Shown here: positions 1 through 64,000 of the stretch, one piece after another
Position numbering within the stretch: the stretch's first letter is position 1
How the letters are laid out: the number at the start of each line of letters is the position of its first letter
Source: Bacteroidetes bacterium HGW-Bacteroidetes-16
Lineage (GTDB): Bacteria; Bacteroidota; Bacteroidia; Bacteroidales; F082
NCBI GenBank assembly: GCA_002840975.1
Contig: PHDN01000002.1
Span: 124,001-188,000 of the forward strand
DNA length: 64,000 nt
Reading direction: 5' to 3'
Made by a program: the position numbers and the translations under genes
Notes under the pieces: generated by a model
Database searches by the model: none
Seen by the model: the letters and a program-made list of their open reading frames with translations, nothing else
Told to the model about the DNA's origin: nothing

Positions 1-1738
1 CTGTAATCCGGCAATGGGTGGAGTTGCAAAAGGTCAAATTGTGCGTGAAATTGACGCCCTTGGTGGGTATTCAGGAATTGTCACCGACAAAACCATGATC
101 CAGTTCCGCATGCTAAACAAATCCAAAGGACCGGCTATGTGGAGCCCAAGGGCCCAAAGCGATCGTATGCTTTTTGCCTTGGAATGGAGACAAATGCTGG
201 AGAAAACTCCAAACCTGGACTTTTGGCAAGATACCGTTACTGAATTAATTCTTGAAGATAATCTGGTGACAGGCGTTGTTACTGGAATGGGTCATAGAAT
301 TTTTTCCAAAGCAGTAATCCTGACTGCTGGTACCTTTTTAAATGGTAAAATTCATATTGGACAAAAACAATTTGGAGGGGGCCGAATGGGAGACTCTCCT
401 TCTTATGGGATCACAGAGCAACTGTTTCATATTGGATTTGAAGCGGCACGACTTAAAACAGGAACTCCCGTTCGTGTTGACGGCCGTACGATCGATTTTT
501 CCAAAATGGAAGAACAAAAAGGGGATGAAAACCCTCAAAAATTTAGCTATACTGATACTCCACACTTAGCTCAACAGCGGAGTTGCTGGATAACCTATAC
601 TTCAAAAAAAGTACATGATATTTTGAGAATGGGCTTTTCTGATTCTCCTATGTTTGCAGGAAGAATTGAAGGAAAAGGACCCAGGTATTGTCCTTCGATT
701 GAAGATAAAATAGATCGATTTTACGATAAAACAAGACACCAATTGTTTGTAGAACCAGAGGGTTGGAATACCATAGAATATTATGTCAACGGATTTTCAT
801 CTTCTCTTCCAGATAATATCCAGCTACAAGCATTGCGTGAAATACCGGGATTTGAAAAAGCAAAAATATTCACACCAGGTTATGCTATAGAATACGACTA
901 CTTCCCTCCTACTCAGCTTAAAAATACACTTGAAACGAAACTGATTAATCACTTATATTTTGCAGGTCAAATAAATGGAACTACAGGATATGAAGAAGCA
1001 GCAGCTCAAGGAATCATAGCAGGAATCAACGCGCATTTAAAACTAAATGAAAAATTGCCTTTTGTGTTAAAACGTCAAGATGCTTACATTGGAGTGTTAA
1101 TAGATGATTTAGTTACCAAAGGCGTTGATGAACCTTATCGGCTTTTTACTTCCAGGGCTGAATACCGGACTTTGCTACGCCAGGACAATGCAGATATCCG
1201 GCTTACACCAAAAGGATATGATTTAGGATTGGCATCACAGGAAAGATTTGATAATGTAATTAAAAAGTATAACAAAATTACCGGGTTTATTCAATTTCTA
1301 AAAACAGAAGGTGTTGCACCAAAAGAAATAAATGATTGCCTCGAATCATTAGAGACCCCAATTTTACGACAACAAGTTAAAGCCTCCGATATCCTTCTTA
1401 GGCCCCAGGTTAACCTCTTTGACCTCATTGAGTCTGTTAAATCTATAAAAACTTATGTTAATACACATCAGCTTAATAAAGAAGAAATAGAAGCGACTGA
1501 AATCCATATTAAATACGAGGGATATATTCAAAAAGAATCAGACGTGGCTGACAAATTATCCAAATTGGAGAATATTTTAATCAATGACAATTTTAATTTT
1601 CACCAACTCCAATCCCTATCCACAGAGGCCAGGCAAAAACTAACCAAAATTCGTCCTTCTACTATCGGTCAAGCATCCAGGATTAGTGGTGTATCCCCGT
1701 CGGATATCAATGTATTGCTTGTGTTTTTTGGTAGATAA
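1..1738 (+). CDS. mnmG: tRNA U34 carboxymethylaminomethyl synthesis enzyme MnmG (GidA), 5' end outside window
   Basis: MnmG binds FAD and NADH and, with MnmE, installs (carboxymethyl)aminomethyl on U34 of certain tRNAs in the cytoplasm. The reading frame is already open at base 2 (residues CNPAMGG), so the N-terminal FAD-binding glycine motif lies upstream of the window. What is visible matches the family: [11 protein letters not shown] at the start, [11 protein letters not shown], the conserved stretch [19 protein letters not shown], and the helical C-terminal MnmE-binding domain with [17 protein letters not shown] near the stop. About 578 residues are present of a usual 620 or so. The next gene follows within 30 bases, with a parS site between them. 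Identification is secure; only the 5' boundary is missing. Confidence 0.96.
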
Positions 1739-1744
1739 TCCAAT

Positions 1745-1760
1745 TGTTTCACGTGAAACA
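1745..1760. promoter_or_regulatory. parS: parS centromere-like site (ParB binding)
   Basis: The 16 bases TGTTTCACGTGAAACA form a perfect palindrome identical to the widely conserved chromosomal parS consensus bound by ParB. The site lies between the mnmG stop and the first ATG of the methyltransferase gene. It can be translated as FHVKH from an upstream TTG, which is an annotation artefact. Chromosomal parS sites usually cluster near the replication origin, and gidA/mnmG is a classic origin-side gene, so location and sequence agree. ParA/ParB genes are not in the window. Confidence 0.9.
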
Positions 1761-1767
1761 TCATAAA

Positions 1768-2649
1768 ATGAAATCAACAAATGTATGCCCGGTATGCGGT
1801 TCTTTTGATATAAATCTTTTCTTGAAGACAAAAGATTATTTCCTGACAAAAGAAGAATTTTCTCTACTAAAATGTGATCAATGCGGCTACCTCTCAACCG
1901 ATCCCGTTCCGACAGAAAAAGAGCTTCCAAAATATTATAACTCAGATCAATATCTTTCGCATACCGCTGCAAATAAAGGGGTATTAAACCGCATATATGA
2001 GGTTCTCCGAACAATCAATATTAAAAGGAAATATACGCTTATTAAATCCTACAAACCGATTGGTTCCATATTAGATATAGGTTGCGGCACAGGTGAACTT
2101 CTTAATTATTTTTCAAGTCATCACTGGTCCACTAAAGGTATTGAGCCAAACAGGGAAGCAAGAGAATTAGCACAAAACTCCTATCATTTGGATGTTGATG
2201 ATGAACCTCAATTGTCGAATTTTTCACCTGAAAGTTATGATGTTATTTCAATGTGGCACGTTTTAGAACACGTTCCCGATATTAATCAAAGAATAATTCA
2301 GGTTATTAAACTACTTAAACGAGATGGAATCATAATGATCGCACTGCCGAATAACAACTCATTTGATTCAATGAAATATGGAGCTTTTTGGGCTGGGCTG
2401 GATGTTCCCCGGCATCTTCACCATTTTAACCCATCATCATTCTCTGTTTTGGCAAAAAAACACAAATTGAAAATTATTGATATCATTCCAATGAAAATGG
2501 ATGCCTACTATGTAAGTCTGCTGAGTGAAAAATACCAAAATAATTCTTTCCCTGTTTTTAGGGCATTCATAACAGGATTCATTTCAAATCTTAAAGGCGC
2601 TAAATCGAATAACTATTCAAGCATGATTTTTGTAATGAAAAAGGAATAA
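1768..2649 (+). CDS. Class I SAM-dependent methyltransferase with N-terminal zinc ribbon
   Basis: A 293-residue protein when started at the ATG at 1768. The longer frame from TTG 1744 only adds a translated parS site and is rejected. Cys7/Cys10 (CPVCG) and Cys36/Cys39 (CDQCG) form a probable zinc ribbon. ILDIGCGTG at residues 101-109 is motif I of class I methyltransferases, and SMWHVLEHV is a motif typical of the Methyltransf_11/23 groups. The ribbon-plus-methyltransferase layout is common among enzymes of sugar or polysaccharide modification, but the substrate cannot be read from the sequence. It lies 9 bases ahead of the large histidine kinase, so co-transcription is likely. Confidence 0.85.
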   Translation: MKSTNVCPVCGSFDINLFLKTKDYFLTKEEFSLLKCDQCGYLSTDPVPTEKELPKYYNSDQYLSHTAANKGVLNRIYEVLRTINIKRKYTLIKSYKPIGSILDIGCGTGELLNYFSSHHWSTKGIEPNREARELAQNSYHLDVDDEPQLSNFSPESYDVISMWHVLEHVPDINQRIIQVIKLLKRDGIIMIALPNNNSFDSMKYGAFWAGLDVPRHLHHFNPSSFSVLAKKHKLKIIDIIPMKMDAYYVSLLSEKYQNNSFPVFRAFITGFISNLKGAKSNNYSSMIFVMKKE

Positions 2650-2658
2650 CGACCTGCA

Positions 2659-5600
2659 ATGGGCTTTATGAGTAAAAATATCGTCAATATTATTACAGAT
2701 AGAAGAAATTATCTTCCATTAATTTCTATCTTACTCATGATCGCTTTATTAATTTTCAATCAATTCTTAAAAAAGGAATATTCGGTAGGCAAATTAAAGA
2801 GTGAACTTTCGTATTATATTGATAACGAGCTATTTAAAATTACAAAAGTAAACGATTCACTTCGCTTAGCACTAGAAAAGGATGCTCAATTTTCATGGAA
2901 TAATCTTAATAATATAACTAATTCCGCAAAGCTCGGATGTTACATTTATCATCAGGATAGTCTCTGCTATTGGAATACATACACCGTTACTCAAAACATT
3001 CCACTTATATTCAATTCTCAGAAAGATACCATTGTAAAATTAAACAATGGAATCTATTTAATCCATCAGCAATTTTTACATTCTTACTTAATTATCACAT
3101 TTAAGGCGCTCCAATATGAATATCAAGTTGAGAACTCATTTCTTAAACCATCAGTTAATCCAGAAATTGCAGTTTGCGATCAGGTAAATTTTTGTTTGGA
3201 TAATGAGTTTGAGGACAATTCAATTTTGATTGAAAGAAGGGGTATTTACAAGCTGTATGGAGTACCGAAAAAAACAATTGTACTTAACAAGACAGATCTG
3301 TTGTTTCTTTACGCTTTGTACTTACTGATGTATGCACTTATCATATTAACCACTTTATCACTATTCAGGCGACTTCATATTTTTTCAAATTCAAAACTAC
3401 TGTTTTATATCAGCTTCGTAATTAGTTTGATTATGATCCGATTAGCTGACTATTACTTACACTTTTTACCTCTTCTTAAAAATAGTACTCTTTTCACCAC
3501 CTCCATTTCACCTATTTCCTTTTTTGAATTTCCGGGAAATATCATTACCAATTCTCTGCTTTTCTTCTTAATATCCTATCTTTTGATAAACGACTTAAAA
3601 CCACCGTGGTATAGAGTAAAATCTGTATACCGTATAATTGGTTATTTTTTAGTCACTTGGTCTGTGGCCATTCTCGTTTCCTACTTTATATTAAGCATAT
3701 TATTATACAACGAATATACATTTATCACCACTTTTAATGAAAATTATCAACCAGAGTGGATTCTTTTAGTCATTGTTTTATTTTCAAATGGAATTTTGTT
3801 TTTTCTACTTTCCGGTTTTTCAATAATTAATCGTCGGCAACCGCTCAAAAAGCTTTACCTTTTTATCGTCCCCTTTTTATTTCTTCCATTTATTTTTATA
3901 TTCAAAGATGAACTTTTCGCCATATCTATAGTTACATGGCTGATGGTAACTATCGCATTTTTAATTGGTTCAACCACCAATCGTTTTCGCTCCTCTATTT
4001 TAGAAGTCTTACTTTTATTGATGCTGTTAGCTGGAGCAAGTGCCTGGATTATTAACAAAACCATTGACGTTAAGGCAAAGAAAATGCAAGAGTTTACGGC
4101 TCAAATGTTATCGCAAAAAAACGACCCATTATTAGAATACGAATTTTCGCTAATGGCAAATAATATTGAACAAGATGATCAACTAAAATCCCTTCTTTCA
4201 TCTGAAACAGAAACGAATCCATTGCTTATCGAGCAATTGCTGATAAATAAATACTTTAACTCAGTATTTGAAAAATACAAAATTCAGATTACGGTTTGCG
4301 ACTCATCAGATCTTTTAGAAATTCAAAATGAAAAGAATCCTATTTCATGTACATCATTTTTTAACGAGTTTAAAACCCAGTCAGGAACTCCGGTTCTTGA
4401 TTCTACATTATACCTAATGGATACTCATACAGAAAATATCTATTACCTGGGTATATTAACATTCAAGTTAAAGAATAACTCTGTTAAAAGAGTATACCTT
4501 GAAATTGTAGCGACCTATGTTCCGGAAGGAATTGGATATCCGGGACTGCTAATTGATCAAAGGGCTCAGGCATATAACCTTACCAACCTTTCCTACGCTC
4601 GATACTATAATGGAACTCTTTTCTACAAATTTGGAGACTATCATTACCCGATTATCCTTTCTCTGGAAAACTCAAAATTGACAGATGTATTTTATAATTC
4701 CAATGGTTATCGACATTATATCATTTCAATCACGAACGAAGAGAATGTTATTGTCAGCCAATCCGTGAAAAGTAACAATATGATACTCTTCCCTTTTTCG
4801 ACGCTCTTTTTGCTTTTTGCTTTAACAGCCTCCATTTTATATACAATTAAGTTTATAATTAAAAATGGATTGATTCATTCTGTTACATTCAGGAACAAAC
4901 TTCAATTATTTATCATTGGTACAATCATTTTTACAATTGCATTACTGGCTGTGGTAACTTTGATTTTTATGAAAAACAACGCCATTGATGAAACAAAGAA
5001 ACAACTTGAAGAAAAAACATATTCTGTTTTCATCGAGTTACAACATAAATTAGCAAATGAAATAACATTTTCAGCAGTAGAAAATGTCCAGCTTGAAACC
5101 TTACTTAAAAAATTCTCACAAGTGTTTTTTTCCGACATTAATCTTTTCGAACCATCAGGAAAACTTGCTGCCACATCGCGTCCGGAGATGGAAGAAAAGG
5201 GCCTATTGTCGAAGGTTATAAATCCAGCAGCCTATCAAGCAATCATGATCAATCACCAGCCTTCGTTTATTACAGAGGAAAAAATTGGATCGTTGACATA
5301 TTACTCTTCATATTTGCCCCTGTTTCTTTCACAAAATAAACCCCAGGCCATTATCAATCTTCCGTATTTCGCACGTCAATCAGAAATATCACAAACCTAT
5401 TTCGGTTTGCTTGCTACTTTCATTAACCTGGCAGTATTGATTGGAATCATCGGAACAATTCTAACGCTCATCATCTCGAGATTTCTCACACGACCACTCT
5501 TTATGCTTAAACAACGTATGGCCGCCATACAAATAGATAAACCCAACAAAATGATCTATTGGCATAACAACGACGAAATAGGTGCGTTGATCAATCAGTA

Positions 5601-6327
5601 TAATTTGATGGTGGAGAAGCTGGAAGTGAGTGCAGAGCTTTTGAAACATTCTGAAAGAGAAAGTACCTGGCGCGAAATGGCCCGGCAAATCGCCCATGAA
5701 ATAAAAAACCCACTCACACCAATGAAGCTAAATGTTCAGTATTTAGAAAAAGCATATCAGGAAAACCAACTTGATTTTCCACAAAAAATAGGCTCCATAA
5801 CCAAATCTTTAATTGAACAAATTGAAACTCTCAATAATGTAGCCAATATGTTTAGCGAAGTCGCTTCAACACAAACAAAAACTACAGAAGTAATTAATAT
5901 GGGAGACTTAATATCGGGAGTGGTAGAATTATTTATTAATCAGACTGATATCGTTTTTAATATTGATCTCTCGGCATCACCCTGCTATATAAATGCAGTA
6001 GAAAACGATATGATCAGGGTCATGAATAACCTAGTAAAAAATGCGGTTCAATCGTTTTCAAATCAAACAGAGAAAATAATAACGATCATTTGTAAAAGCG
6101 AGATGGACCAGTTGACTATTTCTATTTCAGACAATGGGAAAGGGATTGATGAAACAGCACAACAAAATATATTTAAACCCTATTTTACTACAAAAACAAG
6201 CGGAACCGGATTAGGTCTTGCCATTGTTAAATCAATCGTATTAGAAAGCAATGGGCGCATTTGGTTTATATCCAAACCTGGGCATGGTACAACCTTTACC
6301 ATGTCGTTTCCACAACTAAAAAAATAG
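2659..6327 (+). CDS. Large multi-pass NtrY-like sensor histidine kinase
   Basis: A 1222-residue membrane kinase (ATG 2659, alternative ATG 2668). One N-terminal helix (about residues 17-36) precedes an extracytoplasmic segment. A cluster of membrane helices spans roughly 215-465, a second extracytoplasmic region 470-705, helices near 710-735 and 748-770, a third outer loop 775-905, and a last helix near 915-940, followed by HAMP. The catalytic core is intact: phospho-acceptor His1013 in AHEIKNPLTP, N-box Asn1128, DNGKG at 1158-1162, and GTGLGL near 1182-1187. The HEIKNPLTP box and the HAMP-to-HisKA order resemble NtrY. It is much larger than usual kinases and no response regulator gene is adjacent, so its partner is unknown. 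The signal sensed cannot be inferred. Confidence 0.9.
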   Translation: MGFMSKNIVNIITDRRNYLPLISILLMIALLIFNQFLKKEYSVGKLKSELSYYIDNELFKITKVNDSLRLALEKDAQFSWNNLNNITNSAKLGCYIYHQDSLCYWNTYTVTQNIPLIFNSQKDTIVKLNNGIYLIHQQFLHSYLIITFKALQYEYQVENSFLKPSVNPEIAVCDQVNFCLDNEFEDNSILIERRGIYKLYGVPKKTIVLNKTDLLFLYALYLLMYALIILTTLSLFRRLHIFSNSKLLFYISFVISLIMIRLADYYLHFLPLLKNSTLFTTSISPISFFEFPGNIITNSLLFFLISYLLINDLKPPWYRVKSVYRIIGYFLVTWSVAILVSYFILSILLYNEYTFITTFNENYQPEWILLVIVLFSNGILFFLLSGFSIINRRQPLKKLYLFIVPFLFLPFIFIFKDELFAISIVTWLMVTIAFLIGSTTNRFRSSILEVLLLLMLLAGASAWIINKTIDVKAKKMQEFTAQMLSQKNDPLLEYEFSLMANNIEQDDQLKSLLSSETETNPLLIEQLLINKYFNSVFEKYKIQITVCDSSDLLEIQNEKNPISCTSFFNEFKTQSGTPVLDSTLYLMDTHTENIYYLGILTFKLKNNSVKRVYLEIVATYVPEGIGYPGLLIDQRAQAYNLTNLSYARYYNGTLFYKFGDYHYPIILSLENSKLTDVFYNSNGYRHYIISITNEENVIVSQSVKSNNMILFPFSTLFLLFALTASILYTIKFIIKNGLIHSVTFRNKLQLFIIGTIIFTIALLAVVTLIFMKNNAIDETKKQLEEKTYSVFIELQHKLANEITFSAVENVQLETLLKKFSQVFFSDINLFEPSGKLAATSRPEMEEKGLLSKVINPAAYQAIMINHQPSFITEEKIGSLTYYSSYLPLFLSQNKPQAIINLPYFARQSEISQTYFGLLATFINLAVLIGIIGTILTLIISRFLTRPLFMLKQRMAAIQIDKPNKMIYWHNNDEIGALINQYNLMVEKLEVSAELLKHSERESTWREMARQIAHEIKNPLTPMKLNVQYLEKAYQENQLDFPQKIGSITKSLIEQIETLNNVANMFSEVASTQTKTTEVINMGDLISGVVELFINQTDIVFNIDLSASPCYINAVENDMIRVMNNLVKNAVQSFSNQTEKIITIICKSEMDQLTISISDNGKGIDETAQQNIFKPYFTTKTSGTGLGLAIVKSIVLESNGRIWFISKPGHGTTFTMSFPQLKK

Positions 6328-6414
6328 GATTTGCAAGGATAATGTAAGAAATACTATATAATTCAGGTAAAACTATCATTAGCCAACCCTTTATCTCCAA
6401 GAGGTGAATTGTGC

Positions 6415-6422
6415 TACTTTTG
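6415..6422 (+). promoter_or_regulatory. Bacteroidota -7 box upstream of the flippase gene
   Basis: TACTTTTG matches the TAnnTTTG -7 element of the Bacteroidota primary sigma factor and ends 10 bases before the ATG at 6433. No clear TTG is seen at the expected -33 spacing, so support rests on the -7 box and its position. Confidence 0.4.
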
Positions 6423-6432
6423 ATCCGTGAAA

Positions 6433-7914
6433 ATGTCAATAAACCCGATTAAACGATTGGCCGGAGAAACGGCAATCTATGGTCTTGGAACGATGGTTCC
6501 CCGCTTTTTGAATTATCTTCTTGTTCCTTTTTATACCATCATGATATTCAATCAGTCAGAATATGGTCAGATAACTGTTCTGTATTCATGGGTCGCGTTG
6601 CTTTTGGTTCTGTTAACATACGGAATGGAGACTTCCTTTTTCAGGTTTGTAAGTAAAAGCGATAACGCTGCAGACGTTTTTAATACGGCAACAACGGCCT
6701 TATTAGTCACTTCTATTGTGTTTATTTTGTTGGTGGTGGTATTTACTCAACCCATTGCTCTAATCATCGATTATCCGGCAAATAAAGAATACATCTTATT
6801 CATTGGCCTTATCATAGCCATCGATGCATTTACAGCACTGCCTTTTGCTCAGCTGCGTCACCAAAATAAAGCCAGGCGATTTTCGACAATCCGTATATTA
6901 AGCGTTTTGCTGACCATCGCCTTTAATTTGATATTTCTGTGGGTCATCCCGAAAATAGCCGGAGATAGATTAATTGAATTACCTCTTTACAGAAGTACAA
7001 GCCTCGTGGCATTCGTATTCATCTCGAACACTTTGGGAAGCCTGGTAACTTTAGCGATGTTAACGCCAGAATTATCTTCATTTAAAATCACCATTAACTG
7101 GCCGTTATTACGAAAAATGTTAGCCTACGGACTGCCTATCCTGGTGATATCTTTAACTGGTATGATAAATGAAGTAGCGGATAAAATTCTCCTGAAGTAC
7201 TTTTTGCCGGATTCCTCGACAGCAGAGGCACAGCTTGGTATATATAGTGCCAGCTATAAACTGGCCATTATCATGATGCTTTTCATTCAAATGTTCAGGT
7301 ATGCAGCCGAACCATTTTTTTTTGCTGAAGCTGATAAAACAGATGCTAAAAACATATACAGTCAGGTAATGACCTACTTTGTTATTTTCTGTTGGATCAT
7401 TTTTTTGGGAGTAATGCTGTTTATTGACATATTCAAATACTTTATTGGACCCGGGTTTTGGGCGGGTCTGACAATTGTTCCGATTATTTTGGCAGCCAAG
7501 TTGTTTCTGGGTGTTTTTTATAATCTTTCTGTATGGTATAAGCTTACAAACAATACGCTCTATGGAGCCATTATTGCCATTGTTGGTAGCTTAATCACCA
7601 TCGTACTTAATGTTGTCTGGATACCAAAGTACGGTTATATTGGCGCGGCCTGGGCTAATTTTGCCTGTTATTTTGTTATTATGGCGATTTCATTTATTTG
7701 GGGTAGACAAGTTTATCGAATTGATTATCAATATAAAAGAATTGTTTTATACTCAATCCTGGCCATTGTTCTATATTTCGGATCAATGCTATTCTCCAAC
7801 ACACCATCTAATTTTCACCTTTTGGTTAATGCTTTCTTATTCATAGGTTTTGTATCGACAGCTTATTTTATTGAGAGTAAGAAAAACGGCCGTGTTAAAA
7901 AAAACGTCAATTAA
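6433..7914 (+). CDS. Polysaccharide/oligosaccharide flippase (Wzx-like, MOP superfamily)
   Basis: A 493-residue polytopic membrane protein with about 14 hydrophobic segments spread along its length. It begins MSINPIKRLAGETAIYGLG, the usual opening of RfbX/Wzx and MurJ-type exporters, followed by a long first helix with PRFLNYLLVPFYT. Such proteins flip undecaprenyl-linked sugar units across the inner membrane. ATG 6433 is preferred; a GTG at 6427 would add two residues and overlap the probable transcription start. It follows the kinase gene by about 100 bases and has its own -7 box. No sugar biosynthesis genes adjoin it, so the exported glycan is unknown; a role as a generic lipid-linked precursor flippase is possible. 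Confidence 0.86.
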   Translation: MSINPIKRLAGETAIYGLGTMVPRFLNYLLVPFYTIMIFNQSEYGQITVLYSWVALLLVLLTYGMETSFFRFVSKSDNAADVFNTATTALLVTSIVFILLVVVFTQPIALIIDYPANKEYILFIGLIIAIDAFTALPFAQLRHQNKARRFSTIRILSVLLTIAFNLIFLWVIPKIAGDRLIELPLYRSTSLVAFVFISNTLGSLVTLAMLTPELSSFKITINWPLLRKMLAYGLPILVISLTGMINEVADKILLKYFLPDSSTAEAQLGIYSASYKLAIIMMLFIQMFRYAAEPFFFAEADKTDAKNIYSQVMTYFVIFCWIIFLGVMLFIDIFKYFIGPGFWAGLTIVPIILAAKLFLGVFYNLSVWYKLTNNTLYGAIIAIVGSLITIVLNVVWIPKYGYIGAAWANFACYFVIMAISFIWGRQVYRIDYQYKRIVLYSILAIVLYFGSMLFSNTPSNFHLLVNAFLFIGFVSTAYFIESKKNGRVKKNVN

Positions 7915-7937
7915 TTAACTGATGTTAATCCATTCCT

Positions 7938-7945
7938 TAACTTTG
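7938..7945 (+). promoter_or_regulatory. -7 box upstream of first tandem paralogue
   Basis: TAACTTTG matches TAnnTTTG and lies about 65 bases before the chosen ATG at 8010. A start codon assigned upstream at 7956 would sit almost on the transcription start, which favours the later ATG. No -33 TTG was found. Confidence 0.35.
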
Positions 7946-8009
7946 TGCTCTGGTTTTGTGCCAGATATTAATGAATGGCCAATATTCTATAAACCAAATT
8001 GTGTTCTTT

Positions 8010-8630
8010 ATGTTCTCGTTTTTTAGCAAATTTAAAAAGAAACCGCTTGAAAGGAATTCAGCATTTTACTATCGTGAAAATCAAATTCAAAATGTTGATG
8101 ATTTAAAGACCGTTTTTAACAAAAAGGTTTCTGTTTTAACAAAACACCCAATCCTTTATCAAGGATTGACTCTCGACAAAATATTAGCTGTGGAGCGCGA
8201 AAAACAATTTGCTGAAGAATCCTTTATGCTTGATCACAACGAGGTAATACCCGGTCACTTCATCTTTTTTTACAAAAAAAGTGTAGAAAAATATGCCCTG
8301 TTGATGCAGTTGCACTTCATCAACAATACTTTCATTTTTGCAAATACCAAAGTCGGTTCCGAGTCGATCGTTTCAGATAAAGACAAACAAAAAATTTCGG
8401 ATCAATTGCTACACCATTATCCGGATGTGGTAGTTCCATATAACACTTTTGAATATGAATTTATGGATACACAAGGGAATATCATTTCTACAAGAGACCA
8501 TATTTATTTGTATATCAGCTATTATGCCAATAATCCAGCAGTTGAGAAAATAAAGCAACTGTCTGAGAATATTATTTCTGCTAAATTCAGTAGAAATGAA
8601 GGTGCCGATAAGCTGGATAAATTTATTTAA
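8010..8630 (+). CDS. Unknown 206-residue protein, first of a tandem paralogous pair
   Basis: Not recognised. The ATG at 8010 is chosen over an upstream GTG/ATG extension because it gives exactly 206 residues, the same length as the neighbouring paralogue, with an ungapped alignment from the first Met (roughly 55% identity by hand count). The protein starts with a short basic, aromatic segment (MFSFFSKFKKK) and has no signal peptide or convincing membrane helix, so it is probably cytoplasmic. Conserved blocks shared with the paralogue are LYQGLTLDKI (about 49-58), QLHFI (100-104), and an identical 23-residue block at 147-169 containing EFMDTQGNIIST. The function is unknown; the strong C-terminal conservation suggests a binding surface. 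Confidence 0.8.
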   Translation: MFSFFSKFKKKPLERNSAFYYRENQIQNVDDLKTVFNKKVSVLTKHPILYQGLTLDKILAVEREKQFAEESFMLDHNEVIPGHFIFFYKKSVEKYALLMQLHFINNTFIFANTKVGSESIVSDKDKQKISDQLLHHYPDVVVPYNTFEYEFMDTQGNIISTRDHIYLYISYYANNPAVEKIKQLSENIISAKFSRNEGADKLDKFI

Positions 8631-8673
8631 TAATTATTTAACAAAAATAGAGTACTACATTATAATTAATTTT

Positions 8674-8681
8674 TAGTTTTG
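8674..8681 (+). promoter_or_regulatory. -7 box upstream of second tandem paralogue
   Basis: TAGTTTTG matches TAnnTTTG, 57 bases before the ATG at 8739. Each paralogue therefore appears to have its own promoter. No -33 TTG was found. Confidence 0.35.
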
Positions 8682-8738
8682 TCTTGCTGAATGTGATATT
8701 CTTTGTCATGTTGCCGAATAACCTAACTTGATATAATT

Positions 8739-9359
8739 ATGCTCTCTCTATTTGGTAAACCTAAAAACAAATCTCTCACAACAAATTCATCACAGTACCA
8801 CCGTGAGAATAACATTCTCATTTTTGATGATTTAAAGGCGGTTTTAAACAAAAAGACAAACATTATAACCAAAAATCAAATTCTTTATCAAGGGCTCACG
8901 CTGGATAAAATAAATATGAAAGAGCTTGAAAAGTATTTTGACAAAGAAACATTTTTACTCGATCACACTGATAAAATTCGAGGGCACAAAGTATATTTTT
9001 ATAGAAAAAATGTTGAAAACTACAAGCTGACCATTCAGTTACATTTTATTGAAGATATTTTCTTTTACGCTTCAACAAAAGTGAGTTCCGAGTCACAGGT
9101 AACAGATAAAGACAAGAAAAAAATATGTGCCACATTGCTTAGTCACTATCCTGATATACCCATCTCAACAGATTCGTTTGAATATGAATTTATGGATACG
9201 CAGGGAAATATCATTTCCACCAGAGACCATATTTATTTGTATATTAACTACTATGCCAATAATACAGCGGTTGATAGACTTAGAAAAATGGTTGAAAACC
9301 CTGACTTTACGGTAACCTCAGTTCAAGCAAATGAAGAAAAACTTGAAAATTTTTTATAA
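8739..9359 (+). CDS. Unknown 206-residue protein, second of a tandem paralogous pair
   Basis: Not recognised as a named family. It aligns without gaps to the preceding 206-residue protein from Met1 to the last residue, with the block at 147-169 identical. Divergence is concentrated in the N-terminal 50 residues and the last 35. The DNA over the conserved block differs mainly at third codon positions, which indicates purifying selection on the protein and not a very recent copy. There is no signal peptide or membrane segment. A 7-bp stem terminator follows at 9432. The pair stands between a flippase gene and hemW on the same strand, without an obvious functional link. Confidence 0.85.
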   Translation: MLSLFGKPKNKSLTTNSSQYHRENNILIFDDLKAVLNKKTNIITKNQILYQGLTLDKINMKELEKYFDKETFLLDHTDKIRGHKVYFYRKNVENYKLTIQLHFIEDIFFYASTKVSSESQVTDKDKKKICATLLSHYPDIPISTDSFEYEFMDTQGNIISTRDHIYLYINYYANNTAVDRLRKMVENPDFTVTSVQANEEKLENFL

Positions 9360-9431
9360 TTTTCCTTGTAATATGTATTTTTGATTTGTATTCTTTTCTT
9401 CGTTTAATTTTATTTATTCAATTCCAATTGT

Positions 9432-9449
9432 CCTGATTTCTTAATCAGG
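9432..9449 (+). terminator. Rho-independent terminator after the tandem paralogues
   Basis: CCTGATT and AATCAGG pair perfectly (7 bp) around a TCTT loop, followed on the plus strand by a T-rich run (TATTTTACTTATTTT). It separates the second paralogue from hemW. Confidence 0.7.
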
Positions 9450-9487
9450 TATTTTACTTATTTTGCAGAAAAACTGATTCCTTCACT

Positions 9488-10621
9488 ATGGCCGGAATAT
9501 ATATTCACATCCCTTTTTGTCGAAAAAAATGTCACTATTGCAACTTCTATACGGTCATTTCACATAAATACAGAAATCAATTCATCAGCAAACTTCTACA
9601 AGAAATAGAATCTCGCCATCATTATTTGAATAATCAAACGGTCAACACCATATATTTCGGAGGAGGAACGCCTTCGATACTGGAACCATCAGAAATCAAT
9701 GCGCTGATTAACAAGATTAAAAGTCACTTCACGGTGATCGAAAACGCGGAAATTACTTTGGAAGCCAATCCTGATGATCTCTCGATCGATTATTTGAAAA
9801 AATTAAAAAACGAAACACCTATCAATCGTTTCAGTGTTGGTATTCAAAGCTTTTTTGATGATGACCTTACATATCTAAACCGTTCACATCATTCAAAACA
9901 AGCCAGACTGGCAATAGAGAATGCGATTTATTTAGGTTATAACAACATGACCATCGATTTAATTTATGGCATACCAACACTTACCAATGAAAAATGGATG
10001 AAAAACCTGGACATCTTTTTCGAATATGGTCTTCCACACCTTTCTTCATACGCGCTAACGGTAGAACCAAAAACAAACCTCGAAGTTCTGATCAATAAAA
10101 AGAAAATAGCCTCAACCGAAGAAGACCAAATAGTGCGTCATTTTGAAATACTTATTGAAGAAATTGACAAACAAGGATACATTCATTATGAAATTTCAAA
10201 TTTTGCCAAAGAGGGTTATTATTCAAAACATAACAGTATCTATTGGCTTGGTGGTCATTATCTTGGACTAGGTCCATCTGCTCACTCGTTTAATGGGCTC
10301 ACCCGGCAATGGAATGTTAAAAATATGAAACAATACTGCGAAGCCAAATCGACTGATACAATGATGTTGGAAAAAGAAATATTATCTGTTGATCAGCAGT
10401 ATAACGAATACATTATGACCAGCTTGCGTACAACCTGGGGTTGTGACACGGAACATATTATGAATGTTTTTGGAATGGAATTTCAGATCGGTTTCGAAGA
10501 AGGTATAATTCCATTTATCCAACAAAACAAAGTGAGGAAAACAGGTAATAATTATCAATTAACCGGCGCCGGAAAATTATTTGCTGATGGAATAGCCGGA
10601 GCTCTATTTAGAGGTTGCTAA
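9488..10621 (+). CDS. hemW: Radical SAM heme chaperone/coproporphyrinogen oxidase-like HemW
   Basis: A 377-residue radical SAM protein. The 4Fe-4S/SAM motif CxxxCxxC is at Cys11, Cys15 and Cys18, followed by NF. HemW proteins carry this Phe where true HemN has a fourth cysteine (CxC), so HemW is the better name than coproporphyrinogen III dehydrogenase. IYFGGGTPS is the glycine-rich SAM-binding segment, and the C-terminal HemN domain follows (HNSIYWLGGHYLGLGPSAHS). HemW is thought to deliver heme to membrane targets. Its last 18 bases overlap the convergent small membrane protein gene. The length is normal for the family. Confidence 0.93.
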   Translation: MAGIYIHIPFCRKKCHYCNFYTVISHKYRNQFISKLLQEIESRHHYLNNQTVNTIYFGGGTPSILEPSEINALINKIKSHFTVIENAEITLEANPDDLSIDYLKKLKNETPINRFSVGIQSFFDDDLTYLNRSHHSKQARLAIENAIYLGYNNMTIDLIYGIPTLTNEKWMKNLDIFFEYGLPHLSSYALTVEPKTNLEVLINKKKIASTEEDQIVRHFEILIEEIDKQGYIHYEISNFAKEGYYSKHNSIYWLGGHYLGLGPSAHSFNGLTRQWNVKNMKQYCEAKSTDTMMLEKEILSVDQQYNEYIMTSLRTTWGCDTEHIMNVFGMEFQIGFEEGIIPFIQQNKVRKTGNNYQLTGAGKLFADGIAGALFRGC

Positions 10622-10792
10622 GCTGTCAGAACTTAAATAGGTTATTAGATAGCCCAAAACCGGAGAAAGCATCATACAGAAGAAAAAAGACCATTGTACG
10701 CCTAATTTCTTCTTGCTCCCTAATGTTTCAGACACGATCATAGAAAAAGTATACCACAGAATAAAAATCAGAATGATCAGGTATTCGTTCAT
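10604..10792 (-). CDS. Small two-helix membrane protein (62 residues)
   Basis: MNEYLIILIFILWYTFSMIV forms one hydrophobic helix, then a polar turn with SKKKLG leads to a second helix (WSFFFCMMLSPVLGYLITYL). The coding frame is 4 bases downstream of the PepSY-type gene and is translated in the same direction, and the two-helix pattern is plausible for a real protein. I recall similar uncharacterised small membrane proteins in Bacteroidota, but the function is unknown. It overlaps the end of hemW by 18 bases on the opposite strand. It is likely the last gene of a three-gene operon with the PepSY protein and an OB-fold lipoprotein. Confidence 0.7.
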   Translation of the reverse strand: MNEYLIILIFILWYTFSMIVSETLGSKKKLGVQWSFFFCMMLSPVLGYLITYLSSDSLATSK

Positions 10793-10796
10793 GATG

Positions 10797-11351
10797 CTAA
10801 TAAAAATAAATCATTAAATAAATAAACGGTATAAGAATGCTGAGAATGACCATCCAGGCACCACGGCCCGTAATGCCTTGTCCGCCACGAGGAATAAACA
10901 ATCCCGAAATTCCCAATACAATCAGGGCCCCACAAAAGATATCTGAAAACCAGGTCCAATATTTTATCGGGTTATAATGCAAATAATTCACTTCTCTAAA
11001 CAAGGGGCGTCTGGTCGATTTCTCTATTAGCCCCTCTCCATTTGTCAAATTAACATAGACCGTACCATCCTTAATAAAAATTTTGAGGAAGTCGCTATTG
11101 GGGAAATAATGACTTTTATAGTTGCCGGATTCACCCATATCGTTCAGCCAATTTTTTATCAGCTTTTTATCAGGTTTCTGACCGGTAGTGCTAACCTGAA
11201 CCTCTTCGGAAGTTACCACATAGTTTGGGTTCCAGTCATTTATATGATTTATGGCAATCCCGGAAAGCGCATAAATAAGAGTCATGCCAAAGAACAGATA
11301 ACCAAAATCCCTGTGGATGGCCCTATTCCATTTGCGCCATTTAAAATTCAT
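10797..11351 (-). CDS. PepSY-associated transmembrane protein
   Basis: A 184-residue inner membrane protein. It opens with KWRKWNRAIHRDFGYLFFG, the conserved His-containing start of PepSY-TM (PiuB/DUF2271-associated) proteins, and a first helix running to about residue 35. A periplasmic domain spans roughly 36-125. Two helices near 133-150 and 162-184 follow, separated by a glycine-rich turn (PRGGQGITGRG). Related proteins are linked to iron/heme or redox handling, but this is shorter than the classic flavin-binding reductases. It lies 23 bases after the OB-fold lipoprotein gene and 4 bases before the small membrane protein gene. Confidence 0.8.
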   Translation of the reverse strand: MNFKWRKWNRAIHRDFGYLFFGMTLIYALSGIAINHINDWNPNYVVTSEEVQVSTTGQKPDKKLIKNWLNDMGESGNYKSHYFPNSDFLKIFIKDGTVYVNLTNGEGLIEKSTRRPLFREVNYLHYNPIKYWTWFSDIFCGALIVLGISGLFIPRGGQGITGRGAWMVILSILIPFIYLMIYFY

Positions 11352-11374
11352 GAAATAACTGTAACAAATGAATA

Positions 11375-11998
11375 CTAATTTTCTATGTCTTCTTCGTCGT
11401 CATCTTGTTGATCGACAACCTTAAAGGATGTACACATTACCGAATAAAATGAAAGGTGGTCGCTGCCTGAATCGAGCAAAGACTGACGAAGGTTATTTAC
11501 TTTTTCCATTTCTTCATCCAGATCAGCACCTTCACCTCCTTTTTCCACGTTTCCACCCAGGTGAGTTCCTTCTCCTTTATCGTCTGTAGTTAAGGCTCCG
11601 GCTTTAATTTCCTCTTCCCATTCTTTTATATAGGCTTCATCAATTCTTTGTTCTTCTACCACACCCACGACAATCACCTGACTTCCTTCAAGCTCTGTAT
11701 TAAATGCCGCGATCGTTTCGTCAGGGGTAATTTTTACGCGTGTATCCGATTCAGGAACCACAATAAAGGCACGCTGCCCACCATGTCGGCAAATATGATC
11801 AATAGTACCTTCTAATTGAATCTTTTTTCCAACATAATTGCTGGCAAGGCTATCAAAATCAGTCAGGCTGACCAGTGCAATTTCATCTACCGTAACTTCG
11901 ATACCTTCCTCGGCTGTTGCTTCGTTTTTGACTTCGTTATTAACACACGCCGTGGCAAACAAACCCAATAAGACAATGCCTAAAAAAAACTTTTTCAT
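11375..11998 (-). CDS. OB-fold-like lipoprotein with a conserved His/Cys motif
   Basis: A 207-residue exported protein with a lipoprotein signal ending ATAC (Cys18). The core after residue 55 reads GKKIQLEGTIDHICRHGGQ followed by beta-strand-like segments (AFIVVP, VIVVGVV), consistent with a small OB-fold. The cluster DHICRHGG could bind a metal or heme; that is inference. The region from about residue 125 is rich in Glu, Asp and Gly, and the C-terminus is very acidic (DDDEEDIEN). It heads the operon with the PepSY protein, which points to an envelope redox or metal task. A near-consensus promoter lies upstream. Confidence 0.7.
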   Translation of the reverse strand: MKKFFLGIVLLGLFATACVNNEVKNEATAEEGIEVTVDEIALVSLTDFDSLASNYVGKKIQLEGTIDHICRHGGQRAFIVVPESDTRVKITPDETIAAFNTELEGSQVIVVGVVEEQRIDEAYIKEWEEEIKAGALTTDDKGEGTHLGGNVEKGGEGADLDEEMEKVNNLRQSLLDSGSDHLSFYSVMCTSFKVVDQQDDDEEDIEN

Positions 11999-12043
11999 GA
12001 TTTTATGTTTTTTGAATAACTTTTTTGTGACTTAAAATCCGGG

Positions 12044-12077
12044 CGAAGATATAAAGAAAGCCTGATATTGATACAAA
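12044..12077 (-). promoter_or_regulatory. Candidate promoter of the lipoprotein-PepSY operon
   Basis: On the minus strand, TTTG (12077-12074) and TATCTTCG (12051-12044) lie 22 bases apart. The second differs from TAnnTTTG at one position. It is 46 bases upstream of the lipoprotein start. Confidence 0.35.
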
Positions 12078-12109
12078 TACTTGCTATTTAGATTTAATCT
12101 TCCAAAAGT

Positions 12110-13633
12110 TTATTCCTCCATGTCAGTAGAAATGCCATCATATTTAACTTCCTTTCCACCCTTGTAATCTATTGTAATTAGGGTGGTTCCATCATCATTA
12201 TATTTTTTCAATTCCCCACTTTTACGCCCCATGACAAACTCTGCTTCCATTTTAATTCGGCCGTTGGGCCACCACCACAGGTGTTTTCCATTTGGTAAAT
12301 CATCAACATACTTACCTTCAAATGCAAGACTTCCATCCGGATAGTAGGTTTTCCATGTTCCACTTCTCAATCCTTCGCTATAAGAGCCTTCCTCCCTGGA
12401 ATCACCAATTTCCAATGTCCAGAAGCCTTCCATCTTCCCCTCAAGATAATCTCCTGAAGTAATTAATTTTCCTTTATCATCAAATTCTCTATACGCCCCA
12501 TCAGGCAAACCATTGTAGAAATGCTCCTCGCGTAAAGTTTTACCGTTTGAATGGTACCAGCGCCAAAGGCTGTCTGGCTTTCCGTTGATATACTTACCAA
12601 TTTGCTCCAATTGCCCTTTTTGATAATAAAACTCCCAAATCTTTTCTCTCAAATCGTCCCTGTAAACTCCCGTTGCTTTTAATTTACCATTGGGATAAAA
12701 TTCTTTCCAGAGGCCCTGACGTTTACCATCGTCCGTCATAATTCCTTCTGCCACTATTTTTCCTTTTCTAAAAATAAATGACTTTTCAACCTCTCCTGTT
12801 TCGTTATACTCTCGGCGCACTCCTTCAGGAATGCCTTCTTTGGAGTACGTAGATACTACCTTAATTTTCCCACTTGGATAATAATCGGTACGCATATCCA
12901 ATTTAACCAACTCTTCGGCTTTTTCCTGTTTTTCACCATCCACATATTTTGTAGCAGAAACCAGGTTTCCGGCCCTATCATACTCTTTCCAATAGCCGTC
13001 CTCCAAACCATTATTATACGATCCTTCTTTTTGTATTGCAATTTCATCATCAAAAAACCACTTCCATCTTCCATGTCGTAGTCCATTTGAATTGGTTCTG
13101 TTTATTCGTTCTCTTTCAACAACATAACCTTTTTTATAATAAACCAGTTGAATAATATTTCCTAAGGTATCATAATCGCGGGCAATTCCCTCTTCCAAAC
13201 CATCAACAAAAGGTATTTTTGATTTGATCTTTCGGTCAGCTGATAATACATAGCTTTCACCTTGCTTCACATCTTGTACAAAACGTTCACGGATGATTTC
13301 ATTGCCTTGATAAGTTGAGCGAAAGCCGTTTTTCTTACCTTGCGTGTAATCTATTTCAAGTATAAGTTGTCCTTCTTCACTATAAAAACGCCAAATACTG
13401 TCGAGTAAGAAATTTTTTCTGTTTCCCTCCGATTTCAAAATTCCATCAGTATAGTAGTTTTTCCAATACCCATCAGGTTTTCCTGAAACCATGTAACCTT
13501 CACTAATGACGACGCTATCAGGAGAATAAAAAACGATATAACCTTCACCAATCGACTCTCCTGTAGTTTGTCCGTTGAGGTTCATTTGAACAAAAATCAG
13601 TGTTAATATCCAGAAAAAGTTTTTTTTATTCAT
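12110..13633 (-). CDS. Exported MORN/YwqK-type repeat protein
   Basis: A 507-residue protein with an N-terminal signal segment (to about residue 22). The rest is made of about 20 MORN-like units with the pattern G-x-W-x-x-Y-x-x-x-G-x-L-x-x-x-G, for example GYWKNYYTDGILKSEG. Such repeats form elongated beta surfaces; databases often label them YwqK antitoxins, but no toxin gene is adjacent. It overlaps the upstream lipoprotein gene by 8 bases, so the two are probably translationally coupled. It probably acts at the cell envelope. The biochemical role is unknown. Confidence 0.82.
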   Translation of the reverse strand: MNKKNFFWILTLIFVQMNLNGQTTGESIGEGYIVFYSPDSVVISEGYMVSGKPDGYWKNYYTDGILKSEGNRKNFLLDSIWRFYSEEGQLILEIDYTQGKKNGFRSTYQGNEIIRERFVQDVKQGESYVLSADRKIKSKIPFVDGLEEGIARDYDTLGNIIQLVYYKKGYVVERERINRTNSNGLRHGRWKWFFDDEIAIQKEGSYNNGLEDGYWKEYDRAGNLVSATKYVDGEKQEKAEELVKLDMRTDYYPSGKIKVVSTYSKEGIPEGVRREYNETGEVEKSFIFRKGKIVAEGIMTDDGKRQGLWKEFYPNGKLKATGVYRDDLREKIWEFYYQKGQLEQIGKYINGKPDSLWRWYHSNGKTLREEHFYNGLPDGAYREFDDKGKLITSGDYLEGKMEGFWTLEIGDSREEGSYSEGLRSGTWKTYYPDGSLAFEGKYVDDLPNGKHLWWWPNGRIKMEAEFVMGRKSGELKKYNDDGTTLITIDYKGGKEVKYDGISTDMEE

Positions 13634-14168
13634 ATCCGGAAGAAACGGTTCTGCCTTTTAAGATTCGCTTTTGTTTTTCAAACTTGCTAACATAATCTTT
13701 TGCAACCATTAACAAAGCTCGGCTTGACGAGGGTGTGAGATAATAAATAGTTGTATCGTATTTAACCTGCCCATAATTTCCTTTCCAGGAGAGTGCAGAC
13801 AATTGATAATAACCATCAGCATTGCATTTGAATGATAATTGTCGGTTTTCACCTGTTTCAAAAGAAATATTTAAAAGATCTTTGCTTTGATACACAACCA
13901 CTCCCGGTGTACTTTTAGGAATAACAATTTCTTCGACATACTGACCATTTTCATATCTAATTTGACCTCTGGCTATTTGTGTTTCAGCATAAGATAGATT
14001 TCTTTTAAGTACAATTTTCCCTGAATTAAAATATTGTACTTCATTTTCTTTTAGTTTATTTTCCAATAGATTAATCCTCATTTCTCTTGTAAACAATACT
14101 TTATTTGAGCAGGCAGAACCTGCCACCAAAACAAAAATCAACGATAATATTAAAAGATTTTCTTTCAT
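13626..14168 (-). CDS. Unknown lipoprotein (180 residues)
   Basis: Not recognised. A signal peptide ends in AGSAC with Cys20 as the probable lipidation site. The mature part is predicted to be mixed beta (QYFNSGKIVLKRNL, GQYVEEIVIP, VVVYQSKDLLNISFE), with a basic C-terminus (KFEKQKRILKGR). It starts 14 bases after nadA ends and overlaps the MORN-repeat gene by 8 bases, so the lipoprotein and MORN protein are likely partners, expressed from the nadA promoter or one inside nadA. Confidence 0.72.
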   Translation of the reverse strand: MKENLLILSLIFVLVAGSACSNKVLFTREMRINLLENKLKENEVQYFNSGKIVLKRNLSYAETQIARGQIRYENGQYVEEIVIPKSTPGVVVYQSKDLLNISFETGENRQLSFKCNADGYYQLSALSWKGNYGQVKYDTTIYYLTPSSSRALLMVAKDYVSKFEKQKRILKGRTVSSGYE

Positions 14169-14182
14169 TTTTAACTAAATAA

Positions 14183-15118
14183 CTAAATTATTCCCAACTT
14201 TTTTGAAATGTCAAGCATCCGAATAATAGGCTTCCTGGCCAATTCAATTGTTTCAGCGTCTAAAGATATGGCAGGTTTTCCATTTTTCAACGCAAGATAC
14301 AACTTTTCCATGTTATTAAGTTTCATATATGGGCAATCGTTACAAGAACAAGTGCTATCGGATGGCACAATGTAAAAATCCTTCTCCGGGGAAAGCTTTT
14401 TCATTTGATGCAAAATGCCTGATTCAGTAGCAACAATGAATTCTTTGGAAGTATCTTTTTGAGTAAAATTAATCATTCCTGTGGTGGATCCAATATAAGC
14501 TGCCAATGTCAGAACGGGAGCACTACATTCGGGATGCGCAATAACTTTGGCATCCGGATGCTTTTGTTTCAGTTCTATAATGGCCTCGGTATTAAGAATA
14601 TTATGTACTTCGCAGGTGCCATTCCATAAAATCATATTTCGTCCGGTTAACCGGTTGATATAGCCACCCAAATTTTTATCAGGGGCAAAAATTATTTTTT
14701 GATCTGTTGGAAATGATTCTACAATTTGAACGGCATTACCCGAAGTACATACCACATCAGTAAGCGTTTTAATGGCCGCTGTGGTATTGATATAACTTAT
14801 TACGATGTGATCAGGATGCTGTTCCTTAAAAAGCTTAAAATCTTCGTAAGGGCACGAGTCGGCCAATGAACATCCAGCATTCATATCGGGCAAAACCACA
14901 GGGATATTGGGATTAAGCATTTTAGCCGTTTCCGCCATAAAATGCACTCCGGCAAATACAATCATATTTGAATTGGTTTCAGAAGCTTTTTGCGCCAGCC
15001 CTAAACTATCGCCAACATAATCAGCTATATCCTGAATTTCCGGAATTTGATAAAAATGTGCCAGAATCAAAGCATTTTTTTCTTTCTTTAGTCTCAGTAT
15101 TTCGTTTCTATAATTCAT
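14183..15118 (-). CDS. nadA: Quinolinate synthase NadA
   Basis: Condenses iminoaspartate with dihydroxyacetone phosphate to quinolinate in NAD biosynthesis, using an oxygen-sensitive 4Fe-4S cluster. The 311-residue length is normal for the short bacterial type. Family motifs are visible: AHFYQIPEIQDIADYVGDSL, Cys83 in NAGCSLADSCP, VCTSGNA, Cys169 in NGTCEVH, HPEC, TESGILHQM, and the C-terminal CSCNDCPYMK that gives the third cluster ligand. nadB and nadC are not in the window. The upstream side is a 535-base AT-rich gap. Confidence 0.96.
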   Translation of the reverse strand: MNYRNEILRLKKEKNALILAHFYQIPEIQDIADYVGDSLGLAQKASETNSNMIVFAGVHFMAETAKMLNPNIPVVLPDMNAGCSLADSCPYEDFKLFKEQHPDHIVISYINTTAAIKTLTDVVCTSGNAVQIVESFPTDQKIIFAPDKNLGGYINRLTGRNMILWNGTCEVHNILNTEAIIELKQKHPDAKVIAHPECSAPVLTLAAYIGSTTGMINFTQKDTSKEFIVATESGILHQMKKLSPEKDFYIVPSDSTCSCNDCPYMKLNNMEKLYLALKNGKPAISLDAETIELARKPIIRMLDISKKLGII

Positions 15119-15653
15119 CTCTTATTAACTATGAACAATTAAGCTTTATTATATTTTTTATTTAATTAAATAAATGTTAATATTTATAGCACTGTTCAAA
15201 TGTTTGATTACTTGTATCCAATTTGTTTGGATAATTTAAAAAGACCATTTTTTTAACACTGCATTAACAAAATAACTTTGTTTAAATATTTTTAAATCAA
15301 AGATATAGTCACTTATTAACATCCTTATTATTTTTAATTGTGGTAATAAAAATATCCTGTTGATTGAATAGTAAAGTTGTTCATTAAAAAGGGAAACTAT
15401 TTAAAACTTTTATTAAAAAAAGGAAACCTCACGACTGTCAAATTTGGATGTTAATAAACCTCGATTTACTAAGTAATTATCAACAAAAATAAGCAGATAT
15501 TAACAATAAAATAGTGATAACAGATAAAAATTTGAATGTAAATACATTAGGATAAGATGAAGTAAAAAGGTAAATATTCAAAGCAAATGGTTTTCAGTTG
15601 ATTTAATCATTGCCCTTTAAAAATGTCTAAATTTGTAGCATATTTTTTCAACA
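15119..15653. other. AT-rich gene-free region with inverted repeats and DnaA-box-like words
   Basis: No reading frame of note. The region is very AT-rich. It contains TTATTAACATCC at 15313-15324 and its exact reverse complement at 15446-15457. It also contains a hairpin ATCCAA/TTGGAT at 15216-15232, and TTATCAACA (15477-15485) and TTATCCAAA (minus strand, 15238-15230), each one base from the DnaA box TTATCCACA. It carries a plus-strand TAACTTTG at 15273-15280 and a minus-strand TATCTTTG at 15305-15298 that could be promoters. It separates the divergent nadA and rpiB genes. An origin or a non-coding RNA is possible but unproven. Confidence 0.45.
15628..15635 (+). promoter_or_regulatory. -7 box upstream of rpiB
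   Basis: TAAATTTG matches TAnnTTTG and ends 18 bases before the rpiB ATG. A TTG at 15610-15612 lies 15 bases upstream, somewhat closer than usual. Confidence 0.5.
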
Positions 15654-16103
15654 ATGACAGAAAACAGCATGATTTTAACTATGGCATCCGATCATGGTGG
15701 ATTTGCCATGAAAACTTTTTTAAAAGAGAAACTCGAAAGATCGGGATACACCGTGTTTGATTTTGGGACCAACTCGGATGAAAGTGTTGATTATCCTGAT
15801 ATGATTCATCCACTCGCGAGTGCCATTAATAAAGGGGAATTTGAACGTGGAATCATTCTTTGTGGAAGTGGCAACGGAGCTCAGATGACCGCCAACAAAT
15901 ATCCCAACGTGCGGGCCGGATTGTGCTGGGATGTACTACAGGCAGAGTTAATCAGGCGGCACAACGATGCGAATGTTTTGTCGTTACCAGGCCGGTTTAT
16001 TTCGATGGAAGAAGCCTGGAAAATAACAGAAATGTTTCTTAACACCTCATTTGACGGTGGGCGTCATTTAACTCGTGTTAATAAAATAAATAAGTTAATT
16101 TAA
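15654..16103 (+). CDS. rpiB: Ribose-5-phosphate isomerase B (RpiB/LacAB family)
   Basis: Interconverts ribose 5-phosphate and ribulose 5-phosphate in the pentose phosphate pathway. The 149 residues match the family length. ASDHGGF (Asp13, His14) is the phosphate/substrate motif; Cys70 in IILCGSGNGAQM is the catalytic base region; and NKYPNVRAGLC and the C-terminal arginine region are typical. The start ATG at 15654 is well spaced after a -7 box. The LutB-like gene begins 10 bases downstream, indicating an operon. LacA/LacB-type specificity cannot be excluded, but rpiB is the default in this setting. Confidence 0.92.
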   Translation: MTENSMILTMASDHGGFAMKTFLKEKLERSGYTVFDFGTNSDESVDYPDMIHPLASAINKGEFERGIILCGSGNGAQMTANKYPNVRAGLCWDVLQAELIRRHNDANVLSLPGRFISMEEAWKITEMFLNTSFDGGRHLTRVNKINKLI

Positions 16104-16113
16104 CTTTTTTCAA

Positions 16114-17493
16114 GTGGAAATAAATATTGAATACAAAGATTTTACAGAGCGCGCACTCCAGGTAATAAGCAACCCGGAGAAGCAGGAACAGATTGTTTTA
16201 GCCATCAATCAGCATGAAAAAAGGATGAAAGACGGATTAAATCAATATGATAAATTATCGGTGGTTCGACAACGAGCAGGCTATTTAAAAAACAAGGTTA
16301 TCAATGAACTGGATCGATATTTGATTGAATTTGAAGACAACTTTTTAAGCAATGGTGGAAAAGTAATTTGGGCACGCGATGCAAATGAAGCAAAGATCGA
16401 AATAAAAAAAATAATCAAGAAAAATCAAATAACCAGGATTGTAAAGTCAAAATCGATGGTTACGGAAGAAATTTCACTTAACCAAACCTTGAAAAATGCA
16501 GGAGTTGAAGTAATTGAATCTGATACTGCTGATTTTATTGCTCAGCTGGCAGGAGAGAGACTAAACCACATGGGTACACCCAATCAGGTTTATTCAAATG
16601 AGGAAGTAGCCGAACTTTTGCATACTAAATTGGGTGCCACGGAACATTTGACATCATTGGAAATCACAGGATTTACCAAGGAGTACTTAAGTGAAAAAAT
16701 AGCCAGTGCTGAAATGAGCATTACAGGGTGCAATTTTCTGGTAAGTGATATAGGGGGTATCGCTATCACCGAAAACGAATCCAATGCATTAACCACCATG
16801 TCATTACCCAAAATTCAGTTGATTGTAGCCGGAATTGATATGTTGATACCTTCAATGGAAAACCTGGATTTATTTTGGCCTTTGCTCGCATCTTACCAAG
16901 TTGGTCAGCCGGTTACAGCCTACAACAGCATTATTACCGGACCAAAAAAAGAGGGTGAACGCGTTGGTCCTGAAGAACTGATTCTGATTTTAATAGACAA
17001 TGGCAGATCGAATGTTCTTGAACTGGAAAAACAACGGCAGTCACTTACCTGCATTGGTTGTGGGGCTTGTGCAAATGTTTGCCCCGTATATAAATTAGTT
17101 GGTGGTGCTACTTATGGCACTACTTATCAGGGACCTATCGGTGCGATCATCACACCCTTTATGAAGGATTTTGACTCCTTTAAGCACCTCAGTTATGCCT
17201 CCACCCTTTGCGGTAAGTGCGATGCTGTTTGCCCTGTCAATATTCCGTTGCATAACTTGTTGTTGAATAATAGAAACTATGCCGTTAAAAAGGGTTTTGT
17301 TACTTCAGGGGAATCGCGTAGAATCAGGTGGATGACCAAAGCCATGTCATCGAGAAAACTATTGGATATGCCGGGAAGTACCCTGAAAAACATGTTCATC
17401 CGGTTTTCAATGAAAAAGAGCTGGGGAAATCAACGCCATCTACCTACAACGGCACCTAAATCGTTTAATCAGCTTTTGAAAGAAAAAAGTTAG
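16114..17493 (+). CDS. lutB: LUD-domain iron-sulfur protein, LutB/LldF-like
   Basis: A 459-residue protein starting at GTG 16114. An N-terminal LUD domain (about 60-290) contains the typical TGCNFLVSDIGGIAITENESN, followed by a ferredoxin-like region with CIGCGACANVCP (Cys313, 316, 319, 323) and CGKCDAVCP (Cys366, 369, 373). LutABC oxidises L-lactate to pyruvate; LutB is the FeS subunit. LutA and LutC are not adjacent here, so the protein may work with partners elsewhere. It sits 10 bases after rpiB and 30 bases before the HdeD-like gene. Confidence 0.87.
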   Translation: MEINIEYKDFTERALQVISNPEKQEQIVLAINQHEKRMKDGLNQYDKLSVVRQRAGYLKNKVINELDRYLIEFEDNFLSNGGKVIWARDANEAKIEIKKIIKKNQITRIVKSKSMVTEEISLNQTLKNAGVEVIESDTADFIAQLAGERLNHMGTPNQVYSNEEVAELLHTKLGATEHLTSLEITGFTKEYLSEKIASAEMSITGCNFLVSDIGGIAITENESNALTTMSLPKIQLIVAGIDMLIPSMENLDLFWPLLASYQVGQPVTAYNSIITGPKKEGERVGPEELILILIDNGRSNVLELEKQRQSLTCIGCGACANVCPVYKLVGGATYGTTYQGPIGAIITPFMKDFDSFKHLSYASTLCGKCDAVCPVNIPLHNLLLNNRNYAVKKGFVTSGESRRIRWMTKAMSSRKLLDMPGSTLKNMFIRFSMKKSWGNQRHLPTTAPKSFNQLLKEKS

Positions 17494-17523
17494 TAGTTTT
17501 ATCGTTTTAAAAACAATAAACTC

Positions 17524-18054
17524 ATGAAATCAAAGACATTATCAAACTGGTGGATACTTGCGTTTAATGGTATTATTGCTCTGCTATTTGGTTTGATGGC
17601 TATTTTTTCACCTCTTGAAACCATGAATGTGATTGTCATGTATTTTGGCTTTGTGATGATAATCGTTGGTATTGCCATGGCTTATGGTGCTTATATCAAC
17701 ATGAAGAATCAACTTCGCTACGGAAGGGATTTAATTAGTTCCTTTATCACCATTGGATTGGGGATTGTACTTGCTTTTTTTACTGAACGTTCGATGGAGA
17801 TACTGGTTTTGGTGGTGGGTATTTGGGCCGTCATTCTGGGCATCAGTCAATTGATAATCATGATGAACATTCATTCCCCGGGTGACAAAAGAATGTTGTT
17901 AATCAATGGAATCATTACCATCGCTTTTGGAATTATTTTGTTTTTTAATCCATTTGCATCGGCTGCTGTATTTATCGTGTTAACAGGAATACTGGCGGTA
18001 ATGGTAGGCGTGATATTAATTGTATTGTCTATCAAACTAAAAAATTTGGATTAA
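17524..18054 (+). CDS. HdeD-family (DUF308) membrane protein
   Basis: A 176-residue protein of six hydrophobic helices with internal repetition: the pattern small-residue helix, G-I, F-x-P occurs twice (LLFGLMAIFSP early and FGIILFFNPF late). This is the hallmark of HdeD/DUF308 proteins. In enterobacteria HdeD is linked to acid resistance, but most members have no assigned function. It lies 30 bases after the LutB-like gene on the same strand and ends 16 bases from the convergent recJ, with no room for a classical terminator. Confidence 0.85.
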   Translation: MKSKTLSNWWILAFNGIIALLFGLMAIFSPLETMNVIVMYFGFVMIIVGIAMAYGAYINMKNQLRYGRDLISSFITIGLGIVLAFFTERSMEILVLVVGIWAVILGISQLIIMMNIHSPGDKRMLLINGIITIAFGIILFFNPFASAAVFIVLTGILAVMVGVILIVLSIKLKNLD

Positions 18055-18070
18055 AAGTCACGCAGACGGT

Positions 18071-19822
18071 CTAATCAAATTTAATGTCTAGAATTCGAAG
18101 CTGAAGGGAAGTATTTCCCAGCCAGGTGTTTTCATCGATGTGATAGCAGATGCTGAACGGCTTTCCCTGCTGTACTTTTTCAAGATATTCTCCCATGTTG
18201 AAAGCAATGGCCGGGATTGGATTTCCGGTTCGGTCGGGATGAACGACAGACAGTTTAAGGTGCTTCACGTCTCCTTTTCCCACCAATTTTACATATCCTG
18301 TATCAATAACATTATCTGTTATAAATGCAGGAGCCATGTTTCCGGGACCAAAGGGGGCAAATTGTTTGAGTATCCTATAAAATTTGGTGCTGATATCTCC
18401 GATATAAAGATCTCCATCAATTTCAATTTCAGGCACCAGCATTTCATCGGTGAGGTTTTTGCCGGCATATTCTTCAAATTCATCGGTAAATTTTTGTAAA
18501 TTCTCCGGTTTTAAAGCAAGTCCGGCCGCGTAGGTGTGTCCGCCAAAATGCTCCAGCAGGTGGTTGCAGGATTCAATGGCATCGTAGATATCAAAATTCT
18601 TAATGGATCTGGCAGAGCCGGTAATTAACCCATCTGACTTGGTTAACACGATGGTGGGTCGATAGTAAGCTTCTATCAAGCGTGAGGCAACGATACCTAT
18701 TACGCCTTTGTGCCAGTGTTCGCTATAAACAACAGTCGATTTTTTTTGAAACTTGATGATGTCGCTGTTTAATATCTCCATGGCTTCCTGCGTGATGTTG
18801 GTATCCAGGTCACGACGGGTGGTGTTGAGTTCGTTTATTTGTTTACCAAGTTTTTCTGCATAAACCATGTTATTGCTAATGAGCAACTTAACCGAATCCG
18901 TAGCACTTTCAATCCTTCCGGCTGCATTGATGCGCGGTCCAAGCAGGAAAACAATGTCGCTGATGGTAATTTCACGGTTAAAAAATCCTTCGTTGTCGAA
19001 ATTATTCTGTTCATCTACGCCTGCTGATTTTAGCAACGATTGTATTCCAACACGTGGATTTTTATTGAGTTGTTTTAATCCATAATAAGCAAGAATTCTG
19101 TTTTCACCAATGATGGGTACAATATCTGCGGCAATGCTGATGGCCACCAGGTCGAGGCAAGCGAAAGAGCGTTCTTTGCTAATTCCTTTTTTTTCTGAAA
19201 TGGCCTGAACGAGTTTAAAACCTACGCCACATCCTGATAAATCTTTGAAGGGATAATGACAATCGGGTTGTTTTGGATCGAGTACGGCAATGGCATCAGG
19301 AAGTGTATCGCCGGGCCTGTGGTGGTCGCCAATAATGATATCCAGCCCCTTTTGATTGCCATAGGCTACTTTGGAAACGGCTTTAATACCACAGTCAAGT
19401 GTTATCATCAACTTGTAGTTGTTTTCGACGGCATAATCGATGGCCTTAAACGATACGCCGTATCCTTCAGTATATCTGTCGGGAATATAAAAACCAACTT
19501 TTTTGTAAATGTCTTTCAGAAATGAGTACACCAATGATACGGCTGTAGTACCATCTACATCATAATCACCATATACCAAAATCTTCTCACCGTTGTTGAT
19601 GGCCACCAACACCCGGTCGACGGCCTTGTCCATGTCCTTCATCAAAAAGGGATCGTGGAGGTTTTCAAGTTTTGGTCTGAAAAATGTTTTTGCCTCCTGA
19701 TAATTTGTCATCCCACGCTGCACCAACAAATTCAGCAGTTTTTTATTGATATTCAGGGATTGTGACAGTTGCTCAACTACATCGTTATCAGGCTTTTTTT
19801 TAAGCACCCATCGCTTTTCCAT
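18071..19822 (-). CDS. recJ: Single-stranded-DNA-specific 5'-3' exonuclease RecJ
   Basis: 583 residues when started at the ATG at 19822 (MEKRWVLKKKPD). The longer frame from 19855 adds 11 unconserved residues. DHH-family metal motifs are present: YGDYDVDGTT (Asp86, 88, 90), ITLDCGI, and GDHHRPGDTLPDA, then DLSGCGVGFK. The DHHA1 motif FGGHTYAAGLAL and a C-terminal OB-like domain follow. RecJ resects ssDNA in recombination and mismatch repair. An ABC-type permease gene is upstream on the same strand, with about 145 bases between them. Confidence 0.95.
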   Translation of the reverse strand: MEKRWVLKKKPDNDVVEQLSQSLNINKKLLNLLVQRGMTNYQEAKTFFRPKLENLHDPFLMKDMDKAVDRVLVAINNGEKILVYGDYDVDGTTAVSLVYSFLKDIYKKVGFYIPDRYTEGYGVSFKAIDYAVENNYKLMITLDCGIKAVSKVAYGNQKGLDIIIGDHHRPGDTLPDAIAVLDPKQPDCHYPFKDLSGCGVGFKLVQAISEKKGISKERSFACLDLVAISIAADIVPIIGENRILAYYGLKQLNKNPRVGIQSLLKSAGVDEQNNFDNEGFFNREITISDIVFLLGPRINAAGRIESATDSVKLLISNNMVYAEKLGKQINELNTTRRDLDTNITQEAMEILNSDIIKFQKKSTVVYSEHWHKGVIGIVASRLIEAYYRPTIVLTKSDGLITGSARSIKNFDIYDAIESCNHLLEHFGGHTYAAGLALKPENLQKFTDEFEEYAGKNLTDEMLVPEIEIDGDLYIGDISTKFYRILKQFAPFGPGNMAPAFITDNVIDTGYVKLVGKGDVKHLKLSVVHPDRTGNPIPAIAFNMGEYLEKVQQGKPFSICYHIDENTWLGNTSLQLRILDIKFD

Positions 19823-19968
19823 TGATTCTCTTCTTTGATGGGTAAAAGTAACCAATTATTGGTCATATCAGCTAATTAACACCAACCTTTGTGGTAATTG
19901 GAGCAAGAGAACTTGTTAACGAATACAATACCAGCTGATTATTTGAATATTTATTAACCAACAAGACA

Positions 19969-21210
19969 TTAAAAATTCGAACGCATGGCATCCACAGGAT
20001 TAAGCCTTGAGGCTGTCCAGGCCGGGACAAATCCTGAAATAAGGCCGATAAAGGCCGACACCAAAATTCCAAGCATAATATTGGCCAACGTAAGTGTTAA
20101 TGTGAAACTAAAAACAGATGAAACCACGATGGTGAGTGCAAACACAATCAGTAAACCTACCAGTCCTCCCATCAAGGAAAGAAAAATGGACTCGAACAAA
20201 AATTGAAGCAGTATAAAATAGTTTTTAGCACCAAGGCTTTTTTGTATACCAATTTGGTTGGTCCGTTCTTTAACACTGACAAACATAATGTTGGCAATTC
20301 CGAAACCACCAACCAACAACGAAAATCCTCCAATAAACCAACCAACCATGGCAATTACACCAAACAACTGATCGAATCCTTTGCTGATAATATCGGTTTC
20401 GTTTAATGCGAAATTGTCGTCAGCTGCTGGTGACAGCTTACGGATGGAACGCATGATCCCGGTAAGTTCGTCCATCATTTGCTCATTGGAGATGTGAGGT
20501 TTGGCCATCACCATGATGGTGGTACCAATGTTATTAAAGTCCAATAAATTCCGCGCGTAATTAACGGGAACAATGATCCAATTGTCTTTGGAACTTCCAA
20601 ACACATCCTGTCCTTGCTTTTTGATTACGCCTATTATCACAAGTTTACGCCCAAACACCTTGATACTTTTGCCCAGGGGATCGAGACCCTGGTAAAGATT
20701 TTGTGCAATATCTGCACCAATGATGGCAATATTTTTGCCTCCATGCGATTCGATGGGCGTAAAATAGCGACCTGCCTGTAACTCAAAAGGCATCACCTTG
20801 TCGTAGTCTTGCGAAACTGCCACCACCGGAACATTTTCCATGTTGTTGTTACCGTGATAAACATTGCGGGTTACGCTAACCATAAATGCGGCAGATTCCA
20901 CCGTGCTTGTTCGTTTTAGCAGCTCATCCATTTCACTTATTTTAGCCTCGGGACGTTGGTAATATTTCCACCAAGGATAATCACCTCCCATGGCCCATGG
21001 CCACTTTTGAATAAAGAGTACATTGTTGCCGAGTGAGTTTATTTCGCTTTTAATGGCATACTCCAAACTGTCGAAAACGGTGAAAACCGAAATAATAGAG
21101 AAAATACCTATGGTAATTCCCAAAAGGGATAATAAGGTTCTTACTTTATTAACAACCAATGCGTTAACTGCGAACAAAAAACTTTCGTATATCAGCTTGA
21201 ATAGGATCAT
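19969..21210 (-). CDS. MacB/FtsX-type ABC transporter permease
   Basis: A 413-residue protein with an N-terminal helix preceded by NKVRTLLSLLGITIGIFSIIS, a large MacB-type periplasmic domain (about 45-275), and three C-terminal helices in the FtsX domain, including FGIANIMFVSVKERTNQIGIQKSLGAK split around the membrane boundary and FVPAWTASRLNPVDAMRS at the C-terminus. Such permeases drive efflux or lipoprotein/peptide handling with a separate ATPase. No ATPase or membrane fusion protein is next to it, so the complex is incomplete here. Function beyond family is not assigned. Confidence 0.9.
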   Translation of the reverse strand: MILFKLIYESFLFAVNALVVNKVRTLLSLLGITIGIFSIISVFTVFDSLEYAIKSEINSLGNNVLFIQKWPWAMGGDYPWWKYYQRPEAKISEMDELLKRTSTVESAAFMVSVTRNVYHGNNNMENVPVVAVSQDYDKVMPFELQAGRYFTPIESHGGKNIAIIGADIAQNLYQGLDPLGKSIKVFGRKLVIIGVIKKQGQDVFGSSKDNWIIVPVNYARNLLDFNNIGTTIMVMAKPHISNEQMMDELTGIMRSIRKLSPAADDNFALNETDIISKGFDQLFGVIAMVGWFIGGFSLLVGGFGIANIMFVSVKERTNQIGIQKSLGAKNYFILLQFLFESIFLSLMGGLVGLLIVFALTIVVSSVFSFTLTLTLANIMLGILVSAFIGLISGFVPAWTASRLNPVDAMRSNF

Positions 21211-21368
21211 TTTTATCGGAATTGAGCCATTATTTTTGAAATTGATTAATTGTCAAATTTCATTCAAAATAGTAGGTAAAAGTATAATAAGTTTTAATTA
21301 ATTCATGTTATTTTGCAAAACAGTAAACGGATCAAACCAAATTTTGATAACTAACCCCCATTGTTGCT

Positions 21369-22883
21369 TTGAAAAGAATTAAAACAGCACTTATTAGTGT
21401 TTATTATAAAGACGGACTTCTTCCTGTATTGAAAATGCTTGACAAGCTTGGCGTCAGGATGATAAGCACGGGTGGGACCTATGATTTTATCGTACAAAAC
21501 GGCTTCCCGGCAGAAACTGTTCAATCGTTTACCGGTTTTCCATCCATTTTGGGAGGGCGTGTAAAAACCTTGCATCCCATCATCATGGGCGGTATATTAG
21601 CCCGGCTCGACAACGATAGCGATCAACACCAGTTAAAAGAATTTCACATTCCACCCATCGATTTAGTGATTGTTGATTTATATCCCTTTGAAGAGACGGT
21701 AAAGTTGAACAGTGAGGAAGGCGAAATTATTGAAAAAATTGATATTGGCGGCATTTCACTTATCAGGGCGGCCGCAAAAAATTATCAGGAGGTACTGGTT
21801 GTTCCTTCTTCGGCGCAATATGCCGGGTTGTTGCAGCTGATGGAAGAGAAAAATGGGTACTCCGACCTTGATGACCGCAGCTATTTCGCCGTTGAGGCCT
21901 TCAATGTAAGCTCGCATTACGACACGGCCATTTTCGGATGGATGAACAAAGGCAGGGTAGGAGCGTTCAAGATCAGTCAAACACTAAAGCAGCCGCTCAG
22001 ATATGGTGAAAACCCACATCAAAAAGGTGACTTTTTTGGCAGACTGGACGATGTGTTTGAACAAATTCATGGGAAGGCCATCTCCTATAACAACCTTCTT
22101 GATTTGGATGCAGCCATCAACCTGATCAACGATTTTGAAGAAACTACCTTTGCAATTATTAAGCACAACAATGCCTGTGGTATTGCTTCGCGAGAGCAAC
22201 TGGTTGATGCCTGGAATGATGCCCTGGCCGGGGATCCTGTTTCAGCGTTTGGCGGAGTTTTGGTTACCAACCGGGAAATTGATGAGGCCACTGCAGCAGA
22301 AATTAATAATATCTTTTTCGAGATTATTGTTGCTTCCGGTTACAGTTCGAAGGCATTGGAAGTACTTCGGACGAAGAAAAACAGGATTATCCTGAAATTA
22401 AAACCAGTTAATTTACCTGTGATACAATTCAGGTCGCTATTAAACGGGATTATCGTTCAGGATAAGGATCTGGTAACAGAAACCCCTGAGGGATTAACTC
22501 CGGTAACCCACGTTGAGCCAACTCTGCAACAAGTTCAAGACCTGCTTTTTGCAAATAAAATAGTGAAGCATACCAAATCGAACACCATCGTTTTGGCTTA
22601 CAATAAACAATTGGTTGGTTCGGGAACCGGACAAACATCAAGAGTGGATGCGTTGAAGCAAGCTATTGAAAAAGCACGTACCTTTGGGCTGCCACTAAAA
22701 GGTGCGGTTATGGCTTCAGACGCATTTTTCCCTTTTGCCGATTCGGTCGAAATGGCGGATAAAGCAGGGATAAAAGCTGTAATACAACCCGGTGGCAGCG
22801 TTCGCGATCAGGAATCGGTTGACTATTGCAATGAACACGACATGGCCATGGTTACTACCGGAATCCGGCATTTTAAACATTAA
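21369..22883 (+). CDS. purH: Bifunctional AICAR transformylase/IMP cyclohydrolase PurH
   Basis: Carries out the last two steps of de novo IMP synthesis. 504 residues, normal length. The N-terminal cyclohydrolase (MGS-like) domain shows TALISVYYKDGL, MISTGGTY and GFPSILGGRVKTLHP. The transformylase domain shows LRYGENPHQKG, IKHNNACGIA, DPVSAFGGV, and the C-terminal ASDAFFPFADSVEMADKAGI with IQPGGSVRDQE. Translation appears to begin at TTG 21369: the in-frame upstream codons meet a stop at 21351 without an ATG, and the sequence is conserved from residue 2. It is 23 bases from mreB, so read-through is likely. Confidence 0.95.
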   Translation: MKRIKTALISVYYKDGLLPVLKMLDKLGVRMISTGGTYDFIVQNGFPAETVQSFTGFPSILGGRVKTLHPIIMGGILARLDNDSDQHQLKEFHIPPIDLVIVDLYPFEETVKLNSEEGEIIEKIDIGGISLIRAAAKNYQEVLVVPSSAQYAGLLQLMEEKNGYSDLDDRSYFAVEAFNVSSHYDTAIFGWMNKGRVGAFKISQTLKQPLRYGENPHQKGDFFGRLDDVFEQIHGKAISYNNLLDLDAAINLINDFEETTFAIIKHNNACGIASREQLVDAWNDALAGDPVSAFGGVLVTNREIDEATAAEINNIFFEIIVASGYSSKALEVLRTKKNRIILKLKPVNLPVIQFRSLLNGIIVQDKDLVTETPEGLTPVTHVEPTLQQVQDLLFANKIVKHTKSNTIVLAYNKQLVGSGTGQTSRVDALKQAIEKARTFGLPLKGAVMASDAFFPFADSVEMADKAGIKAVIQPGGSVRDQESVDYCNEHDMAMVTTGIRHFKH

Positions 22884-22906
22884 AAGAAACTACTAAAAAT
22901 AAGAAT

Positions 22907-23929
22907 ATGGGATTTTTTTCATTTCTGACCAAAGAAATTGCCATCGACCTGGGCACTGCCAACACCATCATTATTTATAATGATAAAGTGATTGTTGACG
23001 AGCCGTCGATTGTTGCATTGGAGAGAAATACAGGCAAAATTATCGCTGTTGGTAAAAAAGCCATGATGATGCATGGTAAAACTCACGAAAACATCAAAAC
23101 AATACGCCCGCTCCGTGATGGTGTGATTGCCGATTTTCAAAGTGCGGAATATATGATCAGGGAAATGATTAAAATGATCGGTATGAAAAAGACCCTTTTT
23201 CCTACCGCCTTGCGTATGGTTATATGTATTCCTTCCGGAATTACAGAGGTAGAAGAACGCGCTGTAAAAGATTCGGCCGAACAGGCCGGCGCCAAGGAAA
23301 TCCGCTTAATTCACGAACCAATGGCCGCGGCCATCGGAATTGGAATTGACGTTTTGGAACCAACAGGAAACATGATTATCGACATTGGCGGTGGGACCAG
23401 CGAAATTGCCGTTATCGCGTTGGGTGGAATTGTCAACAACACCTCCATCCGAATTGCCGGAGACGATTTCAATGCTGATATAGAAGAATATATGCGCAAA
23501 CAACACAACATCACCATCGGTGAGCGGACTGCCGAGCGCATCAAAATTGAGGTTGGGGCTGCTATTACCGAACTCGACAATCCACCTGATGATTATGCAG
23601 TACACGGCAGGGATATGCTGACCGGTATCCCCAAAGAAGTGATTGTAAATTACAAGGAAATAGCCAGTTGTCTTGATAAATCCATTTCAAAAATTGAAGC
23701 TGCCGTGCTCAATGCCCTTGAAAAAACACCCCCGGAGCTTTCAGCTGATATTTTCCGCACAGGAATTTACCTGGCCGGTGGAGGGTCGATGCTGCGTGGT
23801 TTGGATAAAAGATTACATCATAAAACCAAACTCAGTGTTCATGTGGCCGAAGATCCATTGCGTGCCGTTGCCAGAGGCACAGGCATTGCCCTGAAGAACT
23901 TCGATAAATTTACCTTCCTCATTCGTTAG
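22907..23929 (+). CDS. mreB: Rod shape-determining actin homologue MreB
   Basis: A 340-residue actin-like ATPase that organises the elongation machinery under the inner membrane. IDLGTANTIIIYND is phosphate loop 1, IDIGGGTSEIAVI is phosphate 2, and YLAGGGSMLRGLD is the adenosine-binding motif. EPMAAAIGIGID is also typical of the family. The N-terminus (MGFFSFLTKE) is a possible amphipathic membrane-binding helix. It is the first gene of a compact mreBCD run and suggests rod-like growth. Confidence 0.97.
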   Translation: MGFFSFLTKEIAIDLGTANTIIIYNDKVIVDEPSIVALERNTGKIIAVGKKAMMMHGKTHENIKTIRPLRDGVIADFQSAEYMIREMIKMIGMKKTLFPTALRMVICIPSGITEVEERAVKDSAEQAGAKEIRLIHEPMAAAIGIGIDVLEPTGNMIIDIGGGTSEIAVIALGGIVNNTSIRIAGDDFNADIEEYMRKQHNITIGERTAERIKIEVGAAITELDNPPDDYAVHGRDMLTGIPKEVIVNYKEIASCLDKSISKIEAAVLNALEKTPPELSADIFRTGIYLAGGGSMLRGLDKRLHHKTKLSVHVAEDPLRAVARGTGIALKNFDKFTFLIR

Positions 23930-23953
23930 AGTTTTTTTTCAACTTGATAAATA

Positions 23954-24766
23954 ATGCGCAACCTATTTCTGTTTTTATGGCGTAACCAGTTTTTCACCTT
24001 ATTTATCATACTCGAAATAATTTCACTTTTGTTATTAAGCAATAGCTTTTCTTATCACCGTTCGTTAAGATATAATACGGTAAGCGATTTTACCGGATCT
24101 GTTTTTTCAAAATATACCAACGTTACCAGGTATTTCTATTTACAAAAGGAAAATGAAGATTTAGTGGCCGAGAACGCGCGGCTGCGGTCGTTGATACCTC
24201 CGGTGGCAGAAGGTTTGGATTCATTGCACTATTATCCCGACAGCCTGTATGGATATATCCCGGCAACGGTAGTCAGCAACACTGTTACTAAACCTAACAA
24301 CCTGATTATGGTAAACCGTGGCTATAAAGATGGAGTGGAAAAAGAAATGGGAGTTATCTCATCTGGTGGTCTCGTGGGTATTGTGATAGGTGTTTCGGAA
24401 CACTATTCGGTGATCATGTCAATGTTGCATCAAAACATCAGGATAAGTGGGCGGATAAAAAAAAATGATCAATTGATTAATGTAGTTTGGGATCATACTG
24501 ATTATCGATTGGGAACGATCATCGATATCCCATCACATTTACAGCTTCAGGCGGGTGACAGCATTGTTACAAGCGGGAATTCGCTGATTTTCCCAAAAGA
24601 CTTATTGATTGGCGTTGTAGAAAGTCATGACAAAGAATCCGGGGGCCTTCTTAGTAAGGCACTACTCAGGTTTTCTACAGATTTTAACAGTCTTCGCCAT
24701 GTTTACATCATTAAAAGTTTTATGGCTGTTGAGCAAAAATCGTTGTTGTCAAAAATTCACGAATAA
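23954..24766 (+). CDS. mreC: Rod shape-determining protein MreC
   Basis: A 270-residue bitopic inner-membrane protein. An N-terminal helix at about 11-28 (FTLFIILEIISLLLLSN) is followed by a short coiled coil (near 60-75, ENEDLVAENARLRSL). The periplasmic beta-barrel domain (about 95-260) carries the MreC signatures NRGYKDGVEKEMGVI and GLVGIVIGVSEHYS. It links MreB to cell-wall synthases. The stop overlaps the mreD start by one base (TAATG), indicating translational coupling. Confidence 0.95.
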   Translation: MRNLFLFLWRNQFFTLFIILEIISLLLLSNSFSYHRSLRYNTVSDFTGSVFSKYTNVTRYFYLQKENEDLVAENARLRSLIPPVAEGLDSLHYYPDSLYGYIPATVVSNTVTKPNNLIMVNRGYKDGVEKEMGVISSGGLVGIVIGVSEHYSVIMSMLHQNIRISGRIKKNDQLINVVWDHTDYRLGTIIDIPSHLQLQAGDSIVTSGNSLIFPKDLLIGVVESHDKESGGLLSKALLRFSTDFNSLRHVYIIKSFMAVEQKSLLSKIHE

Positions 24767-25281
24767 TGCCCGGATTACTTATAAGAAATATCATCAGGTT
24801 TATACTGCTCATTTTGATGCAGGTATTGGTATTTAATCACATAAACATGGGAGGATATTTGAATCCTTCGATTTATGTGCTGTTTATTTTGCTTCTGCCC
24901 AATGATATAAAACCCAGCCTGCTGCTCATTGTTGGGTTTTTTACCGGATTAACAGTAGATTTTTTTACCAACACTCCCGGGCTGCATGCAGCGTCCACCG
25001 TGTTGTTGGCATTTTTCCGCCCCGGAATCATCAGGCTGTTTTTTGGCAACCTGGAGTTTGGGCCCGGCGAATCGCCCGGATTGAACAAGTTGGGTGTTAC
25101 CGGATTTTTCAGATATGCACTCGTGCTGATTTTTATTCATCACCTGGCCTTGTTTTTGCTCGAATCACTGAGTATGAGCCATATACTATTTATTTTATTC
25201 CGTACTTTGTTGAGTACAGGATTATCCTGTTTAGTGGTTCTTATTCTGGTATTATTAACAACCGCCAGGAAAAAAAGGTGA
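24766..25281 (+). CDS. mreD: Rod shape-determining protein MreD
   Basis: A 171-residue membrane protein with five or six helices and little polar sequence, in the MreD position directly after mreC with a one-base overlap. Features seen: an opening helix with FILLILMQVLVFNHIN, and GFFTGLTVDFFTNTPGLHA, which fits the conserved G-x-x-x-G-x-x-x-D motif of MreD. MreD belongs to the elongasome. In many Bacteroidota the penicillin-binding protein gene mrdA and rodA follow directly; here they do not. Confidence 0.9.
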   Translation: MPGLLIRNIIRFILLILMQVLVFNHINMGGYLNPSIYVLFILLLPNDIKPSLLLIVGFFTGLTVDFFTNTPGLHAASTVLLAFFRPGIIRLFFGNLEFGPGESPGLNKLGVTGFFRYALVLIFIHHLALFLLESLSMSHILFILFRTLLSTGLSCLVVLILVLLTTARKKR

Positions 25282-25552
25282 TTGGCTGGTAGAAAGGGTT
25301 CGCTTTTTAACGAACAGATAAGTTTCAACCGGACAATGGTTTGCTGACCACCAATGGATATGATCGTTATGGTTTCACAACTTACATTTATTCTGAAAAG
25401 GCGGTGCAGGATTTGGAGTATTCTTTCCATGTCCGCCTGGCCATGCTTACCTCTTTGTGCCGTATTATTTTTAATAATTAATTTTTTGTTAATTTTTCAT
25501 GATATTCCAACAGGCTGATTAGCTTTGCTCTCTTGTTTACTTATGTATAATC
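25282..25552 (+). other. Gene-free stretch after mreD with an open frame lacking a start
   Basis: No convincing gene. Bases 25311-25481 form one uninterrupted plus-strand frame of 56 codons ending TAA, without an ATG at its head. Its composition (QPDNGLLTTNGYDRYGFTTY) looks more coding-like than the AT-rich bases that follow. It may be the tail of a decayed gene, but no family was recognised. From 25482 to the TlpA gene the sequence is ordinary AT-rich promoter DNA. Confidence 0.3.
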
Positions 25553-25567
25553 TTGATTTCAACTCTG

Positions 25568-26677
25568 ATGAAAAAACTCTTTTTCTTGATTTTAGTTTCT
25601 ATGGTGGTGGTATTTGCTACTTGTACCAAACCCCACAGCCAGGACAATTTTAACATTCACCTTACTTTAACCGGGTCGGATGGGGACAGCGCATTTCTTA
25701 GACAACGCGTTGATGGTGAAATGATTACATTTGACTCCGGTGCATTTTTCGAAAACAAGGCGCAATTTAAGGGAAACGTCAACCTTCCCGAGTATTTTTA
25801 CATTACCTTTAAAAACAACAAGGGAAATATTCCGGTTTTTGTTGAGCCCGGCGATCTGACAATTCAAGGTGAATACGGTGATCTCGAAAATGTAACCATC
25901 ACAGGATCGAAATCACATGATGATTTAAAGCTCTTTTACGAGAACTCCGACATTTTTGATGTACAATTGAACCAGCTTGGTCAGCAATATGGTCAGGCAC
26001 GTCAAATGGGCGATACCGTTAAGATGGACGAAATTGATGCCGAATATTCAGAGTTAGATGCCAAGAAAACAGCCTTTATTGTTCAGTACGCTTTCGAGCA
26101 TCCCGATTTGGTGGTGTCTGCATTCGTAATTATGAATAATTCTTATCAATTTGAACTTCCAATGCTCGACAGCATTGTTTCAGGTTTTAGTCCCTCCATC
26201 AGCCAATCGTTTTATGTAAAAAAGTTACAGGATTTTGTCAAGACACTCGAAAGTGTAGAAGTTGGTCAGCCATTTGTTGATTTCAACCTGAACAATCCAG
26301 GTGGAGTAGCTACTCCATTGTCATCGGTGATTGGAAAAAACTATGTACTGGTAGATTTTTGGGCTTCCTGGTGTTCACCTTGCAGGGCCGAAAACCCCAA
26401 TGTGGTAGCCGCATATAAAAAATACCACGATAAGGGATTTGATGTGTTTGGGGTTTCCTTTGATAAAAAAAAGGATGCGTGGCTTAAAGCCATTGCAGAT
26501 GACCAACTCACCTGGACTCATGTTTCTGATTTAAAATACTGGAATTGCGAAGCCGGTAAGTTATATGGTATTCAGTCGATTCCACAAAACGTGCTGATTA
26601 GCCCGGATGGCATTATCATTGAAAAAAACCTGAGGGGGCAAGATTTACAGGACAAACTGGAAGAATTGTTTGATTAA
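25568..26677 (+). CDS. TlpA-like thioredoxin-fold lipoprotein with N-terminal DUF4369-type domain
   Basis: 369 residues from ATG 25568; the TTG at 25553 would lie inside the -7 box. The signal peptide ends FATC (Cys19), a loose lipobox of the Bacteroidota kind. The N-terminal part (about 25-120, with GDSAFLRQRVDGEMITFDSG and PGDLTIQGEYGD) resembles DUF4369. A helical linker leads to a C-terminal AhpC/TSA-thioredoxin domain with WASWCSPC (Cys269, Cys272) and the cis-proline region SIPQNVLISPDG. It likely reduces or exchanges disulfides of envelope proteins. It stands alone between mreD and the convergent dipeptidase gene. Confidence 0.9.
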   Translation: MKKLFFLILVSMVVVFATCTKPHSQDNFNIHLTLTGSDGDSAFLRQRVDGEMITFDSGAFFENKAQFKGNVNLPEYFYITFKNNKGNIPVFVEPGDLTIQGEYGDLENVTITGSKSHDDLKLFYENSDIFDVQLNQLGQQYGQARQMGDTVKMDEIDAEYSELDAKKTAFIVQYAFEHPDLVVSAFVIMNNSYQFELPMLDSIVSGFSPSISQSFYVKKLQDFVKTLESVEVGQPFVDFNLNNPGGVATPLSSVIGKNYVLVDFWASWCSPCRAENPNVVAAYKKYHDKGFDVFGVSFDKKKDAWLKAIADDQLTWTHVSDLKYWNCEAGKLYGIQSIPQNVLISPDGIIIEKNLRGQDLQDKLEELFD

Positions 26678-26724
26678 AGAAGACCCTTGCGTTTTGCAAG
26701 AGGGACCTCATTTGAACCAATTAA

Positions 26725-26808
26725 ACCACGGAGACACAAAGGACACAAAGATTAAACACTTCGTGTTCTTTGGGTTTCGCAACTTCATCAGCGATATCTG
26801 CGGGAAAT
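26725..26808. repeat. Candidate dispersed non-coding repeat
   Basis: The segment begins ACCACGGAGACACAAAGG and ends in ATCTGCGGGAAAT. I recall closely similar words occurring many times in intergenic regions of Bacteroidota and other phyla. It includes a stem-loop: CAAAG (26746-26750) with CTTTG (26768-26772), and AACAC (26755-26759) with GTGTT (26763-26767) around TTC. Only one copy is in this window, so the repeat nature rests on memory. Confidence 0.4.
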
Positions 26809-26811
26809 AAA

Positions 26812-26836
26812 AAAAGGAGCCCATCAGACTCCTTTT
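26812..26836 (-). terminator. Terminator of the C69 dipeptidase gene (possibly bidirectional)
   Basis: AAAAGGAG and CTCCTTTT form an 8-bp stem around a 9-base loop. Read on the minus strand, the stem is followed by more T residues. It lies 25 bases beyond the stop of the dipeptidase gene and may also stop plus-strand transcription from the TlpA-like gene. Confidence 0.75.
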
Positions 26837-26861
26837 AATAATTCAATACAAGTTCAACATC

Positions 26862-28619
26862 TTAATGGGAACTTCCTGTAACCTTAAGTTTGTCTCCGGT
26901 TTGTCTAACAATGAACTTATAAGTTTCAGGACTATAGCCTGGCTGACTTACTTCGGGAGCAATATAAATATATCCTTCAGGAACTTCTTTTTTGGTTTTG
27001 ATGTTACCATCCATGTACTTCATGAAGAGGTATTGATACAAGTCTTTCCAGATATTGAACACATCGGCACCCACTCCTGCAGAATAATTGGTGAGGTAGG
27101 CAATGGCCGCCGTTTTATCTTTGTCGATTAAAGCCAAGGCTCCGGCATCAACAGCCGGTACTGTGTTGATGAAACCGGTTTCGAGATCTGTTTGAACCTT
27201 TTGAATTTCAGGATGGATGGCATTGTAACGGGTGTAAGCGTAGTTTTGTACCTGGTTAAATATCCAGAACCCTGAAGTTTCTGACCATTCCATCATGGAA
27301 CCATTGCCCACAGCATAGTTGATTGGAACTTTGGTAATGCTGGAATACATGGGCATGTATACGCAGCCTGAAGCATCGTCAACCCCAAACCAGAAAATTC
27401 CTCCAATGGCATCAGGAAGCCAGCTTCTCGACTGTGTAACGAATGAAAATCCAGTCTGTTGGGTGGCTGTAGCGCGCTCGTTACAATAGGCTACACTATC
27501 AACTTCCCAGGTGAGTGGACGCCAGCGGTAAGGAACGCCATAAGCTCCGGCACCTACATCTTTGCTCATATCCAGCTCTGTATTTTCGAGGTGGTCGCGC
27601 ATGAAATTCATCATGTCGTGAACACTCACTTTTTTTTCGGGTTTTATCCATAGCGGCATGCGGTTGGTTGCATACTGGTTGGGATTGGCATCGCCGTTGG
27701 CAAACTTATCCTGATGTTCAACATTCCCTTTTACGTATTCCCAGTAGTTGTCCATTCCACCGGCAACCTTGTTAAACATGCTCCATACACGAATTTCACA
27801 AAAGCGTGCGCCTCCAAAATTGACCGGTGCATAGGTATCACTGAACGAAAAATCTTTGTCATCACCGGTATACCAGCCTTTTCCGCGGGCAAAAGAAACC
27901 ACATCAGCCGCGTATACACATTCAATTGCAGGATCATTAATTTTATCCAACTCATTGGAAGAAATGGCGTTGTCTTTCAAGGATTGCGGAAAGGTGGTAA
28001 TACGTGCCTGGTTGGCATGGCCCGAAACATATCCATCAGGAATAAGCAGGGCTACCCAAACAGCTCCTTTTTCACCTTGTCCTTTGCCTATCATTTCTAA
28101 AATCCAGACTTCGTTTTTGTCAGATATGGAAAAAGACTCTCCTGAACTGGCATATCCATATTCAGACACCAGATCGCCCATTATTTTAATGGCTTCACGG
28201 GCAGTGGTGGCGCGTTGAAGTGTGAGATATATCAGGCTGCCGTAATCAACAATGGCTCCAGGTTGGGTGGCCAGTTCTTCGCGTCCGCCATAGGTAGTTT
28301 CACCAACAGCCACCTGATGCTCGTTCATGTTGCCAATCACGTTGTAAGTTTGTAGTGCTTGTGCTATTTTACCCATGTATTTTCCTGTGTCCCATTCATA
28401 CACATCAAGCATGGTGCCCACAGGGTAGGTGGCCGCAGGCCAGTGGTACAATTCGCCATACAGCACATGTGAATCGGCGGCATATGAAATCATGGTAGAG
28501 CCATCTGTGGAGGCTGCTTTGGTAATCAGATAATTGGTACAAGCGGAGGTATTATTTGATAAAGCAAATACCATCCCGATGGCCATAAAAAGACCAATAA
28601 AATTTTGTTTCATAAACAT
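26862..28619 (-). CDS. C69-family dipeptidase (exported)
   Basis: A 585-residue N-terminal-nucleophile hydrolase. A signal peptide (1-26) ends just before Cys27 in SACTNYLITKAAS; in C69 enzymes (PepD/dipeptidase A) this cysteine becomes the N-terminal nucleophile after processing. Supporting family segments are TDGSTMISYAADSH, NEHQVAVGETT, and the C-terminal peptidase region. Secretion is predicted, so it likely degrades dipeptides in the periplasm or outside. Either ATG 28619 or the third-codon ATG could start it. A -7 box lies upstream and a terminator downstream, so it is monocistronic. Confidence 0.9.
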   Translation of the reverse strand: MFMKQNFIGLFMAIGMVFALSNNTSACTNYLITKAASTDGSTMISYAADSHVLYGELYHWPAATYPVGTMLDVYEWDTGKYMGKIAQALQTYNVIGNMNEHQVAVGETTYGGREELATQPGAIVDYGSLIYLTLQRATTAREAIKIMGDLVSEYGYASSGESFSISDKNEVWILEMIGKGQGEKGAVWVALLIPDGYVSGHANQARITTFPQSLKDNAISSNELDKINDPAIECVYAADVVSFARGKGWYTGDDKDFSFSDTYAPVNFGGARFCEIRVWSMFNKVAGGMDNYWEYVKGNVEHQDKFANGDANPNQYATNRMPLWIKPEKKVSVHDMMNFMRDHLENTELDMSKDVGAGAYGVPYRWRPLTWEVDSVAYCNERATATQQTGFSFVTQSRSWLPDAIGGIFWFGVDDASGCVYMPMYSSITKVPINYAVGNGSMMEWSETSGFWIFNQVQNYAYTRYNAIHPEIQKVQTDLETGFINTVPAVDAGALALIDKDKTAAIAYLTNYSAGVGADVFNIWKDLYQYLFMKYMDGNIKTKKEVPEGYIYIAPEVSQPGYSPETYKFIVRQTGDKLKVTGSSH

Positions 28620-28650
28620 TTATTTATGTTGATTTATATTCAATTGCTTA

Positions 28651-28658
28651 CAAAAATA
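28651..28658 (-). promoter_or_regulatory. -7 box of the C69 dipeptidase gene
   Basis: Minus-strand TATTTTTG fits TAnnTTTG, 31 bases before the start codon. No TTG is seen at the normal -33 spacing. Confidence 0.4.
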
Positions 28659-28729
28659 GTACAAAAAATCAAACGGTACTATAGGGCAAACCAGATGAAG
28701 TTTTTCAGGATAATTGATCGACTTAGCAC

Positions 28730-29653
28730 TTACAACAATAACAGGGCCATTTTCTTGTCATTAACCAACTGGTTTCTGAGTGCCTCCAAATTTTCAAACT
28801 TTTTTTCATCACGCATGCGATCCACAAACAAAATGGTGATTTCTTGTCCGTACAGGTTTTGATTGAAATCGAATATATTGACTTCTATGGTTAAGTCGCC
28901 ATGGTCGACCGTTGGGCGGAAGCCTATATTGCTCATGCCTTTGTATACCACATCGTTGAAAAACACCCGACAAGCATATACACCAACAGCAGCAATGAGT
29001 TTATAACGGTCGGCTACTTCGATGTTGGCGGTCGGGAACCCCAGGACCTTTCCAATGGATTTCCCTTTAACCACCGTTCCGGTGATGGAGTATTCATGTC
29101 CAAGCAACAGGTTAGCTTCCTTTACTTTTCCTTCTTTTAACAGGTTCCGGATTTTTGTGGAACTCACGGTAATTCCATTAATCGTCTGTTCCTCCACCAT
29201 GTCCACGTCAAAGCCAAATTCTTCTCCCATTTTTTCAAGCAATTGGATGCCTCCTGAACGGTCTTTTCCAAAATGGTGATCGTAACCAATGATTAGCGCT
29301 TTGGGTTTTATTTTTTCCAACACCAGATTCCGAATAAAATCTTCAGATGAAGTACCCGCGAATGATTTGGTGAATTCCACCACAATCAGGTGATCAATGC
29401 CTGCTTGTTCAATTTCTTGAATTTTTCGCTCCTGTGTCTTGATAAAACGCAACTCCGTGTTTTCGGGTTCAAGTACCACACGAGGATGGGGATAAAAAGT
29501 GATTACGACGGTTTCTCCACCAAATTTTTGTGCTTCTTCTCTCATTTTTTTAAAAATGGCACGATGTCCCAGATGTGCTCCATCAAATGTCCCAATGGTC
29601 ACAACCGGGTTATTGACAGGTTTAAAGTCGGCAATGCAGTTATAAATCTTCAT
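28730..29653 (-). CDS. ribF: Bifunctional riboflavin kinase/FAD synthetase RibF
   Basis: Converts riboflavin to FMN and FMN to FAD. 307 residues from ATG 29653 (MKIYNCIADFK); the upstream extension to 29692 runs into asd and is rejected. The FAD synthetase half shows TIGTFDGAHLGHRAI (HxGH nucleotidyltransferase motif), IGYDHHFGKDRSG and VSSTKIRNLL. The kinase half shows GKVLGFPTANIEV and the C-terminal EVNIFDFNQNLYGQEI. It starts 4 bases after asd stops, so the two are co-transcribed. Confidence 0.95.
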   Translation of the reverse strand: MKIYNCIADFKPVNNPVVTIGTFDGAHLGHRAIFKKMREEAQKFGGETVVITFYPHPRVVLEPENTELRFIKTQERKIQEIEQAGIDHLIVVEFTKSFAGTSSEDFIRNLVLEKIKPKALIIGYDHHFGKDRSGGIQLLEKMGEEFGFDVDMVEEQTINGITVSSTKIRNLLKEGKVKEANLLLGHEYSITGTVVKGKSIGKVLGFPTANIEVADRYKLIAAVGVYACRVFFNDVVYKGMSNIGFRPTVDHGDLTIEVNIFDFNQNLYGQEITILFVDRMRDEKKFENLEALRNQLVNDKKMALLLL

Positions 29654-29657
29654 AAGT

Positions 29658-30644
29658 CTAAACCAGTTTATTGAAAAGCAGGAATTCGGCAATCTGGACA
29701 GCGTTGGTAGCTGCCCCTTTGCGCAAGTTGTCGGAAACTACCCACATGTTCAGGCAGTTTTCGCGTGAAGTGTCCCGGCGAATACGGCCAACAAACACTT
29801 CATCTTTACCTTCGGCCAGAATGGGCATCGGGTAGAGATTGGCCCCGGGGAAGTCAAGAACCACCACACCGGGCATACCTCCCAACAATCGCTTTACTTC
29901 AGGCAAGGTAAAATTATTTTCAAACTCTATATTAACGGCTTCAGAATGACCTCCTTTTACAGGAACGCGCACAACGGTGGCAGTTAATAAAATTGTCGGA
30001 TCAAGAATTTTTTTTGTTTCGTTAGTGAGCTTTATTTCTTCCGATGTATTTCCATCATCATCAAAATCGCCGGCGTGTGGCAACACGTTCATATCAATTT
30101 GATGTGGATAAAATTTGTTGTGCGGGATATTTTTACGCTCGTTCATCAACTGATCTACTCCCTTTTTTCCACTTCCAGAAACGGACTGGTATGTGCTGAC
30201 AACGACTCGTTTAATGCCATATTTATGATGAAGCGGAGCCAGAGCCATCACCAATTGGATGGTTGAACAGTTTGGGTTGGCAATGATATGATCGTCCCTG
30301 GTCAACACGCTTCCGTTCACTTCCGGAACCACCAACGGGATGTTGTTATGCATCCGCCAGGCTGATGAATTGTCGATAACTTTGGCGCCGTAAGCCGCAA
30401 ATTGAGGTGCCAATTCCAACGAAACGCTTCCCCCTGCTGAGAACAGGACGATTTCAGGTTTTTGTCTTAATGCTTCCTCAGCTGAAACCACGGCAATGTC
30501 TTTCCCTTTAAATGAAACGTGCTGCCCGACAGATCCTTTTGACGCCACGGCAATTAACTCGTTAACCGGGAAATTTCTCGATTCCAGCACTTTTATCATT
30601 TCGCGGCCGACCAGTCCGGTGGCACCTACAACAGCTACTTTCAT
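29658..30644 (-). CDS. asd: Aspartate-semialdehyde dehydrogenase
   Basis: Makes L-aspartate 4-semialdehyde for lysine/diaminopimelate, threonine and methionine synthesis. 328 residues. VAVVGATGLVGREM is the NADP-binding motif and Cys126 in IANPNCSTIQ is the catalytic nucleophile. VSTYQSVSGSGKKG and VPVKGGHSEAVNIE, which contains the catalytic His region, are also seen. It is the first gene of an asd-ribF pair, divergent from the LTD surface protein gene. Confidence 0.95.
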   Translation of the reverse strand: MKVAVVGATGLVGREMIKVLESRNFPVNELIAVASKGSVGQHVSFKGKDIAVVSAEEALRQKPEIVLFSAGGSVSLELAPQFAAYGAKVIDNSSAWRMHNNIPLVVPEVNGSVLTRDDHIIANPNCSTIQLVMALAPLHHKYGIKRVVVSTYQSVSGSGKKGVDQLMNERKNIPHNKFYPHQIDMNVLPHAGDFDDDGNTSEEIKLTNETKKILDPTILLTATVVRVPVKGGHSEAVNIEFENNFTLPEVKRLLGGMPGVVVLDFPGANLYPMPILAEGKDEVFVGRIRRDTSRENCLNMWVVSDNLRKGAATNAVQIAEFLLFNKLV

Positions 30645-30727
30645 TTGACTTTACTTTTTTCAGAGGGACCTGAATTAATTGCAATTCGGATTATTTAGCT
30701 CTTTTAGAAGGAAATTCTTTATTCACT

Positions 30728-30759
30728 TGTTGAACTTTCAACGTGAAGTTGTATATTTA
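30728..30759 (+). promoter_or_regulatory. Candidate promoter of the LTD surface protein gene
   Basis: TTG at 30730-30732 and TATATTTA at 30752-30759 (one mismatch to TAnnTTTG) are 19 bases apart, as expected for Bacteroidota. The ATG follows 35 bases later. Confidence 0.45.
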
Positions 30760-30794
30760 CCTACCCAAAAAAGTTTCAGCAAAAATATCAAAAA

Positions 30795-33386
30795 ATGAAA
30801 CAACTTTTTTTTATCCTGCTGTGGTTTCCCCTCTTGCTTTTTGCACAGGTTTCGGATGATTTCTCGGATGGTAATTTTACCGAAAACCCGGTCTGGACCG
30901 GAGACCAGAATAAGTTCGTTGTAAACGACAATTTCCAGCTGCAACTCATGGATACGGCTGCCGGAGCCTCCATGCTGGCAACGGCCAATCAATTTGTTGG
31001 AGAAACCGAATGGAGGTGTTTCATCCGCCTGGCCTTTAGTCCGTCGTCGAACAACAATGGACGGTTTTACCTCATTAGCAACCAACAGGATATGCATCTG
31101 CCTTTGCAGGGATATTTTCTGCAACTGGGAGAATCGGGAAGCAGCGATGCATTGGAAATCTTTCGTCAGGATGGAGAATCTGTTACTTCTGTTTGCCGTG
31201 GTACCGAAGGATTGATCGCGTCTTCTTTTTCAATCCGGGTAAAAATCACCAAAAGTACCGATGGTTTGTGGAAAATGTATGTGGATCCGCAAGGCGGTGA
31301 GAATTTTCAGTTGGAAACTCAGGGAACCGACAACACGTTTCAGCAAACCAACGCTTTGGGGTTTCTATGTATCTACACGGTGAGCAACGACGATAACTTT
31401 TACTTTGATGATGTGTATGCCGGTCCGGTCATTGTCGACAATACACCTCCCGTCTGGCTTACCACTTCCGTCACCTCCGACAGTACCTTGTTGCTTGGTT
31501 TTGATGAATCGCTGAATGCAGCAAGTGTGGCAACACTCTCAAACTACGAAGCTAATAATGGCATCGGCACACCAGCTTCAACGGAATTGGTAACCGGAAA
31601 TCCGACCAACATCCAACTGGTATTTAGTCAGAAATTTCCATCGGGTCAGATGAACCGGCTTTCGGTATCCGGCATTCGCGATTTGGCTGAAAACCTGATG
31701 GATCCAGGGTCGCAGGATTTTGTTTTTTACAGAGCACAAGCTGGTGATGTGGTCATCAATGAAATTATGGCCGACCCCAATCCTGTGGTGGCTTTACCTG
31801 ATTTTGAATACCTCGAACTGTATAATCTGACAGAAAACCTCATTGATTTAACCAATTGGACTTTAACCATTGGCACTACAGTAAAGACATTTGATTTTGT
31901 GGTGATTCCGGCCAATGGTTATTTAATTGTATCGAAAGAGGAAGCAGAACCTGAATTCACCTCCTATGGACTATTTTACGGATTTAGCAGTCTGGCACTC
32001 ACCAATGCAGGGCAAACCGTTACGCTGGCCAACAATGAAGGCATGCTCATCAACCAGGTTACCTATTCGGACGATTGGTACAAAGATCCTGATAAAGAGG
32101 ATGGAGGCTGGTCGCTGGAACAAATGAACCCCGGTAATTATTGCTCGGGGAGTGAAAACTGGCACGCTTCCGAAAACAGCCCGGGAGGAACACCAGGCAC
32201 GCAAAACTCGGTTTTTAACGATCAAATGCTGTTTCCTGCGCCGCTTAAGCTGGTTATACTGGCTGATAACATTCTGCAGCTGACATTCAATCAAATGATG
32301 GATGAAACTGAATTGCAGGTGAAATCCAATTATGAAGTGGATGGCGGTATCGGGAATCCGCAATATACCTATTTGGTGGTGGACGATTCACGGAAAATAG
32401 AACTGTATTTTGCCGATGGGTTTATTAATGGCAAACTATATGGATTGACCGCAAAGCGCAACCTGACTAATTGTGCCGGAATTCCCATGAAATCGGATAC
32501 AACCATTTCTTTTGGTTTACCTGAAATAATAGGTACCCAGGATATTGTGATCAATGAGTTGCTGTTTAATCCATGGACCGATGGTGTTGATTATGTGGAA
32601 TTGTATAACCGGTCGCAAAAAGTACTGGATTTGGGTGCTTTGCTGCTCGGAACCATCAAACAAAGTCCGCCTAACCCGCCAGACACCTTGTATTATCCGA
32701 TCCTTTCCGAACAGCAACTCATGATTCCGGGTGAGTATCTTGTATTGACGGTTTCACCGGACGTGGTAAAGAAACAATATTATACTCAAAACCCGGAAGC
32801 CTTTTTAAAAGTGGAGCCGTTCCCCGCGTTTAACAACGATTCAGGAACAGTTCAAATAACAACCAGTGAAAACTTGCTTGTTGATGAACTAAAATACAAC
32901 GAAAACATGCAATATCCATTGCTCAGTTACCTGGATGGCGTGGCACTTGAGCGCATCAACCCCCATGTTTCTTCCAATCAAACAAACAATTGGCATTCGG
33001 CTTCCGAAAGTGTGGGTTTTGGAACACCTGGCTATCTAAATTCACAGGATGTTAGTCAACAGGTTGAAGATAAATCCATTCAAATAGTGCCGGAGATATT
33101 TTCTCCCGACAACGATGGTTATCAGGATGTTTTGAACATCATGTATACATTTGATGAACCGGGATATATGATGACCGTGAAGATTTTTAATGCTGGCGGA
33201 TATACTGTCCGCAAACTGGTGAACAACCAATATCTGGGTACTTCGGGAATGGTGAGCTGGGATGGAATTCAAGATGACCATTCGAAGGCTCCTGTTGGAA
33301 TTTATGTGTTTTATGTGGAAGTTTTTGATTTGAACGGAAACGTTAAAAAATACAAAAAAGTCGGGGTATTAGCCATTAAGCTATAG
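30795..33386 (+). CDS. Secreted Lamin-Tail-Domain surface protein
   Basis: An 863-residue exported protein (signal peptide about 1-18, ending LLFAQ). The N-terminal part (about 20-210) looks like a lectin-like jelly roll. A Big_5-like domain (about 215-315) has the DNTPPVWL opening, and a first Lamin Tail Domain starts near 316 with VINEIMADPNP and LELYNLT. A second Big_5-like unit and a second LTD (from about 583, VINELLFNPW and YVELYNRS) follow, with a C-terminal FlgD/gliding-associated Ig-like domain (from about 764, SPDNDGYQD). Such proteins are cell-surface or secreted in Bacteroidota. No type IX secretion C-terminal signature was recognised with certainty. The ligand is unknown. Confidence 0.85.
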   Translation: MKQLFFILLWFPLLLFAQVSDDFSDGNFTENPVWTGDQNKFVVNDNFQLQLMDTAAGASMLATANQFVGETEWRCFIRLAFSPSSNNNGRFYLISNQQDMHLPLQGYFLQLGESGSSDALEIFRQDGESVTSVCRGTEGLIASSFSIRVKITKSTDGLWKMYVDPQGGENFQLETQGTDNTFQQTNALGFLCIYTVSNDDNFYFDDVYAGPVIVDNTPPVWLTTSVTSDSTLLLGFDESLNAASVATLSNYEANNGIGTPASTELVTGNPTNIQLVFSQKFPSGQMNRLSVSGIRDLAENLMDPGSQDFVFYRAQAGDVVINEIMADPNPVVALPDFEYLELYNLTENLIDLTNWTLTIGTTVKTFDFVVIPANGYLIVSKEEAEPEFTSYGLFYGFSSLALTNAGQTVTLANNEGMLINQVTYSDDWYKDPDKEDGGWSLEQMNPGNYCSGSENWHASENSPGGTPGTQNSVFNDQMLFPAPLKLVILADNILQLTFNQMMDETELQVKSNYEVDGGIGNPQYTYLVVDDSRKIELYFADGFINGKLYGLTAKRNLTNCAGIPMKSDTTISFGLPEIIGTQDIVINELLFNPWTDGVDYVELYNRSQKVLDLGALLLGTIKQSPPNPPDTLYYPILSEQQLMIPGEYLVLTVSPDVVKKQYYTQNPEAFLKVEPFPAFNNDSGTVQITTSENLLVDELKYNENMQYPLLSYLDGVALERINPHVSSNQTNNWHSASESVGFGTPGYLNSQDVSQQVEDKSIQIVPEIFSPDNDGYQDVLNIMYTFDEPGYMMTVKIFNAGGYTVRKLVNNQYLGTSGMVSWDGIQDDHSKAPVGIYVFYVEVFDLNGNVKKYKKVGVLAIKL

Positions 33387-33441
33387 GAAGTTAACTCCAA
33401 AATAAATCGGGTATGATTTCCGTGAAATAATTGCCCTCAAA

Positions 33442-33449
33442 TATATTTG
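33442..33449 (+). promoter_or_regulatory. -7 box upstream of the membrane MutS gene
   Basis: TATATTTG matches TAnnTTTG, 26 bases before the ATG at 33475. A second match (TATCTTTG, 33464-33471) ends 3 bases before the ATG and would give a leaderless transcript, so the first is preferred. Confidence 0.45.
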
Positions 33450-33474
33450 TTACTTTGTGTTTTTATCTTTGTTT

Positions 33475-35301
33475 ATGACCAGTAACAAATTGCCTGCACC
33501 AGCGTTCGAACAACGCCTTAACCGATATGAGGAAAAATTAAATCTTGTAAAAAAGCAGATACGCACCACCTCTATCCTGCGTCTGGTGGTGTTTTTCTCT
33601 ACTGTGGTCGGAATTTATCTATTGTCTTCGGTGAGTTATATACCCGTTACCCTGTTGGGGATAGCCGGTTTAGCCACTTTTGTTTATTTAATCCGGAAAC
33701 ACCAGTCTCAGGAACTTAAAAAAGCACGTTATCAGGCTTTTGTTGAAATTAACCATCAGGAACTTGAATTTTTGAAAAAGAAAACCGGGTTGGCAGATGC
33801 AGGTATCAACTTTGTGACAGCCGACCATCCTTATTCCGATGATCTGGACTTATTTGGAAAACGCTCATTATTTCAGCTTATCAATCGCTCCGCGCTGGTA
33901 TCCGGTAAAAACAAGGTGGCAGAAAGGCTGTTATCCCCAATATTGGATGAAAAGTTGCTTTTTCAACGACAAGAAGCCATTGCCGAATTAAGCACCAAAT
34001 TATCTTGGCGACAGGAATTTCAGGCCGTGGGCCTTCTATCAAAATATTTGTCAGGTGAAAAGCCGGAAGATCAAAATGATTTGCCCGGATTATTAAACTG
34101 GGCTAAAGAAACCACGAAAATCTACGACACCTGGTTCTTTCGCTTTTTATTGGTGCTAAATCCATTAATTGGATTTTTTGTTGTTATTGCCATTGTTTTA
34201 CATTGGATTGCACCCGTTTACTTTTTATTCTTTTTGATGCTGCCTTCGGGCATACTTGGACCTAAGTTGAGTGAAATGGGACGAATACATGAACGACTCA
34301 CAAAAAAGAACAACCTGCTCAGCAAATATGCACGTTTATTCAGGATGGTTGAAAACCAAAATTTTACATCTGCTTTAAATCAGGAAACCCGCCACATAAT
34401 TGTTGAAAAAGATGCCGAAGCCGGTAAAGAAATTGAACATTTATCAGCCATTGCGGCAGCTTTCGATTACCGATTAAATATATTAATGGGAATCTTGCTG
34501 AACGTCTTCTTGCTTTGGGATATACTGCAAACCATCCGGCTTGAACGCTGGAAGGCAAAAAACAGCCAGCATATACATCAATGGTTCAACGCGTTGTCAA
34601 CTTTCGATGAGCTCAGCTCGTTTGCCGGATTTGCCTTCGGAAATACCGAAAGCACCTTTCCAACAATCATTTCTGGTGATTTTAAAGTGGAAGGAAACAA
34701 CATAAAACATCCCCTTATTTCTTCTGAAAACTGTATCGGCAATCCTGTTAAGTTTACCGGATGGCAACAATTTCAGGTAATTACCGGAGCGAACATGGCC
34801 GGAAAAAGCACCTATTTAAGAACCGTTGGAATCAACCTGGTTTTGGCCATGACAGGTGCTCCTGTATTGGCAGAATCGTTTGAATTTAAACCTGTTCAGT
34901 TGTTTACCGGAATCAAAACCAGCGATTCGTTGCAGGACGGTGAATCGTACTTTTACGCCGAATTAAAACGGTTGAAGGAATTAATTGATCGCTTGAAGAG
35001 CGACCAATCGCTATTTATCATTCTTGATGAGATCCTTCGCGGAACCAATTCTGCTGACAAGCAAAAAGGATCCAAGGCATTGATCACACAATTGATTTCT
35101 TTTCATTGTTCAGGCATGATTGCAACTCACGACTTGACATTAGGCGAGCTGGCCCTTAGGTTTCCGAAACATGTTTCTAACAAACGCTTTGAAGTGGAGA
35201 TCCAAAACGACAACCTGAAGTTTGATTATTTGCTGAAGGATGGAATTTCCGAAAATCTAAATGCTTCATTTTTAATGAAAAAAATGGGCATTACTGTATA
35301 A
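33475..35301 (+). CDS. Membrane-anchored MutS-family ATPase
   Basis: 608 residues from ATG 33475; the GTG at 33457 adds only residues overlapping the promoter. Two hydrophobic segments near 35-75 and a further pair near 215-262 indicate membrane anchoring. The C-terminal MutS domain V ATPase is intact: Walker A GANMAGKS at 438-445, Walker B IILDE with Asp518/Glu519, and the switch MIATHDL. The mismatch-binding N-terminal domains of MutS1 are absent. This is a Bacteroidota-typical MutS-related type whose role is not established; a classical repair role is doubtful because of the membrane helices. Confidence 0.88.
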   Translation: MTSNKLPAPAFEQRLNRYEEKLNLVKKQIRTTSILRLVVFFSTVVGIYLLSSVSYIPVTLLGIAGLATFVYLIRKHQSQELKKARYQAFVEINHQELEFLKKKTGLADAGINFVTADHPYSDDLDLFGKRSLFQLINRSALVSGKNKVAERLLSPILDEKLLFQRQEAIAELSTKLSWRQEFQAVGLLSKYLSGEKPEDQNDLPGLLNWAKETTKIYDTWFFRFLLVLNPLIGFFVVIAIVLHWIAPVYFLFFLMLPSGILGPKLSEMGRIHERLTKKNNLLSKYARLFRMVENQNFTSALNQETRHIIVEKDAEAGKEIEHLSAIAAAFDYRLNILMGILLNVFLLWDILQTIRLERWKAKNSQHIHQWFNALSTFDELSSFAGFAFGNTESTFPTIISGDFKVEGNNIKHPLISSENCIGNPVKFTGWQQFQVITGANMAGKSTYLRTVGINLVLAMTGAPVLAESFEFKPVQLFTGIKTSDSLQDGESYFYAELKRLKELIDRLKSDQSLFIILDEILRGTNSADKQKGSKALITQLISFHCSGMIATHDLTLGELALRFPKHVSNKRFEVEIQNDNLKFDYLLKDGISENLNASFLMKKMGITV

Positions 35302-35351
35302 ACAACTCGATTATTTTCCCAATAAGCACAATGTTTCCTTTCTGGTATGCG

Positions 35352-35383
35352 TTTGCATTTAAAACTGAATGTAATTAACTTTG
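35352..35383 (+). promoter_or_regulatory. Promoter of the coiled-coil membrane protein gene
   Basis: TTTG (35352-35355) and TAACTTTG (35376-35383) are separated by 20 bases, a full match to the Bacteroidota consensus. The start codon at 35402 is 18 bases downstream. This is the best-formed plus-strand promoter in the window. Confidence 0.65.
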
Positions 35384-35401
35384 CATTCTAATAGATAGCA
35401 T

Positions 35402-36328
35402 ATGGAAAAGCAAGGAAATGAAATAAAAAACAGCCCTAAAGGGAATTCCAGTTTATGGATGTACATCGTCCTGGGAATACTGGCTGTGGTCATTATTGGC
35501 CTATCTGTTTGGTTGATTTCGGTAAAAAGCAACATGAAGGAGTTGCTTACTGAAAAGGAAATTCAAAAAATAGAATTGCAAAATGAACTTGATTCAGTAA
35601 TCCTTCAGCACGACAGAATAAAAGCAGCTTATGGCGAGATTTCTGATTCGTTGGTGTCGATGGATAGTATAATTCAAGCCAATGCCAAGGAAATCAAGGA
35701 AATGTTGAATTTTAAATGGGAATACTACAAGATTAAAAAGAAGCTTTCGCGTTTACAAGTGGTAGCCCAGGGTTACGTCCGCCAGATGGATTCCATTGTG
35801 ACAATCAATCATGAACTTACCGAGGAGAATTTACAGATAAAGGAAGAAATAATTATTGAAAAGCGAAAAAGTCGCCAGCTTGAAGAAAAAACAGAAGTGC
35901 TTACCGGAATAGTTACCGAAGCCGCTGTTTTAAAGGTGTATAACCTCACCGCTTCTCCGATGCATGAAAAAGGAGGTGGAAAACAAGTGGAAACTGATAA
36001 AATCAAACGGACCGACCTTGTAAAAATCTGTTTTACGCTGGGCGAAAACAGTGTTGTGGAACCTGGAAACAAGGAGCTTTACGTGCGTATTGCCGAGCCG
36101 GATCAGGAAATATTAACCATGGGAAGGGGCGAAGAATATTCGTTTATGTTCCAGGGCGAGCAACTGCAATATTCAATTACTGAAACAGTGGATTATCAAA
36201 AAATTGCTCAGGAAGTTTGTATGACATGGAACAAGCGCGCCAGCAAGGAGTTGAAACCCGGTTTGTATCATGTTGAAATATTCCAGGGTGATAACATTAT
36301 CGGACACACCTCTTTTACTCTGAAATAG
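35402..36328 (+). CDS. Single-pass membrane protein with periplasmic coiled coil
   Basis: Not recognised. 308 residues. One transmembrane helix at about 17-39 (LWMYIVLGILAVVIIGLSVW) is followed by a long heptad-like coiled coil (about 45-165, rich in E, K, L and I), then a globular beta-rich C-terminal domain (about 175-305) with ELYVRIAEPD and LKPGLYHVEIFQGDNIIG. The architecture suggests a periplasmic scaffold or signalling protein. It is monocistronic with a clear promoter, and an 11-bp stem-loop lies just after it. Confidence 0.75.
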   Translation: MEKQGNEIKNSPKGNSSLWMYIVLGILAVVIIGLSVWLISVKSNMKELLTEKEIQKIELQNELDSVILQHDRIKAAYGEISDSLVSMDSIIQANAKEIKEMLNFKWEYYKIKKKLSRLQVVAQGYVRQMDSIVTINHELTEENLQIKEEIIIEKRKSRQLEEKTEVLTGIVTEAAVLKVYNLTASPMHEKGGGKQVETDKIKRTDLVKICFTLGENSVVEPGNKELYVRIAEPDQEILTMGRGEEYSFMFQGEQLQYSITETVDYQKIAQEVCMTWNKRASKELKPGLYHVEIFQGDNIIGHTSFTLK

Positions 36329-36342
36329 CTCTTTTATACAAC

Positions 36343-36786
36343 TTATTCTGAACGCCGGGCAGATATTCCAACACTGGAAATGCCCGGCGTTTGTACTTTC
36401 GACATTTTATTCTCAACGCGTATCTTACAAATACCCGATGCTCCAAACCTCATTTGTTTACGAATTGAAAACACCTGACTTTTTCCTGGTACATCAGTTA
36501 GAGATTCTTTATCGAGTTTAAAGGTATAATCCGACGAAAGCATGCTGCCATCAGGTGGATAAAAGGTAATGTTGGCGGTTAGTTCCTCCCATGGATATTC
36601 TTCGGTATATCCGACAATCAGGTCAAAATCAAGTAACTCATTTTCGGTTATTGGAGCTTCAAACATCAGAAAATTGAAACGGTTCCAGATATTGTGGTCC
36701 ATCTCCACTTTTCCTTCAAAAACAGGAGTCTGAGTGCAACTAAATAAAACCAAAACAAGAGAAATCAACAACCCTATTTTTATCAT
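36343..36786 (-). CDS. GldH-like lipoprotein
   Basis: A 147-residue lipoprotein with signal ending LFSC (Cys17). The mature sequence has the order [36 protein letters not shown], then SIRKQMRF and GISSVGI near the end. This resembles the gliding-motility lipoprotein GldH (Trp at the start, N/YP segment, GI-S-V-G near the C-terminus), although GldH is also found in non-gliding species. The gene overlaps the end of cysN by 4 bases (ATGA). The last codons (36351-36391) double as an 11-bp stem-loop. Confidence 0.6.
36351..36391. terminator. Strong stem-loop between convergent genes
   Basis: AACGCCGGGCA (36351-36361) and TGCCCGGCGTT (36381-36391) pair perfectly over 11 bases around a 19-base loop. 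It lies 23 bases past the stop of the coiled-coil protein gene and inside the last 13 codons of the GldH-like gene. A long T-run is absent on both sides, so termination is likely but not textbook. Confidence 0.6.
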
Positions 36787-38687
36787 GATGCAGGATAAAT
36801 ATTGTTCTTTTCAAGATATTGAAAAACAGTTTCTGCCTGGTGCGATTTTTCCAGGGCATTTAGTGTTAGTTGTGTATTTTGTGGAATATCGTATTGCATA
36901 TCAATGCCCGGGATATGCTGAATCTCACCACGATCGGCTTTTTCGTAAATGCCGTACTGATCGTTTGATATGCAGAAATCCAGGTTGGCTTTCAGATAAA
37001 TCAGATGGAATTTATCCGGTCCGATAATTTCAGCAATTTGTTCCCGGACTGCATTATCGGGTGATACAAACGAGCAGATCACCAACATTCCCTGATCATT
37101 GAGCAAACGGCACATATGGGCTACACGGCGCAAGTGTTCTGCACGGTCAGAAGGGGAGTAGTCCAATTCGCGTGAAAGACCTGCTCTGACTGATTTTCCA
37201 TCCAGTAGAATAAGCGTAGCTCCCTGTTGGAATAACTCCCTGTATAGGGTATAGGCCAGCTCATTTTTCCCTGATCCGTGTAGGCCTGTTATCCACAAGG
37301 TGTGTGCTTTTTGGTTAAACCGTTTTTCCTTTTGAACAGGATCAATCAGCAATTCACCCTGTGCCACCTTTTGTAGTTCAACTTGCGTTATTCTGTGTGA
37401 TTGATGGGCACTGGTTTTGTCAATAATCATACCTACAGCCACAGTATGGTGGGTCCTGGGGTCGATGAGGATGAAAGCACCGGTTTGCCGGTTTTTTTTG
37501 TAGGCGTCAAAAAACAGGGGCTTGGCTGTGGTAATGGTTACGTGACCGATTTCATTTAACTGAAAGGTCTTTGCGTCAAAATTTTCCAACGTATTGATAT
37601 TCACCATGTGGTTGATCGAATCAATACGTGCTTTGGTATTGTTTGAAGTATGTTTGATTAAGAATTGTGTGTTGAGATCCATCGGTTTTTCGTCCATCCA
37701 CACCAGCATCGACTCAAAGTGCCTCGAAATACTTGGCAGGTTATCCGGATGGACCATCATATCGCCACGCGAAACATCAATTTCATGCTCCAGGGTAAGT
37801 GTTACCGACTGTGGCGGAAAAGCCATGTCGGGTGACCCATCGTAGGTAACTATTTCCTTTACGCGCGAAGTCTTGCCCGAAGGCAGTACCATGATATCAT
37901 CTCCGGGCTTTACAATACCAGACGAAATTTTTCCTGCAAACCCGCGATAATCCAGGCCGGGACGTATCACATACTGCACAGGGAATCGGAAATCTTCAAA
38001 GTTCCGGTCGCTGGTAATGTGAATGGTTTCCAGGTATTCGAGCATGCTTTTTCCGTGATACCAGGGCATTTTGTCGGAAAGATCCACCACATTTTCTCCT
38101 TTGAGCGCCGACATGGGAAAAAAGCGCACATCAGGAATCCCCAAAGGAGTTATAAATTCCTTGTAATCATCACAAATCTTGTCGTACACCGCCTCGCTGT
38201 AATCCATCAGATCCATTTTGTTTACTGCCAGGGCCACATGTTTTATCCCCAGCAACGAAACCAAAAAGGTATGGCGTTTGGTTTGGGTGATGACCCCTTT
38301 TCGGGCATCGATCAATATAATGGCCAGGTTGGCAGTTGAGGCACCGGTGACCATGTTTCGGGTATATTGTTCGTGGCCCGGAGTGTCGGCAATGATAAAC
38401 TTTCGCTTGGCAGTAGAAAAATACCTGTAAGCCACATCGATGGTAATGCCTTGTTCGCGTTCGGCTTTCAGGCCATCGAGCAGGAGGGCATAGTCAATTT
38501 CTTCGCCTGCATGACCTTCGCGTTTGCTGTCGCGTTCCAGGGCAGAGAGTTGATCTTCGTAGAGTTTCTTACTATCAAAAAGCAATCGCCCAATCAATGT
38601 AGATTTTCCATCGTCCACACTACCTGCGGTAAGCAATCGGAGAAGGTCCTTTTTTTGATCCTGGTCGAGAAATTCTTTTATTTCCAT
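36783..38687 (-). CDS. cysN: Sulfate adenylyltransferase subunit CysN fused to a CysC-like (APS kinase) domain
   Basis: 634 residues from ATG 38687; the extension to 38867 lies inside cysD. The N-terminal GTPase has the P-loop GSVDDGKST (22-30), DTPGHEQY and NKMDLM, and EF-Tu-like domains II/III follow. The C-terminal part (about 463-634) is an APS-kinase homologue. Its P-loop reads GLHGSGKN (468-475), with Asn475 where Ser/Thr binds magnesium, and the substrate motif DGDNVR is DGKSVR (496-501). ATP sulfurylase activity with CysD is expected; PAPS formation by this C-terminal domain is uncertain. It sits 20 bases after cysD. Confidence 0.9.
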
Positions 38688-38707
38688 GTTGGATTGTGAT
38701 TTCAAAT

Positions 38708-39622
38708 TTAAAAATACCCTTCTCTTTTCTTCTGTTCCATGCTGGCTTCCTGATCGAAGTCGATCACCCGGGTGGTGCGTTCGCTTTTGGTAACGGTCAT
38801 CATTTCCTCTACAATTTTTTCGATGGTATCTGCTTCCGATTCTATCGCTCCTGTGAGGGGGTAGCAACCCAATGTCCTGAACCGTACCTTGCGCATTTCT
38901 GCTTTAGCTGCCATTTCTTTTGGCATCCGGTCATCATCCACCAAAATAAAATTTCCATCAACGTTTACCACTGGTCGCATTTTAGCGTAATACAAGGGCA
39001 CTATCGGAATGTTTTCGAGCCGTATGTATTGCCAAATATCCAGTTCTGTCCAGTTACTGATGGGAAAAACCCGGATGCTTTCTCCTTTTTGAACTTTGGC
39101 ATTGTAGATGTCCCACAATTCGGGGCGTTGGTTTTTGGGATCCCACTGATGGAATTTATCTCTAAACGAGTAAATTCGCTCCTTGGCCCGTGATTTTTCC
39201 TCATCGCGACGGGCACCGCCAAAGGCGGCATCGAATTTATACTTATTCAGTCCTTCGAGAAGGGCCTGGGTTTTCATCACATCCGTGTGTACTTTACTAC
39301 CATGGGTGTATGGACCAACCCCTTCTTCAAAAGCTTTTTTGTTATAATGCACGATCAAATTCCATCCCATTTCTTTGGCATATTTATCGCGAAAAGCCGT
39401 CATTTCCCTGAATTTCCATTTGCTGTCGATGTGCATGAGTGGAAATGGCACTTTACCTGGAAAAAAGGCTTTTTCGGCCAACCTCACCATTACTGAGCTG
39501 TCTTTTCCAATGGAATATAGCATCACCGGGTTTTCAAATTCTGCGGCCACTTCACGGATAATGTGAATGCTTTCCGCTTCCAGTTCCCTAAGGTTGTTAA
39601 TATGATAAGAAGGTATGTTCAT
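38708..39622 (-). CDS. cysD: Sulfate adenylyltransferase subunit CysD
   Basis: Catalytic subunit making adenosine 5'-phosphosulfate from sulfate and ATP, driven by CysN GTPase. 304 residues from ATG 39622 ([14 protein letters not shown]); the longer frame would begin at 39652, upstream of the putative transcription start. The PP-loop motif [10 protein letters not shown] is near residue 37. [16 protein letters not shown] and [15 protein letters not shown] are typical. It has its own -7 box and is followed by the cysN fusion 20 bases later. Confidence 0.95.
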
Positions 39623-39641
39623 GTGCAGACGTTTAGGTCTG

Positions 39642-39649
39642 CAAAAATA
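39642..39649 (-). promoter_or_regulatory. -7 box upstream of cysD
   Basis: Minus-strand TATTTTTG fits TAnnTTTG, 19 bases upstream of the cysD ATG at 39622. Its position excludes the upstream start at 39652. No -33 TTG is visible. Confidence 0.45.
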
Positions 39650-39687
39650 CAATTCTTTCTTGTTTTTGTTGGATGATATTGGTTAAG

Positions 39688-40194
39688 CTACTTGATTACC
39701 TTTAACTTGTTTTTAGGAATCTGGAGCGTAATGGATTTATTCACCACATCGATGCGGATTTTTACTCGTTCTTTTCCGTTCAACTCAATGAGTTCGCCTT
39801 TTAAACCTGTCAGATTGCCCAGAATGATTTCCACTATCATTCCTTTTTTCATTTTCATCTCATCTACTTGTGGAGGGTTTATTTCTTCCAGAAAGTATTT
39901 AATGGCTTCAATTTGTTGGGGCGGAATGACTACCGCTTTACCTTCAAATGAGATGTACCGAACAGAGTTTGGGATGTTTATTGCCTTGTAAAATTCAGAT
40001 TGATCAATGTTTACGAAAATATAAGATTTGAAAAGAGGTTCTTCGATCCATTTTTTTCTGTCCGACCATGTTTTCAACACCCTGATAAGTGGCAGATAAT
40101 AATCGATACCGGCAGCATTGAGCTCAATCGCAACCTTTTTTTCGGATCGGGACCTCACATAAATGGCATACCAGTTTTTATTGCTTTCGATCAT
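39688..40194 (-). CDS. UpxY-family transcription antiterminator (NusG-like)
   Basis: A 168-residue NusG paralogue. An NGN domain (about 1-110) opens WYAIYVRSRSEKKVAIEL and contains DYYLPLIRVLKTWSDRKKW. A C-terminal KOW domain with VEIILGNLTGLKGEL follows. UpxY proteins let RNA polymerase read through long capsule or exopolysaccharide operons in Bacteroides. Unusually, it is downstream of the export genes and the oxidoreductase gene (6 bases after it) and directly upstream of cysD, not at the head of the operon. Confidence 0.88.
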   Translation of the reverse strand: MIESNKNWYAIYVRSRSEKKVAIELNAAGIDYYLPLIRVLKTWSDRKKWIEEPLFKSYIFVNIDQSEFYKAINIPNSVRYISFEGKAVVIPPQQIEAIKYFLEEINPPQVDEMKMKKGMIVEIILGNLTGLKGELIELNGKERVKIRIDVVNKSITLQIPKNKLKVIK

Positions 40195-40199
40195 GGAGG

Positions 40200-41156
40200 T
40201 TAAAGCAAGCTTTTTAGTAAGGGGTGATAATCAGATGTTTTCCCGGAGATTTGCGCATTTCGGATGTCGTGTGCAATGTTGATGCTATTGCGGGCATGTG
40301 CAATTCCGAATCCTTTGCCGGTCAGAATTTCCTGATAGCTTAATGTATGCAGGTCGGTAAAGCCTCCGCTAAACTCGATTTCTTTGCCATCTACCATGAT
40401 TGTTCGATAGGTAGACAGTTGTTTTTCTTTTGCCGGAACCGGGAGATCGTTTGCATCGATGCTTAAAAACCATCGAACATTGGCATTTTTCAACTGCAGT
40501 AACCCGGACGCTTTGTTGTCTTCCATCAAATGTACGGTGTTGGTAACAGGCTCTCCAAAAATCCAACTTAACATATCAAAAAAATGAATTCCAATATTGG
40601 TTACCACACCTCCGGATTTTGATTTATTGCCTTTCCAGGAATAATGATACCATTTTCCGCGCGATGTGATATACGTTAAATCAACATCATGAACACGGGA
40701 TTTTTTTTGATCGAAATCGTTTTTAAGTTGAAGTATAGAAGGATGGTGCCTGAGTTGAAGAATGTTAAAGATTTGTTTTCCGGTCTCGTGTTCTATTTCC
40801 TCCAGGTTATCCAGGTTCCATGGATTTAGTACCAGGGGTTTTTCGCAAATAGCGTGGGCATCGTTGCGCAGTGCCATGCGGATATGTGCGTCATGCAAAA
40901 AATTGGGAGAACAAATACTCACGTAGTCGACTTTACTGATTACAGATCTGCGCAGCTTATCCAGGTGCCGGTCCATCCGTTCCGGTTCGATAAAAAAATC
41001 GGCATCCGGAAAAAAACTGTCGATAATTCCTACGCTATCTTTGGGATCAAGTGCTACCACCAGCTTGTTCCCGGTTTCTTTAATCGCTTTCATGTGCCTT
41101 GGGGCGATGTAGCCGGCGGCTCCAATCAATGCAAAATTCTTTTGAAGTTGTTCCAT
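40200..41156 (-). CDS. Gfo/Idh/MocA oxidoreductase, WbpB/WlbA-like
   Basis: A 318-residue NAD(P)-dependent sugar oxidoreductase. The Rossmann start ALIGAAGYIAPRHMKAIKE is the distinctive opening of WbpB/WlbA, which oxidise UDP-N-acetyl-glucosaminuronic acid at C3 in 2,3-diamino sugar synthesis. CEKPLVL carries the catalytic Lys motif, and SGGVVTNIGIHFFDML the active-site His region. The length fits WbpB. The aminotransferase and acetyltransferase partners (WbpE/WbpD) are not in the window, so the specific substrate is inferred only from similarity. It lies 84 bases after the Wzc-like gene. Confidence 0.78.
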   Translation of the reverse strand: MEQLQKNFALIGAAGYIAPRHMKAIKETGNKLVVALDPKDSVGIIDSFFPDADFFIEPERMDRHLDKLRRSVISKVDYVSICSPNFLHDAHIRMALRNDAHAICEKPLVLNPWNLDNLEEIEHETGKQIFNILQLRHHPSILQLKNDFDQKKSRVHDVDLTYITSRGKWYHYSWKGNKSKSGGVVTNIGIHFFDMLSWIFGEPVTNTVHLMEDNKASGLLQLKNANVRWFLSIDANDLPVPAKEKQLSTYRTIMVDGKEIEFSGGFTDLHTLSYQEILTGKGFGIAHARNSINIAHDIRNAQISGKTSDYHPLLKSLL

Positions 41157-41240
41157 GGTTATCGCTGATAAAGATGAACGTGCACACGTAGATTAACTGT
41201 TGAGCTTTACTATGTTAAACCAAACTCAAACCGATTCCTT

Positions 41241-43718
41241 CTATAGCTTATTAAATAGTCGTTTGGCAAACGACTTCTTTTTATCCGGTTTATCATCGGT
41301 ATAGTATCCATATCCATATCCGTACCCGTATCCATAGCCGTACCCGTATCCATAGCCGTATCCATAGCCGTAACCATAGCCATACCCATAACCACCCCCG
41401 GAGAGTTTTATATCATTGATTACGATACTCATTTTCATGCCACGGGCCTCTATGTCACCAATGATGGAAGAAAACACTTTTTTATGTGTAACTCCCTGAC
41501 GTACAAGGAAAATATTTACATCGGTATGTTCCATCAAAAGGAAAGCATCTGTAACCAGACCAACAGGAGGGGTGTCGATAATGATGTAGTCGTAGCGTTC
41601 TCTCAATTCTTTAAACAGTTGGGTACATCTTTCACCAGCAATCAACTCCGCCGGGTTAGGGGGCACAGGCCCGGCCATAATCATGTCCAGGTAATCGTTA
41701 ACCCCGGAAGGCTGAATGATATCGTCGATGGTGGCTTTGTTAATCAGGTAAGTGGTTAAACCTTTGCTGTTCGACAAACCAAAATCCTGATAGATTTTCG
41801 GTTTACGCAGGTCGAAACCAAGTAATACTGTTTTTTTACCATATTGGGCGTAAATACTGGCCGTATTGATAGATACAAAGGTTTTTCCTGCACTTACCAT
41901 ATCAGCGGTAACCATGATACAAAGCTGGTCCTTTCCTTTGGCTACATATTGAATGTTGGTTCTCATGCTTCGGAACGCCTCGCTCACACTCGATTTAGGC
42001 GATTCCAATACCACGAGTTGAGTTTCTTTGCTGGAGTGGAGAAGTTGCCCGATAATGGGAAATTTGGTTGCGTTTTCGACATCCTTTTTCTCGATAATGG
42101 CATCGTTAAAATAGTCTTTTCCAAGCACATATACTACAGGAAATACCAGACCCAAAATGAGGGCGATCATGTAATTAAGTGATTTTTTAGGAAATACCTG
42201 TTCTCCAAGTTCTTCTCTTGCCACGTCAATCACTTCATTATCAGGTAGGTTGGACGCTTTAGTGATTTGTGCTTCAGAACGCTTTTCTAACAGATAAGTA
42301 TAAATATTGTCGGCCAGCTTAAACTCGCGCTGAAAGCCAATCAACTTACGTTGGGTAACAGGTAAATAGCTTGCCCGGTTCGTGACTTCATTGATTCGCT
42401 TATCAATTTCCGCCAGCGCCTGATTTGAATTTTGGATGATGTTGTTGATGTTTCCCAGAATTGCGTTTTGCGTACTTCTGATCTGGGTGTTCATACTTAA
42501 AATGGTTGAACTTTTCTCGGTTAAATAGAGTAAGTTCTCTGTTTTTTTATTGTACAAGGCAATCAATTCCCCTACCAGGGTATTTAAAACAGGATCTTCT
42601 ATTCCCATGGCAGAAGGGGCTACCAATTCATCAATATTTTCCGAATTTTTAACAATGTAGTTCTTGAGGTTGTTGTAATACCTTGATTTTACTTCTAATT
42701 CGGCTTGTTGTTTTTGCAGGTCTTCGATGTACTGAAAAACTTGTTGGGCCTGAAAGCTCATGTCCATCACCTCGTTTTTCGACTGAAATTCCTGAAGGTT
42801 AATCTCGGCACTATTTAACGAATCGGAAATAATGTTGAGTTGGTTATCAATAAAACGGATGGTATTGTCAGCAATTTGATTTTTTTGCTCCAGGCTTCTG
42901 GTAAGATAAATATGGGTGAGCATATTTAGAAAGTCCACCGCTTTATGAATATTGTCTTTTTTCATTTTAATATTCAGGATAGAGGCTTCCCTGTTGATGG
43001 GTTCAATATCAAATCCCCTGAATTGCTGGGTCAAACTGTAATAATCACTGAAAATGAAGTTATAGTTTTCTTTCAGGTTTAATTCCGGATCAAACGAATT
43101 GGTCAGGATCACGGTGAATTTCGCGAAAGGAGTTTCAATGAGCTCTCCAAAAGCATATTCTCCCGACCAGTTGATCCGTTCGATCACACCATCATCATAT
43201 TTATTGGTACCAAACACATATTTTTTAATCAGTTCGGCCTCGGCATCAATCTTGAAGGTATTCTTGTTGATAAATTTCAGGTCATATTTCAATCCAACGG
43301 CCTGGGCTACAGAAGTGTCGAACACCACCTCAAAAGGAGAATTTTTATATAGTTCCGTGCTCACCAGCCCTTCATCAATAAAATACGAGACTTCAAAACC
43401 GAGATTTTGAATCGATCTGTAGGTAAGTGAGAACGAAGAGAGAATCCCGATTTCGTTTTCTACGTTCTGTTGGGTATTGCTTAGTCCAATTCCAAGCATT
43501 GCTGAAGGGTCGAGTTTAGATTTATCATCTTTAACCAGGACGGAGGTGCTTACTTCAAACACGGGGTTCGTGTATTTATTGAACAAGAAAGCCACCACGA
43601 AGGCCACAAAAACGGTAAGGGCAAACAGGTACCAATACCTGACGAACTTATAAAACAGAGCCCTTAAATCAATGGTTTCTTCTTGTGGCTGAATACCGTC
43701 AAAATTTTCTACTGCCAT
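41241..43718 (-). CDS. Wzc-like polysaccharide co-polymerase/tyrosine kinase with Gly-Tyr tail
   Basis: An 825-residue inner-membrane protein. A first helix near 30-50 precedes a Wzz domain, a long periplasmic coiled-coil region (about 270-470) and a second helix near 505-525. A cytoplasmic BY-kinase ATPase domain follows, with an AGKT P-loop (Lys612), Walker A' LLGFDLRKPK and Walker B YIIIDTPP. The Walker A lacks the usual PGEGKS spacing but keeps GKT. The tail at 777-806 is fourteen Tyr-Gly dipeptides plus Tyr-Tyr, sixteen tyrosines in all, a likely autophosphorylation cluster. It follows the Wza-like gene by 17 bases and controls chain length/export of a surface polysaccharide. Confidence 0.93.
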   Translation of the reverse strand: MAVENFDGIQPQEETIDLRALFYKFVRYWYLFALTVFVAFVVAFLFNKYTNPVFEVSTSVLVKDDKSKLDPSAMLGIGLSNTQQNVENEIGILSSFSLTYRSIQNLGFEVSYFIDEGLVSTELYKNSPFEVVFDTSVAQAVGLKYDLKFINKNTFKIDAEAELIKKYVFGTNKYDDGVIERINWSGEYAFGELIETPFAKFTVILTNSFDPELNLKENYNFIFSDYYSLTQQFRGFDIEPINREASILNIKMKKDNIHKAVDFLNMLTHIYLTRSLEQKNQIADNTIRFIDNQLNIISDSLNSAEINLQEFQSKNEVMDMSFQAQQVFQYIEDLQKQQAELEVKSRYYNNLKNYIVKNSENIDELVAPSAMGIEDPVLNTLVGELIALYNKKTENLLYLTEKSSTILSMNTQIRSTQNAILGNINNIIQNSNQALAEIDKRINEVTNRASYLPVTQRKLIGFQREFKLADNIYTYLLEKRSEAQITKASNLPDNEVIDVAREELGEQVFPKKSLNYMIALILGLVFPVVYVLGKDYFNDAIIEKKDVENATKFPIIGQLLHSSKETQLVVLESPKSSVSEAFRSMRTNIQYVAKGKDQLCIMVTADMVSAGKTFVSINTASIYAQYGKKTVLLGFDLRKPKIYQDFGLSNSKGLTTYLINKATIDDIIQPSGVNDYLDMIMAGPVPPNPAELIAGERCTQLFKELRERYDYIIIDTPPVGLVTDAFLLMEHTDVNIFLVRQGVTHKKVFSSIIGDIEARGMKMSIVINDIKLSGGGYGYGYGYGYGYGYGYGYGYGYGYGYGYGYYTDDKPDKKKSFAKRLFNKL
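41301..41390. repeat. Imperfect 6-bp tandem repeat encoding the Gly-Tyr tail
   Basis: Reading the minus strand, Tyr codons (TAT or TAC) alternate with Gly codons of all four third bases used irregularly. The protein repeat is perfect while the DNA repeat is not, suggesting selection on the peptide. Length variation by slippage is still possible. Confidence 0.85.
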
Positions 43719-43735
43719 TTTTTTCTAATTGATGG

Positions 43736-44527
43736 TTACTTAACAAAATTAATGATCAGGATGGTTGATGAAATAAACCCGAATAGAATTGCATAGGGGA
43801 ATTCGGCAAAAGTAAACTGTTTGCCTTTAACAGGCTGAACATAAACGATGTCGTTGGGTTTTAGATAATAATAGTCTGAAAGCAAGATGTCGCGTTTGGT
43901 CAAATCCACATACACTACTTCTGATCCGGTTTTGTTTTGTCGGATAATAGCTACTTTATTGCGGTTGGCATAATCGGTCAGGTCACCCGACATGGAGACG
44001 GCTTCAAACAAGTTGATATTATCCTGATATACTTTATACTGCCCGGGTCTGCTCACCTCGCCAAGCAAGGTAATATTGTAATTCACAAGTTTTACAATCA
44101 CTACAAATTCCTTCAGATAAACCCTTAGTTTTTCCTGAATGGTGGTTTTTACTTCATCAATGCTCATGTTTTTCACAAATACTTCCCCGGTCATTGGGAA
44201 ATCCAGATTGCCATCCTCGCTTACGGTATAACTAGTGAGATAAATAGAAGCGTCTGATTGACCAATATAATTGGAACTACCTCCGGATAAAGGGTTTAGC
44301 AACAGAGTTGTCTGTTCATCCAATGTCACCACCCTGATATATAAGTTGTCACCCGGTTGTACGCGGTAATCAATTTTACGTTCGTTGTTAAATGAGGATA
44401 GGGTATCCGCTTCATCGTGGATTTGCAAGTAAAGCATCTTCTTTTGCGGAATGCAAGATGCAAACATGAAAGCCAATATCGTTATCCAGATGAGCGATCT
44501 GAACGTGATTAAAAAAGAATTCTTCAT
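43736..44527 (-). CDS. Wza-like polysaccharide export lipoprotein
   Basis: A 263-residue protein with a lipoprotein signal ending FASC (Cys25). A Poly_export domain (about 53-150) starts DYRVQPGDNLYIRV and contains VSEDGNLDFPMTGEV. An SLBB-type domain (about 152-235) with LLGEVSRPGQYKVY and NLFEAVSMSGDL follows. The C-terminal hydrophobic helix (about 243-262) fits the outer-membrane alpha-barrel of Wza. It is the first gene of the export operon, preceded by a full promoter and a palindrome. Confidence 0.92.
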   Translation of the reverse strand: MKNSFLITFRSLIWITILAFMFASCIPQKKMLYLQIHDEADTLSSFNNERKIDYRVQPGDNLYIRVVTLDEQTTLLLNPLSGGSSNYIGQSDASIYLTSYTVSEDGNLDFPMTGEVFVKNMSIDEVKTTIQEKLRVYLKEFVVIVKLVNYNITLLGEVSRPGQYKVYQDNINLFEAVSMSGDLTDYANRNKVAIIRQNKTGSEVVYVDLTKRDILLSDYYYLKPNDIVYVQPVKGKQFTFAEFPYAILFGFISSTILIINFVK

Positions 44528-44574
44528 GAATGATTAGTTTCTAGGGTTATAGAATAACATTTGGAAAATTTTGG

Positions 44575-44604
44575 CAAATGTACCGTTTTTTTTAAACAGG
44601 CAAA
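44575..44604 (-). promoter_or_regulatory. Promoter of the polysaccharide export operon
   Basis: Minus-strand TTTG (44604-44601) and TACATTTG (44582-44575) are separated by 18 bases, close to the Bacteroidota consensus. The start codon of the Wza-like gene lies 47 bases downstream. Confidence 0.6.
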
Positions 44605-44614
44605 TACATTAATA

Positions 44615-44625
44615 GACGTGACGTC
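44615..44625. promoter_or_regulatory. Palindrome next to the export promoter (possible operator)
   Basis: GACGTGACGTC is a palindrome with one central base, 10 bases upstream of the -33 element of the export promoter. The position suits a regulator binding site; the regulator is unknown. Confidence 0.35.
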
Positions 44626-44795
44626 CTTTTTCATCAGATTTTGCATGTTTATCATATCAATTTGGTGATCATTCCTTTAAAATAGTAGATTTTTAAAGAG
44701 ATGTATTGCTGGTACAAACATAATACAATTGAGCCACATTTCCTGAAACAAACAAAAAGGTTGTTATTGATCGTTTACATGGGTCAGTAATTAAG

Positions 44796-44803
44796 TATAT
44801 TTG
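44796..44803 (+). promoter_or_regulatory. -7 box of the phosphoesterase-fold gene
   Basis: TATATTTG matches TAnnTTTG and lies 23 bases before the ATG at 44827. The nearest upstream TTG (44767-44769) is somewhat too far. Confidence 0.45.
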
Positions 44804-44826
44804 ATTGTCGTTAAACCCTGATACCC

Positions 44827-46737
44827 ATGCATAAATTTATTTCCTTCGGCATTATATTCTCTTTGTTTGCGATTCCAATAGGTATTGTTGCCCAATCTTT
44901 CCAGTTAAATCAATTGGTTCCATCCGTATACTCTTGCATCCTGCCTGACAAAAACGGTCAGCTTTTCTTTCTGCCGGTTACTTCGGGAGATACCAGCTGG
45001 ATCAAAAATGATTCTTCATTTTATGTTCCCGATCACCTGATGACGGAACCAAAAGGAACACATAAGGGTTTGTTCTTCGACTTCAAAAACAAGGATTTTT
45101 ATGGAAACCTTTATTACGGACCATTTCCTGATGAGCCGATCCTGGTTTCATTGCCTTCGTTTTCAAAAAGCACCCGAATTATTGCAGGCATCGCCAATCT
45201 TGATTGTTCACCGTTTTTTGACCCAACCACATCCGATACTCCCCAAAATATAAAACTCGCCTACCGGATTGCTGATCAATATGGTCGAATGTTGTACGAT
45301 GGAACCATTCGCGTCAATAAAGGGGAACAAATAATTCCTGCAATCACGATCATGGAAGGACCTTTTGTTAATCGGGTTGATCACCACAGTGCATACATCT
45401 CATTTACCACTAATCAGCGTTGTAGTTCCCTGGTAGTTGTTGATGGTCGTGAATTTAGAACAGTTAGTATGTTGGCCAATATGCAGGGAGATAAAATTCA
45501 TATAATCAAAATCGATCAGTTACTTCCTGAAACCAACTACCAATATGAAGTTCATTTTGGCGATTCTGTTGAGACCTATTCTTTTACAACAGCACCAATG
45601 CCCGGAAGCAGAAATTCTTTTGTGTTTGCTTTTACTTCTAAAACCCAGGCCGGTTTTGGTAGCGGTGAGAGCGAGTTCCTGGGAGTAAATCAGCTTTTGT
45701 TACAAAAAGCATCAGCGTTGGCAGCTCATGAAAACGTTGTTTTTTTTCAATTCTCAGGTAACTTGATCAGCGGGTATGTTTCGGAGGTGGGGGAGGCCGA
45801 TCAACAGTATTTTAACTGGAAAAAAGCGGTGGAACCTTTTGGGCATTATATACCATACTATGTCGGTTTAGGCGATCACGAGGCGGTGGAGCACGTTTTC
45901 GACGATGGCAGCAAGTATGGACTGGCAGTTGATAAGTTCCCTTTTGCTTCCGCTTCAGCGGAGGCCATTTTTGCAACTCATTTTGTTCAACCCGAAAATG
46001 GTCCTCAAAGCGAAGATGGTTCTGTTTACGATCCTCATTTGGAGGCAGGTGACTTTCCTTCCTATAAGGAAAATGTTTATTCTTATACCTACGATAACCT
46101 TGCTGTAATAGTGCTCAATTCAAATTATTGGTACACGCCTTCATACAAAGCGGTGTCGATGATAGGAGGTAATCTTTCCGGCTATATTATGGACAACCAA
46201 ATCAAATGGCTGTCAACTACCATCGATCAATTGGAGCAGGATAATCATATCGATCATGTTGTGGTGGTTATTAATTCTCCGGTTTTCCCAACCGGGAACA
46301 ACATCAATTCAGGAATGTGGTATGGTGGTAATAATGCCGTCAGGCCCATGGTGGCTGCTGAAAAAGTGAGTAAAGGAATCATTGAACGCAGGGACGAAGT
46401 GTTAGATGTGCTGATCAACAGGAGTTCAAAAACGAAAATCGTTCTATCCTCTGATGAGCATGGCTATTCGAGATTGGCCATTCATCCGGAACTGGATTTG
46501 TACCCTGAGGGTTACCGGGGTAAGATGTTACATCTGAGTCACAGTCTAACTCAAATAACGTGTGGATTGAGTGGAAAAGCTGGTAAAAAACTAGCGGATC
46601 TACCCTGGTCAGGTTCTATTGAAAAATGGTCCTCACAACCTGCCGTTGTCTTTATTCAGGTAACAGGGAAACAGATTTTGTTGCGTGCAATAAACCCACA
46701 AACCATAGAGGAGATTGAAGAAATTAATATTAAGTAG
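44827..46737 (+). CDS. Exported metallophosphoesterase/purple-acid-phosphatase-fold protein with altered metal ligands
   Basis: 636 residues with a signal peptide (about 1-22, ending IVAQS). An N-terminal beta region and a fibronectin-like segment (about 180-255, LLPETNYQYEVHFGD) precede a calcineurin-like domain (about 262-580). The fold order of purple acid phosphatases is kept, but the ligand motifs differ. GDxxY reads GNLISGY (Asn312, Tyr317), GNH reads GDHE (350-352), VxxH reads VVINSP (Asn483), and GHxHxY reads SDEHGY (Asp543, His545). The first Asp is also not seen (Ser271 region). It may bind metals differently or be inactive. It stands alone. Confidence 0.75.
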   Translation: MHKFISFGIIFSLFAIPIGIVAQSFQLNQLVPSVYSCILPDKNGQLFFLPVTSGDTSWIKNDSSFYVPDHLMTEPKGTHKGLFFDFKNKDFYGNLYYGPFPDEPILVSLPSFSKSTRIIAGIANLDCSPFFDPTTSDTPQNIKLAYRIADQYGRMLYDGTIRVNKGEQIIPAITIMEGPFVNRVDHHSAYISFTTNQRCSSLVVVDGREFRTVSMLANMQGDKIHIIKIDQLLPETNYQYEVHFGDSVETYSFTTAPMPGSRNSFVFAFTSKTQAGFGSGESEFLGVNQLLLQKASALAAHENVVFFQFSGNLISGYVSEVGEADQQYFNWKKAVEPFGHYIPYYVGLGDHEAVEHVFDDGSKYGLAVDKFPFASASAEAIFATHFVQPENGPQSEDGSVYDPHLEAGDFPSYKENVYSYTYDNLAVIVLNSNYWYTPSYKAVSMIGGNLSGYIMDNQIKWLSTTIDQLEQDNHIDHVVVVINSPVFPTGNNINSGMWYGGNNAVRPMVAAEKVSKGIIERRDEVLDVLINRSSKTKIVLSSDEHGYSRLAIHPELDLYPEGYRGKMLHLSHSLTQITCGLSGKAGKKLADLPWSGSIEKWSSQPAVVFIQVTGKQILLRAINPQTIEEIEEINIK

Positions 46738-46825
46738 TAGAAAACGGACTCAATTGAAATGTGTTGATTTTTAACTGGTTTTTTTGGTAAAAATCAATCT
46801 TTCTGCCCATCAATTCAATTTATAT

Positions 46826-46833
46826 TACTTTTG
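46826..46833 (+). promoter_or_regulatory. -7 box upstream of topA
   Basis: TACTTTTG fits TAnnTTTG, 44 bases before the topA start. No -33 TTG at the usual spacing. Confidence 0.45.
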
Positions 46834-46877
46834 CAGCTTCAAAAAATACCTTTAATACAATCAATTAATCGTTAAAG

Positions 46878-49199
46878 ATGGCAAAAAACCTCGTGATTGT
46901 CGAATCACCGGCAAAGGCAAAAACAATTGAAGGTTTCCTTGGGAAGGATTTTGTGGTAAAATCCAGCTTTGGACATGTGATGGACCTGAACAAGACGAAA
47001 CTAAGTGTGGATGTTGAACAGAATTTTGAACCTAAATTTGAAGTAAGTGCTGATAAAAAAAAGCTTGTTGCGGAGCTGAAAAAATTGGCTAAAGAAGCCG
47101 AAATGGTTTGGCTTGCTTCCGATGAAGACCGTGAGGGAGAAGCCATTTCATGGCATTTGTTCACCGCGTTGGGATTAAAAGAAGACAAAACAAAGCGAAT
47201 CGTTTTTCATGAGATCACAAAAACAGCCATCTTAACTGCCATCGAAAATCCGCGAAATATTGACAGAAACCTGGTTAGTGCACAACAGGCACGCAGGGTG
47301 CTCGACCGATTGGTTGGTTACGAACTTTCGCCCCTGCTCTGGAAAAAAGTAAAACCTTCGCTCAGCGCAGGGCGCGTTCAGTCAGTGGCAGTGAGGTTGA
47401 TAGTGGAACGCGAAGAAGAAATTAAAAATTTCAATAGCATTCCTTCGTACCGCACTGTTGCTGAATTTGTGTTGTCTGATCAAAAGGAAAAGCAAGCCTT
47501 TCAGGCAGAATACCCCATTCGTTTTGAGGAACATGATCAGGCTCTGGAATTTTTGCAACAGCAAATGAATGCCTCCTTTGTGGTGAAACAGGTTGAAACA
47601 AAACCAGCAAAGAAATCGCCGGCAGCTCCTTTTACAACATCTACTTTGCAGCAGGAAGCAGCACGCAAACTTGGCTTTTCTGTGGCCAACACCATGCGGG
47701 TGGCACAAAATCTTTATGAGTCAGGTAAAATCACCTATATGCGTACCGACTCCGTAAATTTGTCCGGCTTTGCTATTAACATGGCTAAAGATGAAATTAC
47801 TTCGGCTTATGGTAAGGAGTACGTAAAAACACGAAAATACACAACCAAAACAAAAGGTGCCCAGGAAGCCCACGAAGCAATAAGGCCAACCTATATGAAT
47901 CAGTCGTCTGTTAGCGGAAATGCTGATGAAAAGCGGTTGTATGAACTGATCTGGAAACGCACCATCGCATCACAGATGAGTGATGCCGAGCTTGAAAGAA
48001 CCCAGGTAAAGATTGCCTCCTCCAAGGCAGACGACCTATTTGTTGCTTCTGGCGAGGTTATTAAATTCGATGGTTTTTTAAAAGTCTACCTCGAAAGTTC
48101 TGATGATGAACCTACTGATCAGGAAGGCATACTCCCGGCCATGAGAGCAAACGATCCGTTAGACCTGATCCAAATGACTTCCCGTGAGCGGTTTTCAAAA
48201 CATCCGCCACGTTACAGTGAGGCAAGCCTTGTTAAAAAAATGGAGGAACTGGGAATAGGACGTCCTTCTACCTATGCTCCTACCATTTCCACCATACAAA
48301 AGCGTGAATACGTTGTAAAAGAAACACGTACCTCTGAAAAAAGAAGCATTCAACTGCTGGTTTTAAAGGGGAATAAGATTTCCGAAAAAACACTTTCTGA
48401 GAATGTTTCATCTGAGCAAACCAAATTATTCCCAACCGACGTTGGATCGTTGGTAAACAAATTCCTGATGCAGTATTTCGACGATATCATCGACTTCAAT
48501 TTTACTGCCAATGTAGAAAAGGAATTCGATGAAATAGCCGATGGGTTAAAAGAATGGAACCAGATGATCAAGGAGTTTTATGGCCCTTTTCATAGTAAAA
48601 TAGAGCAGACAGAAGAAAACTCAGGGAAATTCAGTGGCGAAAAATGTTTGGGAGTTGATCCCGAATCGGGTAAAAACATCTATGTGAAAATTGGACGATT
48701 TGGGCCACTGGCACAAATCGGTGATACCGATTCAGAAGAAAAACCCCGTTTTGCAGGCCTGCGCAAAACCCAAAGTATCGAAACCATTACTTTGGAAGAA
48801 GCACTCAAACTATTCGATTTTCCAAGAACTCTTGGAGAATACGAGGAAAATGAGGTTACTGTTGCTATTGGACGCTTTGGCCCCTACGTGAAATTCGACA
48901 GCAAATTTTATTCTTTGAAAAAGGATGACAACCCGGCCGATATTTCGTTGGACCGTGCCATCGAAATTATCCTTGAAAAGCAACAGGCCGAAAGGGAAAA
49001 GCTGATCAAGAAATTCGATCAGGATGAAGATGTACAGCTACTTAATGGCCGTTATGGCCCATATCTGGTGATTAAAAAACAAAATTTTAAACTTCCCAAA
49101 GGAACCGATCCCAATTCATTGTCGCTTGAGGAATGTTATAAAATTTCAGAAGACCCTAAAAACATGCCTAAAAAACGGTTTGTGAAAAAGAAAAAATAA
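46878..49199 (+). CDS. topA: DNA topoisomerase I
   Basis: A type IA topoisomerase that relaxes negative supercoils. 773 residues. The Toprim domain opens LVIVESPAKAKTIEGFLG and has ASDEDREGEAISWH with the acidic triad. Catalytic Tyr287 sits in GKITYMRTDS. GIGRPSTYAPTISTIQ is also typical. In place of C-terminal zinc fingers there are basic repeats of the type GRFGPYVKF and NGRYGPYLVI, as in other Bacteroidota. The arginase-fold gene follows 61 bases later. Confidence 0.97.
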   Translation: MAKNLVIVESPAKAKTIEGFLGKDFVVKSSFGHVMDLNKTKLSVDVEQNFEPKFEVSADKKKLVAELKKLAKEAEMVWLASDEDREGEAISWHLFTALGLKEDKTKRIVFHEITKTAILTAIENPRNIDRNLVSAQQARRVLDRLVGYELSPLLWKKVKPSLSAGRVQSVAVRLIVEREEEIKNFNSIPSYRTVAEFVLSDQKEKQAFQAEYPIRFEEHDQALEFLQQQMNASFVVKQVETKPAKKSPAAPFTTSTLQQEAARKLGFSVANTMRVAQNLYESGKITYMRTDSVNLSGFAINMAKDEITSAYGKEYVKTRKYTTKTKGAQEAHEAIRPTYMNQSSVSGNADEKRLYELIWKRTIASQMSDAELERTQVKIASSKADDLFVASGEVIKFDGFLKVYLESSDDEPTDQEGILPAMRANDPLDLIQMTSRERFSKHPPRYSEASLVKKMEELGIGRPSTYAPTISTIQKREYVVKETRTSEKRSIQLLVLKGNKISEKTLSENVSSEQTKLFPTDVGSLVNKFLMQYFDDIIDFNFTANVEKEFDEIADGLKEWNQMIKEFYGPFHSKIEQTEENSGKFSGEKCLGVDPESGKNIYVKIGRFGPLAQIGDTDSEEKPRFAGLRKTQSIETITLEEALKLFDFPRTLGEYEENEVTVAIGRFGPYVKFDSKFYSLKKDDNPADISLDRAIEIILEKQQAEREKLIKKFDQDEDVQLLNGRYGPYLVIKKQNFKLPKGTDPNSLSLEECYKISEDPKNMPKKRFVKKKK

Positions 49200-49260
49200 C
49201 CTCGGTTCATCGGGTTCATAATTTATTTATTTTCGTTCCTCAAAGCATGATAGCCCTGTT

Positions 49261-50436
49261 ATGGAAATAAACCACTATTTTCAGCCAATTGATGTTGATT
49301 GGATCGAGTCCCTGCAAAATTCAGGAAGGAAACGACTTGGGGATGTGATTGTTGCGCATACTTCTTCAGGTGCCATGCCCGATCCTGAACAATATAGCCT
49401 GGCCATTATCGGTGTTCCTGAAGACCGGGGAACCGTGACTAACATGGGTTGTGCTCAAGCTCCGGATGAGGTGCGAAAACACTTGTACCGTCTGTTCTCC
49501 CATTGGAATCAGGTGTCGATTTGCGATTTGGGAAACCTGAAAAACGGACACCGGCTAGAAGACACTTATTTTGCCTTTAAGGAAGTTGTGGCAGAACTTG
49601 TCCGCAATAAAGTGATTCCAATTGTTATTGGTGGGAGTCAGGATTTAACTTATGCCAATTATCTGGCTTACGAAAATGTGGGCAGAGTGATCAATATTGC
49701 AGCCATCGACCCCATGTTCGACCTGGGTCATGATGAACATGAGTTGAACAGCCAGAGTTATTTGAGTCGCATTATCTTGCATCAGCCCAATTTTTTGTTC
49801 AACTACACCAACATTGGTTATCAAACTTATTTCGTTGATCAGGAATCGCAAGTACTGATGAAAAATTTGTATTTTGATGTGTTTCGCCTGGGAAATGTTC
49901 GTGCTAATATGGAAGAGGTAGAGCCAATGGTGCGCAATGCCGATATTCTGAGCATCGATTTGGCTTCCATACGACATTCAGAAGCCCCGGCCAGTGAGCA
50001 GTCGTCACCCAATGGATTTTATGGTGAAGAAATGTGCCAGATATGCCGTTATGCAGGATTAAGTGATAAACTCACCAGCATCGGGTTTTATGAGCTAAAC
50101 CCATCGCTCGATCATCAGGGGCAATCGGCCTTCTTATATGCTCAAATGATCTGGTATTTTATTGATGGATTTGTTAATAGACAACATGATTTTCCTGAAC
50201 AGGACAACGATGACTTTGTCAAATTTACGCTTCATGTGGAGGATTTTGACGAGGAACTGCTCTTTTTGAAGAGTAAAAAATCCAGCCGATGGTGGATGGT
50301 GGTGGGTGTAAAAGATGTGGTGAGCAAGAAATATCGCCGACATCAGTTTGTTCCTTGTTCTTACGACGATTATCAGGCTGCACTTAACCAGGAAATCCCC
50401 GATCGCTGGTGGAAGGTGCAACAAAAACTAATGTAG
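49261..50436 (+). CDS. Arginase/formimidoylglutamase-fold protein with altered metal site
   Basis: 391 residues of the ureohydrolase superfamily. The expected manganese motifs are altered. GGDHS reads GGSQD (124-128), DAHxD reads DPMFD (150-154), and SFDxDxxDP reads SIDLASIRHSEAP (231-243). Only some aspartates remain, so a canonical binuclear manganese site is unlikely. A C-terminal extension (from about 315) contains SSRWWMVVGVKD. Databases usually call such proteins formimidoylglutamase; enzymatic activity is doubtful. As I recall, homologues sit between topA and gliding/type IX secretion genes in some Bacteroidota; those genes are not present here. Confidence 0.75.
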   Translation: MEINHYFQPIDVDWIESLQNSGRKRLGDVIVAHTSSGAMPDPEQYSLAIIGVPEDRGTVTNMGCAQAPDEVRKHLYRLFSHWNQVSICDLGNLKNGHRLEDTYFAFKEVVAELVRNKVIPIVIGGSQDLTYANYLAYENVGRVINIAAIDPMFDLGHDEHELNSQSYLSRIILHQPNFLFNYTNIGYQTYFVDQESQVLMKNLYFDVFRLGNVRANMEEVEPMVRNADILSIDLASIRHSEAPASEQSSPNGFYGEEMCQICRYAGLSDKLTSIGFYELNPSLDHQGQSAFLYAQMIWYFIDGFVNRQHDFPEQDNDDFVKFTLHVEDFDEELLFLKSKKSSRWWMVVGVKDVVSKKYRRHQFVPCSYDDYQAALNQEIPDRWWKVQQKLM

Positions 50437-50437
50437 G

Positions 50438-50986
50438 TTATTTCTTTTCACGGGATGGATTGTCTTGCAAGAATGATTTCCATCCGCTATAACTTTTTTC
50501 AGTGGAGGACGTTTTACCCTGGAAAAAGTGACAAACAGCCGCGGCCAGCCCATCCGTAGCATCTAAATATTCCGGAACTTCAACAAATTTAACCAGATTG
50601 GCCAGCATGCCGGCTACTTGTTCTTTACTCGCGTTCCCGTTTCCGGTGATCGATTGTTTTATTTTTTTTGGTGAATACTCAAAAATAGGAATGTCTTTAT
50701 AAAGACCGGCGGCCATGGCTACACCCTGTGCCCTGCCCAGTTTTAACATCGATTGTACATTTTTTCCAAAAAACGGAGCTTCCAGGGCCATTTCGTCTGG
50801 ATGGTACTGCTCAATTAATCCTAGCGTTCGTTCAAAAATCTTTTTTAACTTTAGCGCATGGTTTTCGTACGATCCCAGCTTGAGTACACCCATGGTTACC
50901 AATTCGATGGCGTTTCCATGTTGATGTATGAGTCCGTAACCCATAATGTTTGTCCCGGGGTCAATGCCAAGAATAATCCGTTCCAC
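50438..50986 (-). CDS. ruvC: Holliday junction resolvase RuvC
   Basis: A 182-residue endonuclease that cuts Holliday junctions with RuvAB. The acidic residues of the RNase H-like site are present: Asp9 in LGIDPGTN, Glu69 in LEAPFFGKN, and the C-terminal [14 protein letters not shown]. It ends 2 bases from the convergent arginase-fold gene and starts 18 bases from the divergent membrane protein gene. ruvA and ruvB are not in the window. Confidence 0.95.
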
Positions 50987-51004
50987 CAGCCGATTGATTT
51001 TTAA

Positions 51005-52030
51005 ATGATGATTGCAAAACTACGTAAAACAACCAACACGCTCATCAAACTTTTGGTGGTTGTACTCACATTGGTGTTTTTATACGATCAGCTGTTTATT
51101 CGCCACGATATGGAAAACATCATGGCCTTTTTTCCATTGATATACGAAAAGCAAAACGTGTTTTTCTTGTTGTTGATAGTTGGTTTGTTGACAGTGCTTA
51201 ATTTTTCACTCGAAACACTGAAGTGGCAGCTTATTATTTCAAAACTTGAAGAAATACCCTTTCTTCGCTCCGTGAAAGCAGTCCTGGCTGGTATGGCCGT
51301 GAGTATGTTTATGCCAAACCGGGTGGGCGATTATCTGGGCAGGGTATTTATCCTGAAACATGCAGACAGGTTACAGGCAGTACTGGCTACCATTCTGGGA
51401 AGCATGGCGCAGCTGATAACGACCTTATTATTTGGGATGGTCGCACTCTTGTTTTATTACCCTTTTCTATTTGATGTGCATATCCTGTTTCATGGATGGA
51501 TTTTTTCCGGATTGGTACTTGGTGTGATGGTCACCTCCTTTTTAATGGTATTTGTTTACCTCAATTTCAATTCGTTTTCTCTTGTCATCAAGAGAATTAG
51601 TGGGAGAGGATACCGGAAAATAAAAAAATATGCCGAAGTATTTTCGATGTATTCTTTTAGCGAACTTTTTGGCATACTGCTCATCAGTATAGCAAGATAC
51701 ATGGTGTTTTCGTTTCAATTTTATTTGTTATTAAAGGTCTTTCAGGTGCCTGTGAACTATCCTGAGTCCATGATGTTGGTGAGCATGGTCTATTTATTCA
51801 TGACCGGGATTCCTACCATTGCATTGACTGAATTTGGCGTTCGGGGTACAGTAAGTCTGACCGTTTTTGAACAATATTTTGTAGCAATAGGTTGTTGGAA
51901 TGAAGATCTGACACTTGGCATCGTCGCCGCATCGTCCATGTTATGGGTAGTGAATATCGTCTTCCCGGCAGCTGTTGGTACCGTTTTTGTTTTTAGTTTG
52001 CGATTTATCAGAAGAAACCATGTGGATTGA
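51005..52030 (+). CDS. LPG-synthase-type transmembrane protein (YbhN/UPF0104 family)
   Basis: A 341-residue polytopic protein with about eight helices. The conserved pattern around [24 protein letters not shown] (split here at residues about 93-117) and [13 protein letters not shown] matches the lysylphosphatidylglycerol synthetase/glycosyltransferase AglD-type membrane domain. The catalytic GNAT part of MprF is absent. Such proteins are proposed lipid flippases. It overlaps the glycosyltransferase gene by 11 bases, implying translational coupling and a shared role with that enzyme. Confidence 0.85.
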
Positions 52031-53156
52031 ACTACTTTCTGTTGTCGTGTTGGTCATAAGCATGGCTTATCTATTGGTCATGATTATCATTACGATCGGG
52101 TGGTTTAGTCTCGACAAGTCAGTTCCTCCACCTGGGAATACCCAAAAGAAGGTGACCGTGTTAGTCGCTGCGCGAAATGAAGAACACACGATTGTAAATT
52201 TGCTGAAAAGTCTTGAACAGCAGCATTATCCCAAAGCTTTATTCAAGGTAGTTATTGTTGATGATCATTCCACGGATCAGACTTTTGAAGTGATTACAAA
52301 TTTTGCGCAAATTCATGCGGGTTTAAATATCAAGGTGATAAAAGCCATTGGACATGGAAAAAAAGCTGCTCTTAAGCAAGGAATATCTCTTACAAAAACG
52401 GCTTTGATAGTAACCACAGATGCAGATTGTATTGTGCCACCGGGTTGGTTACAAAATTATGCCGATGCATTTGATAATGAAGAAGTTTCACTGATATTGG
52501 CTCCGGTTGTTTATCAGCAAAAAAGGAGAATACTTCAAAAACTAATGACTCTTGAATTCTTTAGCCTGGTTGCTTCAGGAGCAGGAGCGGCAGGAATCCG
52601 GTTGCCTTTCATGGGAAACGGGGCCAACATGGCCTTTACCAGCCAGGTTTATGAATCAGGCGTGGATGATAAAGGCTATCATCGGTACACCTCGGGCGAT
52701 GATGTTTTTCTAATACACCATACGTTCAGGTATTTTGGAAGAAAAAGCATCCGATTTTTACTTAAAAAGGAAGTGCTTGTGGAAACGCCACCTCCTGAAT
52801 CGCTGAGTCAGTTTATAAATCAAAGGTTAAGATGGGCATCAAAGGCCAAAGGCTATCAATCGCCTGTCGCTATTGTAGTTTCTTTTGTTGTTTTGTTGAC
52901 TAACAGTATGTTGGCCGTCCTGTTTTTTTCCGGCTTTTGGATGAATTGGCTATGGTGGATTTATACTTTGCTGATGCTGATGAAAATATTAATCGACATG
53001 CCGCTGGTATATGGCTATGCAGGTTTTGCTCAACGAAACGATCTGAAAAAGTGGTTCATTCCATTTAGTTTTATCTACCCGTTTTATGTTGTTTTGGTCG
53101 GTTTGGCCTCGCTGGTGGTTAGCATTAGCTGGAAAGACAGGCGGTTTTCAAGATAG
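52020..53156 (+). CDS. Membrane-anchored family 2 glycosyltransferase
   Basis: 378 residues from ATG 52020 ([10 protein letters not shown]); an earlier start at 51975 would lie deeper inside the previous gene. An N-terminal helix (about 5-27) is followed by the GT2 domain: VTVLVAARNEEHTIVNLL, VIVDDHSTDQT, VTTDADCIVPPGWL (DxD), a GDDVFLIH region, and QRLRWASK (QxxRW motif). C-terminal helices span about 288-370. The QxxRW box resembles processive or lipid-linked sugar transferases. The acceptor is unknown, but coupling to the upstream flippase-like gene suggests lipid glycosylation. Confidence 0.9.
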   Translation: MWIELLSVVVLVISMAYLLVMIIITIGWFSLDKSVPPPGNTQKKVTVLVAARNEEHTIVNLLKSLEQQHYPKALFKVVIVDDHSTDQTFEVITNFAQIHAGLNIKVIKAIGHGKKAALKQGISLTKTALIVTTDADCIVPPGWLQNYADAFDNEEVSLILAPVVYQQKRRILQKLMTLEFFSLVASGAGAAGIRLPFMGNGANMAFTSQVYESGVDDKGYHRYTSGDDVFLIHHTFRYFGRKSIRFLLKKEVLVETPPPESLSQFINQRLRWASKAKGYQSPVAIVVSFVVLLTNSMLAVLFFSGFWMNWLWWIYTLLMLMKILIDMPLVYGYAGFAQRNDLKKWFIPFSFIYPFYVVLVGLASLVVSISWKDRRFSR

Positions 53157-53158
53157 AC

Positions 53159-53839
53159 TTACAAAGCTTTTATTTCTCTGTTTTTCAGAATGATTTCAGC
53201 CATTTGTAAGTCATTGGGGGAGGTGATTTTGATGTTTTCTGTTTCCCCCGGAATTAAGATAACCGGGTATCCCAAACTTTCTAAAACGGAGGAATCGTCG
53301 GTAAATTTTTCTTCCCATGATTGTCTGTAAGCCTGCAGAATCAGGTTGCTTTTAAAAACCTGTGGAGTTTGAACGGCCCTGTATTGCTCGCGTGCAACCG
53401 TTTTGTTGTGGGGCCCGGATACATACCTGATGGAATCCGTGAAAGGGATTACAGGAACCGCACAACTCTTTAACTCCGCGATTTTGAAACAGGATTGTAT
53501 CAACTCAGCCGACACAAGTGGACGAACAGCATCGTGTATGGCTATCAACGAAGGATTTGTCACCAAAGCAAGCCCGGCCTGTACCGAATGAAAGCGGGTG
53601 AGACCTCCTACTACCAGGCGGTGTGGGATTTTGAAAGCGTATTCCTGACACAGATTGTTCCAATGTTGATGCCAGTCCTCGTTTAAGATTAATACAAATT
53701 CAGCATCTTCAACCTGGTTGAATGCCTCAAAAGCATGCATTAACATTGGCTTTCCGTTCAATAATGCGAACTGTTTTGGTAATTCCGACTCAAAACGTTT
53801 TCCTGCCCCTCCTGCTAAAATCAGTATATATTTTTTCAT
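53159..53839 (-). CDS. ispD: 2-C-methyl-D-erythritol 4-phosphate cytidylyltransferase IspD
   Basis: Third enzyme step of the MEP isoprenoid pathway, transferring CMP to methylerythritol phosphate. 226 residues. ILAGGAGKRFESELPKQF is the CTP-binding motif, with VVGGLTRFHSVQ, IAIHDAVRPLVS and VQTPQVFK also typical, and TDDSSVLESLGYPV near the C-terminus. It is 71 bases downstream of queA, with a terminator between them, so it probably has its own promoter or relies on leaky termination. Confidence 0.95.
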   Translation of the reverse strand: MKKYILILAGGAGKRFESELPKQFALLNGKPMLMHAFEAFNQVEDAEFVLILNEDWHQHWNNLCQEYAFKIPHRLVVGGLTRFHSVQAGLALVTNPSLIAIHDAVRPLVSAELIQSCFKIAELKSCAVPVIPFTDSIRYVSGPHNKTVAREQYRAVQTPQVFKSNLILQAYRQSWEEKFTDDSSVLESLGYPVILIPGETENIKITSPNDLQMAEIILKNREIKAL

Positions 53840-53860
53840 TTGATAAAGTAAAAAGAGAAA

Positions 53861-53882
53861 AACCCGGTACAGTAACCGGGTT
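53861..53882 (-). terminator. Terminator between queA and ispD
   Basis: AACCCGGT and ACCGGGTT pair perfectly (8 bp) around a 6-base loop. On the minus strand it is followed by TTTCTCTTTTTACTTT. It lies 28 bases past the queA stop and 21 bases before the ispD start. Confidence 0.8.
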
Positions 53883-53910
53883 ATAACGAAGATTTTGTTT
53901 TTTTATTAAC

Positions 53911-54960
53911 CTAAAGGATCAACATGGCATCGCCATAAGTAAAGAACTTGTATTTTTCTTTAATGGCTACATCGTAAATTTCACGCAGAAAATCATATCC
54001 GGCGAAAGCCGATACCATCATCATCATGGGGGACATAGGCAGGTGAAAATTAGATACCATTGAGTCGGCAGTTTTAAATTCGTAAGGTGGATTGATAAAT
54101 TTATTGGTCCATCCTCTATAAGGTTTAATTTGTCCGGTAATGCTAACGGCTGTTTCCAACGCTTTCAGGCTGGTGGTTCCAACAGCACAGACCTTATGTT
54201 TATTTTCTTTGGCAGTATTGATAATATCGGCCATCTCCTGCAGAACGAACATCTCTTCTGAATCCACTTTGTGCTTCGTCAAATCTTCGACTTCGATGGA
54301 GCGGAAATTTCCAAGCCCGGTATGCAAGGTGACTTCTGAAAAGTTAACACCCTTTATTTCCAGACGTTTCATTAGTTCACGTGAAAAATGCAGCCCGGCC
54401 GTAGGAGCGGCAATGGCGCCTTCGTGTTTGGCATAAATTGTTTGATAACGTTCGTCATCAACGGGTTCGATGGGTCTTTTATGGATTTTTGGAAGCGGTG
54501 TTTGTCCAAGAGCCTGAATGGTATCCTTAAATTCATCATAGGTGCCATCGAATAGAAAACGCAACGTTCTGCCTCGTGAAGTGGTGTTGTCGATTACCTC
54601 AGCAACCAGTTCTTCGTTTTCACCAAAATACAATTTGTTACCAATGCGGATTTTTCGGGCAGGATCGACCAACACATCCCACAAACGGCTTTCCCGGTTG
54701 AGTTCCCGAAGTAAAAAAACTTCAATTTTCGCTCCGGTTTTTTCTTTTTCACCATAAAGTCTGGCAGGGAATACACGCGTGTTGTTAATCACAAAAACAT
54801 CCCCCTCAAAAAAATAATCCTGGATGTCCCTAAATATTTTATGCTCGATGGTGTGTGTGCTCCTGTTGATTACCATCATTCTCGAATCATCTCTGTTTTT
54901 TGGAGGATGGTCAGCAATCAACTCCCTTGGTAAATCAAATTTAAATTGGGATAATTTCAT
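53911..54960 (-). CDS. queA: S-adenosylmethionine:tRNA ribosyltransferase-isomerase QueA
   Basis: Adds the cyclopentene precursor to preQ1 in tRNA, a late step of queuosine synthesis. 349 residues. Typical opening [22 protein letters not shown] (residues 8-29, broken here into its Pro/Asp motifs), then [33 protein letters not shown], and [12 protein letters not shown] with [12 protein letters not shown] near the C-terminus. A complete promoter precedes it and a terminator follows. Confidence 0.96.
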
Positions 54961-55016
54961 GTATGAATATTTAAATTACTTTTAGTACCTTTTGTCCCTT
55001 CAGGGGAAAAAGTTTG

Positions 55017-55047
55017 CAAAGATACGGTTTCCTTGACATAAAGTCAA
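55017..55047 (-). promoter_or_regulatory. Promoter of queA
   Basis: Minus-strand TTG (55047-55045) and TATCTTTG (55024-55017) are 20 bases apart, matching the Bacteroidota consensus. The start codon is 56 bases downstream. Confidence 0.6.
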
Positions 55048-55095
55048 GTCAAGTAATGGTAAAAACCTATTTATCAATCAAATGGTTTGATATTT

Positions 55096-56094
55096 CTATG
55101 ATTTTCGGTAGATTTTATACCAGGTAAATGACGCCAGGGAACTTAGTATCAATACCAATAAAAACCAGCCGGTCAACTGCATCAAATGCTGTGTTTTAAA
55201 TAGGACAGTAGAGATATTTCCGATGATCAGCCACTGGAAAATATAAACCGAAGTTACCCTTCTTCCAAGCCATTCAATGAAATTTGTAGCCACATTATTG
55301 ACATGAAGTGTGATCTGGTGAAAGCAAATTAACCAGAAAAGCATAAAAAGGACAGTGAAACCAAAAAACAACATTCCATGATGATAGTATTGCTCCAGGT
55401 GTGAAGAAACGTCGATTCCATATCTTAAAGTAAAAACTAAAACAATGGCCGTTATAGCAATAATTGGCCATTTGAATTGATAATAGATTGTCTTCAGGTT
55501 TTCTTCGAGGAGATTGAAAAGAAGGCCTGCCAGGACATAGGCAAGCCAGGGAACAACCGGAAAATACGACCACCAGCTTTCCGAATAAAAATAAGCCCAA
55601 AAATACGCTGAAACGCCATCTGTGGTTGAGGGTTTAAACACTTCCGGTATCGCAATGGTAATGAATAATAGAGCCAACCATGGCCAGATTTTGTTTCGGA
55701 AGAAATGTTTTATCAATCCAATGATGATGACCGATAATCCGGCTAAAAAAAGAATGTCCACACCAAACAAGTATTCCCAGGGACTCAATTGAAATGCACC
55801 TGCGTAGATATGATAGAAAAGGTTGAGGTTAAGCCCGATATTCAATGCAAAGCCCCATATAATCAGTTTGAACCCTCGTTTAACGTCGAACAACAATCCT
55901 TTTGTCGAGAAAGCCAAAAAATAACCCATTACCGCCATAAACACAGGGGCAGCAGGTGGCCCGCCAAGGAATAGCAGGAGTTGCCCTAAAAAGCTGTCGT
56001 AAATTTCAGGTGTAGCAAAAAGTTCTACCAGATGAACCTGAATCATCAGGATTACAGCCATCCCTTTGAGTAAGTCGGCAGTTCGGATGCGCAT
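55096..56094 (-). CDS. DUF1624/acyltransferase-like polytopic membrane protein
   Basis: A 332-residue protein with about ten helices. The opening RTADLLKGMAVILMIQVHLVELF carries the pattern of DUF1624 (heparan-alpha-glucosaminide N-acetyltransferase-like) proteins, with a basic start, Leu-Lys-Gly and a helix-embedded His (His21). GGPPAAPVFMAVMGYFLAFS is also typical. It may acetylate an envelope sugar, but no substrate is evident. It begins 8 bases after the S46 peptidase gene ends, suggesting co-transcription. Confidence 0.8.
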   Translation of the reverse strand: MRIRTADLLKGMAVILMIQVHLVELFATPEIYDSFLGQLLLFLGGPPAAPVFMAVMGYFLAFSTKGLLFDVKRGFKLIIWGFALNIGLNLNLFYHIYAGAFQLSPWEYLFGVDILFLAGLSVIIIGLIKHFFRNKIWPWLALLFITIAIPEVFKPSTTDGVSAYFWAYFYSESWWSYFPVVPWLAYVLAGLLFNLLEENLKTIYYQFKWPIIAITAIVLVFTLRYGIDVSSHLEQYYHHGMLFFGFTVLFMLFWLICFHQITLHVNNVATNFIEWLGRRVTSVYIFQWLIIGNISTVLFKTQHLMQLTGWFLLVLILSSLASFTWYKIYRKS

Positions 56095-56102
56095 GTAGTT
56101 GA

Positions 56103-58328
56103 TTACTGAACAACAACGGGTTCAATGAAAGCCGCATTGGTGTTTACATCAATAACTTCATCTGCAGGCTCCGGTTTTTCACTTACCAGCGTCATTTCAT
56201 CAATCAGGTTTTTTGCACCGGCAAATTTATCGATGATGAACAACACATACCTGATATCCACATTGATGGTGCGTTGTAACTCGGGTTCAAAAGCAATGTC
56301 GCCACTCATGGCTTCCCAGTTGCCGTCAAAAGCAAGTCCGAGAAGTTCTCCATTTGCATTCATCACCGGACTTCCGGAATTTCCACCCGTAATATCGTGG
56401 TTGGTCAGGAAACAAACCTTCATCACCCCGTCATCACCATATGGGCCAAAATCCTTGGCTTGGTATAGTTCTTTGAGTTTGGCAGGAACAATAAATTCAA
56501 AATTATCGGGATCTTCTTTCTGCATGATGCCGTCCATGGTGGTGAAATATTCGAAGTGGATGGCATCGGCAGGATAGTAATCCTGAACGGTTCCGTAGGT
56601 TAAGCGCATGGTGAAGTTGGCATCCGGCGCGTAATTTGTTTCCGGGTTCATTTCGCGTAACCCGGCAATAAACAAGCGATTGCCTTTGGCCAGGTTGGCA
56701 TAGGCCTCATTTGTTTTGGCTGTCATGTTGCGATAATTGGCAAAAAATGCGTTAACGGCCTCAAAAGCAGGATCTTTATCCAGCACTTTTTTATTGGGTT
56801 TTGCTAAAAAAGCAGTTACCTTTTCTTTGCTGGCGAACATAGATTTAGCAAAAACATAGTCGGCATATTTGTTATAATCGCCTTTAAATTTCTTATCCAT
56901 CTTTAAAAGATAAGCAGGTTGTTGATCCAAAGGCACATTTTCATGGTACATGCGCATCATGGATGCAAGCAGGTTGCGGTCGATGGCATCGTTATAATCT
57001 TTGAAATATCCGTCTACACCTTCTTTTATTTGGTTTACGGCTTCCTGAATAGCAGCAGGATCTTCCTTTTTGGCATGAAGTAATTTAGCCAGTTTATTAA
57101 ACTTGTTGGCAGCTCCAAGGATTTCAGGTCCTCGATAAATGGCTTCCATAAAATAGTAACGTGCCGGAACATAACCCCCAATCACTTCGTAGGCATTGGC
57201 AATCAGTGTGAGGGCCTGACCATATTTTTCTTTTTCTAGTGGGTTGTGATTCAGCCAGTTTTCGAATTCAGCTTCCAGCTCTTGTTTTTGTCCCTTTACA
57301 TTCAGTCGTTTCAGCCCTTTGGTTTGTCCGATAAAATATTTCCAGTAATTGGCGGTACGTGCATATTTCGATGAATATTGTAACCTGACGGCCTCATTGG
57401 CATCCATCCCTTCGCGCATGAGGCGAAGTTTTTCGGCACGGATATCCACAATGGTAGGATTGGATAGGTTGATAGCCTGATCAACACCAAAGGACGACAG
57501 ATAACGGTCGGTACTACCCGGAAATCCCATAATCATGGCATAGTCACCCTGATCCACGCCGGCAATGTTGATTGGAAGGAAATGCTTTGGTTTCATGGGT
57601 ATGTTTTCTCCGGCATATTTAGCGGAAGTTCCATCGGGCGCTGTATACACGCGGAACATAGAAAAATCACCTGTATGACGGGGCCACATCCAATTGTCGG
57701 TATCGGCTCCGAATTTTCCAATAGATTCAGGAGGAGTACCTACCAATCGTATATCGTTATATACTTCATATACAAACAGGTAATATTCATTCCCACCGTA
57801 AAACGATTCCACAATTCCCCTGAACTTGGTGTCTTTGGTGGCTTCTTCAATAATAACCTTGTTGTTTGCATTGATCATGCTGTCGCGTCGGGTTTCGTTC
57901 AGGTCGTTGGTAAGTCCTTTCAGGCTTTCGGCAGTAACTTCTTTCATGTATTGAAGAAATTGTACTTTAAGTCCTTCAACAGGGATTTCTTCGTCTTTGT
58001 TCATGGCCCAGAAACCATTGTCCAGGTAGTTTTTTTCGGGTGTGCTCACTTGCTGAATGGAACCGTATCCACAGTGGTGGTTGGTCAGGATCAGACCTTC
58101 GGGGGATACAATTTCCCCGGTACATCCACCACCAAAAATGATGACTGCATCTTTCAAACTGGAATGGTTAATGCTGTAAATGTCTTCAGCCGAGAGTTTT
58201 AATCCCAGTTTTTGCATCTCAGCCATATTTTTATTGATTAACAGAGGTATCCACATGCCTTCATCGGCACGAGCCAAAGTGCTTATTCCCATGGAAATGG
58301 CCACTATGATAACGAGAATTTTTTTCAT
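56103..58328 (-). CDS. S46-family dipeptidyl-peptidase, DPP7-like
   Basis: A 741-residue periplasmic serine exopeptidase. The signal peptide ends LARA before DEGMW, the usual mature start. Catalytic His85 lies in LTNHHCGYG, the Asp region is DNWMWPRHTGDFS, and Ser651 is in GGNSGSPV. The residue 18 positions after the Ser is Gly669 (AFDGNWE). In characterised enzymes Gly here marks DPP7-type preference for hydrophobic P1 residues and Arg marks DPP11 acidic preference, so DPP7-like is inferred. It serves peptide nutrition in asaccharolytic or proteolytic members. It lies 20 bases after the manC-like gene. Confidence 0.92.
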   Translation of the reverse strand: MKKILVIIVAISMGISTLARADEGMWIPLLINKNMAEMQKLGLKLSAEDIYSINHSSLKDAVIIFGGGCTGEIVSPEGLILTNHHCGYGSIQQVSTPEKNYLDNGFWAMNKDEEIPVEGLKVQFLQYMKEVTAESLKGLTNDLNETRRDSMINANNKVIIEEATKDTKFRGIVESFYGGNEYYLFVYEVYNDIRLVGTPPESIGKFGADTDNWMWPRHTGDFSMFRVYTAPDGTSAKYAGENIPMKPKHFLPINIAGVDQGDYAMIMGFPGSTDRYLSSFGVDQAINLSNPTIVDIRAEKLRLMREGMDANEAVRLQYSSKYARTANYWKYFIGQTKGLKRLNVKGQKQELEAEFENWLNHNPLEKEKYGQALTLIANAYEVIGGYVPARYYFMEAIYRGPEILGAANKFNKLAKLLHAKKEDPAAIQEAVNQIKEGVDGYFKDYNDAIDRNLLASMMRMYHENVPLDQQPAYLLKMDKKFKGDYNKYADYVFAKSMFASKEKVTAFLAKPNKKVLDKDPAFEAVNAFFANYRNMTAKTNEAYANLAKGNRLFIAGLREMNPETNYAPDANFTMRLTYGTVQDYYPADAIHFEYFTTMDGIMQKEDPDNFEFIVPAKLKELYQAKDFGPYGDDGVMKVCFLTNHDITGGNSGSPVMNANGELLGLAFDGNWEAMSGDIAFEPELQRTINVDIRYVLFIIDKFAGAKNLIDEMTLVSEKPEPADEVIDVNTNAAFIEPVVVQ

Positions 58329-58348
58329 TATTTATTTAAGTTATTGAT

Positions 58349-59443
58349 TTAAACGTATTTTTCTCCTTTTTCCACTTTCACATCGGTAACGATCTGCCGG
58401 ATTTGCTGCTCATCTTCTTTGCGACAAATGAGCAGTGTATTGTCCTCTTCAACCACGATGTAATCACGAAGCCCTTGCAGCACCACCAGTTTGTCCTTGG
58501 GCATATTGACAATGCAATCTTTGGTATCGTAAAGCATTACCTGGTTGCCCACCACTGCATTTTGGTTGACATCTTTGTCCCGTATGGTATAAAGTGATCC
58601 CCAGGTTCCCAGATCCGACCAACCAAAATCCACCGCCAGTACATATACATTGGAAGCTTTTTCCATGATGCCGTAGTCGATGGAGATATTTTTACAAACC
58701 GCGTAGGTAGTTCGGATAAAGGCGGTTTCATCAGGCGTATTGTATTTGCCGACACCGGCAGCAAAAAGTGAATCTACCTCCTCGAGCAAGGTGGAAAAAG
58801 CAAACATGATGTTTTTTACCGACCAGATAAAAATGCCTGAATTCCAAAGAAAATCACCACTGGCTAAAAATGACTCGGCAATTTCAAGGTTGGGTTTTTC
58901 GGTAAAAGTCTTTACTTTGTGAAGCATGGGATTTTCCGGGTAAACCTGATCGTCCGTAAACTGAATATATCCGTATCCGGTATCGGGCCGGCTGGGCTGA
59001 ATACCCAGTGTTAACAGCCAATCGTTTTCTTTTGCTGCCTTAAGGGCGGTTTGTATATTGCGTACAAATTCTTCTTCTTTAAGAATAATATGGTCCGAAG
59101 GAGCCACTACCACCAACGCCTCTGGATTTAGTTCTTTGATTTTATAATTGGCATAGGCCACACATGGTGCGGTATTCCTACGTGCAGGTTCGCACAACAC
59201 CCGGTGTTCCGAAAGCGCAGGTAATTGTTCTAAAACCAGGTCTTTGTATATATCATTGGTAACCACAAAGATGTTTTCTGCGGGGCAGATTTGGGTAAAA
59301 CGCTCAAAGGTTAACTGGATGAGTGTTTTACCGACTCCCAGAATGTCGATAAATTGTTTTGGTCGCGAGGTCTTGCTCATGGGCCAGAAACGAGCTCCGA
59401 CGCCTCCCGCCATGATCACGCAATAATGATTCTTTTTTTCCAT
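58349..59443 (-). CDS. manC: Mannose-1-phosphate guanylyltransferase
   Basis: Makes GDP-mannose from GTP and mannose 1-phosphate for polysaccharide and lipid glycans. 364 residues from ATG 59443 (MEKKNHYCVIMAGG); the frame extends to 59485, but this start better fits the family. VIMAGGVGARFWPMSKTSRPKQF is the pyrophosphorylase signature (written here as residues 9-31), with APSDHIILKEEEF, FTEKPN, LWNSGIFIW and DFGWSDLGTW. It is the single-domain form without the isomerase half. It probably heads an operon with the S46 peptidase and DUF1624 genes. Confidence 0.93.
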   Translation of the reverse strand: MEKKNHYCVIMAGGVGARFWPMSKTSRPKQFIDILGVGKTLIQLTFERFTQICPAENIFVVTNDIYKDLVLEQLPALSEHRVLCEPARRNTAPCVAYANYKIKELNPEALVVVAPSDHIILKEEEFVRNIQTALKAAKENDWLLTLGIQPSRPDTGYGYIQFTDDQVYPENPMLHKVKTFTEKPNLEIAESFLASGDFLWNSGIFIWSVKNIMFAFSTLLEEVDSLFAAGVGKYNTPDETAFIRTTYAVCKNISIDYGIMEKASNVYVLAVDFGWSDLGTWGSLYTIRDKDVNQNAVVGNQVMLYDTKDCIVNMPKDKLVVLQGLRDYIVVEEDNTLLICRKEDEQQIRQIVTDVKVEKGEKYV

Positions 59444-59500
59444 TTCTTTTGGTTTGACGTGCTTTCCAATATATTGGTGAAGCATTATTTAAATCGTTTG

Positions 59501-59508
59501 CAAAAATA
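59501..59508 (-). promoter_or_regulatory. -7 box upstream of the mannose-1-phosphate guanylyltransferase gene
   Basis: Minus-strand TATTTTTG fits TAnnTTTG, 57 bases before ATG 59443. No TTG at the standard -33 spacing. Confidence 0.4.
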
Positions 59509-59696
59509 GTAAAGTCGTTGGTTTATTACTTGTTATTTACCCTTTTTTGAACCAGTTATCAAAACCTGAAGGCCGGTTATTATTGAATCTGTATTTTATG
59601 GATTTCCTTTTTTGTTTCCGGCCCAGTATAAACGCAGTAACGGATTAAAGAGTCGTAGTTTTTCAGTTATGAAGATACTATATTAAAAACAAAAAC

Positions 59697-59718
59697 GGTT
59701 CAATATTGCACTTGAACC
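59697..59718 (-). terminator. Terminator of the DJ-1/PfpI lipoprotein gene
   Basis: GGTTCAA and TTGAACC pair over 7 bases around an 8-base loop. On the minus strand this is followed by GTTTTTGTTTTTAATA, a strong U-tract. It is 33 bases past the stop at 59752. Confidence 0.75.
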
Positions 59719-59751
59719 ACTATTGCGTTTATAAATTGTTGTGTGTTGGCG

Positions 59752-60549
59752 CTATTTGACTTTTGAAATTTTTTTCAGCTCTGCTAAAGTTACTTTTCCA
59801 ACACCTTCTGCCGATTGAGGGTTTTGTCCTGTTACCAATCTTTGGTCAACCGTAACGTGCTTTTGCCAAAGTCCTGATTTTTCAAAAATGGCTCCACGTT
59901 CTTTTAGTTTACTTTCAAGAAGAAAAGGAACTACATTTTCCAATTTTACTGCTACTTCTTCTTCGTTAGTAAAGGCATTGACTTTTTTCCCGTCAACGAG
60001 ATATTTCCCATTGCTTAGTTTGATGTTTACAAGTCCTGCCGGACCGTGGCAAACAGCACTTACAACTCCGTTGTTTTCGTAAATTATTCTTGCTATTTCA
60101 GCAATTTCTATGTTATCCGCAAAATCCCACATTGTTCCGTGTCCACCTGCATAATGGATTGCAATGTAGTCATTTGGATTAATTTCAGATGGTTTTAGGG
60201 TATTTTCAATCTTATTTCGATAGGTAGCATTTTCCCAAAACATTTTATTGATTGGGTCGTCCATATTAAATCCATCAACAGGTGCTTTCCCGCCTTTTGG
60301 ACTTACAAAGTCAATTTCATAACCTGCGGAATGAAGTACTTCCCAAGGGTGTGATACTTCGCTTAAATAGTATCCTGTTTTTTCGCCTGTGTTGCCTTTT
60401 TGGTCGTGACTTGTAACCACGAATAGAATTTTCTTTTCCATTTTATTTTGATTATTAGTCTGGGCGATTGTCTTGTTGAAAGCGGTAAAAATGGTGCATC
60501 CAACAATAACCATTAAACCTACTGAAATTGTTTTGATTAACTTTCTCAT
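59752..60549 (-). CDS. Lipid-anchored DJ-1/PfpI (Hsp31-like) protein
   Basis: 265 residues. The signal segment MRKLIKTISVGLMVIVGC has a canonical lipobox (IVGC, Cys18), so a lipoprotein is likely; signal peptidase I cleavage near residue 29 is the alternative. The DJ-1/PfpI domain starts at about 39 (KKILFVVTSHD). YAGGHGTMWD and the nucleophile elbow AVCHGPAGL (Cys167, His168) follow. Relatives are glyoxalases/deglycases or Hsp31-type chaperones, normally cytoplasmic, so lipid anchoring is notable. Monocistronic, with a good terminator. Confidence 0.85.
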   Translation of the reverse strand: MRKLIKTISVGLMVIVGCTIFTAFNKTIAQTNNQNKMEKKILFVVTSHDQKGNTGEKTGYYLSEVSHPWEVLHSAGYEIDFVSPKGGKAPVDGFNMDDPINKMFWENATYRNKIENTLKPSEINPNDYIAIHYAGGHGTMWDFADNIEIAEIARIIYENNGVVSAVCHGPAGLVNIKLSNGKYLVDGKKVNAFTNEEEVAVKLENVVPFLLESKLKERGAIFEKSGLWQKHVTVDQRLVTGQNPQSAEGVGKVTLAELKKISKVK

Positions 60550-60748
60550 GATTTTTATTTTTATTTATTGTCAAGTTTCACCCAAGTAAACTACGTTATT
60601 GGGCGGGCAAGGTTGTTTATGGTAACTTGTGTTAATAATTTTAAAAAACAAAACTTTCTTTTAAATTCATCAGGTTTTTGTAAAAATATTTCTGGCCCTG
60701 CCGGATAATTGAATCTCCTACAGGGTAAATTTAATTTCGAGCCTTTTT

Positions 60749-61381
60749 TCACAGTGCAGGTGTGTTAATTTCTTTTTCCGGGAAAACAGGAGTCAGGGCA
60801 TGAACTAGATATGTTTTTTTGTTATTCATATTCATGCATTTATAACGGGTTCTTCTTTTTTCCCCTTTTTTGAAAACCATTCCGTTTTCGATCAAAAACA
60901 GGCTTCCTTCCGAGAGATCTTCCAGCAATGGGATTCGGAATCCGGTATCGTATTTCTTTAGCAAGCGTGAAAGCATTATTTCTGAGGTGCTGGCCGCTTT
61001 TGAATTGAGGATGCTTTTTTCGAGTTCCAGACGGATGTCATCAGGAAACGATCCTGTATGGATGATTTGTGTCATCAGATTCCGATAAGCAGCTTTCCAT
61101 TCTTTTCCATGTGGCTGGGCTTTTCGCTCATGTTTTTCCCAGGTGAGCAAATGCGCATATTCATGCACAAAAGTGATCAGAAATGAGTAAATGTTTAAAT
61201 TGTGATTTACGGAGATGCGGTGGTTGCCATGACGAATGGGAGGACGGTAGTCGCCCAGTTTGGAGCTGCGGTCCTTGCTGATGCGAAAATGCACCTTTTT
61301 ATGCTCGATCCACTCAACAATGGTGTCAATCGCTTGAACAGGAAAGTATTGGTCGAGTTTTTTTATGTCCTCAGGATGCAT
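60749..61381 (-). CDS. SprT-like zinc metalloprotease-domain protein
   Basis: A 210-residue cytoplasmic protein. HEYAH at 73-77 is the HExxH zinc motif, and the downstream HGKEW (His91) supplies the third ligand as in SprT/Spartan proteins. The C-terminal part (about 150-200) contains KGEKRRTRYKCMNMNNKKTY, which lacks the full zinc ribbon of Spartan. Relatives cleave DNA-protein crosslinks, though bacterial SprT roles are little known. It starts 14 bases after a 58-residue lipoprotein gene. Confidence 0.85.
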   Translation of the reverse strand: MHPEDIKKLDQYFPVQAIDTIVEWIEHKKVHFRISKDRSSKLGDYRPPIRHGNHRISVNHNLNIYSFLITFVHEYAHLLTWEKHERKAQPHGKEWKAAYRNLMTQIIHTGSFPDDIRLELEKSILNSKAASTSEIMLSRLLKKYDTGFRIPLLEDLSEGSLFLIENGMVFKKGEKRRTRYKCMNMNNKKTYLVHALTPVFPEKEINTPAL

Positions 61382-61395
61382 AGTAGATTGCTATA

Positions 61396-61572
61396 TCAGA
61401 CAAATGAGGCTGCTTTTGGTGTTGGTTGTATATTCAGAGGCAGATAACTCCAGCGCGGACAATCGCAGTCTTTTTTCGAGCGCTTGGGCGGACGGTATCC
61501 TGTTTTTTGTGTGGCACACGAAGCACTCAAAACAGCTATCACTACAATAGTAATCAAGAATCCTGGTTTCAT
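61396..61572 (-). CDS. Small lipoprotein of 58 residues
   Basis: A small gene read directly on the minus strand from ATG 61572 to TGA at 61396. The signal LITIVVIAVLSASC has a good lipobox (Cys19). The mature part of 40 residues starts CATQKTGYRPPKRSKKDCDC and continues PRWSYLPLNIQP. The DCDCP motif (Cys36, Cys38) is notable. A -7 box lies 27 bases upstream and the SprT-like gene follows within 14 bases. Small CAT-starting lipoproteins of this type are frequent in Bacteroidota. The function is unknown. Confidence 0.75.
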   Translation of the reverse strand: MKPGFLITIVVIAVLSASCATQKTGYRPPKRSKKDCDCPRWSYLPLNIQPTPKAASFV

Positions 61573-61599
61573 TTATCTTACCTGTTTACTAACCTGCGA

Positions 61600-61607
61600 C
61601 AAAGATA
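61600..61607 (-). promoter_or_regulatory. -7 box upstream of the small lipoprotein
   Basis: Minus-strand TATCTTTG fits TAnnTTTG, 27 bases from the start codon at 61572. It supports the small gene as real. Confidence 0.5.
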
Positions 61608-61621
61608 TACTCTTTTTTTGT

Positions 61622-62356
61622 TCATGAGGTTTCTATCGAGGGGTTTATCAGTCTGTCCGGAAAGGGAGATTGTGAAGCAATTTCCTGTTTGATTTTTTCC
61701 AGGGTCCAGGCGTTATCAACCGAAAAATCTCCAATCAGTGTGCGGCGCAAGGCGGTGAGGCAGGCTCCATTGTTTAAAGCTTTACCAAAATCGTATACCA
61801 AAGAACGGATATAAGTGCCTTTGCTGCAGTGTACCACGAAGTCGGCATCAGGTAAGTTGATGTTTAATACAGTGAACTGACGGATGGTCACCTGGCGCGA
61901 TTTCATGATTACTTCTTCATGATTACGGGCATACAAAAAGGCCCGTTTTCCGTCAATTTTTAAAGCTGAATAGATGGGTGGAATTTGCTGGATATCCCCG
62001 ATAAATGAAGATGTCGCCTGAATTAATTGTTCCGGTGTTAAACCGGAAATATCAAACGTCTGATCAATTTCGGTTTCTAAGTCGTAGGTTGGGGTTGTTG
62101 CACCCAATCTCATGCTTCCCTCATACACTTTGTCGAGTCCCTGATAGGTATCAATGTGTTTGGTTAATTTTCCGGTACAGACGATCAGTAAACCACTGGC
62201 CAAGGGATCAAGCGTTCCGGCATGGCCCACCTTTATATTTTTAATGTTATAGGCTCTTTTGATAAACGACCGCAAATGGTTTACCACATCAAACGATGTC
62301 CACTTCAGTGGTTTATCGATGAGCAAAACCTCTCCTTCTTCAAAATTGAACGTCAT
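61622..62356 (-). CDS. truB: tRNA pseudouridine(55) synthase TruB
   Basis: Isomerises U55 of tRNA to pseudouridine. 244 residues. LLIDKPLKWTSFDVVN and GHAGTLDPLASGLL carry the TruB signature, with Asp50 as the catalytic residue. YEGSMRLGATTPTYD and CSKGTYIRSLVYDFG are also typical. The start overlaps the uppP stop by one base (TAATG), so translation is coupled. The short C-terminus, without a PUA domain, is usual in Bacteroidota. Confidence 0.96.
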   Translation of the reverse strand: MTFNFEEGEVLLIDKPLKWTSFDVVNHLRSFIKRAYNIKNIKVGHAGTLDPLASGLLIVCTGKLTKHIDTYQGLDKVYEGSMRLGATTPTYDLETEIDQTFDISGLTPEQLIQATSSFIGDIQQIPPIYSALKIDGKRAFLYARNHEEVIMKSRQVTIRQFTVLNINLPDADFVVHCSKGTYIRSLVYDFGKALNNGACLTALRRTLIGDFSVDNAWTLEKIKQEIASQSPFPDRLINPSIETS

Positions 62357-63135
62357 TATGAAATGGTTAAGTCAACACCAACAAAATACAGTACCAATAT
62401 GATGACTCCGATCGCGATGCGGTAATATCCAAAAAGTTTAAATCCATGTTTGGTTAAAAAGGTGATAAACGATTTGATGGCTATGAGGGCAACAATAAAA
62501 GCCACCACGTTACCAAATATCAGGATATCAATGTTTTCGGTGGTGATGGAAGTGTAATTTTTAGTTAATTTATAACCCGATGCCGCAAACATGGTGGGAA
62601 CTGCCAGAAAAAAGGAAAACTCCGCGGCAGCTTTCCTGCTTAATTTCTGCGACATCCCGCCAATGATGGTAGCTGCCGAGCGCGATACACCCGGTATCAT
62701 GGCAATCACCTGAAACAAACCGATTTTTAAGGCGATGGGATAAGTAATTTCCTGATCGTCACTTACTTTATTGTACCACTTGTCGATAAACACCAGGACA
62801 ATTCCTCCAAGGATGAGTACCACGGCTACCACATACACACTTTCGAGTAACATGTCGATGTAATCGCTAAGCAATAAGCCAAAAACCGCGGCGGGTAAAA
62901 AAGCCACAAAGAGTTTATAATAAAATTTCATGGTTTGAAAAAACCGTTTCCAATACAGAACCAATACCGATAAGATGGCTCCAAACTGAATGTTGATGAT
63001 AAAAGCCTGAATAAAATCATTGCTTTTCATTCCCATGATGCCCTCTGCCAGGATCATATGACCAGTAGAGGATACGGGTAAAAATTCGGTGATACCTTCT
63101 ACAACGGCGAGAATAAATGCTTCGAACCAGGTCAT
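62356..63135 (-). CDS. uppP: Undecaprenyl-diphosphatase UppP (BacA)
   Basis: Recycles undecaprenyl pyrophosphate for peptidoglycan and polysaccharide lipid carriers at the inner membrane. 259 residues and about eight helices. [18 protein letters not shown] is the first signature (Glu/Ser/His region) and [14 protein letters not shown] the second, with the catalytic Arg. It lies between DUF3098 and truB, an order common in Bacteroidota. Confidence 0.96.
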
Positions 63136-63275
63136 AAATATAAATAGTTAGCTAACGGGGCAAGTGAGTAAACCATGTTGTTAAAGATAAAATGAACAGG
63201 ATCATCAATCAACTGAGCCATTCAAAGCGGTTGAATTGTTCTTGATGATCTCCACAAAGGCAAACCAGATGTGGG

Positions 63276-63539
63276 TCAGGCTTCTTGGGGGCGGTACATA
63301 ATCGCAACAATCTCAATTACATATCCCAACAATATCAGGATGGGGGAAAGGGTCAGCCTGCCAAAACTAAACAATCCTTCACTAAAAACATCGGGATCTT
63401 CTGAGCCTCCGCCAATCATCAGTAAGAATCCCAGCAGGAGCACAATAAGACCGGTAATTAACAATAGATAATTTACTTTTTGAAAAGCAAAACCCCGGAT
63501 TTCTTCTTTGTTGGTGTTTTTTTGCACATTCGTTGCCAT
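63276..63539 (-). CDS. DUF3098 membrane protein
   Basis: An 87-residue protein with a polar N-terminus and two helices (about 23-44 and 62-83). The pattern FAFQKVNYLLLITGLIVLLLGF and the SEDPDVF loop are the DUF3098 hallmarks. These genes usually lie next to ftsX and uppP in Bacteroidota, as here. The role is unknown. It has its own -7 box. The 140 bases between it and uppP show no gene. Confidence 0.9.
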   Translation of the reverse strand: MATNVQKNTNKEEIRGFAFQKVNYLLLITGLIVLLLGFLLMIGGGSEDPDVFSEGLFSFGRLTLSPILILLGYVIEIVAIMYRPQEA

Positions 63540-63555
63540 GGTATTATTTTTTTGT

Positions 63556-63563
63556 CAAAAATA
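63556..63563 (-). promoter_or_regulatory. -7 box upstream of the DUF3098 gene
   Basis: Minus-strand TATTTTTG fits TAnnTTTG, 16 bases from the start codon. No clear -33 TTG. Confidence 0.45.
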
Positions 63564-63643
63564 GCAGAAATAACTTTTCACCGTTTCTTCCCGGTCGATT
63601 TTACATAGAACCAGTTCATAAAGGTTGTTAAAAGACACTGTTG

Positions 63644-64000
63644 TTAACCATAAAACTGATCTGATTTCATGTGAAGAAACTTTGAAACGGCCACATAAGT
63701 CGATACGGATGTAATAATCATCCCGGCGAGCAAAATGGAAAGGTAAAGATAAAAACGGGTTACGGGACCGGTAAGTACCGAAAGTTCAGGTACCTGATTC
63801 AGTAAGGTTTCCATTATTCCATATAAAAGTAAACAAGCCAATATGGCACTCACCGCACCCTGGGCAATTCCGATGAGTAAAAACGGTTTTTGTATAAAAT
63901 TTTCAGTAGCCCCCACCAACTGCATGCTTCGGATAATAAACCGCTTGGAAAACACCGAAAGCCGTATCGTGTTGTTTATCAACGCTAAAGCGATAACGAA
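63644..64000 (-). CDS. ftsX: Cell division protein FtsX, 3' part only
   Basis: The frame is open to the window edge; the visible 118 residues are the C-terminal part. They read ALINNTIRLSVFSKRFIIRS, then MQLVGATENFIQKPFL, the signature of the FtsX permease, followed by two helices (AVSAILACLLLYGIMETLL and YLYLSILLAGMIITSVSTYV). FtsX with the ATPase FtsE regulates cell wall hydrolases at the septum. The 5' end, and any ftsE, lies outside. The window-edge codons show no start, confirming truncation. Confidence 0.92.
   Translation of the reverse strand, partial: FVIALALINNTIRLSVFSKRFIIRSMQLVGATENFIQKPFLLIGIAQGAVSAILACLLLYGIMETLLNQVPELSVLTGPVTRFYLYLSILLAGMIITSVSTYVAVSKFLHMKSDQFYG

Follow-up and report, generated by a model that had tools for sequence, protein, structure and literature searches.

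A 16-bp palindrome lies in the short gap behind mnmG in this Bacteroidota chromosome, and the question is whether it is a centromere site (parS), the beginning of the next gene or an operator. The window, meaning the whole stretch of 64,000 nt that was analysed, corresponds to C23:124001-188000 of the genome G000 (3.94 Mb, 46 contigs, 96.6% complete). The palindrome and its immediate neighbours were as follows.

1..1738, + strand: mnmG (gidA), 3' part (Pfam GIDA 3e-141, SAM_GIDA_C; full gene 622 aa)
1745..1760, no strand: exact match to the 16-bp parS consensus, between mnmG and the methyltransferase gene
1768..2649, + strand: SAM-dependent methyltransferase with an N-terminal CPVC motif (Pfam Methyltransf_23; probable start ATG 1768)

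Further out, ybeY (identified by eye from the sequence) lay upstream of mnmG, and a sensor histidine kinase gene lay downstream of the methyltransferase gene.

The sequence at 1745-1760, TGTTTCACGTGAAACA, was a perfect palindrome with 16/16 identity to the parS consensus, as an earlier note on the window had claimed. The Pfam match confirmed that the gene it adjoins is mnmG, and the site started 6 bases past the mnmG stop codon. The gene itself begins about 130 bp before the window, at G000:C23:123870. In front of it a second parS, TGTTCCACGTGAAACA, with a 15/16 match, was found at C23:123847-123862 (139 to 154 bp before window base 1), ending 7 bp before the mnmG ATG. With an exact site after the stop codon and a one-mismatch site before the ATG, mnmG is thus bracketed by a pair of parS sites, each less than 10 bp from the gene, 1.9 kb apart on its opposite sides. 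The earlier note had named only the exact site, because the twin was hidden beyond the edge of the window.

The scan that the earlier note had proposed, of the whole genome for the 16-mer with up to two mismatches, gave one exact match, one match with one mismatch and four with two, the last on other contigs. The only two sites with at most one mismatch in the 3.94 Mb were those flanking mnmG; they were paired and not scattered. The reversed pattern, used as a control on the whole genome at the same threshold, gave two matches, which suggested that the two-mismatch sites were near the chance level. Within the window, four matches with up to three mismatches were found against 0.51 expected, the three besides the exact site all having three mismatches. 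The remaining two- and three-mismatch matches in window and genome were taken as chance level. In a common 1.3 Mb, parS gave 146 matches and each of 12 scrambled palindromes gave 0 or 1. A chance match was ruled out by these scrambled palindromes, the shuffle counts and the reversed pattern.

One ParB (302 aa; TIGR00180, E 2.8e-53) was encoded in the genome, on contig C35, directly after a ParA of 266 aa that had a Walker-type KGGVGKTT motif. The ParB had a GERR motif and aligned to the solved structures of ParB (7bnk) and Noc (7ng0). Two recognition positions separate parS from NBS specificity (PMC7383237). At these the protein had Arg (in GKNR) and Gly (in SGHAR), as in ParB, whereas Noc has Gln and Arg. 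As judged from the alignment, the recognition residues are of the parS type and not of the NBS type. The Noc-binding site (NBS) of nucleoid occlusion is a related palindrome with a related protein family, but both the site sequence and the ParB residues here were those of parS.

Neither Smc (no SMC_prok_B match above the cut-off) nor ScpA (no match) was detected in the 96.6%-complete genome, while the control genomes were positive. The combination of Smc and ScpA that goes with an Smc-loading centromere was therefore not found in G000. This agreed with excerpts of a study of gut bacteria, in which no condensin was recognised in two Bacteroidetes (PMC10197239).

With the genome in 46 contigs its global GC skew could not be drawn, and skew was computed on contigs C23 (265 kb) and C35 (207 kb), plus samples in relatives. 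On C23 the cumulative skew was lowest at 139324 (window 15324), at a distance of 13.6 kb from parS. The change from minus to plus was significant (z 8.5-8.9, p <= 0.003 by block permutation), with a weak amplitude of about -0.03 to +0.02. Contig C35, which carries dnaA and parAB, showed no skew flip (p > 0.5). The earlier note had taken the adjacency to mnmG as a sign of an origin-proximal position. The skew minimum bore this out, but dnaA and parAB were on a separate contig that did not flip. Of the grounds that the same note had named for giving up its reading, two could be checked by computation: a genome without parB and exact copies spread evenly around the chromosome. Neither held, since a single ParB with a neighbouring ParA was encoded, the sites were paired and the skew minimum was 13.6 kb away.

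The minimum fell between two divergent genes.

14183..15118, - strand: nadA, quinolinate synthase (NCBIfam NadA 1.1e-131), a recurrent neighbour in the mnmG/parS region of Bacteroidia
15119..15653, no strand: candidate oriC, nadA/rpiB intergenic region, 21.7% GC, holding the skew minimum at 15324
15654..16103, + strand: rpiB, ribose-5-phosphate isomerase B (NCBIfam subfamily model PRK05571, over the cut-off), the right flank

These 535 bp held the lowest-GC 500-bp window of C23, and the region was AT-rich, intergenic and at the skew minimum, as looked for in an oriC. It contained two weak DnaA-box-like sequences, TTATCAACA and TTATCCAAA, each with one mismatch, against 0.45 expected; a strict cluster of DnaA boxes at this skew minimum was not found. 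We consider 15119-15653 the best oriC candidate, with moderate confidence, and the origin most likely lies in this AT-rich region rather than at dnaA; its exact position is a prediction. Next to the candidate origin, the protein encoded at 12110-13633 (- strand) gave a partial, below-cut-off, repeat-like match to the leptospiral adhesin model LIC20035.

Of 53 sampled Bacteroidia genomes with nadA, roughly half had it no more than about 31 kb away from mnmG or its parS. In 22 such genomes, the pooled sequence upstream of nadA contained 51 DnaA boxes against 4.8 expected, 16 of the 51 coming from one genome alone. The figure for 20 control genomes, in which proximity of nadA to mnmG had not been shown, was 9 against 3.4 expected. 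At locus L234 of a relative (G034:C128:14942-15641), 16 DnaA boxes with at most one mismatch were present in the 700 bp upstream of nadA. This region is a strong oriC candidate, about 4 kb from its parS.

Two complete or near-complete relatives were used to place the sites on larger maps. In G031 (2.85-Mb contig) the minus-to-plus turn of the skew fell in the interval 1.33-1.36 Mb, and mnmG with its parS sites was at 1.347 Mb; dnaA was at 0.920 Mb and parB at 2.080 Mb. In G072 (a single 2.27-Mb contig) the skew minimum was at 1.4526 Mb, mnmG at 1.444 Mb and dnaA at 1.135 Mb; the parS before mnmG was a two-mismatch site. Around mnmG in another relative, G019, the skew was noisy, with no clear flip. 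Of the Bacteroidia genomes with listed sites, only G031 had parS on a contig together with dnaA or parB, and there no parS came closer to either than 400 kb. dnaA was rejected as an origin marker, as C35 had no flip and, in G031 and G072, about 430 and 310 kb separated dnaA from it. The parS sites flanking mnmG mark the origin far better than dnaA, and their position recurs across the phylum.

Among 80 Bacteroidia genomes, TGTTYCACGTGRAACA was present in 51, nearly all with 1-3 copies, and the reversed pattern in none. As about a third of the sampled Bacteroidia are without it, the motif or its location varies. A parS was within 2 kb of mnmG in 37 of the 42 genomes with listed sites, a count based on positions transcribed by hand. 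Of the other five, three gave no verdict owing to contig breaks or an absent mnmG. In the remaining two (G051:C11 and G025:C1) parS and mnmG shared a contig but were 25 and 43 kb apart, and such natural separations could reveal whether the origin follows parS or mnmG.

The arrangement extended further. In an order- and phylum-wide sample, 45 of 49 loci had mnmG in their flanking 1.5 kb, and parS pairs were often about 1.9 kb apart (the length of mnmG), outside Bacteroidia too. At 80 named Bacteroidota loci, parS with up to two mismatches was close to mnmG in 65 and on both sides of it in 36. Homologues of ybeY were present at about 70 of these loci and those of the methyltransferase at about 60; in relatives, the latter was directly 3' of mnmG in 55 of 80. 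The order ybeY-mnmG-methyltransferase is thus widely conserved. Several flavobacterial loci (among them L013, L059, L074 and L086, from Olleya, Tenacibaculum and Polaribacter) had no parS with up to two mismatches within about 8 kb of mnmG, and have either a diverged motif or a relocated centromere.

The palindrome could instead be coding, with the methyltransferase starting at TTG 1744 or at a GTG inside it. The frame from TTG 1744 is indeed open across parS and reads MFHVKHHKMKST..., and the twin likewise translates as MFHVKH ahead of the mnmG ATG. Locus L011 had no ATG between parS and the homologous protein, only TTG or GTG, so that alternative starts are possible in places. Against this, an ATG at 1768 closely precedes the CPVC motif. 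In addition, among the 33 relatives with parS between the two genes, the frame was closed across parS in 21 and an ATG was found downstream of parS in 25. Judged from the sequence, the true start is likely ATG 1768, downstream of parS, and the coding alternative is quite unlikely; parS function would in any case be independent of this choice. The earlier note's statement that the site is mis-read as a gene start was right about the frame, which reads MFHVKH, but is too strong as a whole, since the better support for ATG 1768 makes translation of the site no more than a candidate start-site artefact. A transcription-factor operator for mnmG and the methyltransferase gene, with an incidental match to parS, would fit the position of both sites: each stands 7 bp ahead of an ATG, and a protein bound there could obstruct transcription or initiation. 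This reading is very unlikely. The sequence does not differ from the parS consensus, the genome encodes a ParB whose residues are of the parS type, and the skew flips at the locus in the genome itself and in relatives. The sites keep with mnmG, yet in many relatives they are multiplied up- or downstream at varied distances.

A parS may also allow ParB to modulate mnmG, coupling tRNA modification to the origin, in which case the bracket would be conserved for regulation. Bracketing at nearly fixed distances across the classes of the phylum is in keeping with this, and ParB repression of parS-adjacent promoters is reported for P. aeruginosa in an excerpt of one study (PMC5521831). On the other hand, the number and distance of the sites vary, as in G051 and G025, and the stable synteny of ybeY, mnmG and the methyltransferase gene would alone hold them in place. 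A regulatory role of the sites on mnmG is possible, if unsupported, and conservation for regulation is unlikely. The weak skew and the fragmented assembly would permit parS to be near the terminus or in mid-arm, with the C23 minimum a local artefact. This was very improbable in view of the significant change point on C23, the coincidence of parS with the change from minus to plus skew in G031 and G072, and the published mnmG-adjacent origins in Flavobacteriaceae.

We interpreted 1745-1760 as a parS centromere site, one member of the pair that encloses mnmG in the chromosomal region near the origin, with a probability of about 0.93. The sites, the ParA and ParB genes, the skew flip and the conservation were observed. 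The consensus match came with a cognate ParA and ParB and with parS-type residues; clustering near the origin was seen in a fragmented genome, and the relatives agreed. By analogy with the known ParABS pathway we infer ParB binding, spreading and a function in segregation. ParB, made from C35 beside ParA, would bind each palindrome as a dimer. Dimers loaded at both palindromes would close as CTP-dependent clamps and slide out over mnmG and its neighbours, forming a partition complex. ParA would then move this complex, making the freshly copied origin region the first part to segregate. The bracket is probably an old parS pair that stable origin-proximal synteny has kept in place. The reading of the earlier note was essentially right.

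In its identical 16-bp site, ParA-ParB pair, parS-type specificity residues and origin-proximal location, the system was like the chromosomal ParABS of Bacillus subtilis (Spo0J) and Caulobacter (ParB). Unlike in those, parAB and dnaA were not beside the sites, and Smc-ScpA was not detected. In excerpts of the reports on Mariniflexile litorale (PMC11278836) and Algorimicrobium (PMC12843772), oriC is adjacent to mnmG, in agreement with GC skew; the Mariniflexile figure legend swaps oriC and ter relative to the text. An oriC away from dnaA is described in the excerpts for Mariniflexile and for Prevotella intermedia (PMC4755523), the latter stating that this is common in Bacteroidetes. The excerpted accounts of these three origins are without parS sites, and, unlike those origins, the best oriC candidate here was 13.6 kb from mnmG, beside nadA. 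According to excerpts of the Hi-C study of gut bacteria, including Bacteroides caecimuris and Muribaculum, parS clusters mark ori, which is not always coincident with dnaA (PMC10197239); the study included only two Bacteroidetes, and its excerpts leave mnmG unmentioned.

As the literature has mnmG-adjacent, dnaA-remote origins and parS clusters that mark them, the site is ordinary known biology. The present analysis adds the second site, the bracketing of mnmG across the phylum, the candidate oriC between nadA and rpiB, the lack of a recognisable Smc or ScpA, and a centromere separate from dnaA and parAB. We found no literature description of parS sites bracketing mnmG in a search that left the primary survey (Livny et al. 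2007) outside, and novelty is unproven. A stronger claim would be that the segregating origin region of Bacteroidota is defined, irrespective of dnaA and parAB, by an ancient, phylum-wide centromere cassette, ybeY-parS-mnmG-parS-methyltransferase, which works via ParA-ParB without Smc-ScpAB, and that the bracket was selected and not just inherited with the synteny. Taken jointly, these statements are doubtful, and we offer them tentatively.

In draft Bacteroidota genomes, an mnmG bracketed by parS is a simple sequence landmark by which to locate the origin; dnaA misleads when taken as the zero point. Growth-rate (peak-to-trough) estimates and chromosome maps rely on the correct origin. The locus further indicates that a lineage with no recognised Smc-ScpAB condensin has a ParABS centromere.

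Two relatives showed other arrangements of parS. In G066 (C1:1086925-1086940, locus L194) a parS was within the mnmG coding sequence, with two more upstream. In G030 (C24:13202-13810) seven parS were spaced about 99 bp apart, and more were found on C40, C28 and C43, 12 in total. This suggests a tandem-amplified centromere that was fragmented by the assembly.

Follow-up and report, generated by a model that had tools for sequence, protein, structure and literature searches.

A probable pseudophosphatase with a purple acid phosphatase fold, retained in one genus of Bacteroidia after loss of most of its metal ligands

In Vps29, a subunit of the retromer, the bridging Asp of the metallophosphoesterase site is reported to be an Asn and the Asn ligand an Asp; a Phe stands at the expected catalytic site, and a lack of activity is noted for this sorting-complex subunit (PMC2674652). 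Plasmodium GAP50, which has the purple acid phosphatase (PAP) fold and anchors a protein complex at a membrane, is also described as an active acid phosphatase (PMC8949495). Eukaryotic DNA polymerase B-subunits are presented as regulatory subunits with a catalytically inactive calcineurin-like phosphodiesterase fold (PMC4996933). For Bacillus PhoD, Asp-436 is described as bridging Fe and CaA; the Fe site also uses a Cys and a Tyr, and the calcium sites use Asp/Asn. In PhoD, exchange of a single ligand was reported to abolish activity or to reduce it drastically (PMC4223295). In a partial library of the literature, no paper was found on metallophosphoesterase pseudoenzymes or on catalytically inactive periplasmic ones from Bacteroidetes.

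The gene considered here lies in a stretch of 64,000 nucleotides, called the window in its entirety, and its product is probably a genus-specific exported pseudophosphatase whose retained role would lie in binding or in structure. A preliminary description of this DNA had reported a full-length gene for a PAP-fold protein with a signal peptide; the frame is indeed open throughout, and a signal-peptide-like start is seen by eye. The gene and its parts are as follows.

44796..44803, + strand: TATATTTG, of the form TAnnTTTG, a possible promoter box
44827..46737, + strand: PAP-fold protein of 636 aa; open frame, predicted structure with pLDDT 86.1 and pTM 0.88, structural matches to PAPs
44827..44895, + strand: putative signal peptide, residues 1-23, start MHKFISFGIIFSLFAIPIGIVAQ, judged by eye
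44914..45264, + strand: N-terminal domain, fold unassigned, residues about 30-146, mostly pLDDT 85-95
45265..45609, + strand: Fn3-like PAP N-terminal domain, residues about 147-261, from Pfam and coverage by plant PAPs
45610..46734, + strand: metallophosphoesterase domain, residues 262-636, from structural matches (Foldseek, VIA-align)

The PAP fold claimed earlier is confirmed by the predicted structure. The AlphaFold2 model, built from a 30-row alignment, matches PAPs and PhoD in Foldseek and aligns in VIA-align with kidney bean PAP 6hwr_C at Z 28.0 and rmsd 3.4 over 374 residues (span 147-636), which places the protein in the PAP/metallophosphoesterase superfamily with an N-terminal Fn3-like domain. 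The model of L005, a relative with all ligands in place, has largely the same structural neighbours (pLDDT 81.5). At the level of sequence profiles, DUF7800 is found above the cut-off at residues 175-247 and Pur_ac_phosph_N under it at residues 219-255, and the Pfam family Metallophos gives no match in the window protein. Residues about 30-146 have no Pfam match and are barely covered by the rows of the VIA-align alignment. For the window protein, an NCBIfam search returned no family, a PDB search with this single sequence returned nothing at E <= 1, and PhoD of Pfam gave no match at E <= 1, a search in which the HMMER filters can drop weak matches. Among 30 family members, Metallophos is matched at E <= 0.01 in 24 and PhoD weakly in two (best E 0.0034); some of the Metallophos matches lie under the curated cut-off, as in L005 (20.4 bits vs 21.5). 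A TAnnTTTG box, which we take to be a possible -7 promoter box of the Bacteroidetes type, precedes the gene in each of the five genus genomes and also in two of the four ligand-complete relatives looked at. A search for a second family copy in the genome of the window found this gene to be the sole one. The same genome has three weak Pur_ac_phosph_N matches, one of which is the gene itself, as well as nine Metallophos matches, so that the organism may still have phosphatase activity.

The protein belongs to a family of exported metallophosphoesterases of Bacteroidia, as seen from full-length similarity (identities of 42-49% with those ligand-complete proteins of its taxonomic family that are full-length) and from the place of the gene, with synteny in part of the relatives. 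Within the taxonomic family, 40 of the 173 genomes have a family match, and at class level 14 of 395 sampled genomes have one at E <= 1e-40, the genome of the window being counted in both; at order level, 104 of 393 sampled genomes match the profile, many over one domain only. The final alignment has 87 rows (74 plus 13 added); the count of 80 full-length or near-full-length rows outside the genus leaves out the fragment L096. Fragments of G006 and G002 from the taxonomic-family search, and those of G239, G395, G311 and G331 together with weaker domain-level matches from the order-level search, were not used; alignment A1 consists of matched spans, not of whole frames, and leaves out the two parts of the gene of G171. 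L056 (G426) has the ligand motifs and an in-frame TGA, which is either decay or an assembly error, and only its 541-aa open part entered the alignment.

Eight residues characterize the family, namely, in the numbering of the window protein, D272, D312, N350, H351, H483, H492, D543, and H545, and the set is complete in 79 of the 80 rows from outside the genus (H351 in 80/80; the other columns are given below). Their assignment as ligands follows from the alignment of the family profile to sweet potato PAP, in which FAYTSD falls on FGLIGD, GD on GD, GNHE on GNHE, and, with weaker placement, IHTP on VHAP; the best match of this profile in a sequence-profile search of the PDB is 1xzw (E 1.8e-6). 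The last motif, GDEH, was placed from the order of the motifs and from the extent of the Metallophos match in L005, which reaches residue 525, at profile position 190/191. Conservation, taken together with known PAP motifs, suggests that H492 is a ligand and H351 the catalytic residue, and the ligand-complete relatives are presumably active. L015 (G144, gene at 1501-3336), which comes from a different genus within the taxonomic family, has a partial loss of its own, D272G and D312N, with the six other residues kept; it is the only row outside the genus in which ligand changes are seen, and the near-invariant columns were defined without it. The corresponding sites in the window protein are listed below.

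45640..45642, + strand: K272 replacing ligand D272 (SDSR); D in 79/80 outside rows
45760..45762, + strand: N312 replacing the bridging ligand D312 (GDxxxGY); D in 79/80 outside rows
45874..45876, + strand: D350 replacing ligand N350 (GNHE); N in 80/80 outside rows
46273..46275, + strand: N483 replacing ligand H483 (IHTP); H in 81/81 outside rows
46300..46302, + strand: N492 replacing H492 (GGH); H in 81/81 outside rows
46453..46461, + strand: D543-E544-H545, the last ligand motif, kept; GDEH in 81/81 outside rows
46561..46587, + strand: residues 579-587, a rewritten loop; CGLSGKAGK here vs NGSAGAPYY in the family consensus

Thus, five of the eight ligand or catalytic residues are changed in the window protein, which keeps H351, adjacent to D350, as well as D543 and H545, and the complete two-metal ligand set of a PAP enzyme is absent. 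The Tyr iron ligand of GDxxY would also be missing, as in the sequence alignment S315 stands at +3 from the bridging position and the kept Tyr317 at +5. All four motifs visible by eye had been described as altered. Against the rows from outside the genus, this is correct for three of them (GN for GD, that is, D312N; GDHE for GNH, that is, D350 for N350; and Asn483 for His), but the fourth, reported as SDEHGY for GHxHxY, was misread, given that the family norm is GDEHNY and that only the flanking residues differ (G542S, N546G); a proper alignment puts canonical ligands back at this motif only. Likewise, GDxxY had been taken as the reference motif, whereas most relatives have GDxxxGY, of which Y317 is kept. 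Two losses had been overlooked, D272K (SDSR to SKTQ) and H492N (GGH to GNN). One misplaced motif out of four might raise the suspicion that the whole pattern comes from wrong motif placement or sequencing error, but the remaining sites lie in conserved blocks that align well, and separately assembled genomes of the genus show the changes again, which speaks against an error for five of the eight residues; such an artefact is very hard to credit.

The genus was sampled with five genomes (G000, G169, G170, G171, and G172), one of which has the gene split over two contigs (G171), and two of which are those of Bacteroidetes bacterium GWF2_41_31 and CG18_big_fil_WC_8_21_14_2_50_41_14; L021 and L025 are members of the genus and were kept out of the ligand-complete set. 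Each of the five lacks at least five of the eight residues, and the sets differ. G169 is the same as the window protein at all eight, and G171 has N272, N312, D350, N483, and K492 with D543 and H545 retained. G172 has lost six (T272, D350, N483, N492, Q543, and Q545, with D312 kept) and G170 seven (G272, N312, H350, D483, N492, S543, and V545), the last ligand motif reading AQDQ in the former and SSEV in the latter. Wherever a genus row covers D272, N350, H483, or H492, the residue is changed, and position 272 alone reads K, K, N, T, and G across the five genomes.

These changes fall on ligands more often than on other near-invariant columns. In the window protein and in G169, 5 of 8 ligand columns are changed vs 20 of 106 others, in G172 6 of 8 vs 21 of 106, and in G170 7 of 8 vs 30 of 106 (Fisher p 0.012, 0.012, 0.0022, and 0.0015 for the four full-length members). 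When all near-invariant changes, ligands included, are considered, no significant clustering within 10 residues of a ligand is found (19 changed and 22 kept vs 24 and 49, p 0.17). With ligands excluded and the loop 576-590 counted as pocket, the figures are 20 and 22 vs 16 and 48 (p 0.021), a version to be weighted accordingly because it was chosen after the loop had been seen, and in which the pocket itself is a presumed one. At 579, N is near-invariant outside the genus and C uniform within it. Four replacements, S451, G496, G546, and C579, are shared by all genus rows and differ from the rest of the family, and 70 of the 114 near-invariant columns are conserved throughout the genus rows.

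The pairing of N312 with D350 had been regarded as a compensatory exchange of Asp and Asn. It occurs in three of the five genomes (G000, G169, and G171, in the last on separate contigs), which argues against a fixed compensatory swap, and the idea was dropped, as G172 combines D312 with D350 and G170 combines N312 with H350. A related possibility is that the metal site has changed and still works, with D350, D543, and H545, helped by K272, holding one metal ion or replacing the second so that hydrolysis persists. The window protein does keep H351, D543, and H545 and has gained D350, the combination of N312 and D350 is shared by the three genomes just named, and Vps29 is described as ligating metal via such Asn and Asp residues. 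A re-engineered site would, however, be expected to settle on one ligand set, and the set varies between species: G172 has neither D543 nor H545, and G170 has H350, S543, and V545. Moreover, H483, H492, and D272 are lost throughout the genus, the loop 579-587 is rewritten, and in PhoD, activity was reported to be abolished or drastically lowered once a single ligand had been replaced (PMC4223295). A working site is therefore quite improbable. Since H351, D543, and H545 remain, the window protein may still hold a single weak metal site.

Whether the gene is simply decaying can be judged from its rate of change. For the window protein, dN/dS is 0.296 vs G169 (bootstrap 95% 0.208-0.423), 0.138 vs the C-terminal part of G171 (0.090-0.197), and 0.229 vs its N-terminal part (0.158-0.329), whereas six ligand-complete pairs range from 0.042 to 0.149 over the whole gene, a range whose top overlaps with the 0.138 of the C-terminal part of G171. 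In the catalytic domain alone (NG86), five ligand-complete pairs give 0.029-0.080, and the window protein 0.253 vs G169 and 0.138-0.171 vs G171. Within the genus, these ratios are limited to pairs with G169 and G171 because dS is saturated for pairs with G172 and G170. Between the genome of the window and G169, 15 of 17 other frames have ratios of 0.006-0.143; the two higher ones are a frame of 155 codons (0.299) and one of 166 codons with very few synonymous changes (2.286). Divergence relative to topA is 3.10-6.30 in the genus (median 3.42, 6 pairs) and 1.23-2.39 among ligand-complete relatives (median 1.59, 91 pairs), a difference of about twofold that is only rough, because many of the topA pieces are partial where loci end there and ratios of percent identity saturate. 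None of the six places of the gene in the genus has an internal stop, whereas about 8 to 43 would be expected without selection in a gene of this length at dS 0.13-0.67. Constraint is loosened but still present, and purifying selection has continued after the loss of the ligands.

Accordingly, the earlier view that this is not simple decay holds, given the open frame and the purifying selection (dN/dS 0.14-0.30). Slow decay would mean that the enzyme is dispensable in the genus and that the protein drifts toward loss with no new role. The raised dN/dS and the doubled relative rate fit this account, as does the fact that the same ligand sites carry different residues in different species; moreover, the window protein shows the lowest identity among matched syntenic neighbours in comparisons with G169, G172, and G170. 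The weaker selection, the roughly doubled relative divergence, and the very long branch of G170 leave room for drift. Nevertheless, the frame is open at the places of the gene in the genus, the pairs that postdate the loss are under purifying selection with bootstrap upper bounds of 0.20-0.42, and the 70 scaffold columns kept, together with the uniform C579, S451, G496, and G546, argue against mere decay, which is an unlikely account on the whole.

The place of the gene allows the loss to be set against a starting point. In the genus, it has a divergent wza-like gene on one side and topA on the other, and relatives with all ligands, such as L005, L010, and L020, have it between wza and topA as well; the gene is a syntenic ortholog of ligand-complete relatives. 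Across the 71 loci examined, many of them short, topA is in the same locus in 18 and wza in 19, four of each from the genus. Nine ligand-complete loci were compared, and the three just named have both genes; other genes of the wider neighbourhood in the window are seen in L029 and L065, and L047 has a match to a distant window gene only. For L070, L030, and L036, no genes of the window neighbourhood occur within the loci read, most of which are about 4.8 kb. The four full-length genus rows form one clade with an SH-aLRT of 100 in a quick tree with a midpoint root, in which the branch of G170 has a length of 2.01. Given that D272, N350, H483, and H492 are changed throughout this clade, the simplest history is one ancestral loss followed by further change. 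The partial loss in L015 suggests that loss of D272 and D312 may be an early step. Nearby, at 41241-43718 on the - strand, a Wzc-like protein carries a long C-terminal tail of Gly-Tyr repeats (GYGYGY...) that is letter-identical in the five genus genomes, while identity over the whole protein goes down to 83%. The neighbouring genes for polysaccharide export are context and not functional evidence, and a link of the PAP-fold protein to them would be conjectural.

Taken as a pseudoenzyme, a protein that has lost catalytic residues while fold and selection are retained, the window protein would have the following history. The ancestral gene would have encoded an exported Bacteroidia protein whose two-metal phosphoesterase site was complete; in the ancestor of one genus, this protein would have lost most of its metal ligands together with the adjacent loops and been retained as a non-catalytic member of the PAP fold. 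It may now bind a partner, which could be a ligand that is phosphorylated or anionic, a polysaccharide, or a protein of the envelope, or it may serve the cell envelope as a structural subunit. Judged from the residues, the window protein presumably hydrolyzes no substrate, and a binding or scaffold role, of which binding had been raised as a possibility from the outset, appears to be the likely outcome. A more specific version, to be entertained tentatively and rather unlikely as a whole, is that the old active-site pocket has been rebuilt as a metal-poor binding pocket, turning a hydrolase into an envelope binding protein in a single genus; its signs would be the uniform C579, S451, G496, and G546, position 492 with either N or K, and the K272 that two species share. 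If true, bacteria would offer a counterpart to the exchange of Asp and Asn in Vps29, with orthologs at the same place that keep the full ligand set. In any case, one gene at one place has its metal site complete in other genera of the taxonomic family, while here the site is dismantled and the gene kept; this before-and-after pair, combined with species that differ in the ligands lost, makes a route from enzyme to pseudoenzyme testable within one family.

Among known systems, the plant PAPs (1xzw, 4dhl, 1kbp, and 6hwr) share with the window protein the combination of Fn3-like and metallophosphoesterase domains and are the best structural match to its model (Z 27.5-28.0), at 15-16% identity over the structural alignment. 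The last motif of PAPs is GHxH, in the place of which the ligand-complete bacterial family has GDEH, and no purple colour would be expected in this family, as its sequences have no Tyr at +3 from the bridging Asp; beyond these family differences, five of the eight family residues are missing from the window protein. Bacillus PhoD (2yeq) matches the model in fold (Foldseek E 1.3e-17, VIA-align Z 21.4), and its Asp-436 presumably stands in a GDxH motif, as in the bacterial family here, but PhoD is an active enzyme, unlike the putative pseudoenzyme of the window. GAP50 (3tgh) matches at Z 23.3 and rmsd 2.7 over 253 residues and is unrelated in context. The B-subunits of eukaryotic DNA polymerases are intracellular, unlike the exported window protein, and differ from it in domain arrangement. 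Vps29 is the closest precedent, with a metallophosphoesterase fold and the same exchange of Asp and Asn. Vps29 is a small, cytosolic, eukaryotic protein; the window protein, by contrast, is exported, keeps H351, and has lost further ligands.
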